Below, in pieces: positions 1 through 64,000 of a stretch of DNA of 64,000 nt. A program made the position numbers and the translations under genes. Within the stretch, counting starts at the first letter, position 1. Every line of letters starts with the position of its first letter. Source of the DNA: Nitrosovibrio sp. Nv17 (lineage in GTDB: Bacteria > Pseudomonadota > Gammaproteobacteria > Burkholderiales > Nitrosomonadaceae); assembly GCF_900119085.1 (NCBI RefSeq), contig NZ_FPIQ01000002.1, positions 62,001 to 126,000 on the forward strand, in the 5' to 3' direction. The notes under the pieces were generated by a model that did no database searches, was not told the DNA's origin, and saw only the letters and a program-made list of their open reading frames with translations.

Positions 1-879
1 TATGATGAGTCCATGCCTGTCTTCAACAGTTTGTGGGGGTGTGCCGTCTCCGTGCGATACAACTGCCTCAATTTGCACCAAGGCATGCATGGGTAAGGCC
101 GCAACTGCGACTATTGTCCGCGCAGGAAAATAGCCTGCGGTCCTGGCGATGCCCGAGTCTGGGAAGAATGTCGTATAAACCTCGTTTACGGCGTCAATAT
201 CCGAGAGATTCTTAAGGAATATGGTGATTCTGACAATATCGTCAAAAGGAACGTCGATGCTTTCCAGAATTGCCTTGATGTTTCTCAAGCACTGTCCAGC
301 CTGTTCCTTTACACCGCCCGCTACAATAATTCCGGATTTTGGATCGATAGGTAATTGAGCCGAAAGATTATTGTAGTGAGAAAAAGCCACCGCTTGGGTA
401 GATAGAGAATCTCTTGGTGCATTTTCCGTGTTATTTGTAAGCTTTATGAGGTCGCCTGCCTGCGGTGCGTTTGGAATTGAACCTACACCGTTTGAAACAA
501 GTGCTTCAACTTGCACCAAAGCATCCAGAGGTAAACCTGCAACTGCGACGGTCGTCCTTGTAGGAACATAGGTCGGGAAGAATGTTTTATAGACTTCGTC
601 TACAGCGTCAACATCCGAGATATTCTTGACGAATACCGTGATTCTAATGACATCGCTCATGGCATGATCGATGCTTTCTACAATTGCCTTGATATTTCTG
701 AAGCACTGTCCAGCCTGCTCTTTTACACCACCCGCTACTATTTCACCGGATTCCGGATCGATAGGTAATTGAGCCGAAAGATTATTGTAATGAGAGAAAG
801 CTACAGTTTGTGAACATGGACCTATACCCTTTGGAGCGCGACCCGTATTTCTCGCTAGTACAGCGTTATAGCCACTCAT
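1..879 (-). CDS. Tandem RidA-family (YjgF/YER057c) protein, partial
   Basis: The reading frame runs from ATG at 879 down to base 1 without a stop, so the 3' end lies outside the window (293 codons seen). It contains two RidA domains, about residues 20-130 and 160-275. The family forms trimers that hydrolyse reactive enamines/imines released by PLP enzymes; single-domain members are about 130 residues long. The arginine that binds the substrate carboxylate is present in both copies (R108 in PTRTTVAVAGLP, R254 in PARTIVAVAALP). Copy 2 has a short insertion before that arginine. A ribosome site (AAAAGGGGA) precedes the chosen ATG. Codon use is visibly AT-richer than in every downstream gene, which suggests horizontal acquisition. 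The exact substrate cannot be inferred. Confidence 0.85.
   Translation of the reverse strand, partial: MSGYNAVLARNTGRAPKGIGPCSQTVAFSHYNNLSAQLPIDPESGEIVAGGVKEQAGQCFRNIKAIVESIDHAMSDVIRITVFVKNISDVDAVDEVYKTFFPTYVPTRTTVAVAGLPLDALVQVEALVSNGVGSIPNAPQAGDLIKLTNNTENAPRDSLSTQAVAFSHYNNLSAQLPIDPKSGIIVAGGVKEQAGQCLRNIKAILESIDVPFDDIVRITIFLKNLSDIDAVNEVYTTFFPDSGIARTAGYFPARTIVAVAALPMHALVQIEAVVSHGDGTPPQTVEDRHGLII
341..789. repeat. Internal direct DNA repeat inside the tandem RidA gene
   Basis: Bases 341-375 recur without mismatch at 755-789, an offset of 414 bp (138 codons, in frame). Flanking stretches, for example around 265-320 and 680-735, are also nearly identical. Similarity at the DNA level, not only the protein level, points to a recent internal duplication or ongoing gene conversion between the two domains. 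Confidence 0.85.
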
Positions 880-1265
880 GGCAGTATTCCCCTTTTTTGG
901 TTATAATTTAGATATATATAACAACAAAAAACTATCGTTTTCATCAAATTGCAAAATATCAGATACTCAAAAACCTGTCAAACAATCCGGAAGTCAATAA
1001 CAAATCTGCATATTTTAGGTAACGGCGCTGTTGGATCAGGTCAGGCGCAACTCCGACAGGGATATGCTCATCGTTTGATGACATTTGCACTTTTGGTGCA
1101 TCCAGGCCTGCTCTATGCAGTGTGTAATTTCCGGTCGAAGAAAAAAGCGACAATCAATCGTTCGAAGCTGGGTCGATTGCTGAAAAAATGCGAGCCGGAT
1201 CGTCACCGGTTTTGTATTCCAGCAAGGACCCATCCATAAATTCTGGGTGAGGCATATCATGAGGG
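880..1265. other. AT-rich stretch without a convincing gene
   Basis: This interval holds the upstream region of the RidA gene (an AT-rich run at 900-960 could contain its promoter) and then sequence of intermediate composition. Short open frames exist on both strands, but none resembles a known family and none has a good ribosome site. Confidence 0.5.
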
Positions 1266-1640
1266 ATGGACCATCACATGGATATGCCGATGAAGAAGGG
1301 ACGTACCGCAGCCTTGCAGGTGGATGCCGGGGGGGCGCTGCCGGAACTGCCGGCAGAGCCGATTGCCGAATTGAGCAAGGGGCCGACGCCAGGCAAGATG
1401 CAGGATTTGATACTGGCGTTCAACAAGGCGGGCCGTGAGTGTCGAACTGAACCTGGGCTATCGGCAGGCGGGGGGAAGCCGCCCGAACAGGGCAAAGAGC
1501 GCAACGGCGCCATTTCCAAGGGTGGGCAGCTTTGCACCCTCCTGATCCCCAGGCACGAGCGGCGCTTTGCGGGCTTTGACGAGTGCATCCTCGCCCCGTA
1601 TGTGCACTTCTTTGGATTGACTGATCTCTGGGTTGACTGA
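1266..1640 (+). pseudogene. Remnant of an IS256 (Mutator) family transposase
   Basis: The translation resembles the N-terminal part of IS256-family transposases. It has a Lys-rich start followed by ALPELPAEPIAELSKGPTP and AFNKA, then GGGKPPEQGKERNG, then the family-typical LIPRHERRFAGFDECILA. The expected middle segment (VELNLGY) is found in another frame at about 1447-1467, so there are at least two compensating frameshifts. The sequence ends abruptly after the HERRFAGFD block; the DDE catalytic domain is absent. It is therefore a dead fragment of roughly the first quarter of a 400-residue enzyme. No terminal inverted repeats were found. It stops directly at the 3' end of tRNA-Val. Confidence 0.7.
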
Positions 1641-1715
1641 TGGTGGGCGGTACTGGGATCGAACCAGTGGCTTCCACCGTGTGAAGGTGGCACTCTACCG
1701 CTGAGTTAACCGCCC
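1641..1715 (-). tRNA. tRNA-Val (anticodon CAC)
   Basis: On the minus strand the sequence folds as a complete cloverleaf. It has acceptor stem GGGCGGT/ACCGCCC, D arm ACTC/GAGT, anticodon stem CCACC/GGTGG with loop TTCACAC, and T stem ACTGG/CCAGT with loop TTCGATC. Discriminator A is followed by an encoded CCA (75 nt in all). The anticodon CAC reads GUG valine codons. The 3' end faces the AT-rich, transposase-bearing left end of the window. Confidence 0.96.
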
Positions 1716-1934
1716 CATGGAGGCCGGGCACCGAACATCGGCGCCCGCACTGCGGGAGGCGCAATTAGAGCATGGATCCCGGCCACCGGTCAACGCACGG
1801 CGCTGGTGGGGCAGCGCGGTGCACATCCGGGCTCGTACAGGCCGTGTCTGGCTCCGCGTGCAGGCGGATTTCACCGCGACCTGATACAATTCGCCCTCTT
1901 TCTGGCACCCTGGCTCCTCCAACCGGAAACCTCC

Positions 1935-3749
1935 ATGTCGCGACCCATCCGCAACATCGCCATCATTGCGCACGTCGACCACGGCAAGACCACGCTGGTG
2001 GACAAGCTGCTGCATCAGGCGGGTTCCTTCGCCGCGCACCAGCACGTCGCGGAGCGGGTGATGGATTCCAGCGACATCGAGCGCGAACGCGGGATCACCA
2101 TTCTGGCGAAGAACTGCGCCGTCGACTACGCAGGGGTGCACATCAATATCGTGGACACTCCCGGCCACGCCGACTTCGGCGGCGAGGTGGAGCGGGTGTT
2201 GTCGATGGTGGACGGCGTGTTGCTGCTGGTGGACGCGGTCGAGGGTCCCATGCCGCAGACGCGCTTCGTCACCAGGAAGGCGCTGGCGCTGGGACTGCGC
2301 CCCATTGTCGTCGTCAACAAGGTGGATCGGCCGGGGGCGCGTCCCGACTGGGTGGTGAACCACACTTTCGATCTGTTCGACAAGCTGGGGGCAAACGAGG
2401 CGCAGCTGGACTTTCCCGTGGTCTACGCCTCTGCGCTCAACGGCTATGCCACGCTGGACCTGAAGCAGTCGCAGGGCGACATGCGTCCGCTGTTCGACGC
2501 CATCCTGGCGCACGTGCCGGCGCCCGAGGGCGACCCCGAGGGGCCGCTGCAGCTGCAGATCAGCGCGCTGGACTACTCCAGTTTCGTCGGCCGCATCGGC
2601 ATCGGCCGCGTCGCGCGCGGCCGCATCCGGTTGGGGCAGGACGTGCTGGTGCTGACGGGGGATGCCGCGCCGAAGAAGGCCAGGGTCAACCAGGTGCTGG
2701 GGTTCCGCGGCATCGAGCGGGTGCAGATGGAGGAGGCCCTGGCGGGAGACATCGTCTCCATCAACGGCATCGAGGCGCTGGGCATCGGCACCACGCTGGC
2801 CGACGTCGAGCATCCCGAAGCGCTGCCGATGCCGAGGGTGGACGAGCCGACGCTGGCCATGACCTTCCAGGTCAATACCTCGCCCTTCGCGGGGCAGGAA
2901 GGCAAGTTCGTTACCAGCCGGCAACTGCGCGAGCGCCTCGAGAAGGAGCTGCTCACCAACGTCGCGATGCGGTTGGAGGAGACCGGCGACACCGATTCCT
3001 TCCTCGTTTCCGGGCGCGGCGAGCTGCACCTGACCATCCTGCTGGAGAACATGCGGCGCGAGGGCTACGAGCTGGCGGTGTCGCGCCCGCGGGTGGTGGT
3101 GCGCGAGGTGGACGGCGTGCGCTGCGAACCGTTCGAGGCGCTCACCGTGGACGTCGAGGAGGCGCACCAGGGCGCGGTGATGGAGGCGCTGGGGGTCCGC
3201 CGCGGCGACCTGCAGGACATGATTTCCGACGGACGGGGACGGGTGCGCCTGGACTACCGCATCCCCGCGCGCGGACTGATCGGCTTCCAGTCGGACTTCC
3301 TGACCCTGACGCGCGGCACGGGGCTCATGAGCCACGTGTTCGACGAATTCGCGCCCATGCGGCAGGACATTGCGGCGCGCCGCAACGGCGTGCTGGTGTC
3401 GGCCGAGCAGGGCGAGGCCGTGGCGTATGCGCTGTGGAAGCTGCAGGAGCGCGGGCGCATGTTCGTTTCACCGGGCGACCGCCTGTACGAGGGCATGGTG
3501 ATCGGCATCCACAGCCGCGACAACGACCTGGTGGTCAATCCCATCAAGGGGAAGCAGCTCACCAACATCCGTGCCTCGGGCTCGGACGAGGCCGTGACCC
3601 TCACGCCCCCGATCCAGCTTACCCTGGAGTCCGCGATCGAGTTCATCGCCGACGACGAACTGGTGGAGATCACCCCCAGGACGCTGCGCATCCGCAAGCG
3701 CCTGCTGCTGGAGCACGAGCGCAGGAAGGCCTCGCGTACGATGGCTTGA
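1935..3749 (+). CDS. typA: Ribosome-associated GTPase TypA/BipA
   Basis: This 604-residue translational GTPase is the usual TypA length. The G1 motif AHVDHGKTT lies near residues 12-20, the G2/G3 region contains [10 protein letters not shown] and [13 protein letters not shown], and G4 is NKVD. EF-G-like domains and the BipA-specific C-terminal domain follow. TypA binds 70S ribosomes and assists large-subunit assembly under stress and in the cold. The frame is open upstream to about 1806, but the family N-terminus ([15 protein letters not shown]) fixes the start at 1935. An extended -10-like TGATACAAT at 1882-1890 is a possible promoter element without a clear -35. The gene appears monocistronic or weakly linked to alkB downstream. 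Confidence 0.97.
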
Positions 3750-3794
3750 CCGCCTGGCGACGCGGCCAGCCCGGAACCGGCATTTTCTCACGGC

Positions 3795-4463
3795 ATGGAT
3801 GACGCGACGCCCGACCTGTTCGGCGACGTGCCGACCAATAGCTCCGGGCCGGCACGGATGGCACTGAGCCCCGGCGCCACCGTGCTGCGCGGCTTCGCCC
3901 TGCCGAGCCAGGCCGCGGTATGGGAGGCGCTGCGGGATGTGGCCGCCGCTGCGCCGTTCCGCCACATGGCCACACCCGGCGGGCTGCGCATGTCGGTGGC
4001 GTCGACCAGTTGTGGCACCTGCGGCTGGGTGTCGGATCACCGGGGATACCGCTATGACGCTGCCAACCCCGAAAGCGGCGGGCCCTGGCCCGGCATGCCC
4101 GCGGTATTCCTGGAACTGGCGCGGGAGGCCGCTGCTGTCGCCGGCTTCGACGGCTACCAGCCGGATACCTGCCTCATCAACCGCTACGAGGTCGGCGCGC
4201 GCCTGACGCTGCATCAGGACAAGAACGAGCGCGACTTCCAGTCGCCCATCGTGTCGGTGTCCCTAGGCCTACCGGCCGTCTTCCTCTGGGGCGGCGCGCA
4301 ACGGAGCGACCGGCCGCTGCGCGTTTCTCTGGTGCACGGCGACGTCACCGTGTGGGGCGGCCCGGCGAGGCTGCGCTTCCACGGGGTGTTGCCGATCCGG
4401 GAAGGACGCCATCCCTGGGCCGGTGCCTGCCGCATCAGCCTCACCTTTCGCAAGGCAGGGTGA
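3795..4463 (+). CDS. alkB: AlkB-type Fe(II)/2-oxoglutarate dioxygenase (DNA dealkylation)
   Basis: The 222-residue product matches AlkB, which removes 1-methyladenine and 3-methylcytosine lesions by oxidative demethylation. The iron-binding triad is H140-x-D142 (in TLHQDKNE) and H196 (in RFHGVLP). The C-terminal arginines in RISLTFR (R213, R219) are the 2-oxoglutarate and core arginines of the family. The substrate-loop region around residues 70-90 is also typical. It lies 45 bp after typA on the same strand. With ogt at 49.6 kb and the alkyladenine glycosylase at 6.8 kb it gives the window three alkylation-repair functions; there is no ada gene nearby. Confidence 0.93.
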   Translation: MDDATPDLFGDVPTNSSGPARMALSPGATVLRGFALPSQAAVWEALRDVAAAAPFRHMATPGGLRMSVASTSCGTCGWVSDHRGYRYDAANPESGGPWPGMPAVFLELAREAAAVAGFDGYQPDTCLINRYEVGARLTLHQDKNERDFQSPIVSVSLGLPAVFLWGGAQRSDRPLRVSLVHGDVTVWGGPARLRFHGVLPIREGRHPWAGACRISLTFRKAG

Positions 4464-4467
4464 GGCG

Positions 4468-4671
4468 TCAGCAGCAGCGGCCAACCTTGCCGTTGTAGCG
4501 TGCCTCCTGGCGCTCCCGGAAGAATTCCGGGTATGACATGACGGGCCGGTCGGGGTGGGTGGTCCGCATGTGTTCGACGTAGGCGTCGTAGCGGGGCACA
4601 CCCACCATCAGCCGCATGCCCTGCCGCAGGCGCCGTACCGCCGTCGCCACGAGGTCGATGTTCTTGCGCAT
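4468..4671 (-). CDS. YbdD/YjiX family small protein, CstA partner
   Basis: This 67-residue protein has the features of the YbdD/YjiX (DUF466) family: a basic N-terminal helix, then [18 protein letters not shown], then [17 protein letters not shown] and a Cys-Cys C-terminus. Such proteins are almost always encoded directly after cstA/btsT-type transporters and are thought to be required for pyruvate uptake. The ATG at 4671 is preferred because GGAG lies eight bases upstream; the in-frame ATG at 4677 would leave only two bases. The gap to the cstA stop is 13 bp. Confidence 0.88.
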
Positions 4672-4684
4672 GATCATTTCTCCT

Positions 4685-6757
4685 TCAGTGCCCGGCAGCC
4701 GCATCGGCGGGCAGCGGCTGGAACGGTGCCTCCCGGGTGGTGACCCGGTCGGTCCTGCGGGCCCGCAGCGCGGTGCGCAGGCCGAACAGCAGCATGCTCG
4801 CCAGCACCAGCATGAACAGGCCCGCAAGCGAGGCATTGACATAGTCGTTGAAGACGACCTGTCGCATCTGCTCGGCGGATTGGGCCGGTGCCAGGAGCAG
4901 GCCCTCTGCCAGCGCCTCGCGATACTTGTCGGCGTGCGCGAGGAAGCCGATGCGTGGATTGGCGTCGAAGATCTTCTGCCACGCGGCGGTCTGGGTACAG
5001 ACCATCACCCACGTGGCGGGAACGAGCGTGACCCAGGCATAGCGGTCGCGCTTCATCTTGAACAGCACGCAGGTGCAGAGGATCAGCGCGATGCCTGCCA
5101 GCATCTGATTGGAGATGCCGAACAGCGGCCACAGGGTATTGATGCCGCCCAGGGGATCGACCACCCCCTGGTACAGGAAGTAGCCCCACCCCGCGACGCA
5201 TACGGCGGTGGCGAGCAGGCTGGCGAGAGTGGAGTCGGTGCGCCCCATCCAGGGCACGAAGCTGCCGAGCAGATCCTGCAGCATGAAGCGGCCCGCGCGC
5301 GTGCCGGCGTCGACCGCCGTCAGGATGAAGAGCGCTTCGAACAGGATGGCGAAGTGGTACCAGAACGCCATGAGGGTGCGCCCACCGATCGCGTCCGACA
5401 GGATCTGCGCCATGCCCACCGCCAGTGTCGGCGCGCCGCCGGTGCGCGAGATGACGGTGCGCTCGCCGACGTCCTGTGCGGTCTGGACGATCATCTCGGG
5501 CGTGACGTGGAACCCCCACTGCGCGATCGCCTGCGCGGCGGACTCGGCCGTGGTGCCGAGGAGCGCGGCCGGGCTGTTCATGGCGAAGTAGACGCCGGGC
5601 TCGATGGTGGAGGCGGCCACCAGCGCCATGATGGCGACGAAGGATTCCATCAGCATGGCGCCGTAGCCGATGAAGCGGGCGTCACCCTCGTTGCGGATCA
5701 TCTTGGGCGTGGTGCCGGATGCGATGAGCGAATGGAAGCCGGATACCGCCCCGCAGGCGATGGTGATGAAGAGGAAGGGGAACAGGCTGCCCGACCACAC
5801 CGGGCCCGAGCCGTCCGTGAACTGGGTGAACGCCGGCATCTTGAGGGTGGGCGAGACGAGGATGACGCCGAGCGCGAGGCCAACGATGGTGCCGATCTTG
5901 AGGAAGGTGGAGAGATAGTCGCGCGGCGCCAGCAACAGCCACACCGGCAGCACCGAGGCGACGAAGCCGTAGCCGATCAGCATCCAGGTCAGTTGCTCGC
6001 CTGTCAGGGTGAACAGCGCGGCCATCGAGGGAATCTCCTGGACGTACTGTCCTGCGACGATGGAGAGCATCAGCAGGGCGAACCCCATCAGCGAGACCTC
6101 GCCGATGGCGCCCGGCCGGATGAAGCGCGCGTAGACGCCCATGAGCAAGGCGATGGGGATGGTGGCGGCCACGGTGAAGGTGCCCCAGGGAGATTCCGCC
6201 AGCGCCTTGACCACGATCAGCGCCAGCACCGCCAGCAGGATCAGCATGATGAAGAAGGTGCCGAAGAGGGCGATCATGCCGGGCACCTGTCCCAGTTCCG
6301 ACTTGATCAGGTCTCCCAGCGAACGGCCGTCGCGCCGCGTGGAGATGAACAGCACGATGAAATCCTGCACTGCCCCAGCGAAGACGACGCCCGCCAGCAG
6401 CCACAGCATGCCGGGCATGTAGCCCATCTGCGCGGCCAGGATCGGCCCCACCAGCGGGCCTGCCCCCGCGATCGCGGCGAAGTGGTGCCCGAACAGCACG
6501 TAGCGGTTGGTGGGCACGTAGTCCAGGCCGTCGTTGAACTTGTGGGCAGGCGTCATGCGGGTGGCGTCCAGCCCTAGCACGCGGCGGGCGATGAAGCGGC
6601 TGTAGAAGCGGTAGGCGATGGTGTAGACGCATACGGTGGCGATGACGATCCAGATGGCGCCGATGGGTTCGCCGTGCTGCAGCGCGACGACGGCGAGCGC
6701 GCAGGCACCGAGGATCGAGAAGGCGAGCCAGCCCAGTTTGGCGGATAGGTGACGCAT
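4685..6757 (-). CDS. cstA: Carbon starvation protein CstA, pyruvate/peptide transporter
   Basis: The product is an integral membrane protein of 690 residues with many hydrophobic helices. It carries the family hallmark block [20 protein letters not shown] followed by [18 protein letters not shown]. CstA transports pyruvate (and has been linked to peptide uptake) during carbon limitation. The ATG at 6757 ([11 protein letters not shown]) aligns with the E. coli N-terminus. The frame is open to 6808, but earlier starts lack a suitably spaced ribosome site, while GGAG lies 11 bases before 6757. It forms an operon with the YbdD-like gene downstream. Confidence 0.95.
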
Positions 6758-6828
6758 GGTCGGCATGTCTCCAGGCAAGGGGTCGATCAGGCGAGGCAGG
6801 ACGGTCATGCCGTCCGCTCAGGCGTATT

Positions 6829-7443
6829 CTACCGGTGAATGCCGGCGGCGGCGGCCGGATCTCGGCGAAACGGGCGGCTCAGGTAGGGAGAGCCCGCGAG
6901 TCCGAAGCGCCATGGCGCCTCCATCGCCCGCGAGATGCCGATGCGCGGCCCCGATACCACGAGAGGGCGTTCCTGCCTCGTGGGAAGGATGAGGCGGAAG
7001 GGTGCAGCGGCCACGTCCATGCCGCTGTGCTCCATGGTGATCCCGAGCGCCTGGCAAAGGCGGCCGGGCCCGGCGCACAGCAGGCGCGCGGCTTCGAGCC
7101 CGCGCCGCGTGCGCATGGCGTCCAGTCCGTCCAGCGGCTCGATGGCGCGGATCAGGACACCCGCACCACGTCCCGCAGGGCCACAGACGATGTTGAAACA
7201 CCAGTGGATGCCGTACGAGCGGTAGACGTAGGCGCGGCAGGGCGGGCCGAACATCACCCGGTTGCGGGACGTCGGGCCGCCGAAGCTGTGTGAGGCGGGG
7301 TCGTCCTGGTCGTAGGCCTCGGTCTCCACGATCCGCCCGCCCACGCCGTCCAGCAGCAGGATGGCGCCGATCAGTCCGCGCGCCACGTCGATGGAGGACA
7401 CGGAAAAATCGATGGATGGACGGGTCGGATCGAGGGAGATCAT
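6829..7443 (-). CDS. 3-methyladenine DNA glycosylase (AAG/Mpg family)
   Basis: The 204-residue protein belongs to the alkyladenine glycosylase (AAG) family. It has [10 protein letters not shown], the catalytic-region motif [17 protein letters not shown] (containing the glutamate that activates water), [19 protein letters not shown] and [11 protein letters not shown]. These enzymes excise 3-methyladenine and related bases to start base-excision repair. The gene sits 71 bp upstream of cstA on the same strand and 15 bp after the porin gene stop, so read-through from the porin promoter is possible. The ribosome site (GAGG, 13 bases away) is weak. Confidence 0.93.
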
Positions 7444-7458
7444 GGCAGCGTGACGGCC

Positions 7459-9090
7459 TCAGAATGCAATCTGATACTGTAGCAGGAACTGGTTCCTGCT
7501 GGACGTCTGGACGATGTTGCCGGACGCGTCGAGATTGAAGACCGGCCGATTCTGGTAGTCGAAGGTGATCTTGCTGTTGTGGCCCTTGATGAGCCAGTTG
7601 ATTCCGGCGTTGAACACGTTCATGCGGTCGTGCAGGCGATCGTAGTCCGCGCTCATGATGGACACGTAGGGCATCAGCTGCCCGTTGTTCGACCCGAGCA
7701 GGTCCTTGCTCATGAGGTAGCCGAGCTGGCCGTACCAGACACTGCCGGTGCCGAACATGGGGTAGGCGTTGCCGGGTCCGTTGATGCTCGCGCGTGCGGG
7801 ATCGACGGCGTTGGCGGTATTCATCACGCCGTTGTTGCGCAGGTATCCCGGGCCGTAGTCCAGGTCGAAGTAGCCGACGTACGCGGAGACCGCCGTCTCC
7901 CTGATCTTGTCCAGCGGAGCGTCCAGGTAGGCGGCGACCGACCACAGGTTCAGGTCGTGGTAGCGCGGCTGCGCCAGGGTGCCGGTCCAGGTCGCGTTCT
8001 TCTGGGTGATGAAGCCCGCCTCGAGATTCAGCACGCTACGCTTTCCCAGGTAGGTCCCCTGCATGAAGGTGTTGGTCATGGGCTCCGTGTCCCAGAAATT
8101 CCAGATGAACAATCCCTGGTACTGCTTGGTGTGGGTGTTGACGGCGAAGGTCGCGTGGTCGGGGGAGATGGGAGCCAAAGGCTGCCCGCTGGTCGACATG
8201 GGAAAGGGGTCGCTCGCGATGATGCGGTAGTTGAGCCTGCCGATCTGCCCCCTCATGTAGACGCTGAGCTTCCTGCTGAACAGGTCCGTCTGGTCCACTG
8301 TGGCCTGCGCGAAGATGGGCAGGTCCAGCGTCATGATGGTCGCCCCGCTGGGATTGCTGAAGCGGGAAAGTCCGTTGGCGATGGTCAGCCCCCCGCCCAC
8401 GATGGCCTGGTGGCCGCGGGTCAGGCGCAGTTCGCCGAAGGCGTCGTGGAAGTAGGATGCGATGCGGCGGTTGCCGTTCGTCTGCGACAGGAAGTTGAAG
8501 TTGTTCATGCCGTACTGGGTATAGAAGTAGATGCGGTCGGTCAGCTGGCCTTGCAGCACGAAGCGGGTCCGGCGCAGGCCGATGTCGGTGGTGTCGTCCA
8601 CGGCGCGGTCGGCTGCGATGGAACCGGGATTGTTCTGCTCGTACCGCAGCCAGAGTTGGTTCAGATGCCCGAACTTGATGTACTGGCTGCCGTCGGCGTT
8701 GAGGTTGAACTTGAACGGATCCTTCTTTTCCCAGCTGGAGTATGCCAGGCCGGTATCCGCTTCCCCGGAGGGCTGCTCCGGCGATGGCGTTGCGGCCGTG
8801 CCGGCATCCCCGGAGGCGGGTACGGGCGGGCCGTCCGCGGCGACGACCGGGGCAGGCGTGGTGGTGGGCACAGGTGCAGGCGCATCGTCGACCTTCTGGA
8901 AGGATCCCAGGCCCACCCGCCCGGCGCCGGGTTCGGCGTAGATCTGCTTGGTGTCCGTATCCACGTACAGATCGATGACGGGACGCTGCGGAACGGCATC
9001 GATTTTTCCATCATTTTTTGTATCCCTGGCATGAGCCGCCAGGGACAGGATGCACGATATGAATAATGCTGAAATAATATGTTTCCTCAT
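7459..9090 (-). CDS. Outer-membrane porin-like beta-barrel protein
   Basis: The 543-residue protein begins with a signal peptide (MRKHIISALFISCILSLAAHA). A Pro/Ala-rich linker (about residues 70-115) precedes a C-terminal region of alternating aromatic/polar strands that ends in a terminal phenylalanine (QYQIAF), as expected for BAM-assembled barrels. The pattern (KFGHLNQLWLRYE, GLRRTRFVLQGQLTDRIYFYTQYG) resembles phosphate-selective porin O/P-type and related channels; substrate is unknown. The ATG at 9090 has GGAGG five bases upstream; an upstream in-frame ATG at 9102 lacks one. It is preceded by an AT-rich leader. Confidence 0.8.
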   Translation of the reverse strand: MRKHIISALFISCILSLAAHARDTKNDGKIDAVPQRPVIDLYVDTDTKQIYAEPGAGRVGLGSFQKVDDAPAPVPTTTPAPVVAADGPPVPASGDAGTAATPSPEQPSGEADTGLAYSSWEKKDPFKFNLNADGSQYIKFGHLNQLWLRYEQNNPGSIAADRAVDDTTDIGLRRTRFVLQGQLTDRIYFYTQYGMNNFNFLSQTNGNRRIASYFHDAFGELRLTRGHQAIVGGGLTIANGLSRFSNPSGATIMTLDLPIFAQATVDQTDLFSRKLSVYMRGQIGRLNYRIIASDPFPMSTSGQPLAPISPDHATFAVNTHTKQYQGLFIWNFWDTEPMTNTFMQGTYLGKRSVLNLEAGFITQKNATWTGTLAQPRYHDLNLWSVAAYLDAPLDKIRETAVSAYVGYFDLDYGPGYLRNNGVMNTANAVDPARASINGPGNAYPMFGTGSVWYGQLGYLMSKDLLGSNNGQLMPYVSIMSADYDRLHDRMNVFNAGINWLIKGHNSKITFDYQNRPVFNLDASGNIVQTSSRNQFLLQYQIAF

Positions 9091-9469
9091 GATATCCTCC
9101 ATTATATGACAAAGATATATTGTGTCTCGTGGAGGACATTATTGGATCCATATTGTAAATAGTAAAAAGAAAATATTTCATTTGCTTATCCATATATGAA
9201 GTATTGAAAGAACATAATATTATGATAATAAAAGATATTTTCAGATAATTTTGGCGAGTTCAAACGTGGATGAGCCATTCATGCCCATCCATTTATATGA
9301 TAAATAAATTATTTTTCCGCGACCTTCGCGAGCTGGACTACATGCTCATATTAAATATTTGTCATGTATGTGGATCGATGCGGGAATGCTGTAACGCTGC
9401 TTCGGAACGACCCGTGGAAGGGTTGTAGGGCTGGATGAAAATATTCTTTCGTCGCTTGCGGACGCGTGT
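9091..9469. other. AT-rich intergenic region upstream of the porin gene
   Basis: There is no gene. The half next to the porin gene (9100-9370) is strongly AT-rich and probably contains its promoter, but no single -35/-10 pair stands out. The half next to the DUF971 gene returns to high GC and probably contains the 3' end of the operon transcript. Confidence 0.5.
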
Positions 9470-9772
9470 TCACGGGTCTGCTTCCGGCAGGGATGCAAGT
9501 TCCCGCAGGTAGGCCCATGGATAGACGCCCCGATCATGGCCGTCGCTGAAGGATATCTGGATGCCATATGCTCCCACGGGCTGGATGTCGATGATGCGCA
9601 GTCCTTCGGGTGGTGCAGCAACGGACTCTCCCCGCAGTTCGACCGCCAGGCACCGGGTGCAGCGGCATCGGCTCCGCAGGAATGCATGGGTGATCCGTTG
9701 CCGTTCGCCGTCCTGCCACGTGATTTCCATGATGCCGCTGAGCCGCTGCAGGGAGAGCGTCCGTGCGTGCAT
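9470..9772 (-). CDS. DUF971 domain protein
   Basis: The 100-residue product is a stand-alone DUF971 domain, also known as the gamma-butyrobetaine hydroxylase N-terminal fold. Typical elements are LEITW-like MEITWQDGERQRITHAFLR, then CRCTRCLAVELRGES with three cysteines, and VGAYGIQISFSDGHDRGVYPWAYLREL. DUF971 proteins occur beside Fe-S cluster carriers and metabolic oxidoreductases; no biochemical role is fixed. It starts 10 bp after the HEAT-repeat gene stop and is the last gene of the proposed eight-gene operon. Confidence 0.85.
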   Translation of the reverse strand: MHARTLSLQRLSGIMEITWQDGERQRITHAFLRSRCRCTRCLAVELRGESVAAPPEGLRIIDIQPVGAYGIQISFSDGHDRGVYPWAYLRELASLPEADP

Positions 9773-9782
9773 GCAGAAGGCG

Positions 9783-10808
9783 CTAACCTTGCGCGTCCGC
9801 TGCCTGCGCCGGATCGCGTCCGCGGATCTGCGCCATGGCCAGCCGTGCCGCCTTGCGCACGTCCGGATCGGGATCGTCCAGGATGTGCTCCAGCGCGGGC
9901 AGGGACATATGCGTGGCGATTTCCCCCAGCGCCAGCGCGGCTTCCTTGCGCAGGCTGCTGATCGGATGGGCCAGGACGGCGGTCAGCGCAGGGGCCGCGG
10001 CCGGAGTTCGCAGCAACCCCAGTGCCCGCACGGCGGCGAGCCGGACCTGCCAGTAGGCATCCTGCAGTGCACTGCTCGTCAGGTGCTCCAGCGCGCTTCC
10101 CTGTCGCAGCTTGCCCAGGGTCGCTGCCGCCTCTTCCCGTACCTGCCAGGCCGGATCGGACAATCCCCCCAGCAGCGCCGGAAGCACCGCGGAGCCGGTT
10201 GCGAAGCCGAGCGCGCCGATGGCGGCACGCCGCACCTCCATGTGGGGATCCCCGCCCGCCAGGGCCGCGAGAGGCGCCAGGGCGTCCGCCCGCCTGAGGT
10301 AGCCGAGCACGGCGACCGCCTCGCGCCTCACCGCTGCGTCATCGTCGGCCAGAGCGGCAATTGCCGGCGCGGCGCTCTCCGGGAGCCGCAGCCCGCGCAG
10401 CGCCCGCAAGAGCGCGGCGCGCACGGGGGCCAGGGGATGGGACAGGTGCGGCAGGATGAACTGCGCCGACGCCTGCTCCTTAAGATCGTGCAGGCTGGCC
10501 GCGGCCGCTTCCCTGACCTCGGGTTCGGCGTCCTCAAGCAGGGCGATCAGCGCCGGCACGCCGATTTCGTCCTCGAATGCGCCCAGCGCCCGCGCCGCCT
10601 CGGCGCGGATGGAGGCCACCGGATCCCGGAGACTGGCGACGAGGAGGGTGACGTGCTCGTCGCCTTCGAAGTCGGCCAGTTCCAGCAGCGCGACGCGGCG
10701 CACCTCGCTGTCCGCCGCCTGCAGTCGCAGCTGGATGTCCCTGAGTTCGGCGCTGTCGCCGGGATTCCCGCCCGCGCTGCGCGCCATGGGGGATGAGGGT
10801 GCGCTCAT
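9783..10808 (-). CDS. HEAT-repeat (PBS lyase-like) protein
   Basis: The 341-residue protein consists almost entirely of short alpha-helical repeats of about 30 residues (units such as DPVASIRAEAARALGAFED, DAEPEVREAAAASL, DPAWQVREEAAATLGKLRQ, DPDPDVRKAARLAMAQI), about ten in number. There is no signal peptide, so it should be a cytoplasmic scaffold or an enzyme partner. The start overlaps the ABC ATPase stop by four bases (ATGA), showing translational coupling. In other settings such proteins serve bilin lyases, oxidoreductase maturation or chaperoning; here the partner is likely one of the operon products. Confidence 0.88.
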   Translation of the reverse strand: MSAPSSPMARSAGGNPGDSAELRDIQLRLQAADSEVRRVALLELADFEGDEHVTLLVASLRDPVASIRAEAARALGAFEDEIGVPALIALLEDAEPEVREAAAASLHDLKEQASAQFILPHLSHPLAPVRAALLRALRGLRLPESAAPAIAALADDDAAVRREAVAVLGYLRRADALAPLAALAGGDPHMEVRRAAIGALGFATGSAVLPALLGGLSDPAWQVREEAAATLGKLRQGSALEHLTSSALQDAYWQVRLAAVRALGLLRTPAAAPALTAVLAHPISSLRKEAALALGEIATHMSLPALEHILDDPDPDVRKAARLAMAQIRGRDPAQAADAQG

Positions 10809-11638
10809 GGCACGGTGCCCAGCGGGCTGAGCCGCGGCAAAGGATGGTTCGATTTCGGATGCAGCAACTCGAGGCAGCGGTGCTTGAGCCGCGTGAATCC
10901 GTCCGTGGTGATCAATTCCGCCCGCCGGGGGCGCGCGAACTCGACGGCGATCTGTTCGATGATGCGGCCCGGCCGGGGACTCATCACGATGATGCGGTCG
11001 GCCAGGAAGAGCGCCTCGTCGATATCGTGCGTGATGAACACGATGGTGGTGCGGATGCTCTCCCATATGTCCAGCAGCAGCTGCTGCATCATCATGCGGG
11101 TCTGCGCATCGAGCGCGCCGAAAGGCTCGTCCATCAGCATGACCTTGGGCTGATTGATGAGCACGCGCGCGATTTCCACCCGCTGCTGCATGCCTCCCGA
11201 CAGCTGGGAGGGGTAGTGATGCCGGAATTCGGACAGCCCCACCCGGTCCAGCAGGCGCTGCGCCTCGCGAGAGCGTTCCTGCCGGCCGATACCCCGCATC
11301 TTCATCCCGAACGCGACATTGTCCACGACCTTGAGCCAGGGAAACAGCGTATGGTGCTGAAACACCAGCCCGCGTTCCGGGTGCGGCCCCTCGACCGGCA
11401 GGGCATCCACCCGGATATCGCCGCTGCCGGGCTGCAGATGGCCGGCAAGCGTTCCCAGCAGCGTCGACTTGCCGCAGCCGGACGGCCCCAGCAGGCAGAC
11501 GAATTCGCCCGGCTCGATGCCGAGCGACACGTTCTGTACGGCTTCGAACGCCTGTCTGCCTTGGCCCAGCCGTATCGAGAGATTGCGGATGTCGATCCGG
11601 CCCGCCACCGCGGGAGGGGAGTGCGGGGCCGGCCTCAT
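10805..11638 (-). CDS. ABC transporter ATP-binding protein (nitrate/sulfonate/taurine type)
   Basis: The 277-residue protein is a complete nucleotide-binding domain. It has Walker A GPSGCGKST (51-59), the Q-loop near Q94, signature LSGGMQQ (146-152), Walker B VMLMDEP (D170, E171), the D-loop GALD and the switch histidine in FITHDIDEA. It is of the SsuB/TauB class. It overlaps the permease stop (11635) and the HEAT gene start by four bases each. The ATG at 11638 was chosen over upstream in-frame starts because of this coupling and the family N-terminal spacing. Confidence 0.95.
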   Translation of the reverse strand: MRPAPHSPPAVAGRIDIRNLSIRLGQGRQAFEAVQNVSLGIEPGEFVCLLGPSGCGKSTLLGTLAGHLQPGSGDIRVDALPVEGPHPERGLVFQHHTLFPWLKVVDNVAFGMKMRGIGRQERSREAQRLLDRVGLSEFRHHYPSQLSGGMQQRVEIARVLINQPKVMLMDEPFGALDAQTRMMMQQLLLDIWESIRTTIVFITHDIDEALFLADRIIVMSPRPGRIIEQIAVEFARPRRAELITTDGFTRLKHRCLELLHPKSNHPLPRLSPLGTVP

Positions 11639-12471
11639 GTCTTTTTCGCCTCCAGCGCCTGCCAGGGCATCAGCGCGCTTCCCAGCTTCCGGATGGCGGC
11701 GCTGCTTCCCATGCCCAGCAGGCCGATCAGCAGCATGCCCACCACGATGTCGGGATAGTTCTGGATGGTGTAGGAGGCCCACGTGTAGTAGCCGATGCCG
11801 AACTGTCCCGCGATCATCTCGGCCGTCACCAGGCAGAACCACGCCGTCCCCATGCCGATCGACAGGCCGGTGAAGATGCCGGGGGCCGCCGCGGGGAGCA
11901 CCACTTCAATGAACACGGCGTGGCGGCGGGCCCCGAGGCTGCGCGCGGAGGCGATCAGCCGCGAGTCCACGCTTTCCACGCCGTGGATGGTGGCGAGCAG
12001 GATCGGAAACAGCGCGCCGGTGAATGTGATGAACACCATCGACAGCTCGGACGACGGAAACATGAGGATCGCCAGCGGGATCCAGGCGACCGCCGGGATG
12101 GGCCGCAGCAGTTCCAGGGGCGGCAGCAGGGCATCCTCGACCCCGCGCGAGCGGCCGATCAGCAGGCCCAGTGCGACGCCGACCGCCGCGGCACCCGTGT
12201 AGCCGCCCAGCACCCGGGACAGGCTGGCGGTGAGATGGGACAGCAGGGTGCCGGATTCGATCAGCTCCCGTGCCGCCGCCACGACCTCGAGCGGCGGCGG
12301 CACGTTCTGGAAGGTTACGATGCCGAGATCGATGCGGAAGGTGGAAGCCAGGTGCCAGGCCAGGATGCACAGGGCGATAGACGATGCCCGCCGGAGAGCG
12401 CGATGCCGGTCGTGCCGGGAAGCCGCCGCCGGCTCGGAGACGGTGGATGCGGTATCGGTGAGGCTGCTCAT
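11635..12471 (-). CDS. ABC transporter permease (SsuC/TauC type)
   Basis: The 278-residue membrane protein has the BPD-transport inner-membrane domain: about six helices and the cytoplasmic EAA loop (SARSLGARRHAVFIEVVLPAAAPGIFTGL). It belongs to the nitrate/sulfonate/taurine permease family. The start at 12471 (MSSLTDTA) has GAGGGA seven bases upstream; an alternative ATG at 12486 overlaps the binding-protein stop by four bases and would add five residues. It is co-transcribed with the binding protein and ATPase. Confidence 0.94.
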   Translation of the reverse strand: MSSLTDTASTVSEPAAASRHDRHRALRRASSIALCILAWHLASTFRIDLGIVTFQNVPPPLEVVAAARELIESGTLLSHLTASLSRVLGGYTGAAAVGVALGLLIGRSRGVEDALLPPLELLRPIPAVAWIPLAILMFPSSELSMVFITFTGALFPILLATIHGVESVDSRLIASARSLGARRHAVFIEVVLPAAAPGIFTGLSIGMGTAWFCLVTAEMIAGQFGIGYYTWASYTIQNYPDIVVGMLLIGLLGMGSSAAIRKLGSALMPWQALEAKKT

Positions 12472-12482
12472 GATGAATTCCC

Positions 12483-13931
12483 TCATTCCTGGCGGGCCGA
12501 AGCCGACCGTTCCACCGGATCCCTGCCGCCGGAGGCATAGGAAGCGGTCTTCAGCGCATCGAAGCCGAGTACCCTGCCGCCGTGCGTGCGCGCCCAGGAT
12601 TCCGCATCCTGCTTGAGCAGAAATCCATGGACGGCATCCCCATCGTGGACGAACCAGGCATCTCCCGCCAGCAGCTTGATGCCGCTACGGCTGTCCTGTA
12701 CGTACACCACGCGCACCTGCCGGCCGGCCCGCTCGAGGTCGTTCAGGTCGGCCAGCGCCGATCGGGCGGACGCGTAGTGCCGCACCCTGGGCTCGTCCTT
12801 GACCCATACCTGGGCCACCCGCCGGCTGTCGCCGATGGGCTCGCCACTGCGGCTGTCGATACCGGCGAGAGGGGATTGGGCGTAGTTCCCGAGTTGCTTG
12901 TCGTAGTCGAGGCCTTCCAGCCTGAAGGCGGCGCGGATGTAGCGGTCGTCGATGAACCGCTCCGCGTCCAGTTCGGCTTCCGTCCGCTTCAGCTGCCGCA
13001 GGGTCGAGATGGAAGTCTTCACCGCTTCCCGATACTCGGGCTTCCAGGTGAAATCGCGCGTCTGCAGGCCCAGCGGGCCATGGAACAGGTAGATTACCTC
13101 CGCCTCGATGCCGGTGACCCTGGCGACCAGTTCGCTGTACTTTTCGGGCTCCGCCGCAAGCAGGCGGTCGGCCTCGATCGCCGCGCGCAGGAAGGCGACG
13201 ACGATCTCGGGGTACTTGCGGGCGTACTCGGCGTCCACCAGGCTGCCGTGCATGGTGGGGGCATTGGCCTGCGAGCCGTCGTAGATCTTGCGGGCGAAGC
13301 CGCGGTAGGGAAACAGTTCGGCGAACGGCACGAAGTCCGCGTGCGCATCGATCTTGTTGGCCTGGAGCGCGGAACCCGCCACTTCGGGCGACTGTGTGAC
13401 GATGTGGACGTCGCGCGCCGGATCCCATCCTTGCCGGGCGATGGCGCGGATCAGCATGCCGTGGGCGGTCGAGGCGAAAGGAACGGAGATGGTCCTGCCC
13501 TTCAGCTCGGACAGGGACTGCACCGGGGAAGCCTTGGGCACCACGATGCCATTGCCGCTGCCGGCGGTGCTGCCCGACAGCACGCTGATGAAGAGGCTGC
13601 GCTTGCCGGCCTTGAGGAAGGCCGCGCCGTTGAACGAGCCGGGAAAGTCCGCCATGGAGCCGATGTCGAGCTTGCCCGCCACCATCTCGTTGGTGAGCGG
13701 GGCACCGGAGGTGAAGTTTTTCCACTGGATGTCGTACCGGACGTCCTTGTAGCGTCCGTCCCGGGGCAGGTACTTCTCCAGCAGCTTCAATTCCCGGATC
13801 AGGGCGCCGCCGGTCACGCAATTGATGGTGGTGTCCTGGGTGCCGATGGCCACGCGCAGCGTTTCCGCCTGCGCGGCGTGGGCGACGAGTAAGCCCAGTG
13901 CCAGGCCGATGGATGTTTTCCGTAGGTTCAT
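12483..13931 (-). CDS. ABC substrate-binding protein with C-terminal NosL-like domain
   Basis: The 482-residue product has a signal peptide (to about A22) and an SsuA/TauA/NrtA-like periplasmic binding domain (about 24-340). Motifs include TLRVAIGTQDTTINCVTGG, KLDIGSMADFPGSF and KGRTISVPFASTAHGMLIRA. After the normal end of the family (about 320-340 residues) a further domain follows at about 370-462. Its pattern VRVVYVQDSRSGIKLLAGDA, then AESWARTHGGRVLGFDAL, resembles the C-terminal half of NosL copper-binding lipoproteins. The NosL lipobox and N-terminal CGM region are not present. The fusion suggests that substrate capture is tied to a metal- or redox-sensing/delivery role; this part is inference. 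Confidence 0.85.
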   Translation of the reverse strand: MNLRKTSIGLALGLLVAHAAQAETLRVAIGTQDTTINCVTGGALIRELKLLEKYLPRDGRYKDVRYDIQWKNFTSGAPLTNEMVAGKLDIGSMADFPGSFNGAAFLKAGKRSLFISVLSGSTAGSGNGIVVPKASPVQSLSELKGRTISVPFASTAHGMLIRAIARQGWDPARDVHIVTQSPEVAGSALQANKIDAHADFVPFAELFPYRGFARKIYDGSQANAPTMHGSLVDAEYARKYPEIVVAFLRAAIEADRLLAAEPEKYSELVARVTGIEAEVIYLFHGPLGLQTRDFTWKPEYREAVKTSISTLRQLKRTEAELDAERFIDDRYIRAAFRLEGLDYDKQLGNYAQSPLAGIDSRSGEPIGDSRRVAQVWVKDEPRVRHYASARSALADLNDLERAGRQVRVVYVQDSRSGIKLLAGDAWFVHDGDAVHGFLLKQDAESWARTHGGRVLGFDALKTASYASGGRDPVERSASARQE

Positions 13932-13996
13932 GGTTCGCTCCAAATGTCGGGATTCCCCCGGGGAACCGTGGGCACACCGCGGGGGGTGGAATCGGA

Positions 13997-14230
13997 TCAG
14001 CGCAGCAGGTAGGGGATGTCCACCGTCACCGCGCCCGTCGGACAGTCCTTTTCGCAGGGCATGCAGTACCAGCACTCGTCGAACTTCATGTACGCGGCGC
14101 CCTTGGCGAGATCGATGGCCAGCACGTCCAGCGGGCAGACATCGACGCACACGGTGCAGCCCTTGTCGGCGATGCACAGTTCCTCGTCGATGCGTACGGG
14201 CAGGCTGGTGGGAACGAACGCGGTCGGCAT
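13997..14230 (-). CDS. Small ferredoxin with two 4Fe-4S clusters (AprB-like)
   Basis: The 77-residue protein carries two cysteine sets, C19-x5-C25-x2-C28-x3-C32-P and C53-x2-C56-x2-C59-x3-C63-P, each able to bind a 4Fe-4S cluster. The second set (DECWYCMPCEKDCPTGAV) closely resembles the beta subunit of adenylylsulfate reductase (CWxCxxCxxxCP). It lacks the long C-terminal tail of true AprB. The gene sits 9 bp after the flavoprotein stop, so the pair is expected to form an alpha-beta oxidoreductase complex in the cytoplasm. Confidence 0.9.
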   Translation of the reverse strand: MPTAFVPTSLPVRIDEELCIADKGCTVCVDVCPLDVLAIDLAKGAAYMKFDECWYCMPCEKDCPTGAVTVDIPYLLR

Positions 14231-14239
14231 GATTCTTTC

Positions 14240-15997
14240 CTAGGTCGAGGTGGAGTGGGTTTCCCGGGCGGACTGCCTCCGGCTGTCGCGGGGAATGCGG
14301 GTGTTCTGGTAGGCGGACTGCTCATGCTCGTCCACGCTGACGAGGTAGGGCTCGATCGGCCGCTTGAAGCACGTCATGCCGTCGCCGGTCTTTCTGACCT
14401 GAACGTGGACGAACCAGTTCAGGTCGTCCCGGGCCGGATGGTCCACGCGCGCGTGGTACAGGCCCCAGCGGCTTTCGGCGCGGTACAGGGAGGCGCGCGC
14501 CGCCATCTCGGCGCAATCCCGGATGGCGTGCACTTCCAGTGCACGCATCAGTTCGTGCGGATCACGCGCCCACAACCGGTCGAGATCCTGCCGGATCTCC
14601 TCGAAGCGGCGCAGGCCGATCTCCATCTTGCGCGTCACCTTGGGCGGCTGCAGGTAGTCGTTGACCATGCGGCGCAACTTGTATTCCACCTGGGAGGGGG
14701 GCAGGCCCTCGCCGCGCAGCAGAGGCGCCCGTACCCGCGCCGACTCCGCTTCCACCTGTGCCTGGTCGATTTCGGCGAGGGAGACGGCCCCGCAATGGCG
14801 GGCGGCACTTTCGCCCGCAATCTTGCCGTAGACGAAGGCGCCCAACATGTAGTTGTGCGGGACGCACGCCAGATCTCCCGCCGCATACAGGCCCGGGACC
14901 GTAGTGGCGGCATGCTCGTCGACCCATACTCCCGAGGCCGAGTGGCCGCTGCACAGGCCGATTTCAGAGATGTGCATCTCGACCATGTGCGTGCGGTAGT
15001 CGGTGCCGCGCCCCTTGTGGAAGCGGCCGCGGCTGGGGCGCTCGTTGGTGTGCAGGATGGTCTCGATGGTGCTGATGGTTTCTTCCGCAAGGTGGTCCAG
15101 CTTCAGGAAAACCGGCCCGTCGCCTCCCTCCAGTTCCCGGTAGAATTCCAGCATCATCTGGCCGCTCCAGTAGTCGCATTCGATGAAGCGCTCGCCCTTG
15201 CCGTTGGTGGTATATCCGCCCAGCGGGCCGGTGACGTAGGCGCAGGCGGGGCCGTTGTAGTCCTTGATCAGGGGATTGATCTGGAAGCATTCGATGCCGC
15301 TCAGCTCGGCTCCGGCGTGGTAGGCCATGCTGTAGCCGTCGCCCGCGTTGGTGGGGTTCTCGTAGGTGCCGAACAGATAGCCCGACGCCGGCAGACCCAG
15401 CCTGCCTGCCGCCCCGGTGGAGAGGACGATCGCCTTCGCACGGACGATGTGGAAGTCTCCGGTACGGCAGTCGAACGCCATCGCCCCTGCCACCCGGCCA
15501 TCGGTGCCTGTCAGCAGGCGCGTCGCGATCCACCGGTTGGTGATGGCGACGCGGGTGCGCTTCAGGCGCCGGTAGAGCACGCGCTTGATGTCGTGCCCTT
15601 CCGGCATGGGCAGCACGTAGGTGCCCATGTGGTGGACCTTGCGCATGGCATAGTCCCCGGTCTCGTCCTTCTCGAATTTCACGCCCCAGCGATCCAGTTC
15701 CTCGATCATGGCGAAGCTGTTGCGGGCGTAAGCCATGATGGTCCTCTGGTTCACGATGCCGTCGTTGGCCAGCGTGATCTCCTTGACGTACTGCTCCGGA
15801 GTGGCATGGCCCGGTACCACCGCGTTGTTGAGGCCGTCCATGCCCATGGAGATCGCGCCGCTGCGCTTCACGTTGGCTTTTTCCAGCAGCAGCACGTTCA
15901 GCGCGGGATTGGCTTCCTTCGCCTTGACGGCCGCCATGGGCCCGGCGGTGCCCCCTCCGACGACGAGCACGTCCACGGCATGGGTATGCAATCGCAT
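14240..15997 (-). CDS. FAD-dependent oxidoreductase, AprA/fumarate reductase flavoprotein-like
   Basis: The 585-residue protein has the FAD-binding N-terminus VDVLVVGGGTAGPMAAVKA and a second FAD element SGVWVDEHAATTVPGLYAAGD. C-terminal helical and capping regions of the succinate dehydrogenase/fumarate reductase flavoprotein superfamily follow. Elements such as VKRSGAISMGMDGLNNAV and ECFQINPLIKDYNGP resemble the alpha subunit of adenylylsulfate reductase and its uncharacterised relatives. With the adjacent AprB-like ferredoxin and a sulfonate-type importer, an organosulfur or sulfite-related redox reaction is a reasonable guess, not a demonstrated one. The ATG at 15997 has GGGGAG nine bases upstream; an ATG at 16006 abuts that site. 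Confidence 0.88.
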   Translation of the reverse strand: MRLHTHAVDVLVVGGGTAGPMAAVKAKEANPALNVLLLEKANVKRSGAISMGMDGLNNAVVPGHATPEQYVKEITLANDGIVNQRTIMAYARNSFAMIEELDRWGVKFEKDETGDYAMRKVHHMGTYVLPMPEGHDIKRVLYRRLKRTRVAITNRWIATRLLTGTDGRVAGAMAFDCRTGDFHIVRAKAIVLSTGAAGRLGLPASGYLFGTYENPTNAGDGYSMAYHAGAELSGIECFQINPLIKDYNGPACAYVTGPLGGYTTNGKGERFIECDYWSGQMMLEFYRELEGGDGPVFLKLDHLAEETISTIETILHTNERPSRGRFHKGRGTDYRTHMVEMHISEIGLCSGHSASGVWVDEHAATTVPGLYAAGDLACVPHNYMLGAFVYGKIAGESAARHCGAVSLAEIDQAQVEAESARVRAPLLRGEGLPPSQVEYKLRRMVNDYLQPPKVTRKMEIGLRRFEEIRQDLDRLWARDPHELMRALEVHAIRDCAEMAARASLYRAESRWGLYHARVDHPARDDLNWFVHVQVRKTGDGMTCFKRPIEPYLVSVDEHEQSAYQNTRIPRDSRRQSARETHSTST

Positions 15998-16046
15998 CAG
16001 AGGCATCTCCCCGAACCCCGTAGGTAACGAATTTCCGGGCGGCGCA

Positions 16047-16829
16047 TCAGCCCGCCCTCCCGGGCGCGTCTGCGCCCTGTCGCGATATCTGCAGGCGATA
16101 CTGGAACGCGTCCCCGCGGAAGTAGAGGTACTCGAAGTCCAGCGGCTTGCCGGATGCGGTATGGGTGAGCCGCTCCATGCGCAGGATCGCCGAACCCGCC
16201 TCCACGCTCAGCTGCCGGGCCAGTTCTTCGTCGGCGAGCATGGCGTCGATCTGCAGGTCGGCGCGGCCCAGCGCGATGCCGAAGTCGTTCTCCAGCACGA
16301 GGAAGATATCGCGCGTCGGCAGGTCGATGTTGCGCAGGCGTTCGCCCACGTCTTCCGGCAGATAGGTGATTTCCAGCGACAGGGGTTCGCGATTGAGATG
16401 GCGCACGCGCTTGATTTCCGTGACCGGCGTGTCCACCTCCAGCTTCAGCCCGTGCGCCACGGCAGGGGAGGCGGGCATCGACTTGTGGCTGACGACCTTG
16501 TTGTAGATTTCGTAGCCCATGCGCAGCATGGCCTCGGCGAAGCCTTCCAGCTGGGCCAGGTGCTGGAACACCTTGGGTTTGGCGACGAACGTGCCCTTTC
16601 CGGGAATCCTGAAGATCAGCCCCTCGTTCTGCAGGTCGCTCAGGGCCTGCCGCACCGTGATCCGGCTCACCTTGAAAATGGCGCTCATCTCGCTTTCGGA
16701 CGGCAGCTGCTGGTGGGGCCGGTAGCTTCCCTCGAGGATGCGCTGCCGCAGGAAATCCTTGATCTGGGTGTAGAGGGGAACGGGAGAGAGCGGAATGATC
16801 AACGGATCTGTCATGAGGGAGATGCCCAT
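16047..16829 (-). CDS. GntR-family transcriptional regulator (HutC/UTRA type)
   Basis: The 260-residue protein has an N-terminal winged helix (LYTQIKDFLRQRILEGSYRPHQQLPSE, then RITVRQALSDLQNEGLIFRIPGKGTFVA). A C-terminal UTRA ligand-binding domain ends with FEYLYFRGDAFQYRLQI. HutC-type regulators sense small metabolites and usually control the adjacent genes. The ATG at 16829 has AGGA seven bases upstream; a second ATG at 16814 is possible. It is the first gene of the operon that continues through the flavoprotein and the ABC transporter; an inverted repeat immediately upstream is a likely autoregulatory operator. Confidence 0.93.
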   Translation of the reverse strand: MGISLMTDPLIIPLSPVPLYTQIKDFLRQRILEGSYRPHQQLPSESEMSAIFKVSRITVRQALSDLQNEGLIFRIPGKGTFVAKPKVFQHLAQLEGFAEAMLRMGYEIYNKVVSHKSMPASPAVAHGLKLEVDTPVTEIKRVRHLNREPLSLEITYLPEDVGERLRNIDLPTRDIFLVLENDFGIALGRADLQIDAMLADEELARQLSVEAGSAILRMERLTHTASGKPLDFEYLYFRGDAFQYRLQISRQGADAPGRAG

Positions 16830-16837
16830 CAATATAT

Positions 16838-16851
16838 CCTGTCATTACAGG
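16838..16851. promoter_or_regulatory. Candidate GntR operator upstream of the operon
   Basis: CCTGT-CATT-ACAGG forms a perfect 5-bp inverted repeat with a 4-bp centre, only 9 bp before the regulator's start codon. Its position in the leader or promoter fits autoregulation and control of the whole cluster. Short palindromes of this kind are typical of GntR operators, but the assignment is by position only. Confidence 0.45.
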
Positions 16852-17370
16852 TCATGCCAAAAGTCCGGACAGGATACCGGCGCGAAACATTGCGTCAAAA
16901 GGAAAAAAAGTGGGGTGATTATGAGCGGAAGGGATATGGATGCGCGAACGGGGATCAGGACGCATGAGCCCTCCCTCCGGGCGGCGGATGTCTGCCCGGC
17001 AACCCGTATCGATGCGCGTCTGCCTGTGGGCGCGCGAAAGCGGGGTCGTCGGAGATCGCCGAGGACGGTGCCGCACGCGCCTGCAGAGGTGTTTCGCTTG
17101 CGCGTGGCGCGTCGGGTTGGAGTAGAATGACATGGACTGACGCGCGCCGCTGTCATCCCGGCGGCGGCGACGATGGCCGGGTGCGCGGGATCCCCGTGCC
17201 CGTCCAGCTTGTCGTTTTTCCGGGCGGCCGATTCATCGTCACTGGACACGCGAGCGGCGGGCATGAACAGCCGTAACAGCTTGCTGCAAGGTTATCCCCC
17301 GCATGTCCCGAACCATTCCGATCCATGACGAAGTCCTGATGCGCCGCGCCGCGGGCGGCGATCGTGCGGC
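16852..17370. other. Intergenic region with no recognisable gene
   Basis: This divergent region separates the GntR-led operon (minus) from the EamA gene (plus). Open frames on both strands are low-complexity, Arg-rich and unlike known proteins. The stretch 16880-16925 is A-rich and could hold the minus-strand promoter. Confidence 0.5.
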
Positions 17371-18300
17371 ATGAGCGGTAGCACATCCGCACCGTGGCTG
17401 ATGGCCGGGGCCAGCCTGCTGTTCGCGACCATGAGCCTGTGCGTCAAGCTTGCCTCCACCGGCTACGGGGTGGGCGAGATCGTGTTCTACCGCGGCCTCA
17501 TCGGTACCGTCATGGTGGCTGCACTGGCGCATGCGACCGGCATCAGCCTGCGCACCGGGCTGCTGGCGATGCACGTCTGGCGCAGCGTGGCGGGCGTCGC
17601 CGCGCTCGGTCTCTGGTTCCATGCCATCGGCGAGCTGCCGCTGGCGACCGCGGTGACGCTGAACTACATGTCACCGGTCTGGATGGCGCTGCTGCTCGTC
17701 GGCGGGTCGGCATTCGCCGGTCGCCGCCACGTGGATGCCCGCCTGCTGGGCACCGTCCTGGTGGGGTTCGCGGGCGCGGTCTGCATCCTGCAGCCGACCA
17801 TCGGGCAGCACCAGCTGTGGGGCGGACTGATGGGCCTGCTGTCGGGGCTGCTGGCAGCCGTGGCCTACCTGCAGGTGACTGCACTGGGAAGGGCGGGCGA
17901 GCCGGAGACGCGCACTGTCTTCTATTTCTCGATGGGAAGCATCGTGGCGGGTGCAGGAGAGGCATCGTTCCTCGGCGGCTGGCATGCCCACACCCTGGAG
18001 GGACTGGCTGCACTGCTCGCTGTCGGCGTATCGGCGGGACTGGCACAGTTGATGATCACCCGTGCCTACCGTATCGGTGGCACGCTGGTCAACGCCAGCC
18101 TCCAGTACCTGGGGATCGGCTGGTCGCTGATGTATGGCGTGCTGCTGTTCGACGATCCGGTCAGCGGAATGGCGCTGCTGGGAATGTGCCTGATCGTGCT
18201 GGCGGGCATCGTCGCCACCCGGCTGCGCCCGCCTGTCGCACGGGTGGAGCGTGCCAATGTGCCCGACAGGGGCGCGGATGGCCCGGGTGGGGTAGTGTGA
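17371..18300 (+). CDS. EamA/DMT-family transporter
   Basis: The 309-residue membrane protein has ten hydrophobic segments organised as two EamA repeats of about 140 residues (first repeat starting WLMAGASLLFATMSLCVKLA, second at LWGGLMGLLSGLLAAVAYL). This is the drug/metabolite transporter superfamily, whose members export amino acids, nucleotides or other small metabolites; the substrate cannot be told from sequence. The conserved glutamate/arginine pair near the first helices (EIVFYRGLIG) is present. No operon partner is evident. Confidence 0.92.
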   Translation: MSGSTSAPWLMAGASLLFATMSLCVKLASTGYGVGEIVFYRGLIGTVMVAALAHATGISLRTGLLAMHVWRSVAGVAALGLWFHAIGELPLATAVTLNYMSPVWMALLLVGGSAFAGRRHVDARLLGTVLVGFAGAVCILQPTIGQHQLWGGLMGLLSGLLAAVAYLQVTALGRAGEPETRTVFYFSMGSIVAGAGEASFLGGWHAHTLEGLAALLAVGVSAGLAQLMITRAYRIGGTLVNASLQYLGIGWSLMYGVLLFDDPVSGMALLGMCLIVLAGIVATRLRPPVARVERANVPDRGADGPGGVV

Positions 18301-18475
18301 TATGATCAGTCATCGACTGCGGATTCAGGATCATGCATCATGAAGTGCCTTCCCTCCCGGGGAACCACCCAATCGCCAGGTTCGATGCCCTCCGTGGCAG
18401 GCTGCCTCCGCCAGTCGTGCTGATTCGATCTTGCGCCGAGTCCGGCAGGCTGGCGGAACGGCAGGAACGAGTCTG

Positions 18476-20257
18476 ATGCTTTGGCAGGCGCTGGTCGCCG
18501 CGCGCGACATGGGGCGATTGCAGGAGATCGCGTCGATCCTGATTCGTCATGGCTTCGGCGACATGGTGCATCGCATGGGGCTTTCCGGCGCACTGGAGCG
18601 GGCCGGCAAGGTGCTGCACTGGCAGGAGGCGGGCGAATTGGCGCATCTTGCGCCGCATGCGCGCGTGCGGCGGGCGCTGGAGGAGATGGGGCCGACCTTC
18701 GTCAAGCTGGGCCAGATCCTCGCCACCCGCGTGGATCTGTTCGAACCCGAGTGGATCGCCGAATTCAGCAAGCTGCAGGACAGCACGCCCGCTTCGCCCT
18801 ATGCCGAGGTCCATCAGCAGTTGACCGAGGATCTCGGCGCGCCGCCGGAGGAAGTGTTCGCATTCTTCGATTCCCAGCCCCTGGCCACCGGTTCCATCGC
18901 CCAGGTACATCGTGCGCGGCTGGGCGACGGCGGCGAGGTGGTGATCAAGGTGCGGCGGCCCGGTATCCGCACGGTCATCGAGGCGGACCTGCGCTGGCTC
19001 GGCAGGCTGGCGGAGGCGATCGAGACCAGCAGCCTGGAGCTGCGCCAGTTCCATTGGCCGAGCGTCATCCGGCAGTTCACTCAGTCGCTGCGGCGCGAAC
19101 TGGATTTCGGGGCCGAGTGCCACAACGCGGAGCGCATCGCGGCAAACTTCGAGGGCTATATCGGCCCGGCGATTCCCGGCGACCCCGCCGCCAGCGGCAA
19201 TGCACTGGCCGCGGAGGCCCGGGACGCGTTGCCGTTCATCGTGATCCCACGCGTCTACTGGGAGTGGACCGGGGAGCGGGTGTGCGTGCAGGAGTATATT
19301 TCAGGTATTCCCGGCCGCGATCTGGCCGCCGCCACCCGGACCGGCCTCGACCGCAAGGTGCTGGCGCGGCGCGGGGTACACGCCATGATGAAGATGATCG
19401 TCGAGGACGGTTTCTTCCATGCCGATCCCCATCCGGGGAACATATTCTACCTGCCCGGCAACCGCCTGGCGCTGATCGACTTCGGCATGGTCGGGCGATT
19501 GACCGAGGAACGCCGCGATCAACTGGTGCGGCTGCTCCTGGGACTGGTGCGGCGCGAGCCGGTCAAGGTTGCCGACGTGCTGCTGGACTGGGCCGGCAAT
19601 GGCGGCGTCGAGGCCGAGATCAATGAGGAGGCATTGACCGGCGAGATCGAACTGTTCGTCGACCAGTACCTCGGCGTTCCGCTCAAGCAGCTGCAGCTGG
19701 GAGACATTCTCTCCGATCTGGTGGCGATCCTGCGTGAGCACCGGTTGTCGCTGCCCCCCGATCTGGCGCTGCTGATCAAGGCATTCATCACCCTGGAAGG
19801 AATGGGGCGCGAGCTCGATCCCGACCTGGATCTGGCCGGCGAGGCGCTGCCGATCCTGCAGGCCACGCTCGCTACCCGCTATGCGCCGGCTGCCATGATC
19901 AAGCGCAGCTGGCGCACGATGTCGGACATGACCCTGCTTGCCGCCAGCCTGCCGCGCGACCTGGGGCGGCTGCTGCGCGCCGCACGGCGCGGCAGGCTGG
20001 ACATCCACGTGGATGTGGTGCACCTCAAGCACCTGGGCGATCAGATAGACGGCGCGGCCAACCGCATGGTGGCCGGCATCGTGGTCGCGGCCATCATCGT
20101 CGGATCGTCCATTGTCATGATGATCTCCGAAGGGCCCACCCTGCTGGGAATGCCGCTCATCGGGCTGTTCGGCTTCCTGTGCGCCACGGTCGGGGGCGTA
20201 TGGCTGCTGTTTTCCATTTCGCGCGCCAGCAGGGCCGACCGGGACCGCAAGCCGTGA
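18476..20257 (+). CDS. AarF/UbiB/ABC1 family atypical kinase
   Basis: The 593-residue protein has the UbiB hallmarks: the KxGQ motif (GPTFVKLGQILATR), the Ala-rich nucleotide loop (ATGSIAQVHRARL), VVIKVRRPG, ExD (RELDFGAECHNAERI), the HADPHPGN catalytic loop and the DFGMVGRL metal motif. Two C-terminal transmembrane helices (about 535-580) anchor it to the inner membrane. UbiB-type proteins support ubiquinone biosynthesis or lipid trafficking. No ubi genes lie nearby and the N-terminus differs from E. coli UbiB, so a paralog is likely. The start at 18476 follows AGGAACGAG; the frame is open to 18431. Confidence 0.92.
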   Translation: MLWQALVAARDMGRLQEIASILIRHGFGDMVHRMGLSGALERAGKVLHWQEAGELAHLAPHARVRRALEEMGPTFVKLGQILATRVDLFEPEWIAEFSKLQDSTPASPYAEVHQQLTEDLGAPPEEVFAFFDSQPLATGSIAQVHRARLGDGGEVVIKVRRPGIRTVIEADLRWLGRLAEAIETSSLELRQFHWPSVIRQFTQSLRRELDFGAECHNAERIAANFEGYIGPAIPGDPAASGNALAAEARDALPFIVIPRVYWEWTGERVCVQEYISGIPGRDLAAATRTGLDRKVLARRGVHAMMKMIVEDGFFHADPHPGNIFYLPGNRLALIDFGMVGRLTEERRDQLVRLLLGLVRREPVKVADVLLDWAGNGGVEAEINEEALTGEIELFVDQYLGVPLKQLQLGDILSDLVAILREHRLSLPPDLALLIKAFITLEGMGRELDPDLDLAGEALPILQATLATRYAPAAMIKRSWRTMSDMTLLAASLPRDLGRLLRAARRGRLDIHVDVVHLKHLGDQIDGAANRMVAGIVVAAIIVGSSIVMMISEGPTLLGMPLIGLFGFLCATVGGVWLLFSISRASRADRDRKP

Positions 20258-20302
20258 TCCGGTGGATTGGACGGGGGGTTCCACGGGCGTGACGCGGATT
20301 CG

Positions 20303-20986
20303 ATGAACGCCGGGTGGAGTGACGAGGAACTGAAAGCCTGCGTGGCGGCCTACCTCGAGATGCAGCGCGACGAACGTCTCGGGCAGCCGTACCTCAAGCG
20401 GTATTACTACGCGCGTCTGGCTCAGGCGTACGGTCGCGGTGAGGAAGCGTACGAGCGCGGCATGCGCGACGTCTCGTACGTCCTTGCCCTGATGGGGCGC
20501 AGCTGGCAGGCGGATCTCAGGCCTCTGCCCGATACCGGTATCGATGCCGCCGTCGCTGCCAGGATCGAGCGCATCGCTGGTGAAATCCTGAAGCAGAAGG
20601 CGCCGCCGCTCGCCGCCCTCAAGATCGCGGTGCGCGATGCCTTGCGGCGCCAGGGGGAGAATGCGCCGCGCGGACACCACAGCCCCAGGCCGAGGCGCGT
20701 GACGATCACGCGTTTTCGCTGCGACGCGGCGGTTCATGCGTGGGTCCTGAGGCAGGCGGGGGGCGTGTGCGAAGGCTGCGAGCGGGATGCACCATTTCGG
20801 GATATCGACGGACAGCCCTACCTTCGTCTGCACCATATGCGGCCACTGGCCGATGGCGGCTCGGATACGCCTTCCAACGCGGTGGCGCTGTGCCCCAACT
20901 GCCATCACGAGATACGCTATGGCGCCAGCGCCCACGCGCTGGCCGCCTGGCTGTACGACAACGTCGACAGGCTGATTCCTGAATAG
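20303..20986 (+). CDS. HNH endonuclease domain protein
   Basis: The 227-residue protein has an N-terminal domain (about 1-80) beginning WSDEELKACVAAYLEMQRDE, a linker and a C-terminal HNH fold. Cys pairs C156/C159 and C197/C200 bracket the catalytic LRLHHMRPLADGGSDTPSNAVALCPNCHHEIRYG region. This arrangement matches McrA-like nucleases that often appear alone in genomes and may act on modified DNA. No methyltransferase is adjacent, so it is an orphan. The ATG at 20303 is preferred; an in-frame TTG at 20267 is possible. Transcription converges with the DUF1508 gene. Confidence 0.88.
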   Translation: MNAGWSDEELKACVAAYLEMQRDERLGQPYLKRYYYARLAQAYGRGEEAYERGMRDVSYVLALMGRSWQADLRPLPDTGIDAAVAARIERIAGEILKQKAPPLAALKIAVRDALRRQGENAPRGHHSPRPRRVTITRFRCDAAVHAWVLRQAGGVCEGCERDAPFRDIDGQPYLRLHHMRPLADGGSDTPSNAVALCPNCHHEIRYGASAHALAAWLYDNVDRLIPE

Positions 20987-20999
20987 GCGTGTGAGCTTT

Positions 21000-21026
21000 T
21001 GCCGGGGCCGATGTCGCGCCCCGGCA
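21000..21026. terminator. Hairpin between converging genes (possible terminator)
   Basis: TGCCGGGGC and GCCCCGGCA form a perfect 9-bp stem with a 9-nt loop between the HNH gene (plus, ends 20986) and the DUF1508 gene (minus, ends 21051). A short T-run precedes rather than follows it on the plus strand, so it lacks a classical U-tract in either direction. Confidence 0.45.
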
Positions 21027-21050
21027 TCCGGCGGCGCAGTCGTCGCGGAA

Positions 21051-21386
21051 TCAGACGGTGGTGTCGTTGATCGATGCGTCCGGCGCGTTCTTCTTGACCG
21101 ATTCGATGCCGTTGTCCCGTGCGGCTTCGGATTCGTAGGATTCGCTCGTGCCGATGACCTGATGATTGGCGGATTTGAGATTGAATCTGAATTTTCCGCC
21201 ATCGGTCGTCTTGCGCTCGTAGCGCGCATCGTCGGGCGCATGGGTCCTGACGGAGGCGATGCCGTTGGTACAACCGGATTTCGCTTTGTATCCCTCGCTG
21301 ACGAGGATGGATTGGCCGTTGCCGGCCTTCAGCCTGAACCTGAATTCGCCTGCCCGGTCCTTGTAAATCTCGAATTTACCAGCCAT
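21051..21386 (-). CDS. DUF1508 (YegP-like) protein with two repeats
   Basis: The 111-residue protein contains two DUF1508 units: KFEIYKDRAGEFRFRLKAGNGQSILVSEGY followed by KSGCTNGIASVRTHAP, and KFRFNLKSANHQVIGTSESYESEAARDNGIESVKKNAP. This is the YegP fold of uncharacterised small cytoplasmic proteins, frequent next to stress genes. The start at 21386 has a strong ribosome site (AAGGAGACC). The upstream 100 bp are AT-rich and probably hold the promoter. Confidence 0.93.
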   Translation of the reverse strand: MAGKFEIYKDRAGEFRFRLKAGNGQSILVSEGYKAKSGCTNGIASVRTHAPDDARYERKTTDGGKFRFNLKSANHQVIGTSESYESEAARDNGIESVKKNAPDASINDTTV

Positions 21387-21613
21387 TTTTGGTCTCCTTC
21401 TTATTGTAAGGTGCTCTATTGGAACCCGATCGTCAGCCGGCACGCGAGCGCTCCGGAGCCGGCCATCTATTATGTGCCAAAGGTGATGATTTGAAAAGTA
21501 AAATTGTTTATCATGGATAACCTTCAACCTGACGCCCGTGAGAGAGGAACCGTGATTGTTGCGCGCCATGCCCGCTTCCCCCTGCCGGGGCGTTCAGTCC
21601 CCGGGGAGCGGCC

Positions 21614-22153
21614 ATGAGGGGGAGGGCGATGCGGGGAGCTCTGGGCGTCCTCGTCGTCGCGGTACTCGGCGGATGCGGCAGCATGCCCGAACGGGAGGTG
21701 GCGCGAGCCGTTCCCGCCCCGGTGGTGCGAGGGGAGACGGCACAGCCCGATCGTGGCGACGGCCTGTCGTCAGATGCGGTGATCAGGCGTAGCCTGTACG
21801 CGCAATACGCTCAATGGAAGGATACGCCCTACCGCATCGGCGGCCTCGGACGGGATGGAGTCGACTGCTCCGGTTTCATGCACGTCACCTTCAGCGCCCG
21901 ATTCGGAATGACGCTGCCGCGATCGACGGATCTGCAGGTCCATCTGGGCGAGGATGTCGACAGAAGCCAGCTGCGAACCGGCGACCTGGTGTTCTTCAAG
22001 ACGGGCACGACACTGCGCCATGTCGGCGTCTATCTCGAGGACGACCGGTTCCTGCACGCATCGACCAGCCGCGGGGTCACGATTTCCCGGCTGAGCGAGG
22101 CGTACTGGCGGGCCGCGTACTGGAAGGCGAAGCGCCTGGATATCAGTCCGTAG
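21614..22153 (+). CDS. NlpC/P60 cell-wall peptidase lipoprotein
   Basis: The 179-residue precursor has a lipoprotein signal (VAVLGGC, lipid Cys at C21) and an NlpC/P60 domain at about 58-175. The catalytic residues are visible: C85 in DGVDCSGF, H136 in RHVGVYL and a third polar residue at H148 in LHAST. These enzymes (Spr/MepS-like) cut murein cross-links or stem peptides in the periplasm. The ATG at 21614 follows GGGGAG at good spacing; ATG 21629 is an alternative. Confidence 0.93.
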   Translation: MRGRAMRGALGVLVVAVLGGCGSMPEREVARAVPAPVVRGETAQPDRGDGLSSDAVIRRSLYAQYAQWKDTPYRIGGLGRDGVDCSGFMHVTFSARFGMTLPRSTDLQVHLGEDVDRSQLRTGDLVFFKTGTTLRHVGVYLEDDRFLHASTSRGVTISRLSEAYWRAAYWKAKRLDISP

Positions 22154-22252
22154 TATCCCACTGTGCGTCCCCTATGCGATCCGGAGGCGACGCTGCTGCA
22201 TCGTCATCCGCCCCTTGCGGGGCAGCGGGTGCAAAGCGGAAGTGGAGACTTC

Positions 22253-23242
22253 CTACGTCCCTGCGACCTCGCCTCCGACCCGGCGGCGGCCAAGCGAGGC
22301 GACCAGGCCCAGCCCTGCCAGCAGCATCGCCCATTCGGCGGGTTCCGGCACCACCGCCACCTGCCAGCCGATGTCGCGGAATCCTGCATAGTCGAGCACG
22401 GTGGGCAGCTCGCGCAGGCCCCTGGCGGTGCTGGGATCCATCAGCGTTTCCTGAGAAAGTCCTTCGTACGTGCTGTAGACGCCTTCCCCCCAGTGCAGGC
22501 CGTACAGGTCCAGCGGCACCGGGCCGCCATAGGCCGCCACGGAGTGGGCGCCGAGGAAGGCGTTGCTGGCATGGTCGATCTGCGCGTGCCACGAATCCGC
22601 CTCGCCGAAGCCGAGGATATGGCCCAGTTCGTGCGTTGCGGTGGTCAGGAAGTCCGGATGCCCCGGCGAGAGTCCGGCCGGATCGGTACCGAAGTACCAG
22701 TCGTTATTGGCGTTGAACCAGATGGTGCCGCCCCAGATGCCGTAGTCGGTGGCTTGCGCGCCGGTGGCGTTGGCCTGCCCGCGCGTATGGACGGCATCGA
22801 CGAATTCGGCGGAGCCGGTGGCGGTCACGCTGTTACCCGTTCCCGCGAAGCCGAGTACCCCCGGCCCCGAGGGCGAGCCTCCCACGTAGACGCGCAGGGT
22901 ATTCTCCGGGATGGACAGGTTGGTGAGCGTCACGGCGGGACCGGCAAGGCTCGGGTGGCTGAAATTCACGGACCAGCTGTCGCCCGCCTGCGGCGAGATG
23001 GCCGCCAGCGTGTCCGTGAACCCGCTGTAGAAGGACGCTGCGGTATCGAGCAGGGCGCGCCGCTCCGCGATGGGCGCGCCGGTGACAAGGTCGGTGAAGA
23101 ACCCGCGGGTGTCATAGGTGTAGTCGAACTCGACCTGGATGGCGTGAGCCGGGGACAGCGCGAGCGCGCCTCCCAGGATGGCGGCCCCGCGCAGGGCCTT
23201 CGCCATTGCTCGGCGAAGCGGCTGGATGTGGCGATGGTGCAT
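22253..23242 (-). CDS. PEP-CTERM matrixin-like metalloprotease
   Basis: The 329-residue precursor has a signal peptide (to about A34) and a metzincin-type zinc motif HELGHILGFGE at 204-214, with a downstream Met (LMDP, M268) in Met-turn position. It ends in a PEP-CTERM sorting signal (VPEPAEWAMLLAGLGLVASLGRRR) for exosortase processing and surface display. In the motif HExxHxxGxxH/D the third zinc ligand is glutamate (E214), an unusual change. It is the last of five clustered PEP-CTERM genes on this strand. The ribosome site GGAGGG lies nine bases from the ATG. Confidence 0.88.
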   Translation of the reverse strand: MHHRHIQPLRRAMAKALRGAAILGGALALSPAHAIQVEFDYTYDTRGFFTDLVTGAPIAERRALLDTAASFYSGFTDTLAAISPQAGDSWSVNFSHPSLAGPAVTLTNLSIPENTLRVYVGGSPSGPGVLGFAGTGNSVTATGSAEFVDAVHTRGQANATGAQATDYGIWGGTIWFNANNDWYFGTDPAGLSPGHPDFLTTATHELGHILGFGEADSWHAQIDHASNAFLGAHSVAAYGGPVPLDLYGLHWGEGVYSTYEGLSQETLMDPSTARGLRELPTVLDYAGFRDIGWQVAVVPEPAEWAMLLAGLGLVASLGRRRVGGEVAGT

Positions 23243-23301
23243 GGCAGTACTCCCTCCGGGATTTTCTTCAGCTTGTTATATGGATGCGTATTCGTCCGGC
23301 A

Positions 23302-23970
23302 TCAGGCGGGACCGGCGCGGCGCCTGCCGCGGACGATGCCGCCCAGCAGCCCCAGTCCGGCGAGCAGCATGGCGTAGCTTTCCGGTTCCGGCACGGGCGC
23401 GAGGGTGAAGTCCAGGCGGTAGGCGACCACGGCGTCGGTTTCCGACAGGAACAGGGTGTAGTCGCCCGCGCCCAGCGGGGCGGTCAGTTCGGTGTCACCA
23501 CCGGCGTACGGCGGGCCGGAGAACACGGCCAGCAACTCGGCGTCCGCGCCGATCAGCGCGTTGCTCAGGTTGGAACTGACGGTGTTGATCCCGGTCCCGA
23601 TCGCCAGTCCTTCCTGGATGCCGAAGTAGGAACCCCCGATCGAATCTCCTTCCACGACGCTGTAGTCGAGGTGGATCGCGGTGAGCAGATACCCGGCGGG
23701 GACCTGGAAGCTGAACACGTCGGTATCCGCGGGACTGCCGCTGCCGCGGATGCCGCCGAACGTGCCGGAGAGGGTGTTGCCGCCGGCGCCCAGTATGCCG
23801 GCGAAGGTGCCGGGGCTGAGCCACGGCCCAACTGTCACCGCATTCGCGAAGTCCCCGCCCGTTGCGTCCCTTGCTTCGTCATAGGACAGCCCCGCGTGCG
23901 CCAGGCCGGGAAGCAGGGCGATCCCGCATGCGGCGCTGCGCAGCCATTTCTTGCCTTTCAGGTCGATCAT
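23302..23970 (-). CDS. PEP-CTERM sorted surface protein
   Basis: The 222-residue precursor has a signal peptide ending at about A26 and a beta-rich, Gly/Ser-rich passenger resembling pre-peptidase-like sandwich domains (SPADTDVFSFQVPAGYLLTAIHLDYS, then GDYTLFLSETD). The C-terminal tripartite signal VPEPESYAMLLAGLGLLGG plus an Arg-rich tail marks it for exosortase. No catalytic motif is seen. It is probably a structural or biofilm-matrix protein. Confidence 0.88.
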   Translation of the reverse strand: MIDLKGKKWLRSAACGIALLPGLAHAGLSYDEARDATGGDFANAVTVGPWLSPGTFAGILGAGGNTLSGTFGGIRGSGSPADTDVFSFQVPAGYLLTAIHLDYSVVEGDSIGGSYFGIQEGLAIGTGINTVSSNLSNALIGADAELLAVFSGPPYAGGDTELTAPLGAGDYTLFLSETDAVVAYRLDFTLAPVPEPESYAMLLAGLGLLGGIVRGRRRAGPA

Positions 23971-24048
23971 GATGCGCCTCCGTCAGGATTGAAGATGTGT
24001 CGATTGAAACCTTGTTGTTCACCGGCAGCTGAACCCCCCGGCGCGATC

Positions 24049-24834
24049 CTATGCAGCTGCTTCCTGGCGCCGCCGCAGGCGGAATCCGAGCAGCAGGAGC
24101 CCGGCGCTCCACAGCGCCAGGGCCTCCGGTTCCGGTATCGGCGACAGGGGCGTCACCGTGCCGGTGCCTGCACCGTACACGCTCTGCAGGGCGCTGATGT
24201 GCTCGGGGGCCAGCGGGAAGATCGGCCCGCCATAGCCGAGGCCGGCCAGCGGGCTCGGGCTTTCCGGCAGGCCGGTCACCGCCGGGCCGTAGCTCACGGG
24301 GGGATCGCCAGGGGCCGAGTGGCCCATGCCCAGCGAATGCCCCAGTTCATGCTGCGCGACGCCGTAGAAGAAGGCCGGCGTCCACGGCGCCGAGGCGTTG
24401 AACACGACGTCCCCGGCCAGGCCGCCGCTGCTGGGGAAGTAGGCGTAGGCGTTGGCACCGGCGACGTAGGGCACCACGCCGATCCGGATGTTCGCGAGTC
24501 CGGCGGGATCGTATTGCCCCGACTCCGGCAGCGGGCCCGCGTCCTCCACCTCGACGAAGGAGATCGGCAGGATGCGGGTGTAGTCCAGCAGCGCCGTCTC
24601 GAATGCGCCCTTCAGCAGCTCGGTGCTGAAGACTTCCCCCGAAAAGCGGTCCGCGAGGGTGCCGTTGAAGAGGTTGCTGTAGCTGTAGGTCAGGGTGATG
24701 GGAGATCCCGGTCCGCCCGGCTGGGGCCAGGTGGAGAAGATCGGGAAATAGTCCGCCATGGCCGGGCTCGCGGCCACGGCCAGCCAGGCCGCCGCCAGGA
24801 GGCGGCGGCCCGTGCGTCGGGCCGCGGCGGTCAT
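24049..24834 (-). CDS. PEP-CTERM matrixin-like metalloprotease with complete zinc motif
   Basis: The 261-residue precursor has a signal peptide (to about A27) and a matrixin-like domain with the full metzincin motif (H162, E163, H166, H172 in QHELGHSLGMGH). A PEP-CTERM tail (IPEPEALALWSAGLLLLGFRLRRR) follows. NASAPWTPAFFYGVAQHELGH is typical of matrixins. The expected Met-turn is not obvious after the motif. Its ATG overlaps the stop of the upstream PEP-CTERM gene by four bases (ATGA), so the two are translationally coupled and probably under the same Fur-box promoter. Confidence 0.9.
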   Translation of the reverse strand: MTAAARRTGRRLLAAAWLAVAASPAMADYFPIFSTWPQPGGPGSPITLTYSYSNLFNGTLADRFSGEVFSTELLKGAFETALLDYTRILPISFVEVEDAGPLPESGQYDPAGLANIRIGVVPYVAGANAYAYFPSSGGLAGDVVFNASAPWTPAFFYGVAQHELGHSLGMGHSAPGDPPVSYGPAVTGLPESPSPLAGLGYGGPIFPLAPEHISALQSVYGAGTGTVTPLSPIPEPEALALWSAGLLLLGFRLRRRQEAAA

Positions 24835-25592
24835 GCGAGCTGCGGAGCCGCTGGTTCAGTATCCGCCGTGCGGCGCAGGCGCCAGGCCAGCATGCCCAGT
24901 CCGGCGAGCAGCATGGCCCACTCGCCGGGCTCGGGCACCGGGCTGATGGTGAGGAAGGTGGCGCCGGGCACTTCCGTGCTGTTGCTGAAGCCGTGCAGGA
25001 AGTCGTTGCCGGAAAGGTCGTTCTTGCCGGTCAGGGCCAGCACATGCACGTCGTTGGCGCCGGAGATCCAGCTGTTGACCACCGCCGAGACGTCGAAGGT
25101 GTAGGTGCCGAAGTCGCCGACCACCGTGGAGGCCGCGCCGTCCGCCGCCAGGATGTTGTTGTTGTAGAAGTTCAACCAGTTGATCGTGCCGCCGGGGTTG
25201 GTATTGTCAGTGATACTGGTGAACGGGTTCGCATTCACGCCATGGGCGGAGACGGTGAACGGGTTCTCGGCCGAGGCGTCGCCGTTGAATCCACCGTTCA
25301 CGCTGGTCACGGTGAGGATGGCATTGACCGGTCCCGTGAACGTGGAGAGATCCTGGTCGAATGCCAAGTAGATGGTTTCAGCGCCGACCGTTCCAAACGG
25401 ATTTTCCGTCGAAACCCGGAAGACTGGACGATTGTCGCCGGCGTAGCCGCGGACCGTGTCCGCTCCCTGGAAGAACGACGACGTCATGACGCTCAGATTG
25501 GGATCGAAAACGGTATCGGCAATGGCGGGCGTGGCGGATGCGCAGCCCAGCGCAGCGGCGCACAGCGCCATTCTGAAATTCAAGGTTTTCAT
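24831..25592 (-). CDS. PEP-CTERM surface protein, duplicated copy A
   Basis: The 253-residue precursor has a signal peptide (MKTLNFRMALCAAALGCASA to about A25). The passenger has DNRPVFRVSTEN, AETIYLAFDQDLSTFTGPVNAILTVTSV and NDLSGNDFLHGFSNSTEVPGATF, and the exosortase signal VPEPGEWAMLLAGLG follows. It is closely paralogous to the gene at 25892-26686, including non-coding sequence upstream. The passenger resembles DNRLRE-type or carbohydrate-binding beta-sandwich modules (DVSAVVNSWISGANDVHVLAL), which suggests surface adhesion or matrix function. The true start (25592) is supported by its paralog and by the signal peptide. Confidence 0.88.
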   Translation of the reverse strand: MKTLNFRMALCAAALGCASATPAIADTVFDPNLSVMTSSFFQGADTVRGYAGDNRPVFRVSTENPFGTVGAETIYLAFDQDLSTFTGPVNAILTVTSVNGGFNGDASAENPFTVSAHGVNANPFTSITDNTNPGGTINWLNFYNNNILAADGAASTVVGDFGTYTFDVSAVVNSWISGANDVHVLALTGKNDLSGNDFLHGFSNSTEVPGATFLTISPVPEPGEWAMLLAGLGMLAWRLRRTADTEPAAPQLA

Positions 25593-25677
25593 AGTGGTTC
25601 CCTCATGATATTGGAATATAATCGCGATGGACCGGAGCGTGCCGGACATCGGGTATTCTTGGCTTGCCTGCCTATCG

Positions 25678-25701
25678 ATGGGGGACCTGGCGGTCCCCCA
25701 T
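25678..25701. promoter_or_regulatory. Hairpin in the leader of PEP-CTERM copy A
   Basis: ATGGGGGACC and GGTCCCCCAT pair in a perfect 10-bp stem with a TGGC loop, between the Fur box and the start codon (86 bp upstream of it). The same position in copy B has a hairpin of different sequence. Confidence 0.55.
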
Positions 25702-25738
25702 GGGGTCGGTCTGGACGACACAACCGGGTGGGTATGAA

Positions 25739-25757
25739 AATGATAACACTTATCATT
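25739..25757. promoter_or_regulatory. Fur box upstream of PEP-CTERM copy A
   Basis: AATGATAACACTTATCATT is a perfect 8-bp inverted repeat with a 3-bp centre. Compared with the 7-1-7 Fur consensus TGATAATNATTATCA only two positions differ. It lies 147 bp upstream of the start codon, with the leader hairpin in between. Iron-dependent repression of copy A and the coupled protease gene is predicted. Confidence 0.7.
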
Positions 25758-25891
25758 CCATGTTGCGATGAAAAAGAGCCATTTTTCGGAAGAATGGGCC
25801 ATTGGGATCAATGTGCCGCGGCTCCGCACACCCGATCGGCAGGCCGGAGGTTGTCTGCCGACCCGGGCAGGCGGTTCCCCGGCCCGCCGTA

Positions 25892-26686
25892 TCAGGCGAT
25901 TTGCGGCGTCGCCGGTTCAGTGCTCGCCGTGCGGCGCAGGCGCCAGGCCAGCACACCCAGTCCGGCGAGCAGCATGGCCCATTCGCCGGGCTCGGGCACC
26001 GGGCTGATGGTGAGGAAGGTGGCGCCGGGTACTTCCGTGTTGTTGCTGAAGCCGTGCAGGAAGTCGTTGCCGGAAAGGTCGTTCTTGCCGGTCAGGGCCA
26101 GCACCTGCACGTCGTTGGCGCCGGAGATCCAGCTGTTGACCACCGCGGAGACGTCGAAGGTGTAGGTGCCGAAGCCGTCGATGACCGTGTGCGCCGCGCT
26201 GTCCGCCGCCAGGATGTTGTTGCTGTAGAAATCCCGCCAGTGGATCGTGCCGCCCGGGTTGGTGTCGTCGGTGATGCTGGTGAGCGGGTTCGCGTCCACG
26301 CCATGGGCGGAGACGGTGAATGGATTTGCGGCCGATGCGTCGTAGCCCTGTCCTCCGGCAACGCTGGTCACGGTGAGGATGGCGCTGACCGGCCCGGTGA
26401 ACGTGGAGAAATCCTGGTCGAATGCGAGATAGATGGTTTCCGCGCCGGTGAATCCGAAGGGATTGGGGGGATTGTCGGTCGAGACGCGGAGGACGGGGCG
26501 GTTGTCGCCGGCATAGCCGCGCACCGTGTTCGCCGCCGGTGCGAAGAAGTAGGGCGAGGTCGTGACGCTCACGCCGGGCTGGAAGACGGTGTCGGCGTCC
26601 TCGACGGCGGCGATGGCGGGCGCCGCCGATGCGAGGCCCAGTGCGGCGGCGCACAGCGCCATCCTGGCATGCAATGTTTTCATCAT
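25892..26686 (-). CDS. PEP-CTERM surface protein, duplicated copy B
   Basis: The 264-residue precursor is the tandem paralog of the gene at 24831-25592. The signal peptide (MKTLHARMALCAAALGLASA), core motifs (TVRGYAGDNRPVLRVSTDN, ETIYLAFDQDFSTFTGP) and the tail VPEPGEWAMLLAGLGVLAWRLRRT are nearly the same. The N-terminal part of the mature region contains a short insertion relative to copy A. The start at 26686 has GGAGGG five bases upstream; the next codon is also ATG. It is expected at the cell surface after exosortase processing. Confidence 0.88.
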   Translation of the reverse strand: MMKTLHARMALCAAALGLASAAPAIAAVEDADTVFQPGVSVTTSPYFFAPAANTVRGYAGDNRPVLRVSTDNPPNPFGFTGAETIYLAFDQDFSTFTGPVSAILTVTSVAGGQGYDASAANPFTVSAHGVDANPLTSITDDTNPGGTIHWRDFYSNNILAADSAAHTVIDGFGTYTFDVSAVVNSWISGANDVQVLALTGKNDLSGNDFLHGFSNNTEVPGATFLTISPVPEPGEWAMLLAGLGVLAWRLRRTASTEPATPQIA

Positions 26687-26765
26687 GGTTTCCCTCCTGT
26701 ACATGGAATGTAATGGCGATGTCGGAACATCCGTTCCGGACACCCCTGGATTTGCCTGCCTGTCG

Positions 26766-26787
26766 ATGGCGGGCAGAGGTCCGCCAT
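26766..26787. promoter_or_regulatory. Hairpin in the leader of PEP-CTERM copy B
   Basis: ATGGCGG and CCGCCAT form a 7-bp stem with an 8-nt loop. Relative to copy A the stem interior has changed on both arms while pairing and position are kept, and the flanks (CGATGG before, CATGGGGTCGGTCTGGA after) are conserved. Confidence 0.55.
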
Positions 26788-26821
26788 GGGGTCGGTCTGG
26801 AAGACGCGACCGGGTGGGTAT

Positions 26822-26846
26822 GGAAATGATAACACTTATCATTTCC
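26822..26846. promoter_or_regulatory. Fur box upstream of PEP-CTERM copy B
   Basis: The 19-bp core AATGATAACACTTATCATT is identical to that of copy A. Here the palindrome extends to 11-bp arms (GGAAATGATAA/TTATCATTTCC). It is 139 bp from the start codon. Two identical Fur-type operators on two duplicated genes strongly suggest iron control. Confidence 0.75.
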
Positions 26847-27117
26847 ATATGATGGGAAATGGCCGCATGCGGTAGGCGCGATAGTCCATTCGTATCATTC
26901 CGAATAAGATCCTCGGCTGTGGCATGAATTCGATGAAATCATTACACATCTCGGCGGGGGCATTCTGCAATGGCTCCATAACTCTTTGATCAGGAGGAGG
27001 ATGAACCATTCTTCCCGTGATGGCATGTTAATTGCTTATTCTTCTGCTGGCTGCCGGTGCACGAGCGGCACGAGCTTTCGTGCCAGGTGAACGGAGTCTG
27101 CAGAATGGAGAAGCGGA

Positions 27118-27570
27118 ATGGAGAAGCAGGCGATGCGGATGCGCGTTTTCGTTTTCATGGTGGTCGTCATGCTGTCCGGTCTGGCCGGATGCCGGGGTCT
27201 GCCTCCCTCGGTCCCCGTATCCGGCTCCCGGGTGCCGATCGAGGGGGCCATGGGGAGCGAGGTGGCCGTGGTGACGGAAGTGGGCGACGCCGCCCGGAAG
27301 GCGGCGAAGGGGTATTCGATGTGCGTCTGGTCCGCTGCCGAGAAGATGAGACTGGGATCGTCCGACGTGCGCCTCGTGGTGGAAACCGCCGAGGGTACCT
27401 GCAAGAAGAACGCGCAGCGCCTGCATGCAGCGCTGGAGGCGGACAGGGTCGATTACGCGTTCGCGCGATCCTACGTCGATACCATCGTGGAGAATGCCCG
27501 CACCGAAGCGCTGGCGCAGGTGTTGCGCGCCAACGCGCGCGAGACCCGGGCACGGGAGGCGCGGCGCTAG
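27118..27570 (+). CDS. Hypothetical lipoprotein
   Basis: The 150-residue precursor has an N-terminal hydrophobic signal with lipobox LAGC (C25) and a mature part of mainly helices (KKNAQRLHAALEADRVDYAFARSYVDTIVENARTEAL). The family is not recognised. The ATG at 27118 follows GAGAAGCGGA; ATG 27133 is an alternative with GGAG nine bases away. A 7-bp hairpin (GGCACGA/TCGTGCC at 27067-27084) lies in its leader. The gene is divergent from the PEP-CTERM cluster and convergent with copB. Confidence 0.72.
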   Translation: MEKQAMRMRVFVFMVVVMLSGLAGCRGLPPSVPVSGSRVPIEGAMGSEVAVVTEVGDAARKAAKGYSMCVWSAAEKMRLGSSDVRLVVETAEGTCKKNAQRLHAALEADRVDYAFARSYVDTIVENARTEALAQVLRANARETRAREARR

Positions 27571-27592
27571 GGTGCGCGGGCGCGCATGCCTT

Positions 27593-28405
27593 TCAGAACC
27601 ATAGCCGCGCTCCCGCCACGAGGCGGATCTGGCTGGGGCTGCCGCCGTCCGCGCGCACCATGTCGGCCGTGCCGAAGAAGCTGTGGTCGAACGAAAAGCC
27701 GACGTATGGAGCGATGTGTCGGTTGATCTCGTAGCGCAGGCGCAGGCCGAACTCGATGTTGTTCAGGCCGCTGCCGGTCGTGAACCGCTCCACCTTCTGG
27801 ATCGCGGCGTGCGCCTCGATGCGCGGCTGCAGGATGAGCCGTTGCGTCAGCAGAAAATCCCGCGACGCCCCTACGCGTACCGATACATCGCCCTCGTGGC
27901 TGATGAACAGGGCCGACTCGATCTCGTAACGGTAGGGGACCAATCCCTGGAATCCGATCACGGCGTGGGCACGGGCGACGTTGCGGCCCCTGAAGGTCTG
28001 GGTCTCGCCGCGCACCCCGATCTGGAAGTCGTAGTACTTGCCGATGAAGCGGCCATAGAGCAGCTGCAGGTCGATGTCGTAGTCGGCCTTGAAGGCGGTG
28101 TTGCGCTCGCCTTCGCTCTTGATCCAGACGCGGTTGAAGTCGCCGCCGTACCAGCCCTGCATGTCCCAGCGGAAGTCGCTCTCGCCGTGCTTGGGCCGGT
28201 ATTCGAGCACCTCGGCGCGCAGCAGGCCGTAGCGGTGCTCGTCCTCCACGGGGCTGTGCCAGCCTGGCGGCAGCGGCCGATACGCCGGCGCAGCGGCAGG
28301 ACCTGCATCCCGTGCATTCGCCGCGACGCAGGTGCCCGTCAGGGCGGCCAGCAGGACCGCGGCGCAGCATGTCCGGAAGCGGGCGGCGGGTGGGTCGGGG
28401 CTCAA
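27593..28405 (-). CDS. copB: Copper resistance protein B (outer membrane)
   Basis: The product (270 residues from a TTG start) has a signal peptide (CCAAVLLAALTGTCVAANA) and the CopB beta-barrel signature: AEVLEYRPKHGESDFRWDMQGW, then YGRFIGKYYDFQIGVRGE and the C-terminal NRHIAPYVGFSFDHSFFG, ending in Trp-Phe. CopB is an outer-membrane protein that works with periplasmic CopA in copper sequestration. The proposed TTG at 28405 overlaps the copA stop (TTGA), giving coupled translation; no ATG lies close by in frame. The N-terminal Met/His-rich region found in many CopB proteins is missing, so this is a short version. Confidence 0.85.
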   Translation of the reverse strand: MSPDPPAARFRTCCAAVLLAALTGTCVAANARDAGPAAAPAYRPLPPGWHSPVEDEHRYGLLRAEVLEYRPKHGESDFRWDMQGWYGGDFNRVWIKSEGERNTAFKADYDIDLQLLYGRFIGKYYDFQIGVRGETQTFRGRNVARAHAVIGFQGLVPYRYEIESALFISHEGDVSVRVGASRDFLLTQRLILQPRIEAHAAIQKVERFTTGSGLNNIEFGLRLRYEINRHIAPYVGFSFDHSFFGTADMVRADGGSPSQIRLVAGARLWF

Positions 28406-30246
28406 GGATGGCCGTCCGCGGGTGGATCCGAGACGTGCACGATACGGAACATTCCGGTTTCCATGTGCAGCAGCAGATGGCAATGGAAGGCCCAATGTCC
28501 GGGGGCGTCGGCAGTGATGGCAACGGAGATGCGCTCGGCGGGCTTGACGAGGACGGTGTGCTTGCGCGGCAGGTATGCGCCCGCGCCATTCTCGAGGTGC
28601 ATCCACATGCCGTGCAGGTGCATGGTGTGTTCCATCATGGTGTCGTTCACGAAGGTCCAGCGCAGGCGCTCGCCGTGGCGGAAGCGGATCGGCTCCCGGG
28701 CCTGGGAGAATTTCCTGCCGTCGAACGACCAGATGAAGCGCTCCATGTGCCCGGTCAGGTGGATCTCCAGCTCACGTTCCGGTTCGCGCTGATCCGGGTA
28801 GGGAGCGAGGCTCCTCAGGTCGCGGTAGGTCAGCACCCTGCGCCCGTCTTCTCCCAGCCCGATGCCGGGCTCGTCCAGCCGGGTGCGCGTGAAATCCGGT
28901 ATGGTCTGGTTGCCCGGGCCGTGATCGTCGGGTCCGTGCGGGACGAGGCCATCCTCCCGCGTCGCGGCAGGGGCGGGGGCCGACCCATGCCCGGTCGGCG
29001 CGCCGGGAAGGGGATGGCCGGCATGTCCGGCATGGTCGGCATGCATGATTTCCGCGTCATGCGCGTCGTGCGCACCGTGGCTGCGCATCCCCATGTCCGC
29101 CATGGTGCGCACCGGGCGCGGCCGCCGCGCCGGGATCTCCCCGCGCATGCCCGGCCGCGGGGCGAGCGTGCCGCAGGCGTAGCCGCTGCGGTCCAGCGTT
29201 TCCGCGAAGAGGGTGTAGGCGCGGTCCTCGGCGGGCTCGACGACCACGTCGTAGGTTTCGGCGGGGCCGATGCGGAACTCGTCCACCTCGACCGGCTGCA
29301 CGTTCTGGCCGTCTGCCTGCACCACCGTCATGCGCAGGCCGGGGATGCGCACGTCGTGGAAACTCATCACGCCCACCTGGATGAAGCGCAGGCGCACGCG
29401 TTCGCCGGGGCGGAACAGCCCGGTCCAGCTGGACTGCGGCGGCAGTCCGTTCATCAGGAAGGTATAGGCGGCGGCGGTCACGTCGGCGAGGTCGGTCGGG
29501 TCCATGCGCATGTCGGCCCACATCAGGTAGTCGCCGAAGGCGGCATGCCACCCTTTTCTGCCTATGTCGCGGGCGAGATCGGCCAGGGTGCGTTTCTGGT
29601 AGTTGTAATACCCCGACTGCTTCTTCAGCCGTCCGATCATGCCCGCCACCGGGGTGTGGCTCCAGTCGGACAGCATGACCACGTACTCGCGGTCGCAGCG
29701 GACGGGATCGGGCGCGATCGGCTCCACGATCAGGGGTGCGTAGGCGCCGGCCTGCTCCTGGCCCATGGAGTGGCTGTGGTACCAGTAGGTGCCGCTCTGT
29801 CGCAGCGGGAAGCGGTAGACGAAGGTCTCGCCAGGGGCGATGCCCGGAAAGCTCACGCCCGGGACGCCGTCCATTTCCGCCGGCAGCAGGATGCCGTGCC
29901 AGTGGATCGAGGAGGATTCCCGCAGCAGGTTGGTGACGCGCAGCGTGACATCCTGCCCCTCGCGCAGGCGCAGCAGGGGTCCGGGCACCGTGCCGTTGAC
30001 CGTGATCGCGGTCGTCTTCCGGCCGCCGATCCGGAACGGAGTCTCGGCGATGACGAGGTCGATGGTGCGTCCACTCAGTTCCGGCGGCTGCGTCGGGTCG
30101 GCCCGATCGGGATAGGCATAGGCAGGCAGGATGTTTTCGAAGGCCGTCAGCGCGCCCAGGGTACCGGCGCGCCTGAGCCAGGCGCGCCGCGAGGGAGAGG
30201 AGAGCATCCTTTCATGGGTGACGCCGGCACGTGGCTCCCGGGACAT
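28402..30246 (-). CDS. copA: Multicopper oxidase, copper resistance protein A
   Basis: The 614-residue protein has a twin-arginine-like signal (SRRAWLRRAGTLGAL) and three cupredoxin domains. Copper ligands are visible: HWHG (115-118), HSHS (157-160), the C-terminal HTMHLHGMW and the type 1/trinuclear motif HCHLLLHMETGM. A His/Met/Asp-rich insertion at about 390-450 (MADMGMRSHGAHDAHDAEI and following) probably binds extra copper. CopA oxidises Cu(I) in the periplasm. It is followed directly by copB. No cusRS/copRS two-component genes are present; the GlxA-like regulator upstream is on the same strand with only a 7-bp gap. Confidence 0.95.
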   Translation of the reverse strand: MSREPRAGVTHERMLSSPSRRAWLRRAGTLGALTAFENILPAYAYPDRADPTQPPELSGRTIDLVIAETPFRIGGRKTTAITVNGTVPGPLLRLREGQDVTLRVTNLLRESSSIHWHGILLPAEMDGVPGVSFPGIAPGETFVYRFPLRQSGTYWYHSHSMGQEQAGAYAPLIVEPIAPDPVRCDREYVVMLSDWSHTPVAGMIGRLKKQSGYYNYQKRTLADLARDIGRKGWHAAFGDYLMWADMRMDPTDLADVTAAAYTFLMNGLPPQSSWTGLFRPGERVRLRFIQVGVMSFHDVRIPGLRMTVVQADGQNVQPVEVDEFRIGPAETYDVVVEPAEDRAYTLFAETLDRSGYACGTLAPRPGMRGEIPARRPRPVRTMADMGMRSHGAHDAHDAEIMHADHAGHAGHPLPGAPTGHGSAPAPAATREDGLVPHGPDDHGPGNQTIPDFTRTRLDEPGIGLGEDGRRVLTYRDLRSLAPYPDQREPERELEIHLTGHMERFIWSFDGRKFSQAREPIRFRHGERLRWTFVNDTMMEHTMHLHGMWMHLENGAGAYLPRKHTVLVKPAERISVAITADAPGHWAFHCHLLLHMETGMFRIVHVSDPPADGHP

Positions 30247-30253
30247 GGCGTGC

Positions 30254-31231
30254 CTATTCCGTCCGCCCTGCGCTGCGGGCGCGCAGTTCGCTTATGGTTC
30301 TGCCCGTCTTGCGGCGCAGCAGCGCGCGCAGCGTCGCACCCTCGGCGTAGCCTACCTGCCCGGCGATGCGGTCGATGCTGTCGTGGCTCGTCCTCAACAG
30401 GTGCATGGCACGTTCGATGCGCAAATCCTGGAAATAGGCGAGCGGGGATTTTCCGAGAACCGCCCGGAGCCGGCGGGACAGCGTCCTTTCGCTGGTGCCG
30501 GCTGCCGCCGCGGCTTTCGTCAGGGAGAAGCGCGTGCCCAGCCCGTCGCGCGCCCACTGCTCGAATCGCTCGACCAGCGGATCGGCGTGCGCGAGATGAT
30601 CCGGGATCGCGAACAGGCTCTGGGATGCACGCGGCTCGATCAGAAGATAGCGCGCCACCATGGTCGCGAGCGCCGGGCTGGCGCGCCGGATCAGCCAGAG
30701 CGCGAGGTCGACGTGCGCGAGCGCGGCCCCGGCGGTGACGCAGCCGGGAGCGCTGACCACCATGCGCGACTCATCCAGCCGGACTCGGGGATACCGTTCG
30801 CGGAAAAACGGTGCGAGCCACCACGAGGTCGTCGCGCCGTGTCCATCGAGCAGCGAGGTGCCCGCGAGCACGAACGTTCCGGTACAGGCGCTGCCGAGCA
30901 GCGCGCCGGCGGCGGCCCAGCGCCGCAGGAGCGGAACGGCGGCCGAGACGTCCCGATGCCGAAGCGCCGCCTGCAGCGTCTGCGGCGTCTTCGCGCCCAG
31001 GGCCGGGACCAGCGCCACGTCCGGCTGCGGACAGTGCGCCGCCGCCAGTGCCGGCACGAAAAGCCCCTGGGCGGTACGCGGGCGCCTGCGAACCCCGGCC
31101 ACCGTCACGTCGAAGCGCACGCCGGGCGTGCCGGCGGCAGCGGACAGGCCGTTGGCGACGCTCAAGGTGTCCAGGAGCGTGGAAAGCCCGGTATCGAAAA
31201 CCCCGTCGAGTGCGAGAATGTGGACGCGCAT
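30254..31231 (-). CDS. GlxA-type AraC-family transcriptional regulator
   Basis: The 325-residue protein has an N-terminal DJ-1/PfpI-like domain (HILALDGVFDTGLSTLLDTLSVAN, and the nucleophile-elbow-like GSACTGTFVLAGTSLLDG). Two C-terminal AraC helix-turn-helix motifs (TKAAAAAGTSERTLSRRLRAVLGKSPLAYFQ and IDRIAGQVGYAEGATLRALLRRKTGRT) follow. It sits divergently from the small monooxygenase gene at 31333, a common regulator-target layout, and 7 bp before copA on the same strand, so it may be co-transcribed with copA-copB. The start could be 31243 or 31231; neither has a clear ribosome site. Confidence 0.9.
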   Translation of the reverse strand: MRVHILALDGVFDTGLSTLLDTLSVANGLSAAAGTPGVRFDVTVAGVRRRPRTAQGLFVPALAAAHCPQPDVALVPALGAKTPQTLQAALRHRDVSAAVPLLRRWAAAGALLGSACTGTFVLAGTSLLDGHGATTSWWLAPFFRERYPRVRLDESRMVVSAPGCVTAGAALAHVDLALWLIRRASPALATMVARYLLIEPRASQSLFAIPDHLAHADPLVERFEQWARDGLGTRFSLTKAAAAAGTSERTLSRRLRAVLGKSPLAYFQDLRIERAMHLLRTSHDSIDRIAGQVGYAEGATLRALLRRKTGRTISELRARSAGRTE

Positions 31232-31332
31232 GGCGGGAATCATACCAAAATTGTCGATTCCGCCACTTTCAAAGTGTATCCGGCTTCCCTACAGTGATGC
31301 CTCGTTCATTCAACTTCAGGGGAGGCACGGAA

Positions 31333-31635
31333 ATGGTGACAGTGGCGCTTTGGGTGCGATTGGAAGCGAAGCCCGGCAAGGAGGCCGAGGTCGAGGGTTT
31401 TTTGCGGCAGGCGGTCGAGCTTGCAGATCAGGAGACGACGACGCCCGTCTGGTTCTCGCTGCGACTGGGCGCTTCCACGTTCGGAATCTTCGACGCCTTT
31501 GACGACGAGGCAGGGCGTACCGCGCACCTGTCCGGACCGATCGCGGCGGCACTCATGGCCCGAGCCGCGGATCTGCTCGCGGAGGCGCCGCGGATCGAGC
31601 GTGTCGACGTACTCGGGGCCAAGCTGCCGGGCTAG
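31333..31635 (+). CDS. Antibiotic biosynthesis monooxygenase (ABM/YgiN-like) domain protein
   Basis: The 100-residue protein has the dimeric alpha-beta barrel ABM pattern: VTVALWVRLEAKPGKEAEVEGFLRQAV, then PVWFSLRLGASTFGIFDAFDDEAGRTAHL, then VDVLGAKLPG. Such proteins act as quinol monooxygenases or small-molecule-modifying enzymes. A good ribosome site (GGAGG, seven bases) supports the ATG. It is divergent from the GlxA-type regulator (102 bp between start codons), which probably controls it. Its last four bases overlap the end of the converging stress-protein gene. Confidence 0.88.
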   Translation: MVTVALWVRLEAKPGKEAEVEGFLRQAVELADQETTTPVWFSLRLGASTFGIFDAFDDEAGRTAHLSGPIAAALMARAADLLAEAPRIERVDVLGAKLPG

Positions 31636-32105
31636 GTGTGTACGGCATCCTGCCGCTCGGGCTTGACCGCGAGCACCGGGCAGGCGGCGTGCCGCACCAC
31701 ATACTCGGCGATGCTTCCCAGGGTCAGGCGATTCCAGCCGGTGTAGCCGTGCGTGCCGAGCACCAGCAGATCGGCATGGTGCTCGGCGGCGGCGCGCACG
31801 ATTTCCCTCCCGGTGGGCCCTTCGGCAAAAAGGGTCTCGGTTTCCATCTCCAGGGATGCCGCCAGATCCGCGAGGGCATCCTTGCCGGCCTGCCGGGTCT
31901 TGCCCAGGCTTGCGTCCACCCACTGCTCGAAACCCGGGGTGAAGTAGTAGGGGGAGGGCACCATCCATCCGCTGGGCTCGAAGACGTGCAGGAGGGTGAG
32001 GCGCGCGCCCAGGGCCCGCGACAGCGACACGGCGTGGCGTACCGCTCCTTCCGAGGCGTCCGAGAAATCGGTGGCGAGGATGATGTGGCGGATGAGCGGA
32101 TCCAT
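31632..32105 (-). CDS. Universal stress protein (UspA family)
   Basis: The 157-residue protein has the Usp fold, with IRHIILATDFSDASEGAVRHAVSLSRALGARLTLLHVFEP at the start. The ATP-binding G-2x-G-9x-G-S/T type motif is GTHGYTGWNRLTLGSIAEYVVRHAACPVLAVKP. It is thus of the nucleotide-binding class. The start at 32105 has GGAGG seven bases upstream. A single domain only. Confidence 0.94.
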   Translation of the reverse strand: MDPLIRHIILATDFSDASEGAVRHAVSLSRALGARLTLLHVFEPSGWMVPSPYYFTPGFEQWVDASLGKTRQAGKDALADLAASLEMETETLFAEGPTGREIVRAAAEHHADLLVLGTHGYTGWNRLTLGSIAEYVVRHAACPVLAVKPERQDAVHT

Positions 32106-32224
32106 GGCGCACCTCCTGTCCGGGTGGGGAAACACTGCCATGGTACCGGGGATGGAGTGCGGACTCAATCCCCTTCGATCCACCGTTGCAGGACCCGCCG
32201 ATCATACTTCGGGCCCGCGTGCGG

Positions 32225-33553
32225 TCATTTCGGGTCGGGAACGAATTTCAGGACATTGCCGTTGATGCAGTAGCGCTTGTAGGTCGGTGGCGGGCCGTCG
32301 TCGAAGACGTGTCCGAGATGGATGCCGGAGCTAGCGCTGCGCACCTCGATGCGGCGCATGCCGTGCGATCTGTCGGGATGCTCGGTGACCGCGCCCTCGA
32401 TCGGATCGAAGAAACTGGGCCAGCCGGTCCCGCTCTCGAATTTGGCCCGACTCAGGAACAGGGGTGCGCCCGTGATCGGATCGACGAACGTGCCCGGGCG
32501 CTTCTCGTCCAGGTTGGTGGCGGTGAAGGGGGGCTCGGTGCCCTGCTCGAAGGCGATCCTCTGCTGCTCCGGCGAGAGCAGCTGGAACCCGAGCCACTTC
32601 CAGAAATTGGCCTTTTCGCCGTTGTAGCCGGTGTAGCGGGCCACCTCCCGTCCCTCCCTGAAGAGCACGATGGTGGGTGCGGCGAACAGGGGTTGCTCCA
32701 GCGTCCAGCCGGCGGGAGGATGGGCGCCCAGGGTGGCCACCACCGGCACGTCGGCCTGCCAGCGGCTCAGGACGTCGGCATCGAACTGCTTGCAGAACTC
32801 GCAATCCTCGGCCTCGAACACGATCAGCTGCCGTGCCGGATCCAGCCGCGCGCCGTCCAGCCCGGCCGGGGCGCGCACGGGGGTGGCGGCGGCCTGCGCC
32901 GCGGCGGGGTACTTCACCCCGGTGCCGCCCAGGCCGCAGTATCCGTCCGGGTTCTTCCGCAGGTAGTCCTGGTGGTACGCCTCCGCGGCGGTGTAGTGCC
33001 GCAGCGGCAGGATCTCGGTGGTGATGCGGCCGTATCCGGCCGCGCCGAGCGCACGCTGATAGGCGTCGCGCGTGGCGAGCGCGGCGGCCTGCTGGATTTC
33101 GTCACGGTAGTAGACGGCGCTGCGGTAGTTGCTGCCGACGTCGTTGCCCTGCCGATCCCCCTGGGTAGGATCGTGGTTCTCCCAGAATCGCGCCAGCACG
33201 GCTTCCAGCGTCACCGCGGCAGGATCGAAGCTGACCTTGACCACTTCCGCATGGTTGCGCGCCGTGGCCTTGCCGGCGCGCAGCGCTCGTTCATGCTCCA
33301 GTATCTGCTGGTAGCCCGCGCCGGGAAGATCGCCGCCGGCATAGCCGCTTTCCACGTCGACCACCCCTGCCAGTTCGCCCATGCGCTTTTCCGCGCCCCA
33401 GAAGCAGCCCATGCCCAGGACGATGGAATCGGTCTCTTGTCCGGTTGCCTGATTCGGTGCCACAGTCCTCTCCCTGGCGGAATACGCGGTGACGATCACG
33501 CCCAGTCCCAGCAGCATGGCCGCGATGGCTGCCTTCGTCCTCGTGTGTTTCAT
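32225..33553 (-). CDS. msrAB: Membrane-anchored MsrA-thioredoxin-MsrB methionine sulfoxide reductase
   Basis: The 442-residue protein has an N-terminal hydrophobic anchor or signal (about 8-24), an MsrA domain (about 43-212; catalytic C50 in GCFWG, likely resolving C206), a thioredoxin-like domain (about 240-320; CEFC at C251/C254) and an MsrB domain (about 328-440; catalytic C429 in RYCINGNVL). The MsrB lacks the four zinc-binding cysteines (SASSG replaces CxxCG). The enzyme repairs both sulfoxide epimers in the periplasm. The best-known three-domain version (PilB of Neisseria) has the thioredoxin domain first, so the order here differs. The start at 33553 has GGAGG eight bases upstream. Confidence 0.92.
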   Translation of the reverse strand: MKHTRTKAAIAAMLLGLGVIVTAYSARERTVAPNQATGQETDSIVLGMGCFWGAEKRMGELAGVVDVESGYAGGDLPGAGYQQILEHERALRAGKATARNHAEVVKVSFDPAAVTLEAVLARFWENHDPTQGDRQGNDVGSNYRSAVYYRDEIQQAAALATRDAYQRALGAAGYGRITTEILPLRHYTAAEAYHQDYLRKNPDGYCGLGGTGVKYPAAAQAAATPVRAPAGLDGARLDPARQLIVFEAEDCEFCKQFDADVLSRWQADVPVVATLGAHPPAGWTLEQPLFAAPTIVLFREGREVARYTGYNGEKANFWKWLGFQLLSPEQQRIAFEQGTEPPFTATNLDEKRPGTFVDPITGAPLFLSRAKFESGTGWPSFFDPIEGAVTEHPDRSHGMRRIEVRSASSGIHLGHVFDDGPPPTYKRYCINGNVLKFVPDPK

Positions 33554-33967
33554 CTGTCGTGCCTCCGACCCGTGCGGTCCGTGCAAATTGGACAGGCGGA
33601 AGAATCTTTGGTTCGCACGCGCATCCGGCGTGCTATGCATTCATCCTGCCTTCCCGCACGCGGCCTGCAGCCTCTATCCTACGGAATCGGCGCGCGAAAT
33701 GGAATCCGCTTTCCGGGGAAGCGCAAATGGATGCGCAGATATCGGATGCAGGATGATATGATTGGAGGCAGCCGGGGTGCGGCGAAGCATGGTTGTGCCG
33801 TTCCGTTCCGGCCGGGGGATCGGCGGCGCCCTCGGGTCTCGAATTCAATGTGACGGGGGATACGCGTCGCGACCACGGGGCGCTGCGCGCGGTATCCCGC
33901 CCGGCTTTCCCTGCAGGACGGCCGGCATGCCCGGCCTTATCTTTTTCTGGAGTCGCAGCGCCCTATC
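33554..33967. other. Divergent intergenic region between msrAB and the mrp operon
   Basis: No gene is supported. It must contain the promoters of the divergent msrAB (minus) and mrpA (plus) transcripts. The frames that cross it from either side look non-coding. No clear operator was recognised. Confidence 0.5.
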
Positions 33968-36916
33968 ATGTCGCTCGTCTGGATCGTCATCCTGCCGTTC
34001 GCGGGCAGCCTGTGCGCCGCCTTCGTCTCCTCGCGTGCGCGCAACACGGAAGCCTGGCTGGCGGGGATGGTGACGCTGGCCTGCGTTGTCATGGCGCTGC
34101 GGTGCTATCCCCTCGTCGCCACGGGGGAAGTGGTGCGGGAGACGTTCCAGTGGGCGCCCGGCCTGGGGCTGGCGGTGACCTTCCGCATGGACGGCTTCGC
34201 CTGGCTGTTCACGATGCTGGTCACGGTGATGGGCGCCCTGGTGGTGCTGTACGCGCGCTACTACCTCTCCGCCCAGGATCCGGTGGCGCGCTTCTTTTCC
34301 TTCTTCCTCGCCTTCATGGGCGCCATGCTGGGCGTGGTGCTGTCGGGGAACCTGATCCAGCTGGTGGTGTTCTGGGAGCTTACCAGCCTCACCTCCTTCA
34401 TGCTGATCGCGTATTGGTACCACCGCTCGGATGCGCGCCGCGGCGCCCGCATGGCCCTGACCGTCACGGCGGGCGGCGGCCTCTGCCTGCTCGGCGGCGT
34501 GCTCGTGCTCGGGCGCATCGCGGGGGGCTATGATCTCGATACCGTGCTTGCGGCCGGCGAGCAGGTGCGTGCGCATGCCTGGTACCTGCCGGCGCTGGTG
34601 CTGATCGCACTCGGGGCGCTGACCAAGAGCGCCCAGTTTCCATTCCATTTCTGGCTGCCGCACGCGATGGCGGCACCCACCCCGGTGTCCGTGTACCTGC
34701 ACTCCGCCACCATGGTGAAGGCAGGGGTATTCCTGCTGGTGCGGCTGTGGCCGGTGCTCGCGGGCACGGATGCCTGGTTCTGGATGGTCGGCAGCGCGGG
34801 ACTCTGTTCGCTGGTGCTGGGGGCCTACATGGCCATGTTCCAGCGGGACATGAAGGGCGTGCTGGCCTACTCTACCATCAGCCATCTGGGACTGATCACG
34901 CTGCTGCTCGGGCTCAACAGCCCGCTGGCCCTGATCGCGGCCATCTTCCACATCATGAGCCACGCGACGTTCAAGGCATCGCTGTTCATGGCGGCGGGCA
35001 TGGTCGACCACGAAACCGGCACGCGCGATCTGTCGCGGCTGAGCGGCCTGTATCGCGCCATGCCGCTCACCACCGCCCTCGCCACGGTGGGGGCGGCGGC
35101 AATGGCGGGCGTACCCCTGCTCAATGGGTTCATCTCCAAGGAGATGTTCTTCACCGAGACGATGTTCGTCAGCGGCAATGCGCTCACCCGCATAGGATTG
35201 CCGGCGATGGCGGTGGTCTGGGGCATATTCAGCGTGGCCTATTCGCTGCGCTTCATCCTGCAGGTGTTCTTCGGCCCGCCGGCCGGGGATCTGCCTCGCG
35301 ATCCGCACGAACCGCCGCTCTGGATGCTGTTTCCCAGCGCGCTGCTGGTGCTGGCCTGCCTGGTGGTGGGCATGATCCCCGCGATCGCCATCGGCCCCTA
35401 TCTGGATGTGGCGGCGCGATCCGTGCTGGGGCAGGGAACGCCCGTTCACAGCCTGGCGGTATGGCACGGCTGGAACCTGCCGCTCATCATGAGCCTGGTG
35501 GCGATGGTCGCCGGTACCGGGCTCTATCGGATGCTCGGCGAGTACCAGCGCGGCACCACCGTGGTGCCGTTGATCGACTGGCTGCGCCTGGATGGCAAGC
35601 GTCTGTTCGAATCGCTGCTGGAGACACTCGATGCCTGGGCCGACTGGCTGCTGCGATGGCTGTCGACGGAGCGCCTGCAGGTGCAACTGCTGCTCCTGAT
35701 CTGTGCCGCCTTCGCCGCCGCGCTGGTGCCGCTTGCGGCGGGAGGGTTGCCGGCGGGCAGCCTGCCGCTGACGCCGCTGGAGCCGGCCTTCGCCGGCATG
35801 TGGCTGGTCGGTGGGGTATGCGCGGTGGCCGCCGCGGTGCAGGCGAAGTACCACCGCCTCGCAGCGCTGAGCCTGGCGGGCGCGGCGGGCCTGGCGACCT
35901 GCATGACCTTCGTGTGGTTCTCTGCGCCCGATCTGGCGCTGACCCAGCTCGTGGTGGAAGTGGTGACGATCGTGCTGCTGCTGCTGGGCCTGCGCTGGCT
36001 GCCGCGGCGCCATCAGTCGGTGGATGACGCGCGGGTGCCGCTGCGCGTGCGCCTGCGGGCGCGCACCCGCCGCCTGCGGGATCTGGTGCTGGCACTCATC
36101 GCCGGCACCGGCGTGGCGGCCTTGAGCTACGCCGTCATGACGCGCCCCGCGGTGGACGGCATTTCGCCTTTCTTCATCGAGAGCGCGCTGCCGCTGGGAG
36201 GAGGGCGTAACGTCATCAACGTGATCCTGGTCGATTTCCGGGGATTCGACACGCTGGGAGAGATCACGGTGCTCGGCATCGTCGCGCTGACGGTATTCGC
36301 GCTGCTGCGGCGCTTCCGCCCCGCGCCCGAGAGCATGGAGCGGCCGGTGCAGCAGCGGGAGCAGGATGGGGACGGCAGCGCCCTGCTGCGCGACCCGCAT
36401 GCCCTGCTGCCGGTCGGGCCGATGATGCTGCCGGGGGTGGTGGTGCAGCTGCTGCTGCCGATCGCCGGCATGGTCGCCATTTTCTTCCTGCTGCGCGGGC
36501 ACGACGAGCCGGGCGGCGGGTTCGTGGCGGGACTGATCGTGGCGACGGCGGTCATCCTGCAGTACATGGTGGGCGGCACCGCCTGGGCCGAGTCGCGTAC
36601 CCGTATCTTCCCGCAGTACTGGATCGCACTGGGCCTGCTGTGCGCGGCGGGGGCGGGCATGGCGGCATGGCCGGCGGCACGGCCATTTCTCTCGGCTCTG
36701 GCCTGGCATGGCACCCTGCCGCTGGTCGGCGAGATGCACCTGTCCACGGTGCTGCTGTTCGACGTCGGCGTGTTCCTGCTGGTGATCGGCGCCACGGTGC
36801 TGATCCTGGTGGCCTTGGCGCACCAGTCGCGCCGCGGCCATCGGCGGCAGGAAGAAGCCGTGCCGGCGTCGGCTCCAGCGCCGGATCCGGCCGTGTCCGG
36901 CACGGAACGCGGCTGA
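33968..36916 (+). CDS. mrpA: Na+(K+)/H+ antiporter subunit A fused to subunit B
   Basis: The 982-residue membrane protein starts with the NuoL-like MrpA proton-channel domain (lysine and glutamate helices; HFWLPHAMAAPTPVSVYLHSATMVKAG). It continues with the MrpA C-terminal extension and ends with an MrpB domain (about 820-950; GGGFVAGLIVATAVILQYMVGG). The AB fusion (PhaAB type) is typical of proteobacterial group 2 Mrp/Pha systems. The complex exchanges external protons for Na+ or K+ and contributes to pH and salt homeostasis. It is the first gene of a six-gene operon. Confidence 0.95.
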   Translation: MSLVWIVILPFAGSLCAAFVSSRARNTEAWLAGMVTLACVVMALRCYPLVATGEVVRETFQWAPGLGLAVTFRMDGFAWLFTMLVTVMGALVVLYARYYLSAQDPVARFFSFFLAFMGAMLGVVLSGNLIQLVVFWELTSLTSFMLIAYWYHRSDARRGARMALTVTAGGGLCLLGGVLVLGRIAGGYDLDTVLAAGEQVRAHAWYLPALVLIALGALTKSAQFPFHFWLPHAMAAPTPVSVYLHSATMVKAGVFLLVRLWPVLAGTDAWFWMVGSAGLCSLVLGAYMAMFQRDMKGVLAYSTISHLGLITLLLGLNSPLALIAAIFHIMSHATFKASLFMAAGMVDHETGTRDLSRLSGLYRAMPLTTALATVGAAAMAGVPLLNGFISKEMFFTETMFVSGNALTRIGLPAMAVVWGIFSVAYSLRFILQVFFGPPAGDLPRDPHEPPLWMLFPSALLVLACLVVGMIPAIAIGPYLDVAARSVLGQGTPVHSLAVWHGWNLPLIMSLVAMVAGTGLYRMLGEYQRGTTVVPLIDWLRLDGKRLFESLLETLDAWADWLLRWLSTERLQVQLLLLICAAFAAALVPLAAGGLPAGSLPLTPLEPAFAGMWLVGGVCAVAAAVQAKYHRLAALSLAGAAGLATCMTFVWFSAPDLALTQLVVEVVTIVLLLLGLRWLPRRHQSVDDARVPLRVRLRARTRRLRDLVLALIAGTGVAALSYAVMTRPAVDGISPFFIESALPLGGGRNVINVILVDFRGFDTLGEITVLGIVALTVFALLRRFRPAPESMERPVQQREQDGDGSALLRDPHALLPVGPMMLPGVVVQLLLPIAGMVAIFFLLRGHDEPGGGFVAGLIVATAVILQYMVGGTAWAESRTRIFPQYWIALGLLCAAGAGMAAWPAARPFLSALAWHGTLPLVGEMHLSTVLLFDVGVFLLVIGATVLILVALAHQSRRGHRRQEEAVPASAPAPDPAVSGTERG

Positions 36917-37260
36917 TGGAATTCGTCTATGCACTCGCGATCGGCGTGCTGACGGGATCAGGCGTGTGGCTGCTGCTGCGCCCGCGCACCTTCCAGGTGA
37001 TCATGGGGCTGACGCTGCTGTCCTACGCGGTCAACCTGTTCATCTTCGGCATGGGGCGCCTGGCCGTGGGGCGGGTACCCATCATTGACGCGCTGCGCCA
37101 GGCGGATCCCGCGCGCTACGACGACCCCGTCCCGCAGGCCCTGGTGCTGACGGCGATCGTGATCGGCTTTGCCACCACCGCACTGTTCCTGGTGGTGCTG
37201 CTGGCATCCCGCGGGCTGACCGGGACCGACCACGTGGAAGGCGAAGAGCTGGAGCCATGA
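36916..37260 (+). CDS. mrpC: Na+(K+)/H+ antiporter subunit C
   Basis: The 114-residue protein is NuoK-like with three helices (YALAIGVLTGSGVWLLLRPRTFQVIMGLTLLSYAVNLFIFGMG; PQALVLTAIVIGFATTALFLVVLL). Its ATG shares one base with the mrpA stop (TGATG), and its own stop overlaps the mrpD start. Confidence 0.95.
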   Translation: MEFVYALAIGVLTGSGVWLLLRPRTFQVIMGLTLLSYAVNLFIFGMGRLAVGRVPIIDALRQADPARYDDPVPQALVLTAIVIGFATTALFLVVLLASRGLTGTDHVEGEELEP

Positions 37261-38921
37261 CGGACTGGCTGCCGCACCTGCCCGTCCTGCCCGTCGTCAT
37301 TCCGCTGGTGGCCGGTGCGGCCATGCTGCTGCTCGCCGAGGCCAGGCGGGCGGAACGCACCGTGATGGCGCTGGCTGCCACGCTGGCCAATCTCGTGGTG
37401 GCCGTCATGCTGGTGCGCATGGCCGGCGGTGCCCTGCCTGGGCTCTGGCCGGACGGCGTCGCCGCCTACCGGCTCGGCGGCTGGCAGCCACCCTTTGGGA
37501 TCGTGATGGTGGCGGATGCGCTGTCGGCGGCGCTGCTGCTGCTCAACGCGGTGCTGGCGCTGGCGGCCCTGGCATACGCGCTGGCACGCTGGAAGCGGAT
37601 GGGGCCGCACTTCCAGTCGCTGTTCCAGTTCATCGTCATGGGAATCAACGGCGCCTTCCTGGCGGGGGATCTGTTCAACCTGTTCGTGTTCGTGGAAGTG
37701 CTGCTGGCGTCGTCGTACGGCCTGGCGCTGCATGGCTCCGGCGTGCTCCGGATCAAGGCGGGCCTGCACTACATTGTCGTCAACCTGGCGGGCTCCTTCG
37801 TCTTCCTGATCGGCGTCTCGCTGATCTACGGCACCAGCGGGACGCTGAACATGGCGGACCTCGCGCTGCGGGTGCCGCGGCTGCAGGATGGAGACCGCGT
37901 GCTGTTCGAGGCCGGGGCGGCGATCCTGGGCGTGGCGTTCCTGCTCAAGGCCGGCGCGTGGCCGCTGAATTTCTGGCTGCCGTCCACCTATGGCGCCGCA
38001 GCGCCTCCCGTGGCGGCGCTGTTTTCGATCATGACCAAGGTGGGCGTCTATGCGCTGCTACGTGTGGGTTCGCTGCTGGGTGCGGCGCCACTCCCGGACG
38101 GGGGGGCTCCGGCTCCGTTCAGCGAGCCATGGCTGTTCGGCATCGGCCTCGCCACGCTCCTGCTGGGGACGGCCGGCATGCTGGCCACGCGGCAGCCGCA
38201 GCGCCTGGTGGCCTACTGCGTGATCACCTCGGCGGGCACACTGCTGGCGGCGTTCGGTCTGGGCGGCGCGCCGATGAAGAGTGCGGCGCTGTTCTATCTG
38301 GCCAGTTCGGTGCTGGCCACGGGGGCATTCTTCATGCTGAGCGAGATGGTCGGGCGCACCCGACCCGCCGGTGCGGAGGTCGAGGAGGAGGAGCCGCTGG
38401 ATGCGGAGGCGCCACTCGATCCCAGCATGCCGGACGAGGATGTGGGCATTGTCATCCCGGCGGCGATGGCCTTCCTGGGCATGGGATTCGTCGCATGCGC
38501 GCTGCTCGTGACAGGGCTGCCGCCGCTGTCCGGCTTCGTCGCCAAGTTCCTGCTGCTCTCCGCCACGCTCGATATCGTGCCGTCGGCCGCGCCGATCGAG
38601 ACATGGCCCCCCGCAATAGGCGTGCTATGGGCGGCGGTACTGGGATCGAGCCTGGTGAGCGTGATCGCGCTGTGCAAGATGGGCGTGCGGCTGTTCTGGA
38701 ATTCGGGCGAGATCGTCACCCCGCGGCTGTACGCGCTCGAGGCGATGCCGGTGGCGGGGTTGCTGCTGCTGAGCGTGGCGCTGGCGGCGGGGGTGGGCCC
38801 GGCGATGGACTACCTGGATCGCGCGGGACGGGATCTCTCCGCGCCGCAGATCTACATCGAAGCGGTGCTGGGAAAGGATGTTCCGACGGATCTCACGGAT
38901 ATCGCCGGAGGAGGGCGATGA
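37257..38921 (+). CDS. mrpD: Na+(K+)/H+ antiporter subunit D
   Basis: The 554-residue protein is a NuoM/N-like antiporter subunit with about 14 helices, including the conserved ExLL helix (LFVFVEVLLASSYGLALHGSG) and the proton-path lysine helix (FLLKAGAWPLNFWLPSTYGAA). An acidic loop (EVEEEEPLDAEAPLDPSMPDED) lies in a cytoplasmic connection near residue 380. Start and stop overlap neighbours by four bases, so translation is coupled. Confidence 0.95.
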   Translation: MTDWLPHLPVLPVVIPLVAGAAMLLLAEARRAERTVMALAATLANLVVAVMLVRMAGGALPGLWPDGVAAYRLGGWQPPFGIVMVADALSAALLLLNAVLALAALAYALARWKRMGPHFQSLFQFIVMGINGAFLAGDLFNLFVFVEVLLASSYGLALHGSGVLRIKAGLHYIVVNLAGSFVFLIGVSLIYGTSGTLNMADLALRVPRLQDGDRVLFEAGAAILGVAFLLKAGAWPLNFWLPSTYGAAAPPVAALFSIMTKVGVYALLRVGSLLGAAPLPDGGAPAPFSEPWLFGIGLATLLLGTAGMLATRQPQRLVAYCVITSAGTLLAAFGLGGAPMKSAALFYLASSVLATGAFFMLSEMVGRTRPAGAEVEEEEPLDAEAPLDPSMPDEDVGIVIPAAMAFLGMGFVACALLVTGLPPLSGFVAKFLLLSATLDIVPSAAPIETWPPAIGVLWAAVLGSSLVSVIALCKMGVRLFWNSGEIVTPRLYALEAMPVAGLLLLSVALAAGVGPAMDYLDRAGRDLSAPQIYIEAVLGKDVPTDLTDIAGGGR

Positions 38922-39406
38922 AGCGCCTGTCGCTGCTTACGCTGTTCACCGCCATGCTGCTGGCGCTGTGGCTTCTACTCAACGATACGCTCGAGCCGGG
39001 CCACTGGCTGCTGGGGGCGGCGCTGACCATCGCCATTACGCTGGGCACGGCCGCCATGCGGCCCCTGCGGGCGCGGCCGCATCACCTGCTGGTCGCGGTC
39101 AGGCTGCTGGGTGTCGTGCTGGTCGACATCACGCGCTCGAACATCGCCGTGGCGGGGGTCATCCTGGGTCCGGCAAGACGGCGCGCCCATTCAGGATTCA
39201 TGAAGATTCCCATCGACTTGCGCGATCCGTACGGGCTGGCGGCGCTGGCCTGCATCATCACCGCGACGCCCGGCACCGTATGGGCGGGCCTGTCGCCGGA
39301 CGGCGGCAACCTGACCATCCACGTGCTGGATCTGCAGGACGAGGAGGCCTGGATCCGCACCATCAAGCATCGCTATGAACGTCCACTCATGGAGATATTC
39401 GAATGA
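38918..39406 (+). CDS. mrpE: Na+(K+)/H+ antiporter subunit E
   Basis: The 162-residue protein has the MrpE pattern: N-terminal helices (LFTAMLLALWLLLNDTLEPGHWLLGAALTIA), then the cytoplasmic block SGFMKIPIDLRDPYGLAALACIITATPGTVWAGLSPDGGNLTIHVLD. It has GGAGGAGGG immediately upstream and overlaps mrpD and mrpF by four bases. Confidence 0.94.
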   Translation: MKRLSLLTLFTAMLLALWLLLNDTLEPGHWLLGAALTIAITLGTAAMRPLRARPHHLLVAVRLLGVVLVDITRSNIAVAGVILGPARRRAHSGFMKIPIDLRDPYGLAALACIITATPGTVWAGLSPDGGNLTIHVLDLQDEEAWIRTIKHRYERPLMEIFE

Positions 39407-39687
39407 CGCTCACACTGCTCCCTTCTGCGCTGTCCTTTGCCTCGATCGCCCTGGTGCTGGCGATGGCCTGCGCGGCGATACGCCTGCTGCGCGGGCCGTC
39501 GGCGGAGGATCGGGTACTGGCATTGGATACCCTCTATATCAACAGCATGATCCTGGTGCTGGTGCTGGGCATCCGCTTCGATTCCCGCATCTACTTCGAT
39601 ATCGCGCTGCTGATCGCGCTGTTCGGATTCGTGGGTTCGGCGGCGATGGCGAAGTTCCTGCTGCGGGGAGAGGTGATCGAGCCATGA
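39403..39687 (+). CDS. mrpF: Na+(K+)/H+ antiporter subunit F
   Basis: The 94-residue protein has three helices and the MrpF signature RLLRGPSAEDRVLALDTLYINSMILVLVLGIRFDSRIYFDIALLIALFGFVGS. Four-base overlaps link it to mrpE and mrpG. Confidence 0.95.
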   Translation: MTLTLLPSALSFASIALVLAMACAAIRLLRGPSAEDRVLALDTLYINSMILVLVLGIRFDSRIYFDIALLIALFGFVGSAAMAKFLLRGEVIEP

Positions 39688-40064
39688 GCGGCGTCCAGTT
39701 TCCCCTCTGGGCCGACCTGCTGGCTTCGCTGCTGCTGATCGTCGGCGCCACCCTGGCACTGATCGGCTCGTTCGGCCTGCTGCGGCTGTCCGGCCTGTTC
39801 GCACGCATCCATGCACCTACCCTCGGGGCCACGCTGGGCCTGGGCTGCGTGCTGCTGGCATCGATCCTGCTGGCCTCGGTGGGCGCGCACAGGCTGGTAC
39901 TGCAGGAGGTGCTGATCACGCTGTTCATGGTGGGCACGGCGCCGGTGACCGCGATGCTGCTGATGCGCGCCGGCATGTACCGCAGGCGCGAGGATGGCAG
40001 TCGCAAGCCGTCGCGCCACCAGGATACGGCCCGGCCGTCCACCGGTGGCGCGAGCCCGGAATAG
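39684..40064 (+). CDS. mrpG: Na+(K+)/H+ antiporter subunit G
   Basis: The 126-residue protein has the PhaG/MnhG fold: a three-helix core (LLIVGATLALIGSFGLLRLSGLFARIHAPTLGATLGLGC) followed by a hydrophilic Arg/Ser-rich C-terminal tail. It is the last gene of the operon. No U-rich terminator is seen right after it. Confidence 0.93.
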   Translation: MSGVQFPLWADLLASLLLIVGATLALIGSFGLLRLSGLFARIHAPTLGATLGLGCVLLASILLASVGAHRLVLQEVLITLFMVGTAPVTAMLLMRAGMYRRREDGSRKPSRHQDTARPSTGGASPE

Positions 40065-40193
40065 AGTCGGTATGCACCGTGGATTGGTCCCGGGGCGGGG
40101 CGGGATGATTCCGCCCTGGTTGCGCTGCACGGCGGATCCGCTTCCCGTGGCGGCTCCGGAAGAAATACAGGGCGATCGTTTGCAGATTTTCGC

Positions 40194-40223
40194 TTGACTG
40201 CCCGGCATCGGCCGGTTTATGCT
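40194..40223 (+). promoter_or_regulatory. Sigma70-like promoter for the carbonic anhydrase gene
   Basis: TTGACT (40194-40199) and TATGCT (40218-40223) are separated by 18 bp and lie about 110 bp before the carbonic anhydrase start. This suggests the gene is transcribed separately from the mrp operon. Confidence 0.55.
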
Positions 40224-40334
40224 GAATTGGTATCGGCCGCATGCTGCCGGTGTGCTCCCGGCGCCTGCTGCGCCTCGCATTCCGCGGCTTCGTGACGCCA
40301 TCATCCGATCGTAAGGCTCTACGGAATATCCATC

Positions 40335-41099
40335 ATGCATCCGTCACACGAATCGCGCGCGGGAAGCGCGGCAGGGGAGCCCGATGCGGGCAAGCGCAGG
40401 CTCCTGAAGCTGGCCACGGCCTCCTTGCTGGCATGGAGCGGCACAGGAATGGCGGGCAGCGCTTCCGCCGCAGCCACTCGGCAGCCAGGCGGCCCTCCGC
40501 TGCCGGAAAACGTCATGACGCCCGACGATGCGCTGACCAGGCTGATGGCCGGCAACGAGCGCTACGCCACCGGAAAATCCACCCCGCTGGAGTTCAGCGA
40601 AGAAAGGGAAGCGCTCGTATCGGGACAGAATCCCTATGCGTGCATCCTGGGCTGTTCGGATTCGAGGGTCAGTCCCGAATTCTGTTTCGACGAACAGCAC
40701 GGCGATCTGTTCGTCGTCCGTATCGCCGGAAACTACCTGACCATCGATATCGTGGCAACGCTCGAGTATGCGGCTGCCGTTCTGCATACTCCTCTGATCA
40801 TGGTGCTCGGGCATGGAAGCTGCGGCGCCATCGGGGCGGCCATCAAGGCGTCGGACGGCAACGAGCAGTTTCCCGGCCACATCCAGGCGATGGCGAGCGC
40901 ATTGCTTCCTTCCGTCCGGATGATCAAGGACATGCCCGGCGATCGCTATGAAAATGCGATCAGGATGAACGTTGCGCGCACCGTCGACAAGCTGCGCAGG
41001 CAGCCGCCCCTTCTGAGCAGGCTCGTTTCCGATGAAAAGGTGCGAATAGTGGGGGGCGTCTACAGCCTCAAAACCGGGAGGGTGGATCTGGTGGCATGA
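40335..41099 (+). CDS. Exported beta-carbonic anhydrase
   Basis: The 254-residue protein has an N-terminal export signal of twin-arginine-like form (GKRRLLKLATASLLAWSG) followed by a beta-class carbonic anhydrase. Zinc ligands are C107, H160 and C163, with the D109-R111 dyad (CSDSR) and HGSCGAI all intact. It should interconvert CO2 and bicarbonate in the periplasm, where it releases or consumes protons. It lies directly downstream of the mrp antiporter operon, but with its own promoter-like element. Confidence 0.92.
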   Translation: MHPSHESRAGSAAGEPDAGKRRLLKLATASLLAWSGTGMAGSASAAATRQPGGPPLPENVMTPDDALTRLMAGNERYATGKSTPLEFSEEREALVSGQNPYACILGCSDSRVSPEFCFDEQHGDLFVVRIAGNYLTIDIVATLEYAAAVLHTPLIMVLGHGSCGAIGAAIKASDGNEQFPGHIQAMASALLPSVRMIKDMPGDRYENAIRMNVARTVDKLRRQPPLLSRLVSDEKVRIVGGVYSLKTGRVDLVA

Positions 41100-41139
41100 T
41101 CATCCGTCCGCGCGCTCCGGCGGGGAGGGCGGCAGGCGA

Positions 41140-41799
41140 TCACAGGCCGGTTCCGGCGGCCCACCCGAAACGCGCCAGGAATTCCTGGACCATCTCGCTC
41201 GCCATGATGACCGCGATCGCATAGGAGGTCAGGCTGAGCAGTGCGATCGTCACGATGGGCCTCAGCGGGCTGGCCGTGGAATATTGCTGCCATTGGGAGA
41301 TGAATCCCCGGTCTGCCGGCACCCCCGGCTGCATGTAGGGTTCAAGGGTTGCGAGCACGCTCGCGCGCGCCCTGCGCAGTGCCTGGGCGGCACCGAGGCG
41401 GTAGGTGGCGTCCAGCAACTCCTGGCGTTTGGGATCGGTATCGAAGACCGCTTCACGAACCCTCGCCCGCTCTGCCGCCTCCCGGAAGAAATCCTGCATG
41501 CGCCCCAGATACCGCTCCTCCGCGAGCATGGTGCGCACCTCTTCTTCGAAGAGGGCGGCGGCACGGACGTCCAGCGGGCCAGATCGCGATTCCAGCACCG
41601 CAGTCAGCACTCGGGAGAATGCCTGTTCCTTGTTGGCGATCAGCCTGAGGAGAATGGCCTCGACAGCCTGCGGCGACGGCGAGCGAAACGGTACGCCCTC
41701 CCGGGGCGCGTCGTCGTAGAGCCCGTCGAGCTCAATTTTCGCTGCGGTTTCGCACTCTGCATCGGCCACCTCCAGTCTGTTCTTGCTCGTATCCGTCAT
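41140..41799 (-). CDS. Hypothetical protein with C-terminal membrane helix
   Basis: The 219-residue protein is acidic and helix-rich for its first 175 residues (FEEEVRTMLAEERYLGRMQDFFREAAERARVREAVF). It has one hydrophobic segment near the C-terminus (about 183-205; PIVTIALLSLTSYAIAVIMASEM). A tail-anchored membrane protein facing the cytoplasm is likely. The family is not recognised. The start at 41799 is chosen for composition; an upstream ATG at 41874 is possible. It converges with the carbonic anhydrase gene. Confidence 0.65.
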   Translation of the reverse strand: MTDTSKNRLEVADAECETAAKIELDGLYDDAPREGVPFRSPSPQAVEAILLRLIANKEQAFSRVLTAVLESRSGPLDVRAAALFEEEVRTMLAEERYLGRMQDFFREAAERARVREAVFDTDPKRQELLDATYRLGAAQALRRARASVLATLEPYMQPGVPADRGFISQWQQYSTASPLRPIVTIALLSLTSYAIAVIMASEMVQEFLARFGWAAGTGL

Positions 41800-42062
41800 G
41801 ATTGTTTCCAGATATCCGCCGATGGAGGGAATGGGCCGGGTCAGCCTGCCTGAATCGGCTACAGTGTAGCGCATTCATGACAAGGTGCGCACCATGGATT
41901 TGCGGCACGGCGGGGGACGGCCGGCTTCTGTGTCTCGACACTTGCCGGACCGCATAGTAGGCTGTAGGTTCCGGAACCCGGGATGCCCCATCGAAGGCGG
42001 CGAAGCCCAGTGTCCGGGCTGCACCTGCTTCACCTTCCAAAAACAGTGAGAGGACACATACC

Positions 42063-42476
42063 ATGGGACGACTCATTTTTCTTGCATCACCTGCGATGCT
42101 GCTGGTCGCGCTGGCAGCGCATGCGGGCACCATCGACGACGGCCACTGGTCGCCTAGCGGCTGCGGCCCGCTGCCCGAAGCCCCCGCCGTGGAGTCGGGC
42201 ACCGTCGATTCCGTCAACCAGGGCATCACGGCAGTGAACGAATGGCAGAAGAAACTGCAGGTCTACGATGAATGTATGATCAATGAGGCCAACGCCGACG
42301 CCGGCATCATCTCCGAGTCGGCCAATTCCTACCAGGCGAAGTATCGCGAGGCATCGAAAAGGGTGAATGAGGAAATCACCGCGGCGCGCAAGAAGTTCAG
42401 CAGCCAGTCGGCCCCGCCGGGCGTCATGCCCGGCATGATGCCTGGTTCGGGCATGGGTTCGGGGATGGGCTACTGA
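42063..42476 (+). CDS. Hypothetical exported protein with Met/Gly-rich tail
   Basis: The 137-residue precursor has a signal peptide (to about A21). A short helical region with two cysteines (C34 and C71) and a coiled-coil-prone stretch (ANSYQAKYREASKRVNEEITAARKKF) follow, with a C-terminal tail repeating GMM/GSGM. GAGAGG precedes the ATG. The function is unknown. The methionine-rich end could bind copper, but this is speculative. Confidence 0.7.
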   Translation: MGRLIFLASPAMLLVALAAHAGTIDDGHWSPSGCGPLPEAPAVESGTVDSVNQGITAVNEWQKKLQVYDECMINEANADAGIISESANSYQAKYREASKRVNEEITAARKKFSSQSAPPGVMPGMMPGSGMGSGMGY

Positions 42477-42535
42477 TCGTCGTCCTGTCGGGAAAACCTC
42501 GGGGGCAGGCTACCGGCGCACGGTTTCCGCAGCGA

Positions 42536-43645
42536 TCATGCGGGGAGGGTGGAAAAGGCGTCGAGATCGGCCACCGCAGCGGCTGTGCGGCGGATCAGTT
42601 CGCGATTGCTCTCGGGTGCTATCATGCTGCCCACTGCGAGAGAAAGAATCATCGCCTCGAACGGGTAGGTGAGGTGGGCGCGGTATCGGTTCATGAGGCG
42701 TTTCGTATCGATAGCTGCTCCATGGTGGCGTAGCGCATCCGCGTACGCCGCCACGAGATCCGTCTCACGGCACCGCCTGTCCTCTGGACGCAGGGCAGTG
42801 GCGAGAAAGTAGGCCACATCGCCGATGCCATCCCCGATGCGCACCAGTTGCCAGTCGAGCAGGCCCGGCTGGGCGCGGTACCAGAACAGATTGCCGGGAT
42901 GGCAGTCGTGGTGTACCAGGGTTTGCGGCGCCTGCGCTAGAAAACGCATCACCCGGCGCCGGCGCCGGGCATAGCGGAGTGCCGGCGCATGCAGAAAGGC
43001 GGGCACGAGGGATCCTGCCCGGTGCAGCCCCCGCTGCATCAGTGGAAGCGCCAGTGCCGTACCGAGATAGTCCTCCAGCTGGCGCACCGAGTCGGTCAGC
43101 CAGCGGTAGGTCTTCAGCAGGTTTGCATCCTTCTGGAAATGGGCATGCAGGCGGGCCAGCTGCCGGATGACCTGCTCCGCCTGCGCCACCGTCAGCGTGT
43201 CGCCGGGGGTACCCGGCACCCCTCCGGATTCGGTGATGTCGGCAAGCACGATCACCGCGCCCCTGCCAAGCCTGCTCTGTGCGGCCAGGACGGAGGGCAT
43301 CGCCACCGGTATGGCGTGGGCTGCCTCGTTGTAGAAGCGTGCTTCGGTGTGCAGCAATCGCGGCAGGGCGGTGATCAGCCGCGCGCGCCAGTTCAGCGAT
43401 GGCAGCTTGACGAACCAGCGTCGGGGCAGATTCGGCGGTCCATCGTGTTCGATCGCGAGGCGGACGCGGGTCGTGGTGCCGACATCGACGGAAAGAATCG
43501 ATGCGCTCGAGACCGTCACGCCGGGTTGGTGGAGATCGACCACCCGCTGGGCCCAGCCGGTGGTCAGGTCATCGGGCCGGCGGACAAGAATGTCGGTTTT
43601 CATGGCAGGCGTGTCAGATGCCCCGCGGATGGATAGGGTATTCAT
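42536..43645 (-). CDS. Aminoglycoside phosphotransferase/choline kinase-like protein
   Basis: The 369-residue protein has a kinase-like fold. The catalytic loop is VHHDCHPGNLFW (Asp and Asn in place) and the metal motif is LLDWQLVRIGDGIGDVAYFL. The N-lobe has a lysine-containing strand (RRWFVKLP), and the architecture matches DUF1679/EcKL-like and acyl-CoA dehydrogenase-associated phosphotransferases. The substrate is unknown. Several in-frame ATGs (43684, 43657, 43645, 43603) exist; 43645 is a compromise relative to the GGGGGA site. Confidence 0.8.
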   Translation of the reverse strand: MNTLSIRGASDTPAMKTDILVRRPDDLTTGWAQRVVDLHQPGVTVSSASILSVDVGTTTRVRLAIEHDGPPNLPRRWFVKLPSLNWRARLITALPRLLHTEARFYNEAAHAIPVAMPSVLAAQSRLGRGAVIVLADITESGGVPGTPGDTLTVAQAEQVIRQLARLHAHFQKDANLLKTYRWLTDSVRQLEDYLGTALALPLMQRGLHRAGSLVPAFLHAPALRYARRRRRVMRFLAQAPQTLVHHDCHPGNLFWYRAQPGLLDWQLVRIGDGIGDVAYFLATALRPEDRRCRETDLVAAYADALRHHGAAIDTKRLMNRYRAHLTYPFEAMILSLAVGSMIAPESNRELIRRTAAAVADLDAFSTLPA

Positions 43646-43735
43646 TCGGGGTCTCATTCCCCCTAACGATTGCTGAGTATACATTTTAATATTGTCGCGT
43701 TGGAAGATGCGGGAGACGGATAAAGAGAAGCGGAT

Positions 43736-43763
43736 AAAAAAAGGGAGCCGCAGCTCCCTTTTT
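43736..43763. terminator. Bidirectional intrinsic terminator
   Basis: GGGAGC-CGCA-GCTCCC is a perfect 6-bp GC stem flanked by seven As on the left and five Ts on the right, so it can terminate in both directions. It lies downstream of the minus-strand TIGR04073 gene (ends 43795), separating it from the phosphotransferase gene. Confidence 0.88.
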
Positions 43764-43794
43764 CATGAAACCGGGCAATGAACCCGATATCGTG

Positions 43795-44160
43795 CTACTG
43801 CAGTTTCCAGTCCGGGTGGTAGTGCGTTTCCTTGTTGAATTCCTTCCAGATGTAATCCGGGTAGATGATCGGCTTGGTGGGAATGACGAAGGTCACCAGA
43901 TCCACTGCTCCCGTGAGCGTGCGTCCGATACTGTGCAGGATGCCCGTCAACAGGCCGACCGGCACCCCATACGCGGCACCTTTCTGGTTCGTGGTGTTGA
44001 TGATGTTCTTGGGAATTTCCACGAATCCCGTCACGGTATTCGCCAATCCGTGCGCGAGCTTGTCGCCCACTTTTTCGGGATAGCTTGCAGCCATTGCAGC
44101 TTGGGATGAAAACAGAAACAGCGTGGTTGCCAGCAGGAATGCTTTCAGTATGCTCGTCAT
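43795..44160 (-). CDS. Exosortase system-associated protein, TIGR04073 family
   Basis: The 121-residue precursor has a signal peptide (to about A24). The family pattern follows: YPEKVGDKLAHGLANTVTGFVEIPKNIINTT, then GAAYGVPVGLLTGILHSIGRTLTGAVDLVTF and IIYPDYIWKEF. TIGR04073 proteins are found in genomes with exosortase/PEP-CTERM systems, which fits the PEP-CTERM cluster at 22-27 kb. Their role is unknown. It is a single-gene unit with its own terminator. Confidence 0.88.
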   Translation of the reverse strand: MTSILKAFLLATTLFLFSSQAAMAASYPEKVGDKLAHGLANTVTGFVEIPKNIINTTNQKGAAYGVPVGLLTGILHSIGRTLTGAVDLVTFVIPTKPIIYPDYIWKEFNKETHYHPDWKLQ

Positions 44161-44322
44161 GAAGTCCCCCTAGGAGTGGATAAAGAGTCGATCAGGTTGT
44201 ACCCGTTTCTATACTAGCACATCGTCACGAACCGTGAATATCCCTTCCGCCGCGAAAAGCAGTACGGAAGGGCTTTTGCGCCACCCGGCGGCAGTGCATT
44301 TCAAGGATATTCCGATTATGAA

Positions 44323-47133
44323 ATGTGCTACGCTTCGCTTTTTGCCCGATCGCATCGAAATCTGGCAGCCGAAGACGGCACGATGTGCGCGGCAACGTGG
44401 TTTCATGAGCCGTTCGGATATGCCAGATCCGGATTGTCCCCGAGGTCCGCCAGTCGGAACGGGCGGCCCAGAAGAATAATATCCATCCGTTTCCAGCCCG
44501 ATATCAAATTGTCGAACATCCTTCATCTCCCACCTTCCCATCTTCCCTCATCAGTATCATCCGGCCGGTTTTCCACACGCATAGGCGACACGCTGCAGTG
44601 TTCCATCGTGGTCTCCGCGCCCGGCGGAACGGAGGGCATCGAGTCGCTGCTGGATCGCCTCCATGCGCTGGATCGAATGCAGAGGGGCGTGGAAGTCATC
44701 GTCGTGGGAAAGGGACCGGAAAGCGGGGTGGTCGAGCGGATATGTGCCCGGAGACAGTATGCGGGCGTCCGCCTGGTCGAGGGAGGCGAAGGAGCGGATC
44801 CTGCCGGGGTGCTGCTCGAGGGAGCCGCCGTGGCGCACGGCGAGATTGTCGTCGTCATGAATGCGGCTCCAGGTTGTTCGTTCGGGCAGTTGCCCGCGCT
44901 GGTGGATCCCGTTCTGGAAGGATCCCAGGACGTGGTGATCGGCGGCAATCGGAAGCCTGCAATGGCTGCTGATCAGAAAAACCCATGGCATCGCCGCTGG
45001 CGTTCATCCGTGGATGACTGGATCGCCGGCCTGATCCACGATGCGGGGAATGCTCCCTGGGAAGCCTTTGCCTTCCGGCGGGAGCTGGCGCCGACGATTG
45101 CCGATCGCATTCGCGGGAGCGGTGTCTGGGCAGGATTGCGCAGGATGCGTCGCGACGGATTGCGGGTGATGGAGGTCGCCGTACAGCCGCCCGATGCACT
45201 CGGCGGCGCGGCAGCCATGGGCGCCAAGAATCGCACGCTCCAGGCCGGGCTGGTGAGCGCCGTCGTCGACATCCTGATGTTCCAGCTGCTCTTCAGCCTG
45301 GAAAACGATCTGGCGCTGGCCCATATCGTCAGCTTCGCCATCGCGATCGCGGCGGGCCATGCATTCATCCTGAGATCTGGCGGTCCGGAGGCGGCGGGCT
45401 GGCGTCCTGCTCCCAGCCTGCTCGCGGCGAGAGGGGGCATCCTGCTGCTGCGGGGCGGCATCCTGGCGCTCCTGGTGCAGGGGATGCATCTTCCTCCGGC
45501 ACTGGCCATTTTTCCGGTGGCCGGGTTCTCGCTTGCGCTCGACCGCTTCAGTGTCATGCTGCACACGCTCGTCATCCGGGGGGGAGCGTTGCCGGTCGAT
45601 GCGCGCTGGCGCATCGCTTCCCTGGGGATCGTGGGCTTCGCCATACTGCTGCGGCTCATTTACCTGGGAGTGACGCAGCTGATCCCGGACGAGGCGTACT
45701 ACTGGAACTATGCCCAGCACATGGAGCTCAGCTTCCTCGATCATCCTCCCATGGTGGCATGGCTCATCTGGCTGGGTACGGCTTTCATCGGCGACAACGA
45801 GTTCGGCGTCAGGATCGGGGCCTTCATCTGCGGCCTCGTCGCCATGGGCTACCTGTATGCGCTGGCGCGCAATCTCTACGACAGGACGACGGGCCTGCGC
45901 ACCCTGCTGCTGCTGGCCGTCTTGCCGCTGAGCTTCGTTCCCGGCATGCTGATGACGGCCGATGCGCCGCTGGTCGCCGCGTGGGCCGCGACGCTCTACT
46001 ACATGGAACGTGCGCTGCTGGGCGACGGCGGCGGGCGTGCCTGGCTGGGCCTGGGGATTGCCTTCGGCCTGGGGATTCTGTCCAAGTATACGCTGGGCCT
46101 GCTGGGGCCGGCTGCGCTGGTGTTCGTGATGCTCGATCCGGCTTCGCGCCGCTGGCTGCTGCGGCCGCAGCCTTACCTGGCAGCCGCGCTCGCCCTGCTG
46201 ATATTCTCGCCAGTCATCGTCTGGAACATGCAGCACGAATGGTCCTCGATCCTGTTCCAGTCGGGTCGGGCAACCGGGATCGGCAACCGGTTCTCCCTGC
46301 ATCTGCTGGGCCTGCATATGCTGCTAGTCCTGACGCCCGTCGGGTTGGCTGCCGCGTTACTGGCGCTGCGCGCGCCGGAGCAGGCTTTCGCCGATTCGAT
46401 GGCGGCACGGCGGCGGCTGTTCGTGAGAGTGTTCACCTGCGTGCCGCTGGCGGTGTTCTTTTCCCAGAGCCTGTTCGGTGCGCCGAAATTCCACTGGACG
46501 GGTCCCGTGTGGCTGGCCCTCCTGCCGACGATGGCGTGGATGATGGGGCAGACGCCGCAACTGCATACGCTCGGGAGGCGGATCCAGGCAGCCTGGAGGC
46601 CCACCGTCGCCGTTCTCGCGCTGCTCTACGCGCTGGTGCTGCACTATGTAGTGCTGGGCATTCCCGGCATTCCCTACGTCGGTTTCGGCGAGCACTACTT
46701 CTGGCGGGAAGCCACGCAGGAGATCGAACGCATCGTACAGGACGTCCATCGCGAAACCGGAGAAAAGCCGATGGTGGTCGGCATGAGCCGGTGGTCGGTG
46801 GCCGCCTCCCTGGATTTCTACAACCAGAGGGGTCGAGGCGAGCCGATGGATATCCGCTCCCGCAACCTGTTCGGCGACAACGCCGCGATGTACGACTTCT
46901 GGCAGCCGCCAGGCCCGCCGATGCACCGCCCCGTCATCCTGGTGGGGATGGCGCCGGGCGATCTGGAGCGCACCCGGGAGGGCCACGAGATCGGCCTGAT
47001 GCTAGAGCAGCCAAATCCGGTGCTCGAACGTACGATCCTTCACGGGGATAAGCGGCTGCGCAAGCTATACTATCGAATCGCGCAGGGATACCGCGGCCGC
47101 CCGAGTCAACCATGTCCGGAGGAGAAATGCTGA
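44323..47133 (+). CDS. Glycosyltransferase fusion: degenerate GT2, GtrA-like, GT-C (ArnT/PMT type)
   Basis: The frame allows 936 residues; homology begins near residue 94, so the true start is uncertain and may be a later non-ATG codon. Domain 1 (about 94-295) has the dolichyl-phosphate mannose synthase fold (CSIVVSAPGGTEGIESLLDRL; DPVLEGSQDVVIGG). Its metal-binding DxD region reads NAAPGCS (about 180-186), so catalysis by this domain is doubtful. Domain 2 (about 303-420) is a GtrA-like bundle of four helices. Domain 3 (about 430-936) is a GT-C enzyme with the catalytic-type LIPDEAYYWNYAQHMELSFLDHPP region, as in ArnT and mannosyltransferases that use polyprenyl-phosphate sugars. Lipid A or protein glycosylation is possible. 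It overlaps the DUF4139 gene by seven bases. Confidence 0.82.
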   Translation: MCYASLFARSHRNLAAEDGTMCAATWFHEPFGYARSGLSPRSASRNGRPRRIISIRFQPDIKLSNILHLPPSHLPSSVSSGRFSTRIGDTLQCSIVVSAPGGTEGIESLLDRLHALDRMQRGVEVIVVGKGPESGVVERICARRQYAGVRLVEGGEGADPAGVLLEGAAVAHGEIVVVMNAAPGCSFGQLPALVDPVLEGSQDVVIGGNRKPAMAADQKNPWHRRWRSSVDDWIAGLIHDAGNAPWEAFAFRRELAPTIADRIRGSGVWAGLRRMRRDGLRVMEVAVQPPDALGGAAAMGAKNRTLQAGLVSAVVDILMFQLLFSLENDLALAHIVSFAIAIAAGHAFILRSGGPEAAGWRPAPSLLAARGGILLLRGGILALLVQGMHLPPALAIFPVAGFSLALDRFSVMLHTLVIRGGALPVDARWRIASLGIVGFAILLRLIYLGVTQLIPDEAYYWNYAQHMELSFLDHPPMVAWLIWLGTAFIGDNEFGVRIGAFICGLVAMGYLYALARNLYDRTTGLRTLLLLAVLPLSFVPGMLMTADAPLVAAWAATLYYMERALLGDGGGRAWLGLGIAFGLGILSKYTLGLLGPAALVFVMLDPASRRWLLRPQPYLAAALALLIFSPVIVWNMQHEWSSILFQSGRATGIGNRFSLHLLGLHMLLVLTPVGLAAALLALRAPEQAFADSMAARRRLFVRVFTCVPLAVFFSQSLFGAPKFHWTGPVWLALLPTMAWMMGQTPQLHTLGRRIQAAWRPTVAVLALLYALVLHYVVLGIPGIPYVGFGEHYFWREATQEIERIVQDVHRETGEKPMVVGMSRWSVAASLDFYNQRGRGEPMDIRSRNLFGDNAAMYDFWQPPGPPMHRPVILVGMAPGDLERTREGHEIGLMLEQPNPVLERTILHGDKRLRKLYYRIAQGYRGRPSQPCPEEKC

Positions 47134-48587
47134 AAACGCTGAGATCCAGTCTGGCGATAGCCATGCTTGCCTTGTTCTCCTGCCCGGGTATCGCGGCGCC
47201 GGCGGACCCCGGAGGAGAGGTCACCGCCACCGCCGCGCAGCAGAAGGCGGTGGCGGTGACCATCTACAACGACGATCTGGCGCTGGTCAAGGATACGCGC
47301 GCGATCGTGCTCGACAGGGAATTCAACCGTCTCGCATGGCGCGAGGTTTCCGCGCGGATGCGGCCGGAGACGGCACAGCTGCGCAATCTCACCCATCCCG
47401 AGGGATTCCGCCTGCAGGAGCAGAATTTCGATTTCGACCTGCTGACACCCGAGAAACTGCTGGAAAAATATCTGGGCAAGGAGGTGACGGTAATCCGGAC
47501 CAACCCGGCCACGGGTGGAGAAACCCGCGAAACGGCCACGGTGCTCGCAACGCAGGGAGGCACCATACTCAGATTTCCCGATCGCATCGAAACCGGGGTG
47601 CCGGGCCGCCTGGCATTTCCCGGCGTGCCGGAGAATCTGCGCGACAGGCCGACCCTGATCGTCTCCCTCGTCAATGCCAGCAGCGGCAGGCAGGACCTCG
47701 AGCTTTCATACCTGACCGGCGGATTGTCCTGGCATGCCGACTACGTAGCGGAGTTGAACGGGCAGGACGATCGTCTCGACTTCAACGGCTGGGTGACCCT
47801 CACCAACCTGAGCGGGGCCGCCTATCCCGACGCCAGGCTGCAGCTGGTGGCCGGCGACCTGAACCGCGTGCGCCCGCCCCAGCCTCTGCCGCGCGAGGTC
47901 ATGGCCATGGCGGCCAAGGCGGCCGATGCCGACGAGATGAGGCAGGAGTCCCTGTTCGAGTATCACCTGTATACGCTGCAGCGCCCCACGACTCTGGCGG
48001 AGAACCAGACCAAGCAAGTGGCGCTGCTGTCCGCGGCGCACGTGCCGGTCAGAAAAGAGCTGTTGCTGGCGGGCGCGAATTACTACTATTCCGGGCAATA
48101 TGGCGACATGGGGCGCAAGCAGAAGATCGGGGTGTACGTCGAATTCCTCAACCGGGGCGAGGGCCTAGGCGTGCCCCTGCCCAAGGGGATCGTGCGCGTG
48201 TACAAGAAGGATGCGCAGGGAAATGCCCAGTTCGTGGGCGAGGATCGGATCGACCATACGCCCAGGAACGAAACCGTGCGCCTGAAACTGGGCGATGCAT
48301 TCGACGTCACGGCCGACAGGAAGCAGACCGATTTTCGCAGGCTCGGCGGTGAAGGACGTCACGACGCCATATTCGAAACCGCCTACCGGCTCGTGATCAG
48401 GAACGCCAAGAAAGAAGCCGTCACGGTCACGGTGCAGGAGCCCGTGCCCGGTGACTGGACGATGCTGACGGAATCGCACCCGCATGCCAAGGCGGCTTCG
48501 GGCATCGCGGAGTGGAAGCTGGCCGTTCCCGCCGACGGCAGCAGCACGCTCGATTATCGCGTGCGCGTCAAGCACAGGGCAAGATAG
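47127..48587 (+). CDS. DUF4139 domain exported protein
   Basis: The 486-residue protein has a signal peptide (to about A24). The DUF4139 architecture follows: VAVTIYNDDLALVKDTRAIVL at the N-terminus and later YLTGGLSWHADYVAELNGQDDRLDFNGWVTLTNLSG, VPLPKGIVRVYKKDAQGN and EPVPGDWTML. DUF4139 proteins are periplasmic or surface beta-rich proteins of unknown function. The ATG at 47127 has GGAGG four bases upstream and lies inside the end of the glycosyltransferase gene, so the two are translationally linked. Confidence 0.9.
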   Translation: MLKTLRSSLAIAMLALFSCPGIAAPADPGGEVTATAAQQKAVAVTIYNDDLALVKDTRAIVLDREFNRLAWREVSARMRPETAQLRNLTHPEGFRLQEQNFDFDLLTPEKLLEKYLGKEVTVIRTNPATGGETRETATVLATQGGTILRFPDRIETGVPGRLAFPGVPENLRDRPTLIVSLVNASSGRQDLELSYLTGGLSWHADYVAELNGQDDRLDFNGWVTLTNLSGAAYPDARLQLVAGDLNRVRPPQPLPREVMAMAAKAADADEMRQESLFEYHLYTLQRPTTLAENQTKQVALLSAAHVPVRKELLLAGANYYYSGQYGDMGRKQKIGVYVEFLNRGEGLGVPLPKGIVRVYKKDAQGNAQFVGEDRIDHTPRNETVRLKLGDAFDVTADRKQTDFRRLGGEGRHDAIFETAYRLVIRNAKKEAVTVTVQEPVPGDWTMLTESHPHAKAASGIAEWKLAVPADGSSTLDYRVRVKHRAR

Positions 48588-48607
48588 AGAAACATGCATT
48601 AGATCCT

Positions 48608-48645
48608 GCCGCTCGCATCCTGCTCCGCGCCAGGATGCGAGCGGC
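48608..48645. terminator. Strong hairpin after the DUF4139 gene
   Basis: A 15-bp GC-rich stem (GCCGCTCGCATCCTG pairing with CAGGATGCGAGCGGC, 8-nt loop) begins 21 bp after the DUF4139 stop. There is no U-tract, but position and strength suggest a transcript-end structure. Confidence 0.6.
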
Positions 48646-49602
48646 GGCCGAGGAGCGTTCGCCCGGGAAGGTGCGGGCAAGCACTGGCTGACAGCTGGTC
48701 GGGACTCCGTATTCCACGCCTCGGCGCTTCCCCGCTTGCCTCGGGCCTCGCGGAAGTGCCGGAAAAAAACGTCAGGCCATGGCCTTCACGAAATGCCATG
48801 CCGTTTCGAACGGCATGGGGCAGACCACGAATTACACCTGTCTTGCGGAAAACGCACCATCGGCGGGCGCGGTACCGACGGCGCGACGGGTATCCGCGTC
48901 GTAAACTTCCCAGGGACTCCTCTGCGCGCAGAAACCAAGCAATCCCAGCACGCACAGCAATCCCAGCACGCCGAGTATCCTTTCTATCTTTGCTCTCATG
49001 ATGACCATCCCGATATTCAGACCATACGTCTTCGGGCATATCGAATGCCGCGTTTCCCGATATCCCGCCATCCGACACGCCATGGAACCGGTGCGGCCAA
49101 CGCCGGAGGAGCATGCAGTCATCCTGCTGCCGGCCGGATCCATGTCCATGACGAGGAGCAGGCTATCATCGATCCCGGGAATTGAATGCCGGGAAAGCCT
49201 GACAGAACATTCGCATCATGTCCCCACGCGGCCCCGGTTTCCCTACAGGGATGTTCCGGGAATGCGGACAAGGCCACGGGCGCGGGAAGGACGCGAAATG
49301 GGCAGGCGGCGTGACGGACGAGCCTCGTGACACCCGGGGGAATCACGAGCGCTAGACGGCTGCGTTGGCGGATCGCCTGCAATGGAGCCGTTTGCGATAT
49401 GCTGTCGACCTCGGGTCCGGCGTCAGGGACCGGAGAGTCCGGTCGAGAAGCGGGAGATCGCCCGGCACGGCCATGGCCAGGGTTGCGGAAGGGCCGGCAG
49501 GCGAGCATGGGAAGGACGTCGTGGCGATTGCGAGCACGGCGCCCCGGCGTGCCTGCGATGCGACCCAACCATGGTGTCATTTGAATGTGCGAGGCTGGTA
49601 CG
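48646..49602. other. Gene-poor kilobase
   Basis: Apart from one possible small membrane protein (48832-48999, minus), no frame on either strand resembles a gene. Composition is high GC with Arg-rich translations. No repeat array or RNA gene was recognised. Confidence 0.45.
48832..48999 (-). CDS. Possible small membrane protein
   Basis: The 55-residue frame encodes one hydrophobic helix (RILGVLGLLCVLGLLGFCAQ) followed by a short polar tail (WEVYDADTRRAVGTAPADGA). GGGA lies eight bases before the ATG. A direct DNA repeat (GCAATCCCAGCACGC, at 48940-48954 and 48958-48972) encodes the repeated Leu-Gly pattern, so the hydrophobic segment could also be a by-product of the repeat. Family unknown. 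Confidence 0.4.
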   Translation of the reverse strand: MRAKIERILGVLGLLCVLGLLGFCAQRSPWEVYDADTRRAVGTAPADGAFSARQV

Positions 49603-50124
49603 ATGAACCATTACACCGTTATGGAAAGTCCCATCGATTCGCTGCTGCTGACGAGCGATGGCGAATATCTCACAGGACTGTACATGGAAACGGAAGCGGC
49701 AGCCTGCCTCCCCCAGATACGGAAAGAAGGGCGGCGCGATCCATCGCTTTTCAGGGATGCCATTGCCCAGCTGAATGCCTATTTTGCGAAGGAATTGCAT
49801 CGATTCGATCTTCCGCTGAAGGCATCCGGAACACCCTTTCAGAAAACCGTGTGGGACCTGCTGACCACCATCCCCTACGGCGAGACCGTCAGCTACAAGA
49901 GCATCGCCGAGCGCATGCACGCGCCCAACGCCACGCGCGCGGTCGGATTGGCGAACGGGCGCAATCCCATTTCCATCATCATTCCCTGCCATCGCGTCAT
50001 CGGCGCCAACGGCAAGCTCACCGGCTATGGCGGCGGCCTTCCCCGCAAGCAATGGCTGCTGGCGCACGAAGGCAGGCAGGGCACGCTGGTGGCCCCGATC
50101 AGGGCCGTACGACAGTCAGCGTGA
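49603..50124 (+). CDS. ogt: Methylated-DNA--protein-cysteine methyltransferase
   Basis: The 173-residue protein has the Ogt/MGMT active-site motif IIPCHRV with acceptor cysteine C129, plus the helix-turn-helix region GTPFQKTVWDLLTTIPYGETVSYKSIAERMHAPNATRAVGLANGRNP. It removes O6-alkyl groups from guanine in a suicide reaction. There is no Ada regulatory domain. The ATG at 49603 follows GAGG eight bases upstream. Confidence 0.95.
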   Translation: MNHYTVMESPIDSLLLTSDGEYLTGLYMETEAAACLPQIRKEGRRDPSLFRDAIAQLNAYFAKELHRFDLPLKASGTPFQKTVWDLLTTIPYGETVSYKSIAERMHAPNATRAVGLANGRNPISIIIPCHRVIGANGKLTGYGGGLPRKQWLLAHEGRQGTLVAPIRAVRQSA

Positions 50125-50134
50125 GGCCATCGCG

Positions 50135-50560
50135 TCACCGCCCCGGACAATCGAGCAGGGGATGGGGATGCCGGGCCTCGCAGCCGCCGCTGCCGTAGGG
50201 GCGTGTGAGAACCTCGAGCACGTGGCCGTCGGGATCATCGAAATACACGCCGCGCCCGTCATCCCAGCGGTTGATGCGGCCGGGTTCGCGGTGGGATGGA
50301 TCGGCCCAATAGGGTATCCCCGCCTCCACGATCCGCCCGAAGACTCCATCGAACGCGGTCTCGCCCACGCGGAAGGCGAAGTGCCGGGAAACGATTGGCG
50401 GCGTGCCCGGCAGGAAGTCCAGCGATGTTTCCCCGATCTGGAGCACCGTGAAGTGGCCCAGGCGCCGGGGTGGCCCGACATCCAGCAGGCGGGCAAGAAA
50501 CGCGGCGCTGGCGGCAGGATCGGTTGCGTGAACGAGGGTGTGGTCCAGGGTGATCATCAT
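50135..50560 (-). CDS. VOC-family (glyoxalase/dioxygenase-like) protein
   Basis: The 141-residue protein has two beta-alpha-beta-beta-beta modules of the vicinal oxygen chelate fold. The likely metal ligands are H6 in LDHTLVHATDP, H59 in SRHFAFRV and a glutamate in GHVLEVLTRPYG. The conserved GRGVYFDDPDGHVLEVL is typical of fosfomycin-resistance or extradiol-dioxygenase-like VOC proteins; the substrate is unknown. The start at 50560 has GGAGG seven bases upstream. It converges with ogt. Confidence 0.88.
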   Translation of the reverse strand: MMITLDHTLVHATDPAASAAFLARLLDVGPPRRLGHFTVLQIGETSLDFLPGTPPIVSRHFAFRVGETAFDGVFGRIVEAGIPYWADPSHREPGRINRWDDGRGVYFDDPDGHVLEVLTRPYGSGGCEARHPHPLLDCPGR

Positions 50561-50718
50561 CGAAAAGCCTCCATGCATGAAGCGGGGTTCCGCTTTTCCG
50601 AAGCAGGGTCTGATCAGCCCCGTTCCCCGCGAATGGCCAAGCGCGATATGAAAAAATATTGATGTATATCATATGAATACACCGATAACCCAGATATTGC
50701 ATCAATTTTTGTTGCGGT

Positions 50719-51029
50719 GGTGCCCGAGGCCGGGGTCGAACCGGCACGACCGAAGTCGAGGGATTTTCCTGCCACTTCGGCTTTCGCCGCCGGCGCACGC
50801 GCCGTTCGTGGTCTGGAGCACGCCTTCACCCTAGCCTTGCGGCCTTAGGCGCCCGCCGTCTGCTCTCTACGCCTTCCCGGGCCTTCCGGCCACAGGCTTG
50901 GCTCGGCGTTGGCTCGGTGCCGGGGCACCAGGGCGTTCGCCGACTTTGACGGGCTTCACCCCGGCGGTTTCCTACCGGGGGCTCAAATTGCTCAAGTCCC
51001 TTGTGTCTACCAATTTCACCACTCGGGCA
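50719..51029 (-). tRNA. tRNA-Leu (anticodon UAA), interrupted by a group I intron
   Basis: Exon 1 (51029-50995, 35 nt) and exon 2 (50768-50719, 50 nt) join into an 85-nt class II tRNA with encoded CCA. The acceptor stem is GCCCGAG/CTCGGGC, the D arm contains TTGGTAGAC, the anticodon stem AGGGA/TCCCT has loop CT-TAA-AA, the long variable arm is CGAC-TTCG-GTCG, and the T stem GCCGG/CCGGC has loop TTCGACC. The anticodon is UAA; the intron falls between U34 and A35. A possible extended -10 on the minus strand (TGCTAGAAT) is at about 51126-51118. Confidence 0.93.
50769..50994 (-). ncRNA. Group I intron (subgroup IC3-like, Azoarcus type) in tRNA-Leu
   Basis: The 226-nt intervening sequence matches the core of the Azoarcus tRNA-Ile group I ribozyme in several blocks: AACGCCGAGCCAAGC, GTAGAGA with GACGGC (R/P7), CCTAAGGC and GGTGAAGGC (J8/7-S region). 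P7 is kept by covariation: ACUA/UAGU in Azoarcus is AGCA/UGCU here. P1 can form with the exon U paired to intron G10 (the conserved U-G wobble at the 5' splice site), and the intron ends in G. There is no internal reading frame for a homing endonuclease. Self-splicing is predicted. Confidence 0.9.
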
Positions 51030-51286
51030 GATCGATTTCAACAGGCCTGCCATGCCGGACACATCCGGCTTTCCTGCGGAGAAGGAGAAGGCAGCCCTGG
51101 ATCCGCGTCCGCGAAGCATTCTAGCATTCTCCGGCACACGCTCCCCTGCTTTGACTCGCGTCGCTTCAAGTCGAGCGGGTTGCTGGTGTATACTTTCCGG
51201 CAGCGATGGATAGTGCAGGTTCCGCCTGCATCGCTGCTTGCGTCTACCCGCTTTACCAACCTCATTATCTTCACAAGGAGAATGAA

Positions 51287-51628
51287 ATGCGTTTAGTTTA
51301 CGCCCTGGCTGCCGCGCTTGCCCTCGGCATGTCCGCCCAGACCGCATCCGCCGCCGAAGCATCGGTTGCCATTTCTTCACCCAAAAGCGGCGCCACGTTT
51401 GCTCCGAAATCGGACATCGAGATCGCCTACAAGATCGCGCTCGGCGACAAGGGGGATCATACCCATCTGTACGTGGACAAGGACGAGGCACTGACTCTGC
51501 GCGGCCTGGAAGGCACTCACGTGCTGAGCGGCCTGGCGCCCGGAACGCACGATATCTGCATCAAGGTGGTCAACAAGGCGCATACGCCGATCGGCGCGCA
51601 GGAGTGCATCCAGGTCAGCGTGCAGTAA
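51287..51628 (+). CDS. Small exported DUF4399-like protein
   Basis: The 113-residue precursor has a signal peptide (to about A23) and a compact beta-sandwich: ASVAISSPKSGATFAPKSDIEIAYKIALGDKGDHTHLYVDKDE, then GTHVLSGLAPGTHDICIKVVNKAHTPIG. The HxHLY element and overall pattern resemble DUF4399 and similar periplasmic proteins; metal binding through the histidines is possible. A -10-like TATACT at 51189-51194 and GGAG six bases before the ATG support expression. Confidence 0.78.
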   Translation: MRLVYALAAALALGMSAQTASAAEASVAISSPKSGATFAPKSDIEIAYKIALGDKGDHTHLYVDKDEALTLRGLEGTHVLSGLAPGTHDICIKVVNKAHTPIGAQECIQVSVQ

Positions 51629-51643
51629 TCGTCCCTTTCCATT

Positions 51644-52051
51644 GTGCTGGAGAATCTGAGCTACGCCCTGGTGCAGGTGGTGCACAATTTTGGTGCCGCT
51701 GCCGTGACCGGGGGTGCGGTTTGGGGTCTGCATCCGGCGCTTGGGCCTGCATTCCAGCGCAGGCTCGTGTGGGTCATCGGCTTGAGCTGGGGCGCCCAGG
51801 CGCTGAGCGGAGCGGGATTCGGGACGGTCAGCTACTATTATTATGGCCAGTTTCCCGAGCTGAGCGGGGTGGCGTTCGCCGCCCTGCTTACCAAGATCCT
51901 CTGCGCGATGGGCGGGGTCGTCGTATCGGTGGCGTATCTGCGTCGTGCCGATGGCTGGAGCGAGGCGAGGCGGCACGCTGCCTGGAAGCTCCTGACCGGC
52001 CTGGGGACGACGGCGCTGGCCGCCGCCGCCTTCCTGCGCTGGTACGCCTGA
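51644..52051 (+). CDS. Small integral membrane protein
   Basis: The 135-residue protein (GTG start) has four hydrophobic segments (LVQVVHNFGAAAVTGGAVWGL; LVWVIGLSWGAQALSGAGFG; VAFAALLTKILCAMGGVVVSVAYL; LLTGLGTTALAAAAFLRWYA). A histidine lies in the first helix (VVHN). The layout resembles small DUF4149/CopD-like membrane domains, but no firm family is assigned. It begins 15 bp after the preceding exported-protein gene, so the two probably form an operon. Confidence 0.72.
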   Translation: MLENLSYALVQVVHNFGAAAVTGGAVWGLHPALGPAFQRRLVWVIGLSWGAQALSGAGFGTVSYYYYGQFPELSGVAFAALLTKILCAMGGVVVSVAYLRRADGWSEARRHAAWKLLTGLGTTALAAAAFLRWYA

Positions 52052-52059
52052 CGCGGCAC

Positions 52060-53232
52060 TCAATTTTCCGGGAACAGTTCCAGCTGCCCGCCGGCAGAAC
52101 CCGAGGCCGTGCCGCCCGCCGCAGCGGGCGGCCTGAAGCGCGAACCGTCCAGGGAACGAAAGCGGTTCGAGCGGGCAGCAATGCCCAGACGGGCCGCCGC
52201 CACCTCGAAGCGGCGGCGGATCATGTCCGCCCACACGCCCTCGCCGCGCATGCGGGCACCGAACGCGGCATCGTAGTCCTTGCCGCCGCGCATCTCCCTC
52301 ACCCGGTTCATGACGCGCTGCGCGCGGTCGGGAAAACAGCCTTCCAGCCATTCCCGGAACAGGGGACTGACCTCCCACGGCAGCCGCAGCACGACGTAGC
52401 TTGCCCCGGTGGCCCCGGCTTCCGCCGCGGCTGCCAGGATGCGCTCCAGATCGGGCTCGGTGACGAAGGGGATGACCGGCGCCACGCTTACCGCTACCGG
52501 GATGCCCGCGTCCGCCAAGAGGCGGATGGTGCGCAGCCGCCGAGCCGGCGCGGCGGCGCGTGGCTCCAGGGTGCGGGCCACCACGGGGTCGAGCGTGGCC
52601 AGCGTCACCGCAACCGTCGCCTGCCGCCGGGAGGCCATGTCCGCGAGCAGGTCGACGTCGCGCTCGATCAGTGCCGACTTGGTGATCAGGGCGACCGGAT
52701 GCTGGCACGCCTGCAGTACCTCCAGCACGCCGCGCGTCAGCCGCAGGCGTTTCTCGCAGGGCTGGTAGGCGTCGGTATTGACGCCGAGGGCGATGGGCCG
52801 GGGTACGTAGGAGATCTTGGCAAGTTCCTCCCGCAGCAGGGCGGGGGCGTTGATCTTGGCGTAGATGCGGCTCTCGAAATCCAGGCCCGGCGACAGGCCC
52901 AGGTAGCTGTGGGAGGGCCGTGCGAAGCAGTAGACGCAGCCATGCTCGCAGCCCCGGTAGGGGTTGAGGGAGACGTCGAACGGCAGGTCGGGGGAGCGGT
53001 TGCGGCTCAGGATGGACTTCGCCTGCTCCATGATGACCTGCGTCGGCAGCGCCGCGGCCGGGATGCTGCCATCCGCCACGGCATCCCCGGCATGCCAGCC
53101 GTCGTCCACGGCCTCCCGCGCCCAGGTTTCGTAGCGGCCCGGCAGGTTCGACACCGCGCCGCGCCCCGTGTGCTTCCCGCGTGGGCGCGGGGGCAGCGGC
53201 GATGTGTCGATGTCCGGATCCGTGTCGACCAT
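52060..53232 (-). CDS. PA0069-family radical SAM protein
   Basis: The 390-residue protein has the radical SAM cluster motif C95-x3-C99-x2-C102 (NPYRGCEHGCVYCFARPSH) and the family-specific features FDVSLNPYRGCEH, GVNTDAYQPCEKRLRLTRGVLEVL and VSVAPVIPFVTEPDLERIL. It is related to SplB-like proteins but has no known substrate. The C-terminal tail ends in QLELFPEN, a common family ending. The frame is closed upstream; the start at 53232 is plausible. Confidence 0.92.
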   Translation of the reverse strand: MVDTDPDIDTSPLPPRPRGKHTGRGAVSNLPGRYETWAREAVDDGWHAGDAVADGSIPAAALPTQVIMEQAKSILSRNRSPDLPFDVSLNPYRGCEHGCVYCFARPSHSYLGLSPGLDFESRIYAKINAPALLREELAKISYVPRPIALGVNTDAYQPCEKRLRLTRGVLEVLQACQHPVALITKSALIERDVDLLADMASRRQATVAVTLATLDPVVARTLEPRAAAPARRLRTIRLLADAGIPVAVSVAPVIPFVTEPDLERILAAAAEAGATGASYVVLRLPWEVSPLFREWLEGCFPDRAQRVMNRVREMRGGKDYDAAFGARMRGEGVWADMIRRRFEVAAARLGIAARSNRFRSLDGSRFRPPAAAGGTASGSAGGQLELFPEN

Positions 53233-53366
53233 GGCAATTGCGGATATACTGGTATGCGGCGTCCCGGTGGCGTATCGCCGGACACGGCAGAATTCCCTGT
53301 TCCGGAAAGTGCCGGGACAGCTTGGCTTTGCCCCATTATCGCAGAATGATTGCTGTCCGAGCCGAA

Positions 53367-53807
53367 ATGGTGAGACCGACCGTCTTTCTCCTGATGTGTC
53401 TTGGCTTTTGCCTGCCTGGCGGGGTTCAGGCTCAGGACGGCAATCCGGCGCCGTCTTCGCGTACCGTTCCGGATCCGCGCGTGGCTCAGCTGGAAGCGGT
53501 GCTGAACCGGGTGCAACTGGAGCAGCAGGCGATTTACCAGCAGTTCCAGATGACGCAGGAGCTGCGCCGCAGCCTGATTCAGGAGGGTGGTCCGATGCAG
53601 GCAGGTCCCACCATCACGGGTGGGCTGAAGGATCACCCGCCTCCGAGCTATGACGATCAGGTGAAGCTGCAGCGGGAGCGCCAGGCTCGCATCGAGCGAT
53701 ATGGCCACGATCTCGACAGCCTCCACGCGCGTTACGCCGAACTGGCCGAGCGCAGGCAGGCGCTGCTGGACCAGCTGATCGAACTGGTGCAGCCGCCGCA
53801 GCCTTGA
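53367..53807 (+). CDS. Hypothetical exported coiled-coil protein
   Basis: The 146-residue precursor has a signal peptide (MVRPTVFLLMCLGFCLPGGVQA). Two helical stretches rich in Glu/Gln/Arg follow (LEAVLNRVQLEQQAIYQQFQ and VKLQRERQARIERYGHDLDSLHARYAELAERR), separated by a Gly/Pro linker. No family is recognised. ATG 53346 is an alternative start. Confidence 0.65.
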   Translation: MVRPTVFLLMCLGFCLPGGVQAQDGNPAPSSRTVPDPRVAQLEAVLNRVQLEQQAIYQQFQMTQELRRSLIQEGGPMQAGPTITGGLKDHPPPSYDDQVKLQRERQARIERYGHDLDSLHARYAELAERRQALLDQLIELVQPPQP

Positions 53808-53851
53808 CTTCCTGACGCCGTTTGCCGCGCTGGCATTTCCATTTCCCGCAT

Positions 53852-54712
53852 TCATCGTCCATTCACCGCCCGGAGATAGGCCACCAGATCTTCCACGATC
53901 GCCTCGCGTTCCGGCAGGTCGCGTGCCAGCGCAGGCATCGTGGTGCCAGGACGCACGGCTTGCGGATTCTCGATCCAGCGCCTGAGGTATGCCGGTTCGA
54001 GAGGCTCTTCCGGATATGCGGGAGAGGCCAACGGCGGCGCCTTGCCGCCGCCTTCGCCATGGATCGCATGGCATGCCATGCAGTGTCTGCGGAAGTGGGC
54101 ATGCCCCCGCCACGCCGCTGCCGGCGACGCAGGCGGGGGCGCCGTGGCGGAAGAAGATGCCATGGGGCGCAGCGCGATGCGCCTGATCTGGTAGGGCATC
54201 GCAGAGGCAGTGACGCCAGGCGGCTCGTCCGGATTGATGCCCCACACCAGGTAGAGCGGCCCCAGTGCCACGGTCTCATCGTTCTGGAGCGCATTGACGA
54301 GCGTGAACGGGATGATGTCGTCCCCGCTGGCCAGGGCGAGGTAGGCGTCGCGGGCCACGAACCGCGCCACAGGTATGCTGGGCTGGTATCCGTCCCTGCA
54401 GGTGAACACGATCTCCTGCGCCCTGCGCCAATCACTGCCGAATACCGCATCCAGTACCGCTCGCGCCGGCATGGCGCGATAGACGCGCATCCGTTCCTCA
54501 TGCGCTTCGAAGACCGGGATCGGCGCTGCCGGCACGCGGGCGGCGAGATCCTCCGCGGTGAAGGTACCGACGAGAATCCCTCCACGCGCGAATTCCACTG
54601 TTTCGGGGGATTGCGCAGCCGCGGAGCGGGGCAGCAGCGGCAGGAGCGCCAGGACCAGGGCGATGGAGCAGGGCAGCGCGCGGGGGAAAGGAAGAAAAAG
54701 AGAATGCGTCAT
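53852..54712 (-). CDS. Exported c-type cytochrome with N-terminal oxidoreductase-like domain
   Basis: The 286-residue precursor has a signal peptide (to about A33). An N-terminal domain (about 40-185) reminiscent of sulfite-oxidase/molybdopterin-binding-like beta folds (FTCRDGYQPSIPVARFVARDAYLALASGDD, then LGPLYLVWGIN) precedes a mono-heme cytochrome c domain with CMACH (211-215) and a probable axial methionine in GTTMPAL. It lacks an obvious cofactor-binding cysteine in the first domain apart from C105. The partner or role is unknown; electron transfer in the periplasm is expected. Confidence 0.8.
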   Translation of the reverse strand: MTHSLFLPFPRALPCSIALVLALLPLLPRSAAAQSPETVEFARGGILVGTFTAEDLAARVPAAPIPVFEAHEERMRVYRAMPARAVLDAVFGSDWRRAQEIVFTCRDGYQPSIPVARFVARDAYLALASGDDIIPFTLVNALQNDETVALGPLYLVWGINPDEPPGVTASAMPYQIRRIALRPMASSSATAPPPASPAAAWRGHAHFRRHCMACHAIHGEGGGKAPPLASPAYPEEPLEPAYLRRWIENPQAVRPGTTMPALARDLPEREAIVEDLVAYLRAVNGR

Positions 54713-54777
54713 GGCCTGATTATCGGCCACATCGCCGACCGATGCGAGCGATGCCCGGGCGGCGTGCCGGCGCCTGG

Positions 54778-55011
54778 CTAACGGCTGCGCGTACCGAGCG
54801 GACTGCCCAGCCTCATGGAGAGATCATCCATGGATCGGTGGGCGGATTCGAGAATGAAGTCCAGTTGACCGGGCTGCATGCGGAAGGTCTCGAGGCACGC
54901 CACGCAGACCAGTCCCGGTGCATGCCTCAGGATGCCGATGCGCTCGAAGTGCTGCATGCCGCAGTAGGGACAGGACACGGGAATCCGTTCGGCATCCAGA
55001 TCGATCTTCAT
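54778..55011 (-). CDS. Small zinc-ribbon protein
   Basis: The 77-residue protein has two Cys pairs, CPYCG and CVAC, separated by about 20 residues (VSCPYCGMQHFERIGILRHAPGLVCVACLETF), forming a zinc ribbon. A helical tail follows (LDFILESAHRSMDDLSMRL). The ATG at 55011 has GGGAGG four bases upstream. It is a distant paralog of the next upstream gene (55088-55306), with which it probably forms an operon. Confidence 0.7.
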   Translation of the reverse strand: MKIDLDAERIPVSCPYCGMQHFERIGILRHAPGLVCVACLETFRMQPGQLDFILESAHRSMDDLSMRLGSPLGTRSR

Positions 55012-55087
55012 GCATCCTCCCGGAGCATGGCCGACGGGATCGTGCGGGCCGGGCATACCCCGGTCGGCGCCTCCATTCGCGGCCATC

Positions 55088-55306
55088 TCAAACCAGCCGC
55101 AGCCTTCCCTCCCGCTTTCCCGCATTGCGCCGGGATGCCAGCGCGAAGGCGAGGGCGGCCTGCAGCTGGTGCGTGCTCACGTGGGAGATTCGGCGGCAGG
55201 CGGAGCAGATCAGCTGCGCGTCCCGCCTGAGCCGATCCAGCCGTTCTCCCAGGTGCTTCCCGCAATGGGGGCATGGAATGGTGACAAGCTCGCAATCCGT
55301 ATCCAT
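55088..55306 (-). CDS. Small zinc-ribbon protein, paralog
   Basis: The 72-residue protein has the same layout: CPHCG and CSAC (VTIPCPHCGKHLGERLDRLRRDAQLICSACRRI) followed by an Ala/Arg-rich helix. A strong ribosome site (GGGAGAATC) precedes the ATG. The upstream region is AT-rich and includes a multi-helix inverted-repeat structure. Confidence 0.75.
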   Translation of the reverse strand: MDTDCELVTIPCPHCGKHLGERLDRLRRDAQLICSACRRISHVSTHQLQAALAFALASRRNAGKREGRLRLV

Positions 55307-55385
55307 GATTCTCCCTTAGGAAAGGGATTTATCCTTATATATTAAAAGATGTTAATATTTTTATTAAAGTCGTATGAATTCATGG

Positions 55386-55453
55386 TAGCCCTTCTTTCGC
55401 AGCAATGCCAGTCGACATTGCCCTCCTGTCTGTAGGGGAAACGGAAAGGGCTA
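55386..55453. promoter_or_regulatory. Three-helix inverted-repeat structure between aspC and the zinc-ribbon genes
   Basis: An outer 8-bp stem (TAGCCCTT 55386-55393 with AAGGGCTA 55446-55453) encloses two small hairpins, GCAATG/CATTGC (55402-55421) and CCCT/AGGG (55421-55437). It could act as an aspartate aminotransferase transcript end or as a structured leader element. No T-tract follows it on either strand. Confidence 0.4.
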
Positions 55454-55487
55454 TCTGCGAGCGCCGGGATGGTCCGCTGCCCGCGGT

Positions 55488-56684
55488 TCATCCGCCGAGA
55501 ACGCGCCCCATGCGCTGCAGCGCGTTCTCGAGGTTGCCCAGCGCGGTGGCGAAGGAGAGCCGGATGTAGCCCTCGCTGCCGAAGGCCGAGCCCGGCACTA
55601 CCGCCACGCCACAGGATTCCAGGAGGTATTCGCTGAAGGAAAGGTCGCTGGCCTCAGGCAGCACGCCTCTCGCATGCAGCCGCCCGATGGCCTCGCGCGT
55701 GTCGGCGAAGGCGTAGAACGCGCCGCCGGCAGGCAGGCACCGGACGCCCGGCAGCGCATTGAGGGCTGCGGTGACGAAGCGGCTGCGTTCCCTGAACGCG
55801 TCCACCATCGGCACGATGCACGACTGGTCGCCGTTGAGCGCAACCTCTGCCGCTGCCTGGGAGATGGACGCAGGATTGGAGGTACTCTGCGATTGAATGT
55901 TCTCCATGGCCGTGACAATGTGCGCTGGGGCCCCGCAGTAGCCGATGCGCCAGCCGGTCATGGCATAGGCCTTGGAGACCCCGTTGAGTACGGCGGTGCG
56001 ATCGTACAGGGCAGGGCAGGCGTTGAGGATGTTCACGAACTTTCCTTCCGAGAGCAGAATGTGCTCGTACATGTCGTCCGTGGCGATCAGGATGTCCGGA
56101 TACTTCAACAGGACCTCGCCCAGCGCGCGCAGTTCCTCGGCGGAATAGACACTGCCGGAAGGGTTGCTCGGGCTGTTGATGACGAACAGCCGGGTGCGGG
56201 GCGTGATGGCCCGCTCCAGCTGTTCGGCGGTGATCTTGAAATTCTGTTCGATACCGGCCTCGACGATCACCGGCCTGCCCTCGGCGATCAGCACGATGTC
56301 GGGGTAGGATACCCAGTAGGGCGCCGGGATGATGGCTTCGTCGCCTGGATCGATCACCGAGAGCACCAGGTTGAAGAAGCTCTGCTTGCCGCCGCAGGAG
56401 ACGAGTATCTGGCCCGGCGTATAGTCGAGATCGTTGTCGCGCCTGAATTTTTCGATGATGGCCTTCTTCAGGCCCGGGGTGCCGCCTACCGCGGTGTACT
56501 TGGTGAGGCCGCCGTGGATGGCGGCGATGGCCGCATCCTTGATGTGCTGCGGGGTATCGAAGTCCGGTTCGCCGGCACCCAGCCCGATGATGTCTCGCCC
56601 CTCGGACTTGAGACGGGCTGCCCGGGCGCTGACGGCAAGAGTGGGGGAGGGCTTGACGGCCCTGGCGCGCTTTGAGAGTTCCAC
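55488..56684 (-). CDS. aspC: Aspartate aminotransferase (class I/II, PLP-dependent)
   Basis: The 398-residue protein is a subgroup Ib (AspC/AatA) transaminase. PLP lysine K238 lies in GVSKAYAMTGWRIGYCG, with N174 in SPSNPSG, D203 and Y206 near ATDDMYEH, and the C-terminal substrate-carboxylate arginine in YIRLSFA. It transfers the amino group between aspartate and 2-oxoglutarate, and possibly prephenate. The ATG at 56684 matches the family N-terminus (MELSKRARAVKPSPTLA). Confidence 0.93.
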   Translation of the reverse strand: MELSKRARAVKPSPTLAVSARAARLKSEGRDIIGLGAGEPDFDTPQHIKDAAIAAIHGGLTKYTAVGGTPGLKKAIIEKFRRDNDLDYTPGQILVSCGGKQSFFNLVLSVIDPGDEAIIPAPYWVSYPDIVLIAEGRPVIVEAGIEQNFKITAEQLERAITPRTRLFVINSPSNPSGSVYSAEELRALGEVLLKYPDILIATDDMYEHILLSEGKFVNILNACPALYDRTAVLNGVSKAYAMTGWRIGYCGAPAHIVTAMENIQSQSTSNPASISQAAAEVALNGDQSCIVPMVDAFRERSRFVTAALNALPGVRCLPAGGAFYAFADTREAIGRLHARGVLPEASDLSFSEYLLESCGVAVVPGSAFGSEGYIRLSFATALGNLENALQRMGRVLGG

Positions 56685-56890
56685 GAATGATGTCCTTGGA
56701 GTGCGTGTGTCACGCGGGAAATGCCCGCATGCTATATTAGCCGAAGATCGGGATGGGAAGGGGTAAAATAGGAGTGTGCGGAACCGGAATCACTGCATGA
56801 TCCGGTCGGCAACGATGGGTCCGAACGAGCATGCCGCCGCCGGATGCAATGAGAGGTGCATAGCTTTTACCTGCTTGCGGAATTATATCC

Positions 56891-58987
56891 ATGATCGTCA
56901 CCTTCCCCGATAGTCCCTACCGCCTGCACCAGACGTTCGCCCCGGCAGGGGACCAGCCCGACGCGATCGACAGGCTGGTCGAGGGCGTGGAGGATGGCCT
57001 GGCGTTCCAGACGCTGCTGGGCGTGACCGGCTCCGGCAAGACCTTCACCATGGCGAACGTCATCGCGCGGCTCGGCCGGCCGGCGATCGTCATGGCGCCG
57101 AACAAGACCTTGGCGGCCCAGCTCTACGCCGAGATGCGCGAGTTCTTCCCGGAAAACGCCATCGAATACTTCGTCTCCTACTATGATTACTATCAGCCGG
57201 AGGCCTACGTGCCTGCGCGCGACCTGTTCATCGAGAAGGATTCCAGCATCAACGCGCACATCGAACAGATGCGCCTGTCCGCGACCAAGGCGCTGCTGGA
57301 GCGGGACGATGCCATCATCGTCGCCACCGTCTCGTGCATCTACGGCATCGGCGACCCGGTGGACTACCATGGCATGATCCTGCACCTGCGCGAGAACGAG
57401 AAGATATCGCAACGCGACGCCATCCAGCGCCTGATCGCGATGCAGTACACGCGCAACGAATTCGATTTCGACCGGGGCACCTTCCGCGTGCGCGGAGACG
57501 TGCTCGACATCTTTCCCGCGGAAAATTCGGAGACGGCAGTGCGGGTCTCGCTGTTCGACGACACCGTCGAGAGCATGGTGCTGTTCGATCCGCTCACCGG
57601 CCGTACCCAGAAACCCGTGTCCCGCTATACGGTCTATCCCTCCAGCCACTACGTCACTCCGCGGAGCACGACGCTGCGCGCCATCGGGACGATCAAGGAG
57701 GAACTGCAGGCGCGCATCGGCTTTTTCCAGCAGCATGGCAAGCTGGTGGAGCTGCAGCGCATCGAGCAGCGCACCCGCTTCGACCTCGAGATGCTCAACG
57801 AGCTGGGATTCTGCAAGGGCATCGAGAACTACTCGCGCCATCTTTCCGGCAAGCAGCCGGGAGAGCCGCCGCCCACGCTGATCGACTACCTGCGGCCCGG
57901 CACGCTGATGGTGATCGACGAGAGCCACGTGACGATTCCGCAGACTGGCGGGATGTACAAGGGCGACCGTTCGCGCAAGGAGAATCTGGTGGAATACGGC
58001 TTCCGCCTGCCCTCGGCCCTGGACAACCGGCCGCTGCGGTTCGACGAATTCAGGCGGATGATGCCGCAGACGATATTCGTCTCTGCGACGCCCGCGGAGT
58101 TCGAGCGCGAGCACAGCGGGCAGGTGGTGGAACAGGTGGTGCGGCCGACCGGTCTGGTGGATCCCGTCATCGAGATTCGTCCCGCCTCGACCCAGGTGGA
58201 CGACCTGATGTCGGAGGTCGGCCTGCGCACGGCCAGGGGAGAGCGCGTGCTGGTGACGACCCTGACGAAGCGCATGGCGGAGGATCTGACCGACTACTTC
58301 GCCGACCATGGCATCAAGGTGCGCTACCTGCATTCCGATATCGACACGGTGGAGCGGGTGGAGATCATCCGCGACCTCAGGCTGGGCAAGTTCGACGTGC
58401 TGGTGGGCATCAACCTGCTGCGCGAGGGGCTGGACATTCCCGAGGTGTCGCTGGTGGCGATCCTGGACGCCGACAAGGAGGGCTTCCTGCGTTCGGAGCG
58501 CTCGCTCATCCAGACGATCGGCCGGGCGGCGCGCCATCTCCATGGCACTGCGCTGCTCTACGCTGACCAGGTCACCGATTCCATGCGCCGTGCGATCGGC
58601 GAGACCGAGCGCCGCCGCGCCAGGCAACTGGCGTTCAATGCCGCACACGGCATCACGCCACGGGGCGTGCACAAGCGCGTGAAGGATCTGATCGACGGCG
58701 TCTACGACATGGAAGCGGCACAACAGCATCTCAAGGCGGCGCAGACGCAGGCGCGCTACGACGCCATGAGCGAGACGCAGCTTGCGAAGGAAATCAGGTC
58801 ATTGGAAAAGAAGATGCTGGAAGCTGCACGGAACCTCGAATTCGAGCAGGCAGCCGAGTATCGGGATGATTTGAAGAGATTCAAGAACAAGCTCTTCGTG
58901 GGGTTTGTTGAACCAGAATCTGAAGTATTCAGGAAAAAAACGGTGGCACCGCGGAAGAAACCAAGAAAATCATATACCAATCATTGA
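56891..58987 (+). CDS. uvrB: Excinuclease ABC subunit B
   Basis: The 698-residue protein is UvrB. Walker A is GVTGSGKT (44-51), the beta-hairpin is [12 protein letters not shown], helicase motifs include [11 protein letters not shown] and [30 protein letters not shown], and the C-terminal UVR motif ([26 protein letters not shown]) contacts UvrC. UvrB verifies damage and loads UvrC in nucleotide excision repair. The last 60 codons become more AT-rich. The gene is divergent from aspC, and no uvrA or uvrC lies in the window. Confidence 0.97.
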
Positions 58988-59014
58988 GTTATGCAATGTA
59001 ACCGATATTTGGCT

Positions 59015-59359
59015 TTACTTCACCACCGTCGCTGAGTTGACGAAAATGATTTCATCGAAGGTGCGGTTAAGGGTCTTGCTGTTGAAGTTCTTCATGACCA
59101 GGCTCTGCTCGAAGCGCACCCGGTCGCCCACCTTGATCCGCGTTGTGGGCGCCGCGATCCAGAAGCGCCGTTCCGTATTCGCGAGCTCCATGTAGGTATA
59201 GCCAGGCGCATCCAGCGTGGAGAGCACCTTGCCTTCATTGCTCGGCATGCCGGCTGCCACCACGATGGCGCTGGCGCCCGCTTTCTCGGTCGTTGCGTAC
59301 GTGGGGCCCGTCAGGGCCACCGTGGCCAGGAGGGTGGCTGCCAGGTAAGGAATCTTCAA
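59015..59359 (-). CDS. Exported OB-fold-like (NrfJ/GW-type) protein
   Basis: Translation from TTG 59359, which has GGAGG four bases upstream, gives a 114-residue precursor with a signal peptide (LKIPYLAATLLATVALTGPTYA). A small beta-barrel follows: GKVLSTLDAPGYTYMELANTERRFWIAAPTTRIKVGDRVRFEQS, then MKNFNSKTLNRTFDEIIFVN. This pattern is found in small periplasmic proteins next to c-type cytochrome or NrfJ-like genes. No ATG with a ribosome site lies near. It converges with uvrB. Confidence 0.75.
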   Translation of the reverse strand: MKIPYLAATLLATVALTGPTYATTEKAGASAIVVAAGMPSNEGKVLSTLDAPGYTYMELANTERRFWIAAPTTRIKVGDRVRFEQSLVMKNFNSKTLNRTFDEIIFVNSATVVK

Positions 59360-59490
59360 ACTGCCTCCGATAGTAGGTCTGAATGGGGTTCGAATCGTAG
59401 CATGAGCCGATGCGGCCCGCCGGACCGGCATCATACACCTCATTTCCCCTGGCGTTCAACGCGCAGGGAGCGGCCGGCACGGGGTCGCGG

Positions 59491-59970
59491 TCAGGGGGTT
59501 CCCGTCCAGGGGGTCGGCTCGGGCCGGTTCGTACCAGGAGTGGTGCGGGGATCGAAAACGAAGATCGATGGCGACGTATTGTCCAGGAAGGACGAGGAGC
59601 CCGGCAGGGTTCGCTGCATCACGCTGATGCCCGGTCCGAGCAGGGATTCCGCCGAAGCCTGTTCCGGCGCCGCAACCTTGCCGTCCAGCCCCGCGGGTGG
59701 GTTCCTTCTCGCGCAGGTCGCCGCGCTTTCTTCCACACTTCTGCCTGCATTCTGCTCCGCGACTTCGCAGGCCAGTACCTGATAGGTTGTCGACATGAAT
59801 TTCGAAGCCTCGGCGTGGCGGCCGTCCTGCATCAACGCATGCACGTGGCGCTTGGCATCCTCCAGCTTGCGCTGGGCATCGGTTGTCTGGTAGATGGGAT
59901 TGGGCTTCTGCGCACGCGCGGGCAGCACCGTGACCAATCCCAGCAGCAAGATGACGAGAACGGCCTTCAT
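59491..59970 (-). CDS. Hypothetical exported protein
   Basis: The 159-residue precursor has a signal peptide (MKAVLVILLLGLVTVLPARA). A helical N-terminal half (AQRKLEDAKRHVHALMQDGRHAEASKFMSTTYQVL) with cysteines C68 and C86 precedes a disordered Pro/Ser-rich C-terminal half. No family is recognised. The ribosome site is poor. Confidence 0.62.
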   Translation of the reverse strand: MKAVLVILLLGLVTVLPARAQKPNPIYQTTDAQRKLEDAKRHVHALMQDGRHAEASKFMSTTYQVLACEVAEQNAGRSVEESAATCARRNPPAGLDGKVAAPEQASAESLLGPGISVMQRTLPGSSSFLDNTSPSIFVFDPRTTPGTNRPEPTPWTGTP

Positions 59971-60013
59971 GCCGCAGATTATACCCAGCCATCCCGGCAT
60001 TTCGCCACGCTAT

Positions 60014-60044
60014 AAAAAAAACCCGGCAACGGAGTGGTGCCGGG
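60014..60044 (-). terminator. Intrinsic terminator reading leftward
   Basis: CCCGGCA and TGCCGGG form a 7-bp stem with a 9-nt loop, followed on the minus strand by eight Ts (As at 60014-60021). It would end transcripts from the minus-strand gene at 60333-61121, and it separates that gene from the exported protein at 59491. Confidence 0.85.
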
Positions 60045-60229
60045 TCAGGGGTATCTGCTACAAGAGGGAGAAAAAAAACAGATACCGACTGTATTATGGA
60101 TTCATCCCGGAATCCGCTCTGTACGCGGCCGCACATATGGGCGTCCATCTATATGAGTCTTTTTCATGGTTCTGCGATTGAAGATTCCACCGATTATTTG
60201 CTTATAATGTATATTATGTTAAATTATAT

Positions 60230-60257
60230 GCTTGCTCAACGGATTAAGGGAGCAAGC
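60230..60257. other. Hairpin in the AT-rich gap downstream of the 60333-61121 gene
   Basis: GCTTGCTC and GAGCAAGC can form an 8-bp stem with a 12-nt loop. The surrounding 60046-60290 region is AT-rich and has no gene. There is no U-tract; it may be part of the 3' end of the minus-strand transcript. Confidence 0.35.
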
Positions 60258-60332
60258 GGATGATATTTGACGGTGGACAGATAATTTGAAACTGGCCGCG
60301 GCGTATGCCCGCCGGTCTTTCGCCTACCCTCG

Positions 60333-61121
60333 CTATCCCCAGTTCAAACCCATTTCGCGCATGAGCTTTCGTGCATCGTCTCGGTTGAGCTCGATATCGG
60401 ATCTCATCCGATCCAGGGCTACGGGCCTTGCCTCTCTCGGCAAATGGTTGAAATTATCGACGACTCTACGCAACGATTGCGGCAGCGCCTGCCAGTGCGC
60501 GCCATTGTCGTCATAGCCGAAAGCGTTCATTTCCCGCTTCAGCGCAATCATCTTGAACACCGTCAGCGCATTGTCGAACTCGTGGGTCTGCCATCGCCCC
60601 ACCAGTTCCTGCATGGATTTCTGCCGTTCCAGCCGCTCAAGCTCCGCTAGATAATCCCGGAGAGGTGCCTGTTCTCTCATGATGCGCATATGAACGGCTT
60701 TTTCCACGTCTCCTACGCGTTCTTGCGCCCGGTCAGCATGGTCAGCCAGTTCCTGGGCTTCTCGTTCGAGTGCTTCCCTTATCGCTCGCCATTTGTCGAG
60801 ATACCCGGAGGACATCAGCCCAAGTTCGTTGAGCCGTGCCTGCAGCGGATGGGCGGATCGCCAACGGTCCAACTGCTGCCCTACCCGCGCGAGCTTCAGC
60901 CGGACCTCGTGCAGCGGCGCGAGCAGCGAGTCGCGCGCCTGTCGGGCAGCCAGCACCTCATGGTCATATTCCACCAGAACGCTTGCATCGGGAGGCTGAA
61001 ACTCTATTATCACCGCTCGCAGCTCAGCGCTCGTCATATGATCCACCGATTGCGGTACCGACTCCGGTGGCTTGCCTTGCCAGGCGGTCTGTCCATGCGT
61101 TCGTGAAACGAACTTGATCAC
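60333..61121 (-). CDS. Hypothetical coiled-coil protein
   Basis: The 262-residue protein (GTG start with AGGA upstream) is hydrophilic and almost entirely helical, with Arg/Glu/Gln-rich heptad-like stretches (QARDSLLAPLHEVRLKLARVGQQLDRW; REALEREAQELADHADRAQERVGDVEKAV). There is no signal peptide or catalytic motif. Its style resembles accessory proteins of plasmid or integrative-element mobilisation, but nothing nearby supports that. Function unknown. Confidence 0.65.
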   Translation of the reverse strand: MIKFVSRTHGQTAWQGKPPESVPQSVDHMTSAELRAVIIEFQPPDASVLVEYDHEVLAARQARDSLLAPLHEVRLKLARVGQQLDRWRSAHPLQARLNELGLMSSGYLDKWRAIREALEREAQELADHADRAQERVGDVEKAVHMRIMREQAPLRDYLAELERLERQKSMQELVGRWQTHEFDNALTVFKMIALKREMNAFGYDDNGAHWQALPQSLRRVVDNFNHLPREARPVALDRMRSDIELNRDDARKLMREMGLNWG

Positions 61122-61395
61122 GCTTCCTACCTTTCTCCGGCCAATGGCTCGGTAACAGTCCCTAGAACAGAGGCTTCGGCCTGATGATTTTGAGGATGCT
61201 CAGGCCTTGAAATGCGGATGGAACGCCCTGTCGCCCATGCCTCCGGATTTGGCGAACCTGGCGACGGGGCAAGACCCCGGAAGCTTTCGATGCCGTTGCC
61301 GCGGTCATTTCAGACTAGAAGTCGCCGACGTATTCCTTAACGCTAGAACCACGCGGCACTTGCTGGGTGTCAGCCGTCTCCAAGCCATGGCTCTC

Positions 61396-62460
61396 TCAAA
61401 AATGCATCTTGATGCTGGCTTGGTAGAATTCATCCGCCACATCGCCCTTCAGATCGACCCCGGCAGCGAAGCGCAGCGCGAGGTGCAGGGGCAGCGCAAA
61501 CTCGACATAAGGCCCTATCCAGTTGTAGAGCGTGCCAGGATTTCCGTCGATACGGTCGACATGGAAGCGCAGGTGTTCCCAGTGCACGCCCACAGAACTG
61601 ATGGGTATGTTCCTGAGATTGAAGAGTGCCGGCTTGACCCCGACATTCACCCAGTTATGGATGAAATCCCTCGCCCGTTCATCGCGGATGGCGGCATAGT
61701 AGGCAATGTATCCCTGGCCGGTGAAGTAATCGTCGTCGTAATTGATGGTCAGGCTTGGCACCACGCCTTCTGCTGCGCGGATGCCCCGGCCGATGACCTG
61801 GCTGGAGAGAAGGGCACCGTTGAGTATGCCGACTTGGGGATTGATGCTTATGCGTCGTTGCAAGAAGTGGAAGTTCAGGCCCATGCCGACCTCGGTCCAC
61901 AATCCGTTGCCGCCGGCATCGACCTGGGTGCCATTCGGACCCGAGATTACCCGGCTGCGCCCGAAGTTGGGGCTGGTCCAGAGCCAGCTGTAGAAGGTGA
62001 AATCGATGTGATCGGTGATTTCGTAGCCGGCATCGAGGATGGTCTGGAAACCGAAGAATGCATCCTGTTTCAGCGTTACCCCGCCATGAAATTTGCTGCT
62101 GTCGAAGCCGTGGCCATGGACCTTGCTGTCAGTGTTCTGCCACCCTGCGTCGTCGGTGAAGGGATTTGCGTCCGTGACTTTTTTCAGGATTGGCACCGCG
62201 CCGCTGGCACTAGTTTTCTCCGGCTCGGATCCGGGCTTCCGGTCTTCCGCTCCTCCTGCGGTTTTTTCCAGTCGTGCTTCCAATTCCGCAATCCGCGCTT
62301 CCAGAAATTCCAGCTTCTTCCCCAGATCTGCATCGGTTTGCGGGAGAGCTGCGGGTGAGCTGCAGGCACCTCCAAGAAATATAAGAAGACTCAGGCATTT
62401 CCTGATGTTTCCTGTTGAATTTTTCCTCCATCCTTTCTCCGATTCGAGCTGTACCGACAT
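61396..62460 (-). CDS. Porin-like outer-membrane protein with coiled-coil N-terminus
   Basis: The 354-residue precursor has a signal segment (CLSLLIFLGGACSS), a short trimerising-type coiled coil (DLGKKLEFLEARIAELEARLEKTA), a Pro/Ser linker and a beta-strand-rich region (ITDHIDFTFYSWLWTSPNFG; GLWTEVGMGLNFHFLQRRISINPQVGILNG) ending in Phe (IKMHF). The aromatic C-terminus and strand pattern indicate a barrel. It is not clearly one of the classical porin families. The ATG at 62460 lies behind AAGGGAAACG. Confidence 0.78.
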   Translation of the reverse strand: MSVQLESEKGWRKNSTGNIRKCLSLLIFLGGACSSPAALPQTDADLGKKLEFLEARIAELEARLEKTAGGAEDRKPGSEPEKTSASGAVPILKKVTDANPFTDDAGWQNTDSKVHGHGFDSSKFHGGVTLKQDAFFGFQTILDAGYEITDHIDFTFYSWLWTSPNFGRSRVISGPNGTQVDAGGNGLWTEVGMGLNFHFLQRRISINPQVGILNGALLSSQVIGRGIRAAEGVVPSLTINYDDDYFTGQGYIAYYAAIRDERARDFIHNWVNVGVKPALFNLRNIPISSVGVHWEHLRFHVDRIDGNPGTLYNWIGPYVEFALPLHLALRFAAGVDLKGDVADEFYQASIKMHF

Positions 62461-62998
62461 TTTCTTCGTTTCCCTTTCTTATTTGAGCGATGTGGAATTT
62501 CATGTTTCAGATTGCTCTTGCGTTTTCACACTTGTAAAGAAATTGTGAAATTAACGTGAAGTATAAATAATCACGCGACAGTAAGTGTGAATTTATTGTT
62601 ATTTTTTGTGAAATTCATAACTCTTTTGAGATTTTTATGAAAAATTGCGGAGAGGTGGCCCGGCTTGCCCCATACGTTTCAGCACGGATTGCGCCGGATG
62701 TTTCGCTGCCGTTTCATCCCTTCCACCTGGTTTTTCTGCACCGATGCCCGGAAAAATTCGAGGGGCGGCTGAAGGGCAAGCGGCAATGAAGACCCTTCAG
62801 ACTATGCCTCAGGAATCATGCGATTGAAGGCGTGTAACGCGTCATCTCTACCTTGGCAGCGAAGCTATCGGAAACCATTCGGATTTCCGCTCATGTGTTT
62901 CCGGGGATGAAGAATTACATGACCTGGAGACTGTTTTTCGATGCCTGCCACTTGCGCGAGCGTGTCGGTGGCCGGTTGATAACTGGGGAGTGATAGGA
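62461..62998. other. Divergent control region between the porin-like and nucleotidase genes
   Basis: There is no convincing gene. The 62510-62650 part is AT-rich and contains TGTGAA/CGTGAA direct repeats at 62544, 62555, 62586 and 62607 (see findings). The remainder (62650-62998) is ordinary GC and leads to the nucleotidase start. Confidence 0.5.
62544..62612. promoter_or_regulatory. Phased TGTGAA direct repeats
   Basis: Four copies of T/C-GTGAA start at 62544, 62555, 62586 and 62607; spacings are 11, 31 and 21 bp, close to whole helical turns. Two copies are embedded in the longer identical word TTGTGAAATT (62543 and 62606). Tandem hexamers or heptamers one turn apart are typical of OmpR/PhoB-type response-regulator sites. 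Confidence 0.4.
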
Positions 62999-64000
62999 AT
63001 GGACAACAAGGTGTTTCTCGCGGTGCTGCTGGCCGCTGCTTTTATCCCCGCCGTCGCGCAGGCCGACTGTACGCCCCCTGACGCCTCCGCCACGGTTGTA
63101 CTGGGCAGTTACGATACGGAGGTCGCCAACCGTGCCGTCAGCGGTGCATGCACGATCGATGATCTGATCAAGGACGAGCAGGGCTGGGGCAGCCAGCAGG
63201 CATTTCTTGCGCACGTTTCCAAAATCAGTTTCGATCTGCTCATGCAGCGCGAAATCACGGCGGCCGAGCGCAGTAAACTCATGGCGGGGGCCCTGCAGTC
63301 GGGCGTGGGCACCACTCTGAAAGTCAAGTTGATCGGTTTCAATGATTTCCATGGCAACATCAAGTCCGGCGAGGGCTCTTCCAGCAATCCCGGCGTGGCG
63401 CGCTTTGCCACCAGGATCAAGGAGCTGAAGGCGGCCAACCCCCTGCATGCGGTGGTCTCGGCGGGAGACATGATCGGCGCCAGCCCGCTGACCTCCGCGC
63501 TGTTCAAGGATGAGCCGACCATAGAGGCGATGAACCGCATCGGCATCGACTTCAATGCCGTCGGCAACCACGAGTTCGACGAAGGCAAGACCGAACTGCT
63601 GCGCATGCAGAGCGGCGGCAACCATCCGACCGACAGCTTTTCGGGCCAGGGCCTTCCCACCGACCTGAAGGCGGGCCAATTTCGCGGTGCCGACTTCAAG
63701 TTCCTGGCCGCCAACGTGACGGATAGCGCGAGCAACGCCACGCTGTTTCCGGGCGTGGGCATCAAGGACTTCCTGGGCATCAAGATGGCTTTCGTGGGCA
63801 TGACGCTCGAAAGCACGCCGACCATCGTGTCGCCCTCCGGCGTGGAGGGCCTGGAGTTCCATGACGAGGCGGATACCGTCAATGCCTTGATCCCGCAGCT
63901 CAAGGCGCAAGGTATCGAAGCGGTGGTGGTGCTGGTTCACGAAGGCGGTTTCCCCACCGTGGAGGGCGGCAATTGCACCGGTATTTCCGGCGCCATCGTC
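62999..64000 (+). CDS. 5'-nucleotidase/2',3'-cyclic phosphodiesterase family protein, partial
   Basis: The frame runs from ATG 62999 to the window end without a stop (334 codons; the 3' part is missing). A signal peptide (to about A22) is followed by an extra N-terminal segment (about 24-105). The calcineurin-like metallophosphatase core of UshA-type enzymes then begins: NDFHGN (115-120, metal ligands D116 and H118), AGDMIGASPL (D157) and GNHEFD (189-194). The enzyme should hydrolyse extracellular or periplasmic nucleotides to release phosphate. The segment before NDFHGN is longer than in E. coli UshA. Confidence 0.93.
   Translation, partial: MDNKVFLAVLLAAAFIPAVAQADCTPPDASATVVLGSYDTEVANRAVSGACTIDDLIKDEQGWGSQQAFLAHVSKISFDLLMQREITAAERSKLMAGALQSGVGTTLKVKLIGFNDFHGNIKSGEGSSSNPGVARFATRIKELKAANPLHAVVSAGDMIGASPLTSALFKDEPTIEAMNRIGIDFNAVGNHEFDEGKTELLRMQSGGNHPTDSFSGQGLPTDLKAGQFRGADFKFLAANVTDSASNATLFPGVGIKDFLGIKMAFVGMTLESTPTIVSPSGVEGLEFHDEADTVNALIPQLKAQGIEAVVVLVHEGGFPTVEGGNCTGISGAIV

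Follow-up and report, generated by a model that had tools for sequence, protein, structure and literature searches.

A small group I intron in the tRNA-Leu(UAA) gene of Nitrosovibrio sp. Nv17, and the probable import of the gene that carries it

Introduction

Is the tRNA-Leu(UAA) gene of this bacterium split by an intron, and if so, how did the genome come by such a gene? An earlier note on the window (the whole stretch of 64,000 nucleotides of DNA that was analysed) had proposed a gene interrupted within its anticodon loop. In group I chemistry, a guanosine held at P7 cleaves the 5' splice site and the exons are joined at the intron's terminal G. The usual tRNA hosts of introns such as the one described here are tRNA-Leu, tRNA-Ile, tRNA-Arg(CCU) and tRNA-fMet. 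A literature search found no survey of such introns across bacteria; one may exist.

Gene structure and splice sites

With introns allowed, ARAGORN reports a tRNA-Leu(UAA) gene on the minus strand of the window (51028..50718), split after U34 of the anticodon, as tRNA-Leu(taa) with a 226-nt intron and the junction 'gactt-Intron-aaaat'. The 5' exon (50994..51028, minus strand, 35 nt; ARAGORN with introns allowed) ends with U34, and the 3' exon (50718..50767, minus strand, 50 nt; ARAGORN) begins with A35 and includes the encoded CCA. The 226 nt between them (50768..50993, minus strand), delimited by our covariance model R2 and by covariation, form a group I intron of what we take to be subgroup IC3, whose terminal G is the G of the 3' splice site. 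This bears out the earlier placement of an IC3-type intron between U34 and A35 of tRNA-Leu(UAA); the limits given then, 50719-51029, point to the right gene with both ends one base off.

The split gene is passed over by a standard tRNA scan, as had been claimed: without its intron option, ARAGORN finds nothing in the unspliced 312-nt stretch. Once the 226 nt are removed, it directly calls the spliced 85-mer as a tRNA-Leu(UAA) with a full cloverleaf, a call that concerns the fold only, so that the joined exons form a complete tRNA, as predicted. The splice sites also follow the rules of bacterial tRNA introns of type IC3, with a U in P1 paired with G at the 5' site and a G at the 3' end of the intron. 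A scripted splice scan lists in addition a reading shifted by one base (CT|GAAAA, anticodon GAA), which arises because the intron ends in GG. We rejected this reading, as a single terminal G is found in 18 of the 19 aligned relatives (L105 likewise ends in GG), which supports the junction CTT|AAAA, and an intact tRNA-Phe(GAA) is present in the genome. We are nearly certain that the tRNA-Leu(UAA) gene of this bacterium is interrupted by a small group I intron.

Intron fold and proposed splicing

The secondary structure was first drawn manually, guided by what is known of the family, and its pairing and covariation were then examined in an alignment of 20 sequences, 18 from genomes (including the window) and 2 from viral contigs; the 19 relatives comprise 16 introns in tRNA-Leu(UAA) and 3 in tRNA-Leu(CAA). 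All features lie on the minus strand. In P1 (50982..50996), exon CUU and intron GAG pair with UUUGAG around a 3-nt loop, with the U.G pair at the 5' splice site; 96.7% of its cells are paired across the 20 sequences. The P2 hairpin (50959..50980) has a GAAA loop and shows changes on both sides in 6 of 7 pairs. It is followed by the 5' strand of P3 (CCCGUC, 50948..50953), by P4 enclosing P5 (50904..50942) and by P6 (50871..50902), the last two placed by fold and covariation. The 5' strand of P7 (AGCA, 50861..50864) adjoins the 3' strand of P3 (GACGGCGGG, 50852..50860), and the P3 pairing of the window intron is CCCG/CGGG. P8 (50827..50851) contains the sequence CCUAAG...UAGGG, a candidate receptor by sequence that presumably corresponds to what is called the 11-nt receptor. 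The 3' strand of P7 (UGCU, 50817..50820) precedes P9 (50772..50811), which encloses two inner hairpins, one of them capped by GAAA; in P9.1, both sides are changed in 4 of 5 pairs.

Standard pairs occupy 94.8% of the 1333 cells (20 sequences, 69 pairs), and 21 of the 69 pairs show changes on both sides, where 500 shuffles average 11.4 and sliding the partners gives 2-13. Because P7 is invariant and P3 nearly so among the 20 sequences, these two helices were counted over a wider set, the 108 of 122 rows of the genome scan described below in which all strands were found (14 failed). Among these 108 introns from the matches listed, P3 has a single non-standard cell in 432 and P7 has none in 432, the search expression itself fixing the outer A-U pairs of P7. 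Three types of P7 occur in them: ACUA/UAGU (87 introns), AGCA/UGCU (19) and ACCA/UGGU (2). The compensatory change from ACUA/UAGU to AGCA/UGCU that had been noticed earlier is thus confirmed. All named helices can form, including the core helices P3, P4, P6, P7 and P8 of IC3 tRNA introns, and the core columns show little or no variation against the 19 relatives. The folded structure of the intron is supported by covariation, and P7 is predicted to bind guanosine.

The intron most likely splices itself out. The precursor would fold, and a guanosine bound at P7 would attack after the U.G pair of P1, that is, after U34; the freed 5' exon would then attack after the last G of the intron and join the exons, giving a ligated tRNA predicted to read UUA and UUG. 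What the sequence shows is the fold, agreement with the splice-site rules and a complete tRNA after splicing; catalysis, by the chemistry of the family, and expression are inferred.

Detection by covariance models and gene finders

Two covariance models were built: R1, which includes the window intron, and R2, from the 19 relatives with the window left out. R2 scores the window intron at 242.1 bits (E 1.6e-73, the tool's E-values being rough), and its second-best place in the window reaches 4.2 bits. Since R2 was built without the window, a chance match is excluded. A search of the genome for a second IC3 intron gave none at E up to 1 among the 150 of 1831 first-look candidates that were scored.

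Standard resources give another picture. In the whole window, ARAGORN without introns detects one tRNA-Val as the sole tRNA, and Rfam at the gathering cutoff detects that tRNA-Val alone. At the locus, the Rfam group I model RF00028 reaches 13.5 bits against a gathering cutoff of 50, slightly below the bits that an unrelated lncRNA model obtains over the same stretch; no Rfam model reaches E 1 in the 2 kb around the locus, and RF00028 has no match in the whole genome. As a control, we examined eight loci with tRNA introns of the window type. Rfam detects one of them, a tRNA-Ile (L055), and misses seven, including the tRNA-Leu loci of Azonexus, Rhodanobacter and Pseudomonas and two tRNA-Ile loci. 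With seven of eight sibling loci missed, we rejected Rfam as a judge of this locus, and the silence of RF00028 reflects a limit of the model that is uninformative about the window intron. The covariance-model check suggested earlier therefore divides, RF00028 staying under its cutoff and R2 scoring high. The earlier note had treated the lack of any covariance-model hit as grounds for abandoning the reading, which would have misled because the Rfam model is insensitive to such introns.

The portion of the tRNAscan-SE 2.0 paper that bears on this point states that the program was not designed for detecting group I introns in bacterial tRNAs, and mentions such introns in tRNA-Ile2 of Acidovorax and Burkholderia (PMC8450103). 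Genomes may therefore appear to lack tRNA-Leu(UAA) where such introns interrupt the gene, as both ARAGORN without introns and the Rfam group I model miss the split gene.

Copy number, codon use and host

RF00005 has 43 matches in the genome, of which ARAGORN names 41; the leucine tRNAs named at these loci have the anticodons CAA, TAG, CAG and GAG, and no second tRNA-Leu(UAA) is among them. Likewise, the joined 85-nt query has three matches in this genome, one at each exon and one at the Leu(CAA) gene. The check for a second, uninterrupted copy that had been called for thus yielded none. The assembly consists of 56 contigs (completeness 99.83), so a further copy could lie in a gap.

UUA is rare but used, accounting for 2 of 405 leucine codons in ten genes of the window. 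That UUA codons are used while no other gene reading them was found in the assembly argues against a decayed, non-splicing gene or pseudogene, as do the formation of all named helices and the near-invariant core. A simple scan found no sigma-70-like promoter or terminator near the gene; the missing promoter-like site would fit decay, which we nevertheless regard as scarcely credible.

Fragments of amoA are present at two contig ends of the genome. A 94-aa AmoA piece matches ammonia monooxygenase in the PDB at E 2.4e-62 and methane monooxygenase at 1.8e-30; with ammonia monooxygenase the closest match, the host is probably an ammonia oxidiser of the Nitrosomonadaceae.

Two further observations concern the tRNA set. 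tRNA-Asn is absent among the tRNAs named in the genome, perhaps because it lies in an assembly gap. Contig C30 (75642-75988; L163) holds tandem tRNA-like sequences scoring 41.9 and 28.8 bits with RF00005, the second under the cutoff; ARAGORN accepts neither as a tRNA.

Comparison with known introns

The window intron adds a new member to an established kind, the proteobacterial tRNA-Leu(UAA) introns. A publication of 2002 reportedly described a tRNA-Leu(UAA) intron of 231 nt in a Pseudomonas, with the P8 motif CCUACG...UAUGG. Compared by this description only, the two interrupt the anticodon of the same gene, are of similar length (231 and 226 nt) and have related P8 motifs; they differ in the host, here a probable ammonia oxidiser, and in the P8 sequence, here CCUAAG...UAGGG. 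The intron of Pseudomonas jinjuensis (L123) falls within the same clade as the window intron.

With the Azoarcus pre-tRNA-Ile(CAU) ribozyme, an IC3 intron, the window intron has in common the architecture of the core and the location in a tRNA anticodon loop. It differs in the tRNA and the site that it occupies and in its P7 (AGCA/UGCU), and we take a further P9 hairpin to be another difference. Azoarcus-type introns and the window intron belong to separate clades, judged by eight other proteobacterial tRNA-Ile introns as stand-ins. Solved structures of the Azoarcus ribozyme are named in a passage of a 2014 review (PMC3984707).

The cyanobacterial trnL(UAA) intron lies between U34 and A35. In the relevant part of one source, the trnL(UAA) intron of cyanobacteria and plastids is said to interrupt the same tRNA gene (PMC4476775), a likeness to the window intron that is drawn by description only.

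Phylogeny of the intron

Relatives were collected with sequence patterns. The scan of genome contigs yielded at least 120 loci, and its 122 rows comprise 120 loci, one of them matched twice, and the window; the scan of viral contigs yielded at least 120 rows, 59 of them without classification. The proportions in these scans are no census, because the patterns fix part of the intron core and the counts concern the matches listed. A splice rule assigned 94 of the 122 rows to a tRNA, with one reading chosen by a fixed order of preference where a row had several candidates; these 94 were placed in a tree and the 28 unclassified rows were left out. Among the matches listed, the assigned rows are 63 Leu(UAA) including the window, 11 Arg(CCU), 8 Ile(CAU), 4 Leu(CAA), 3 Thr(UGU), 3 Thr(GGU), 1 Arg(UCU) and 1 Lys(CUU).

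In the 94-intron tree, the window intron is one of 15 Leu(UAA) introns that, with 3 Leu(CAA) introns, make up a clade with support of 100/100, and P7 is AGCA/UGCU throughout these 18 introns from the matches listed. Their hosts include Rhodanobacter, Lysobacter, Pseudomonas, Stutzerimonas, Achromobacter, Azonexus, Hydrogenophaga and Pararobbsia. By tree position, P7 and the acceptor stem GCCCGAG of its gene, the window intron belongs to this Leu clade of Beta- and Gammaproteobacteria. The sister of the clade consists of nine alphaproteobacterial tRNA-Arg(CCU) introns (96/93). Six label changes on the tree are needed for the remaining 48 Leu(UAA) introns, which do not form one clade with those of the Leu clade. 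Given this sister group and the failure of the remaining Leu(UAA) introns to group with the clade, a switch of tRNA at the base of the Leu clade is possible.

The earlier note had read the intron as a tRNA-Ile core at the Leu site. The site holds, but the framing of the core does not: the window nests among Leu introns, and a long branch (1.33) sets off the eight tRNA-Ile(CAU) introns as a clade of their own (100/99). A site transfer that brought an intron from proteobacterial tRNA-Ile to tRNA-Leu could explain the shared IC3 core blocks, and such introns do occupy several tRNAs, the Arg(CCU) sister indicating that changes of tRNA did occur. Trees that join the Ile introns to the Leu clade (p 0.31) or to the window intron (p 0.38) are, moreover, not rejected by AU tests. 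Even so, the position of the window within a Leu-only clade, apart from the Ile clade, makes such a transfer very improbable, and we set it aside as something that the tree does not need for the window intron. Since that intron is nested in the Leu clade, it needs no site transfer of its own, and the P7 change marks the clade and is not private to it. The choice posed in the earlier note, between site transfer and common descent, takes another form and concerns the start of the Leu clade, whose sister on the tree is Arg(CCU) and not Ile.

The highest intron identity among the matches listed is 89%, to Rhodanobacter thiooxydans. We do not claim a sister relationship to this species, as the grouping (99/89 in the 94-row tree) is missing from a 27-row tree. 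Compared with the Rhodanobacter locus having the most similar intron (L103), the exons agree at only 80 of 87 aligned positions.

Four loci (L099, L105, L116 and L322) are tRNA-Leu(CAA) genes with a P7-GC intron and have C-G in place of the usual U.G at the 5' splice site. Introns of the window type are also found in genes that read as Ser(UGA), Arg(UCU), Thr(UGU), Thr(GGU) and Lys(CUU) (L323, L345-L347, L080, L085, L143, L037, L081 and L091). A window-type core occurs in records labelled as Planctomycete, Actinomycetota, Chloroflexi, Acidobacteriota and Gracilibacteria MAGs (L033, L041, L062, L071, L089, L091 and L128), where contamination of the MAGs is possible.

Distribution and origin of the gene

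Of 23 genomes in the host genus, the window genome alone has the intron by R1. In each of the 22 congeners the tRNA-Leu(UAA) gene is intact, is 89 nt long and has the acceptor stem GCCCGGA, unlike the window gene, whose stem is GCCCGAG (GCCCGAG/CTCGGGC). In the host family, R1 matches 5 of 125 genomes, strongly in the window genome and in G116 (247 and 253 bits) and at 42-92 bits in the other three; in a sample of 369 genomes of the class, 55 match at E up to 0.001, with individual inspection covering the fetched loci.

The acceptor stem follows the type of intron. GCCCGAG is present in all 20 other P7-GC Leu(UAA) genes among the matches listed (14 named genomes, 2 viral contigs and 4 others; the L320 intron is identical to that of L140, possibly one genome counted twice, and row L054 was left out because its 5' exon lies outside the fetched stretch). 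It is also present in 3 of 4 P7-GC Leu(CAA) genes and in none of 48 P7-CU Leu(UAA) genes of named genomes, again among the matches listed. Uninterrupted genes with exactly this stem pattern occur in 0 of 125 genomes of the family and in 3 of 369 of the class.

From the distribution of the intron and the acceptor stem, we consider it probable that exons and intron arrived as one imported gene, which replaced a resident intronless gene. More generally, transfer of whole intron-bearing genes between lineages is favoured by the tie to the acceptor stem, by the sparse spread, and by an AU test that rejects the separation of eight beta introns, the window's among them, from eight gamma introns as a single clade (p 0.0038; sets drawn up after the first tree, with the window and L315 counted as beta by inference). 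The adjoining methyltransferase gene, whose best matches in congeners reach only 40-50% identity, fits a locus not common to the congeners and is no proof of import. As the flanks of tRNA-Leu(UAA) vary among the congeners themselves, missing synteny proves nothing.

Movement of the intron alone into a resident tRNA-Leu(UAA), by reverse splicing or homing, would agree with the usual insertion site and with exon 1, which is identical at 33 of 35 positions (94.3%) to several congener genes. Against it, the exons bear the stem of intron-bearing genes elsewhere and not that of the 22 congeners, and 226 nt would, judging from size, be too short to hold a homing-endonuclease gene; we regard it as rather improbable.

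Vertical descent from a family ancestor with an intron-bearing GCCCGAG gene, since lost or replaced in nearly all other members, deserves somewhat more weight but is still unlikely. A second family member of another genus, G116, carries the same kind of gene (L315). UvrB puts every congener at much the same distance from the window genome (85-88%), so the latter may represent an old branch that retained the ancestral gene. Set against this are the R1 matches in the family, of which only two are strong, and the tree, which places the G116 intron beside those of a class member and a Rhodanobacter and not with the window, although an AU test does not reject forcing the two together (p 0.085).

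Returning to import, we tentatively extend it: the GCCCGAG tRNA body and the P7-GC intron may be a co-moving cassette that has repeatedly replaced resident tRNA-Leu(UAA) across Beta- and Gammaproteobacteria, a proposal that we put forward with more doubt than confidence. If true, a tRNA gene that the cell cannot do without travels as a unit able to splice itself. With the same pairing of intron type and tRNA body in distant hosts, and the intron in only 1 of 23 genomes searched in the genus, the way in which intron-bearing tRNA genes spread can be tested directly.

In one congener (L285), reading of the sequence shows an integrase-like frame directly upstream of the intact tRNA-Leu(UAA), as at an island insertion site.

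Viral contigs and plasmids

Phage tRNA arrays with P7-CU sister introns could be one vehicle for such genes. As carriers of the window's own Leu clade, phages make a weak candidate that we did not retain: an annotated phage collection gives matches in 3 of 50,697 records, all distant. Two viral contigs have P7-GC introns (L240 and L242), either in phage genes or in host DNA that flanks a prophage. No cyanobacterial introns were found among the viral contigs with the one pattern used. A passage of the 2014 review places all phage introns known at that time in protein genes (PMC3984707).

On IMG/VR contigs L177, L187, L220, L232, L245, L265, L268 and L215, window-type introns lie in tRNA genes within tRNA arrays. 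Among the matches listed, 36 of 61 classified viral contigs have at least two other tRNAs on the fetched stretch, and up to 30. The viral-contig tRNAs with such introns are Leu(UAA), Lys, Arg and Thr, and L220 and L177 also bear phage-family helicase, endolysin or DNA ligase genes.

Plasmids contain a further variant (L375). Stretches like it, with at least 80% of the query covered, are found in 1257 of 72556 plasmid records, nearly all at 60-80% identity. In the one record inspected, NC_004464.2, the stretch (61829-62076) is a degenerate-looking, tRNA-Leu-like sequence with a window-type intron, near aac(3)-IId.
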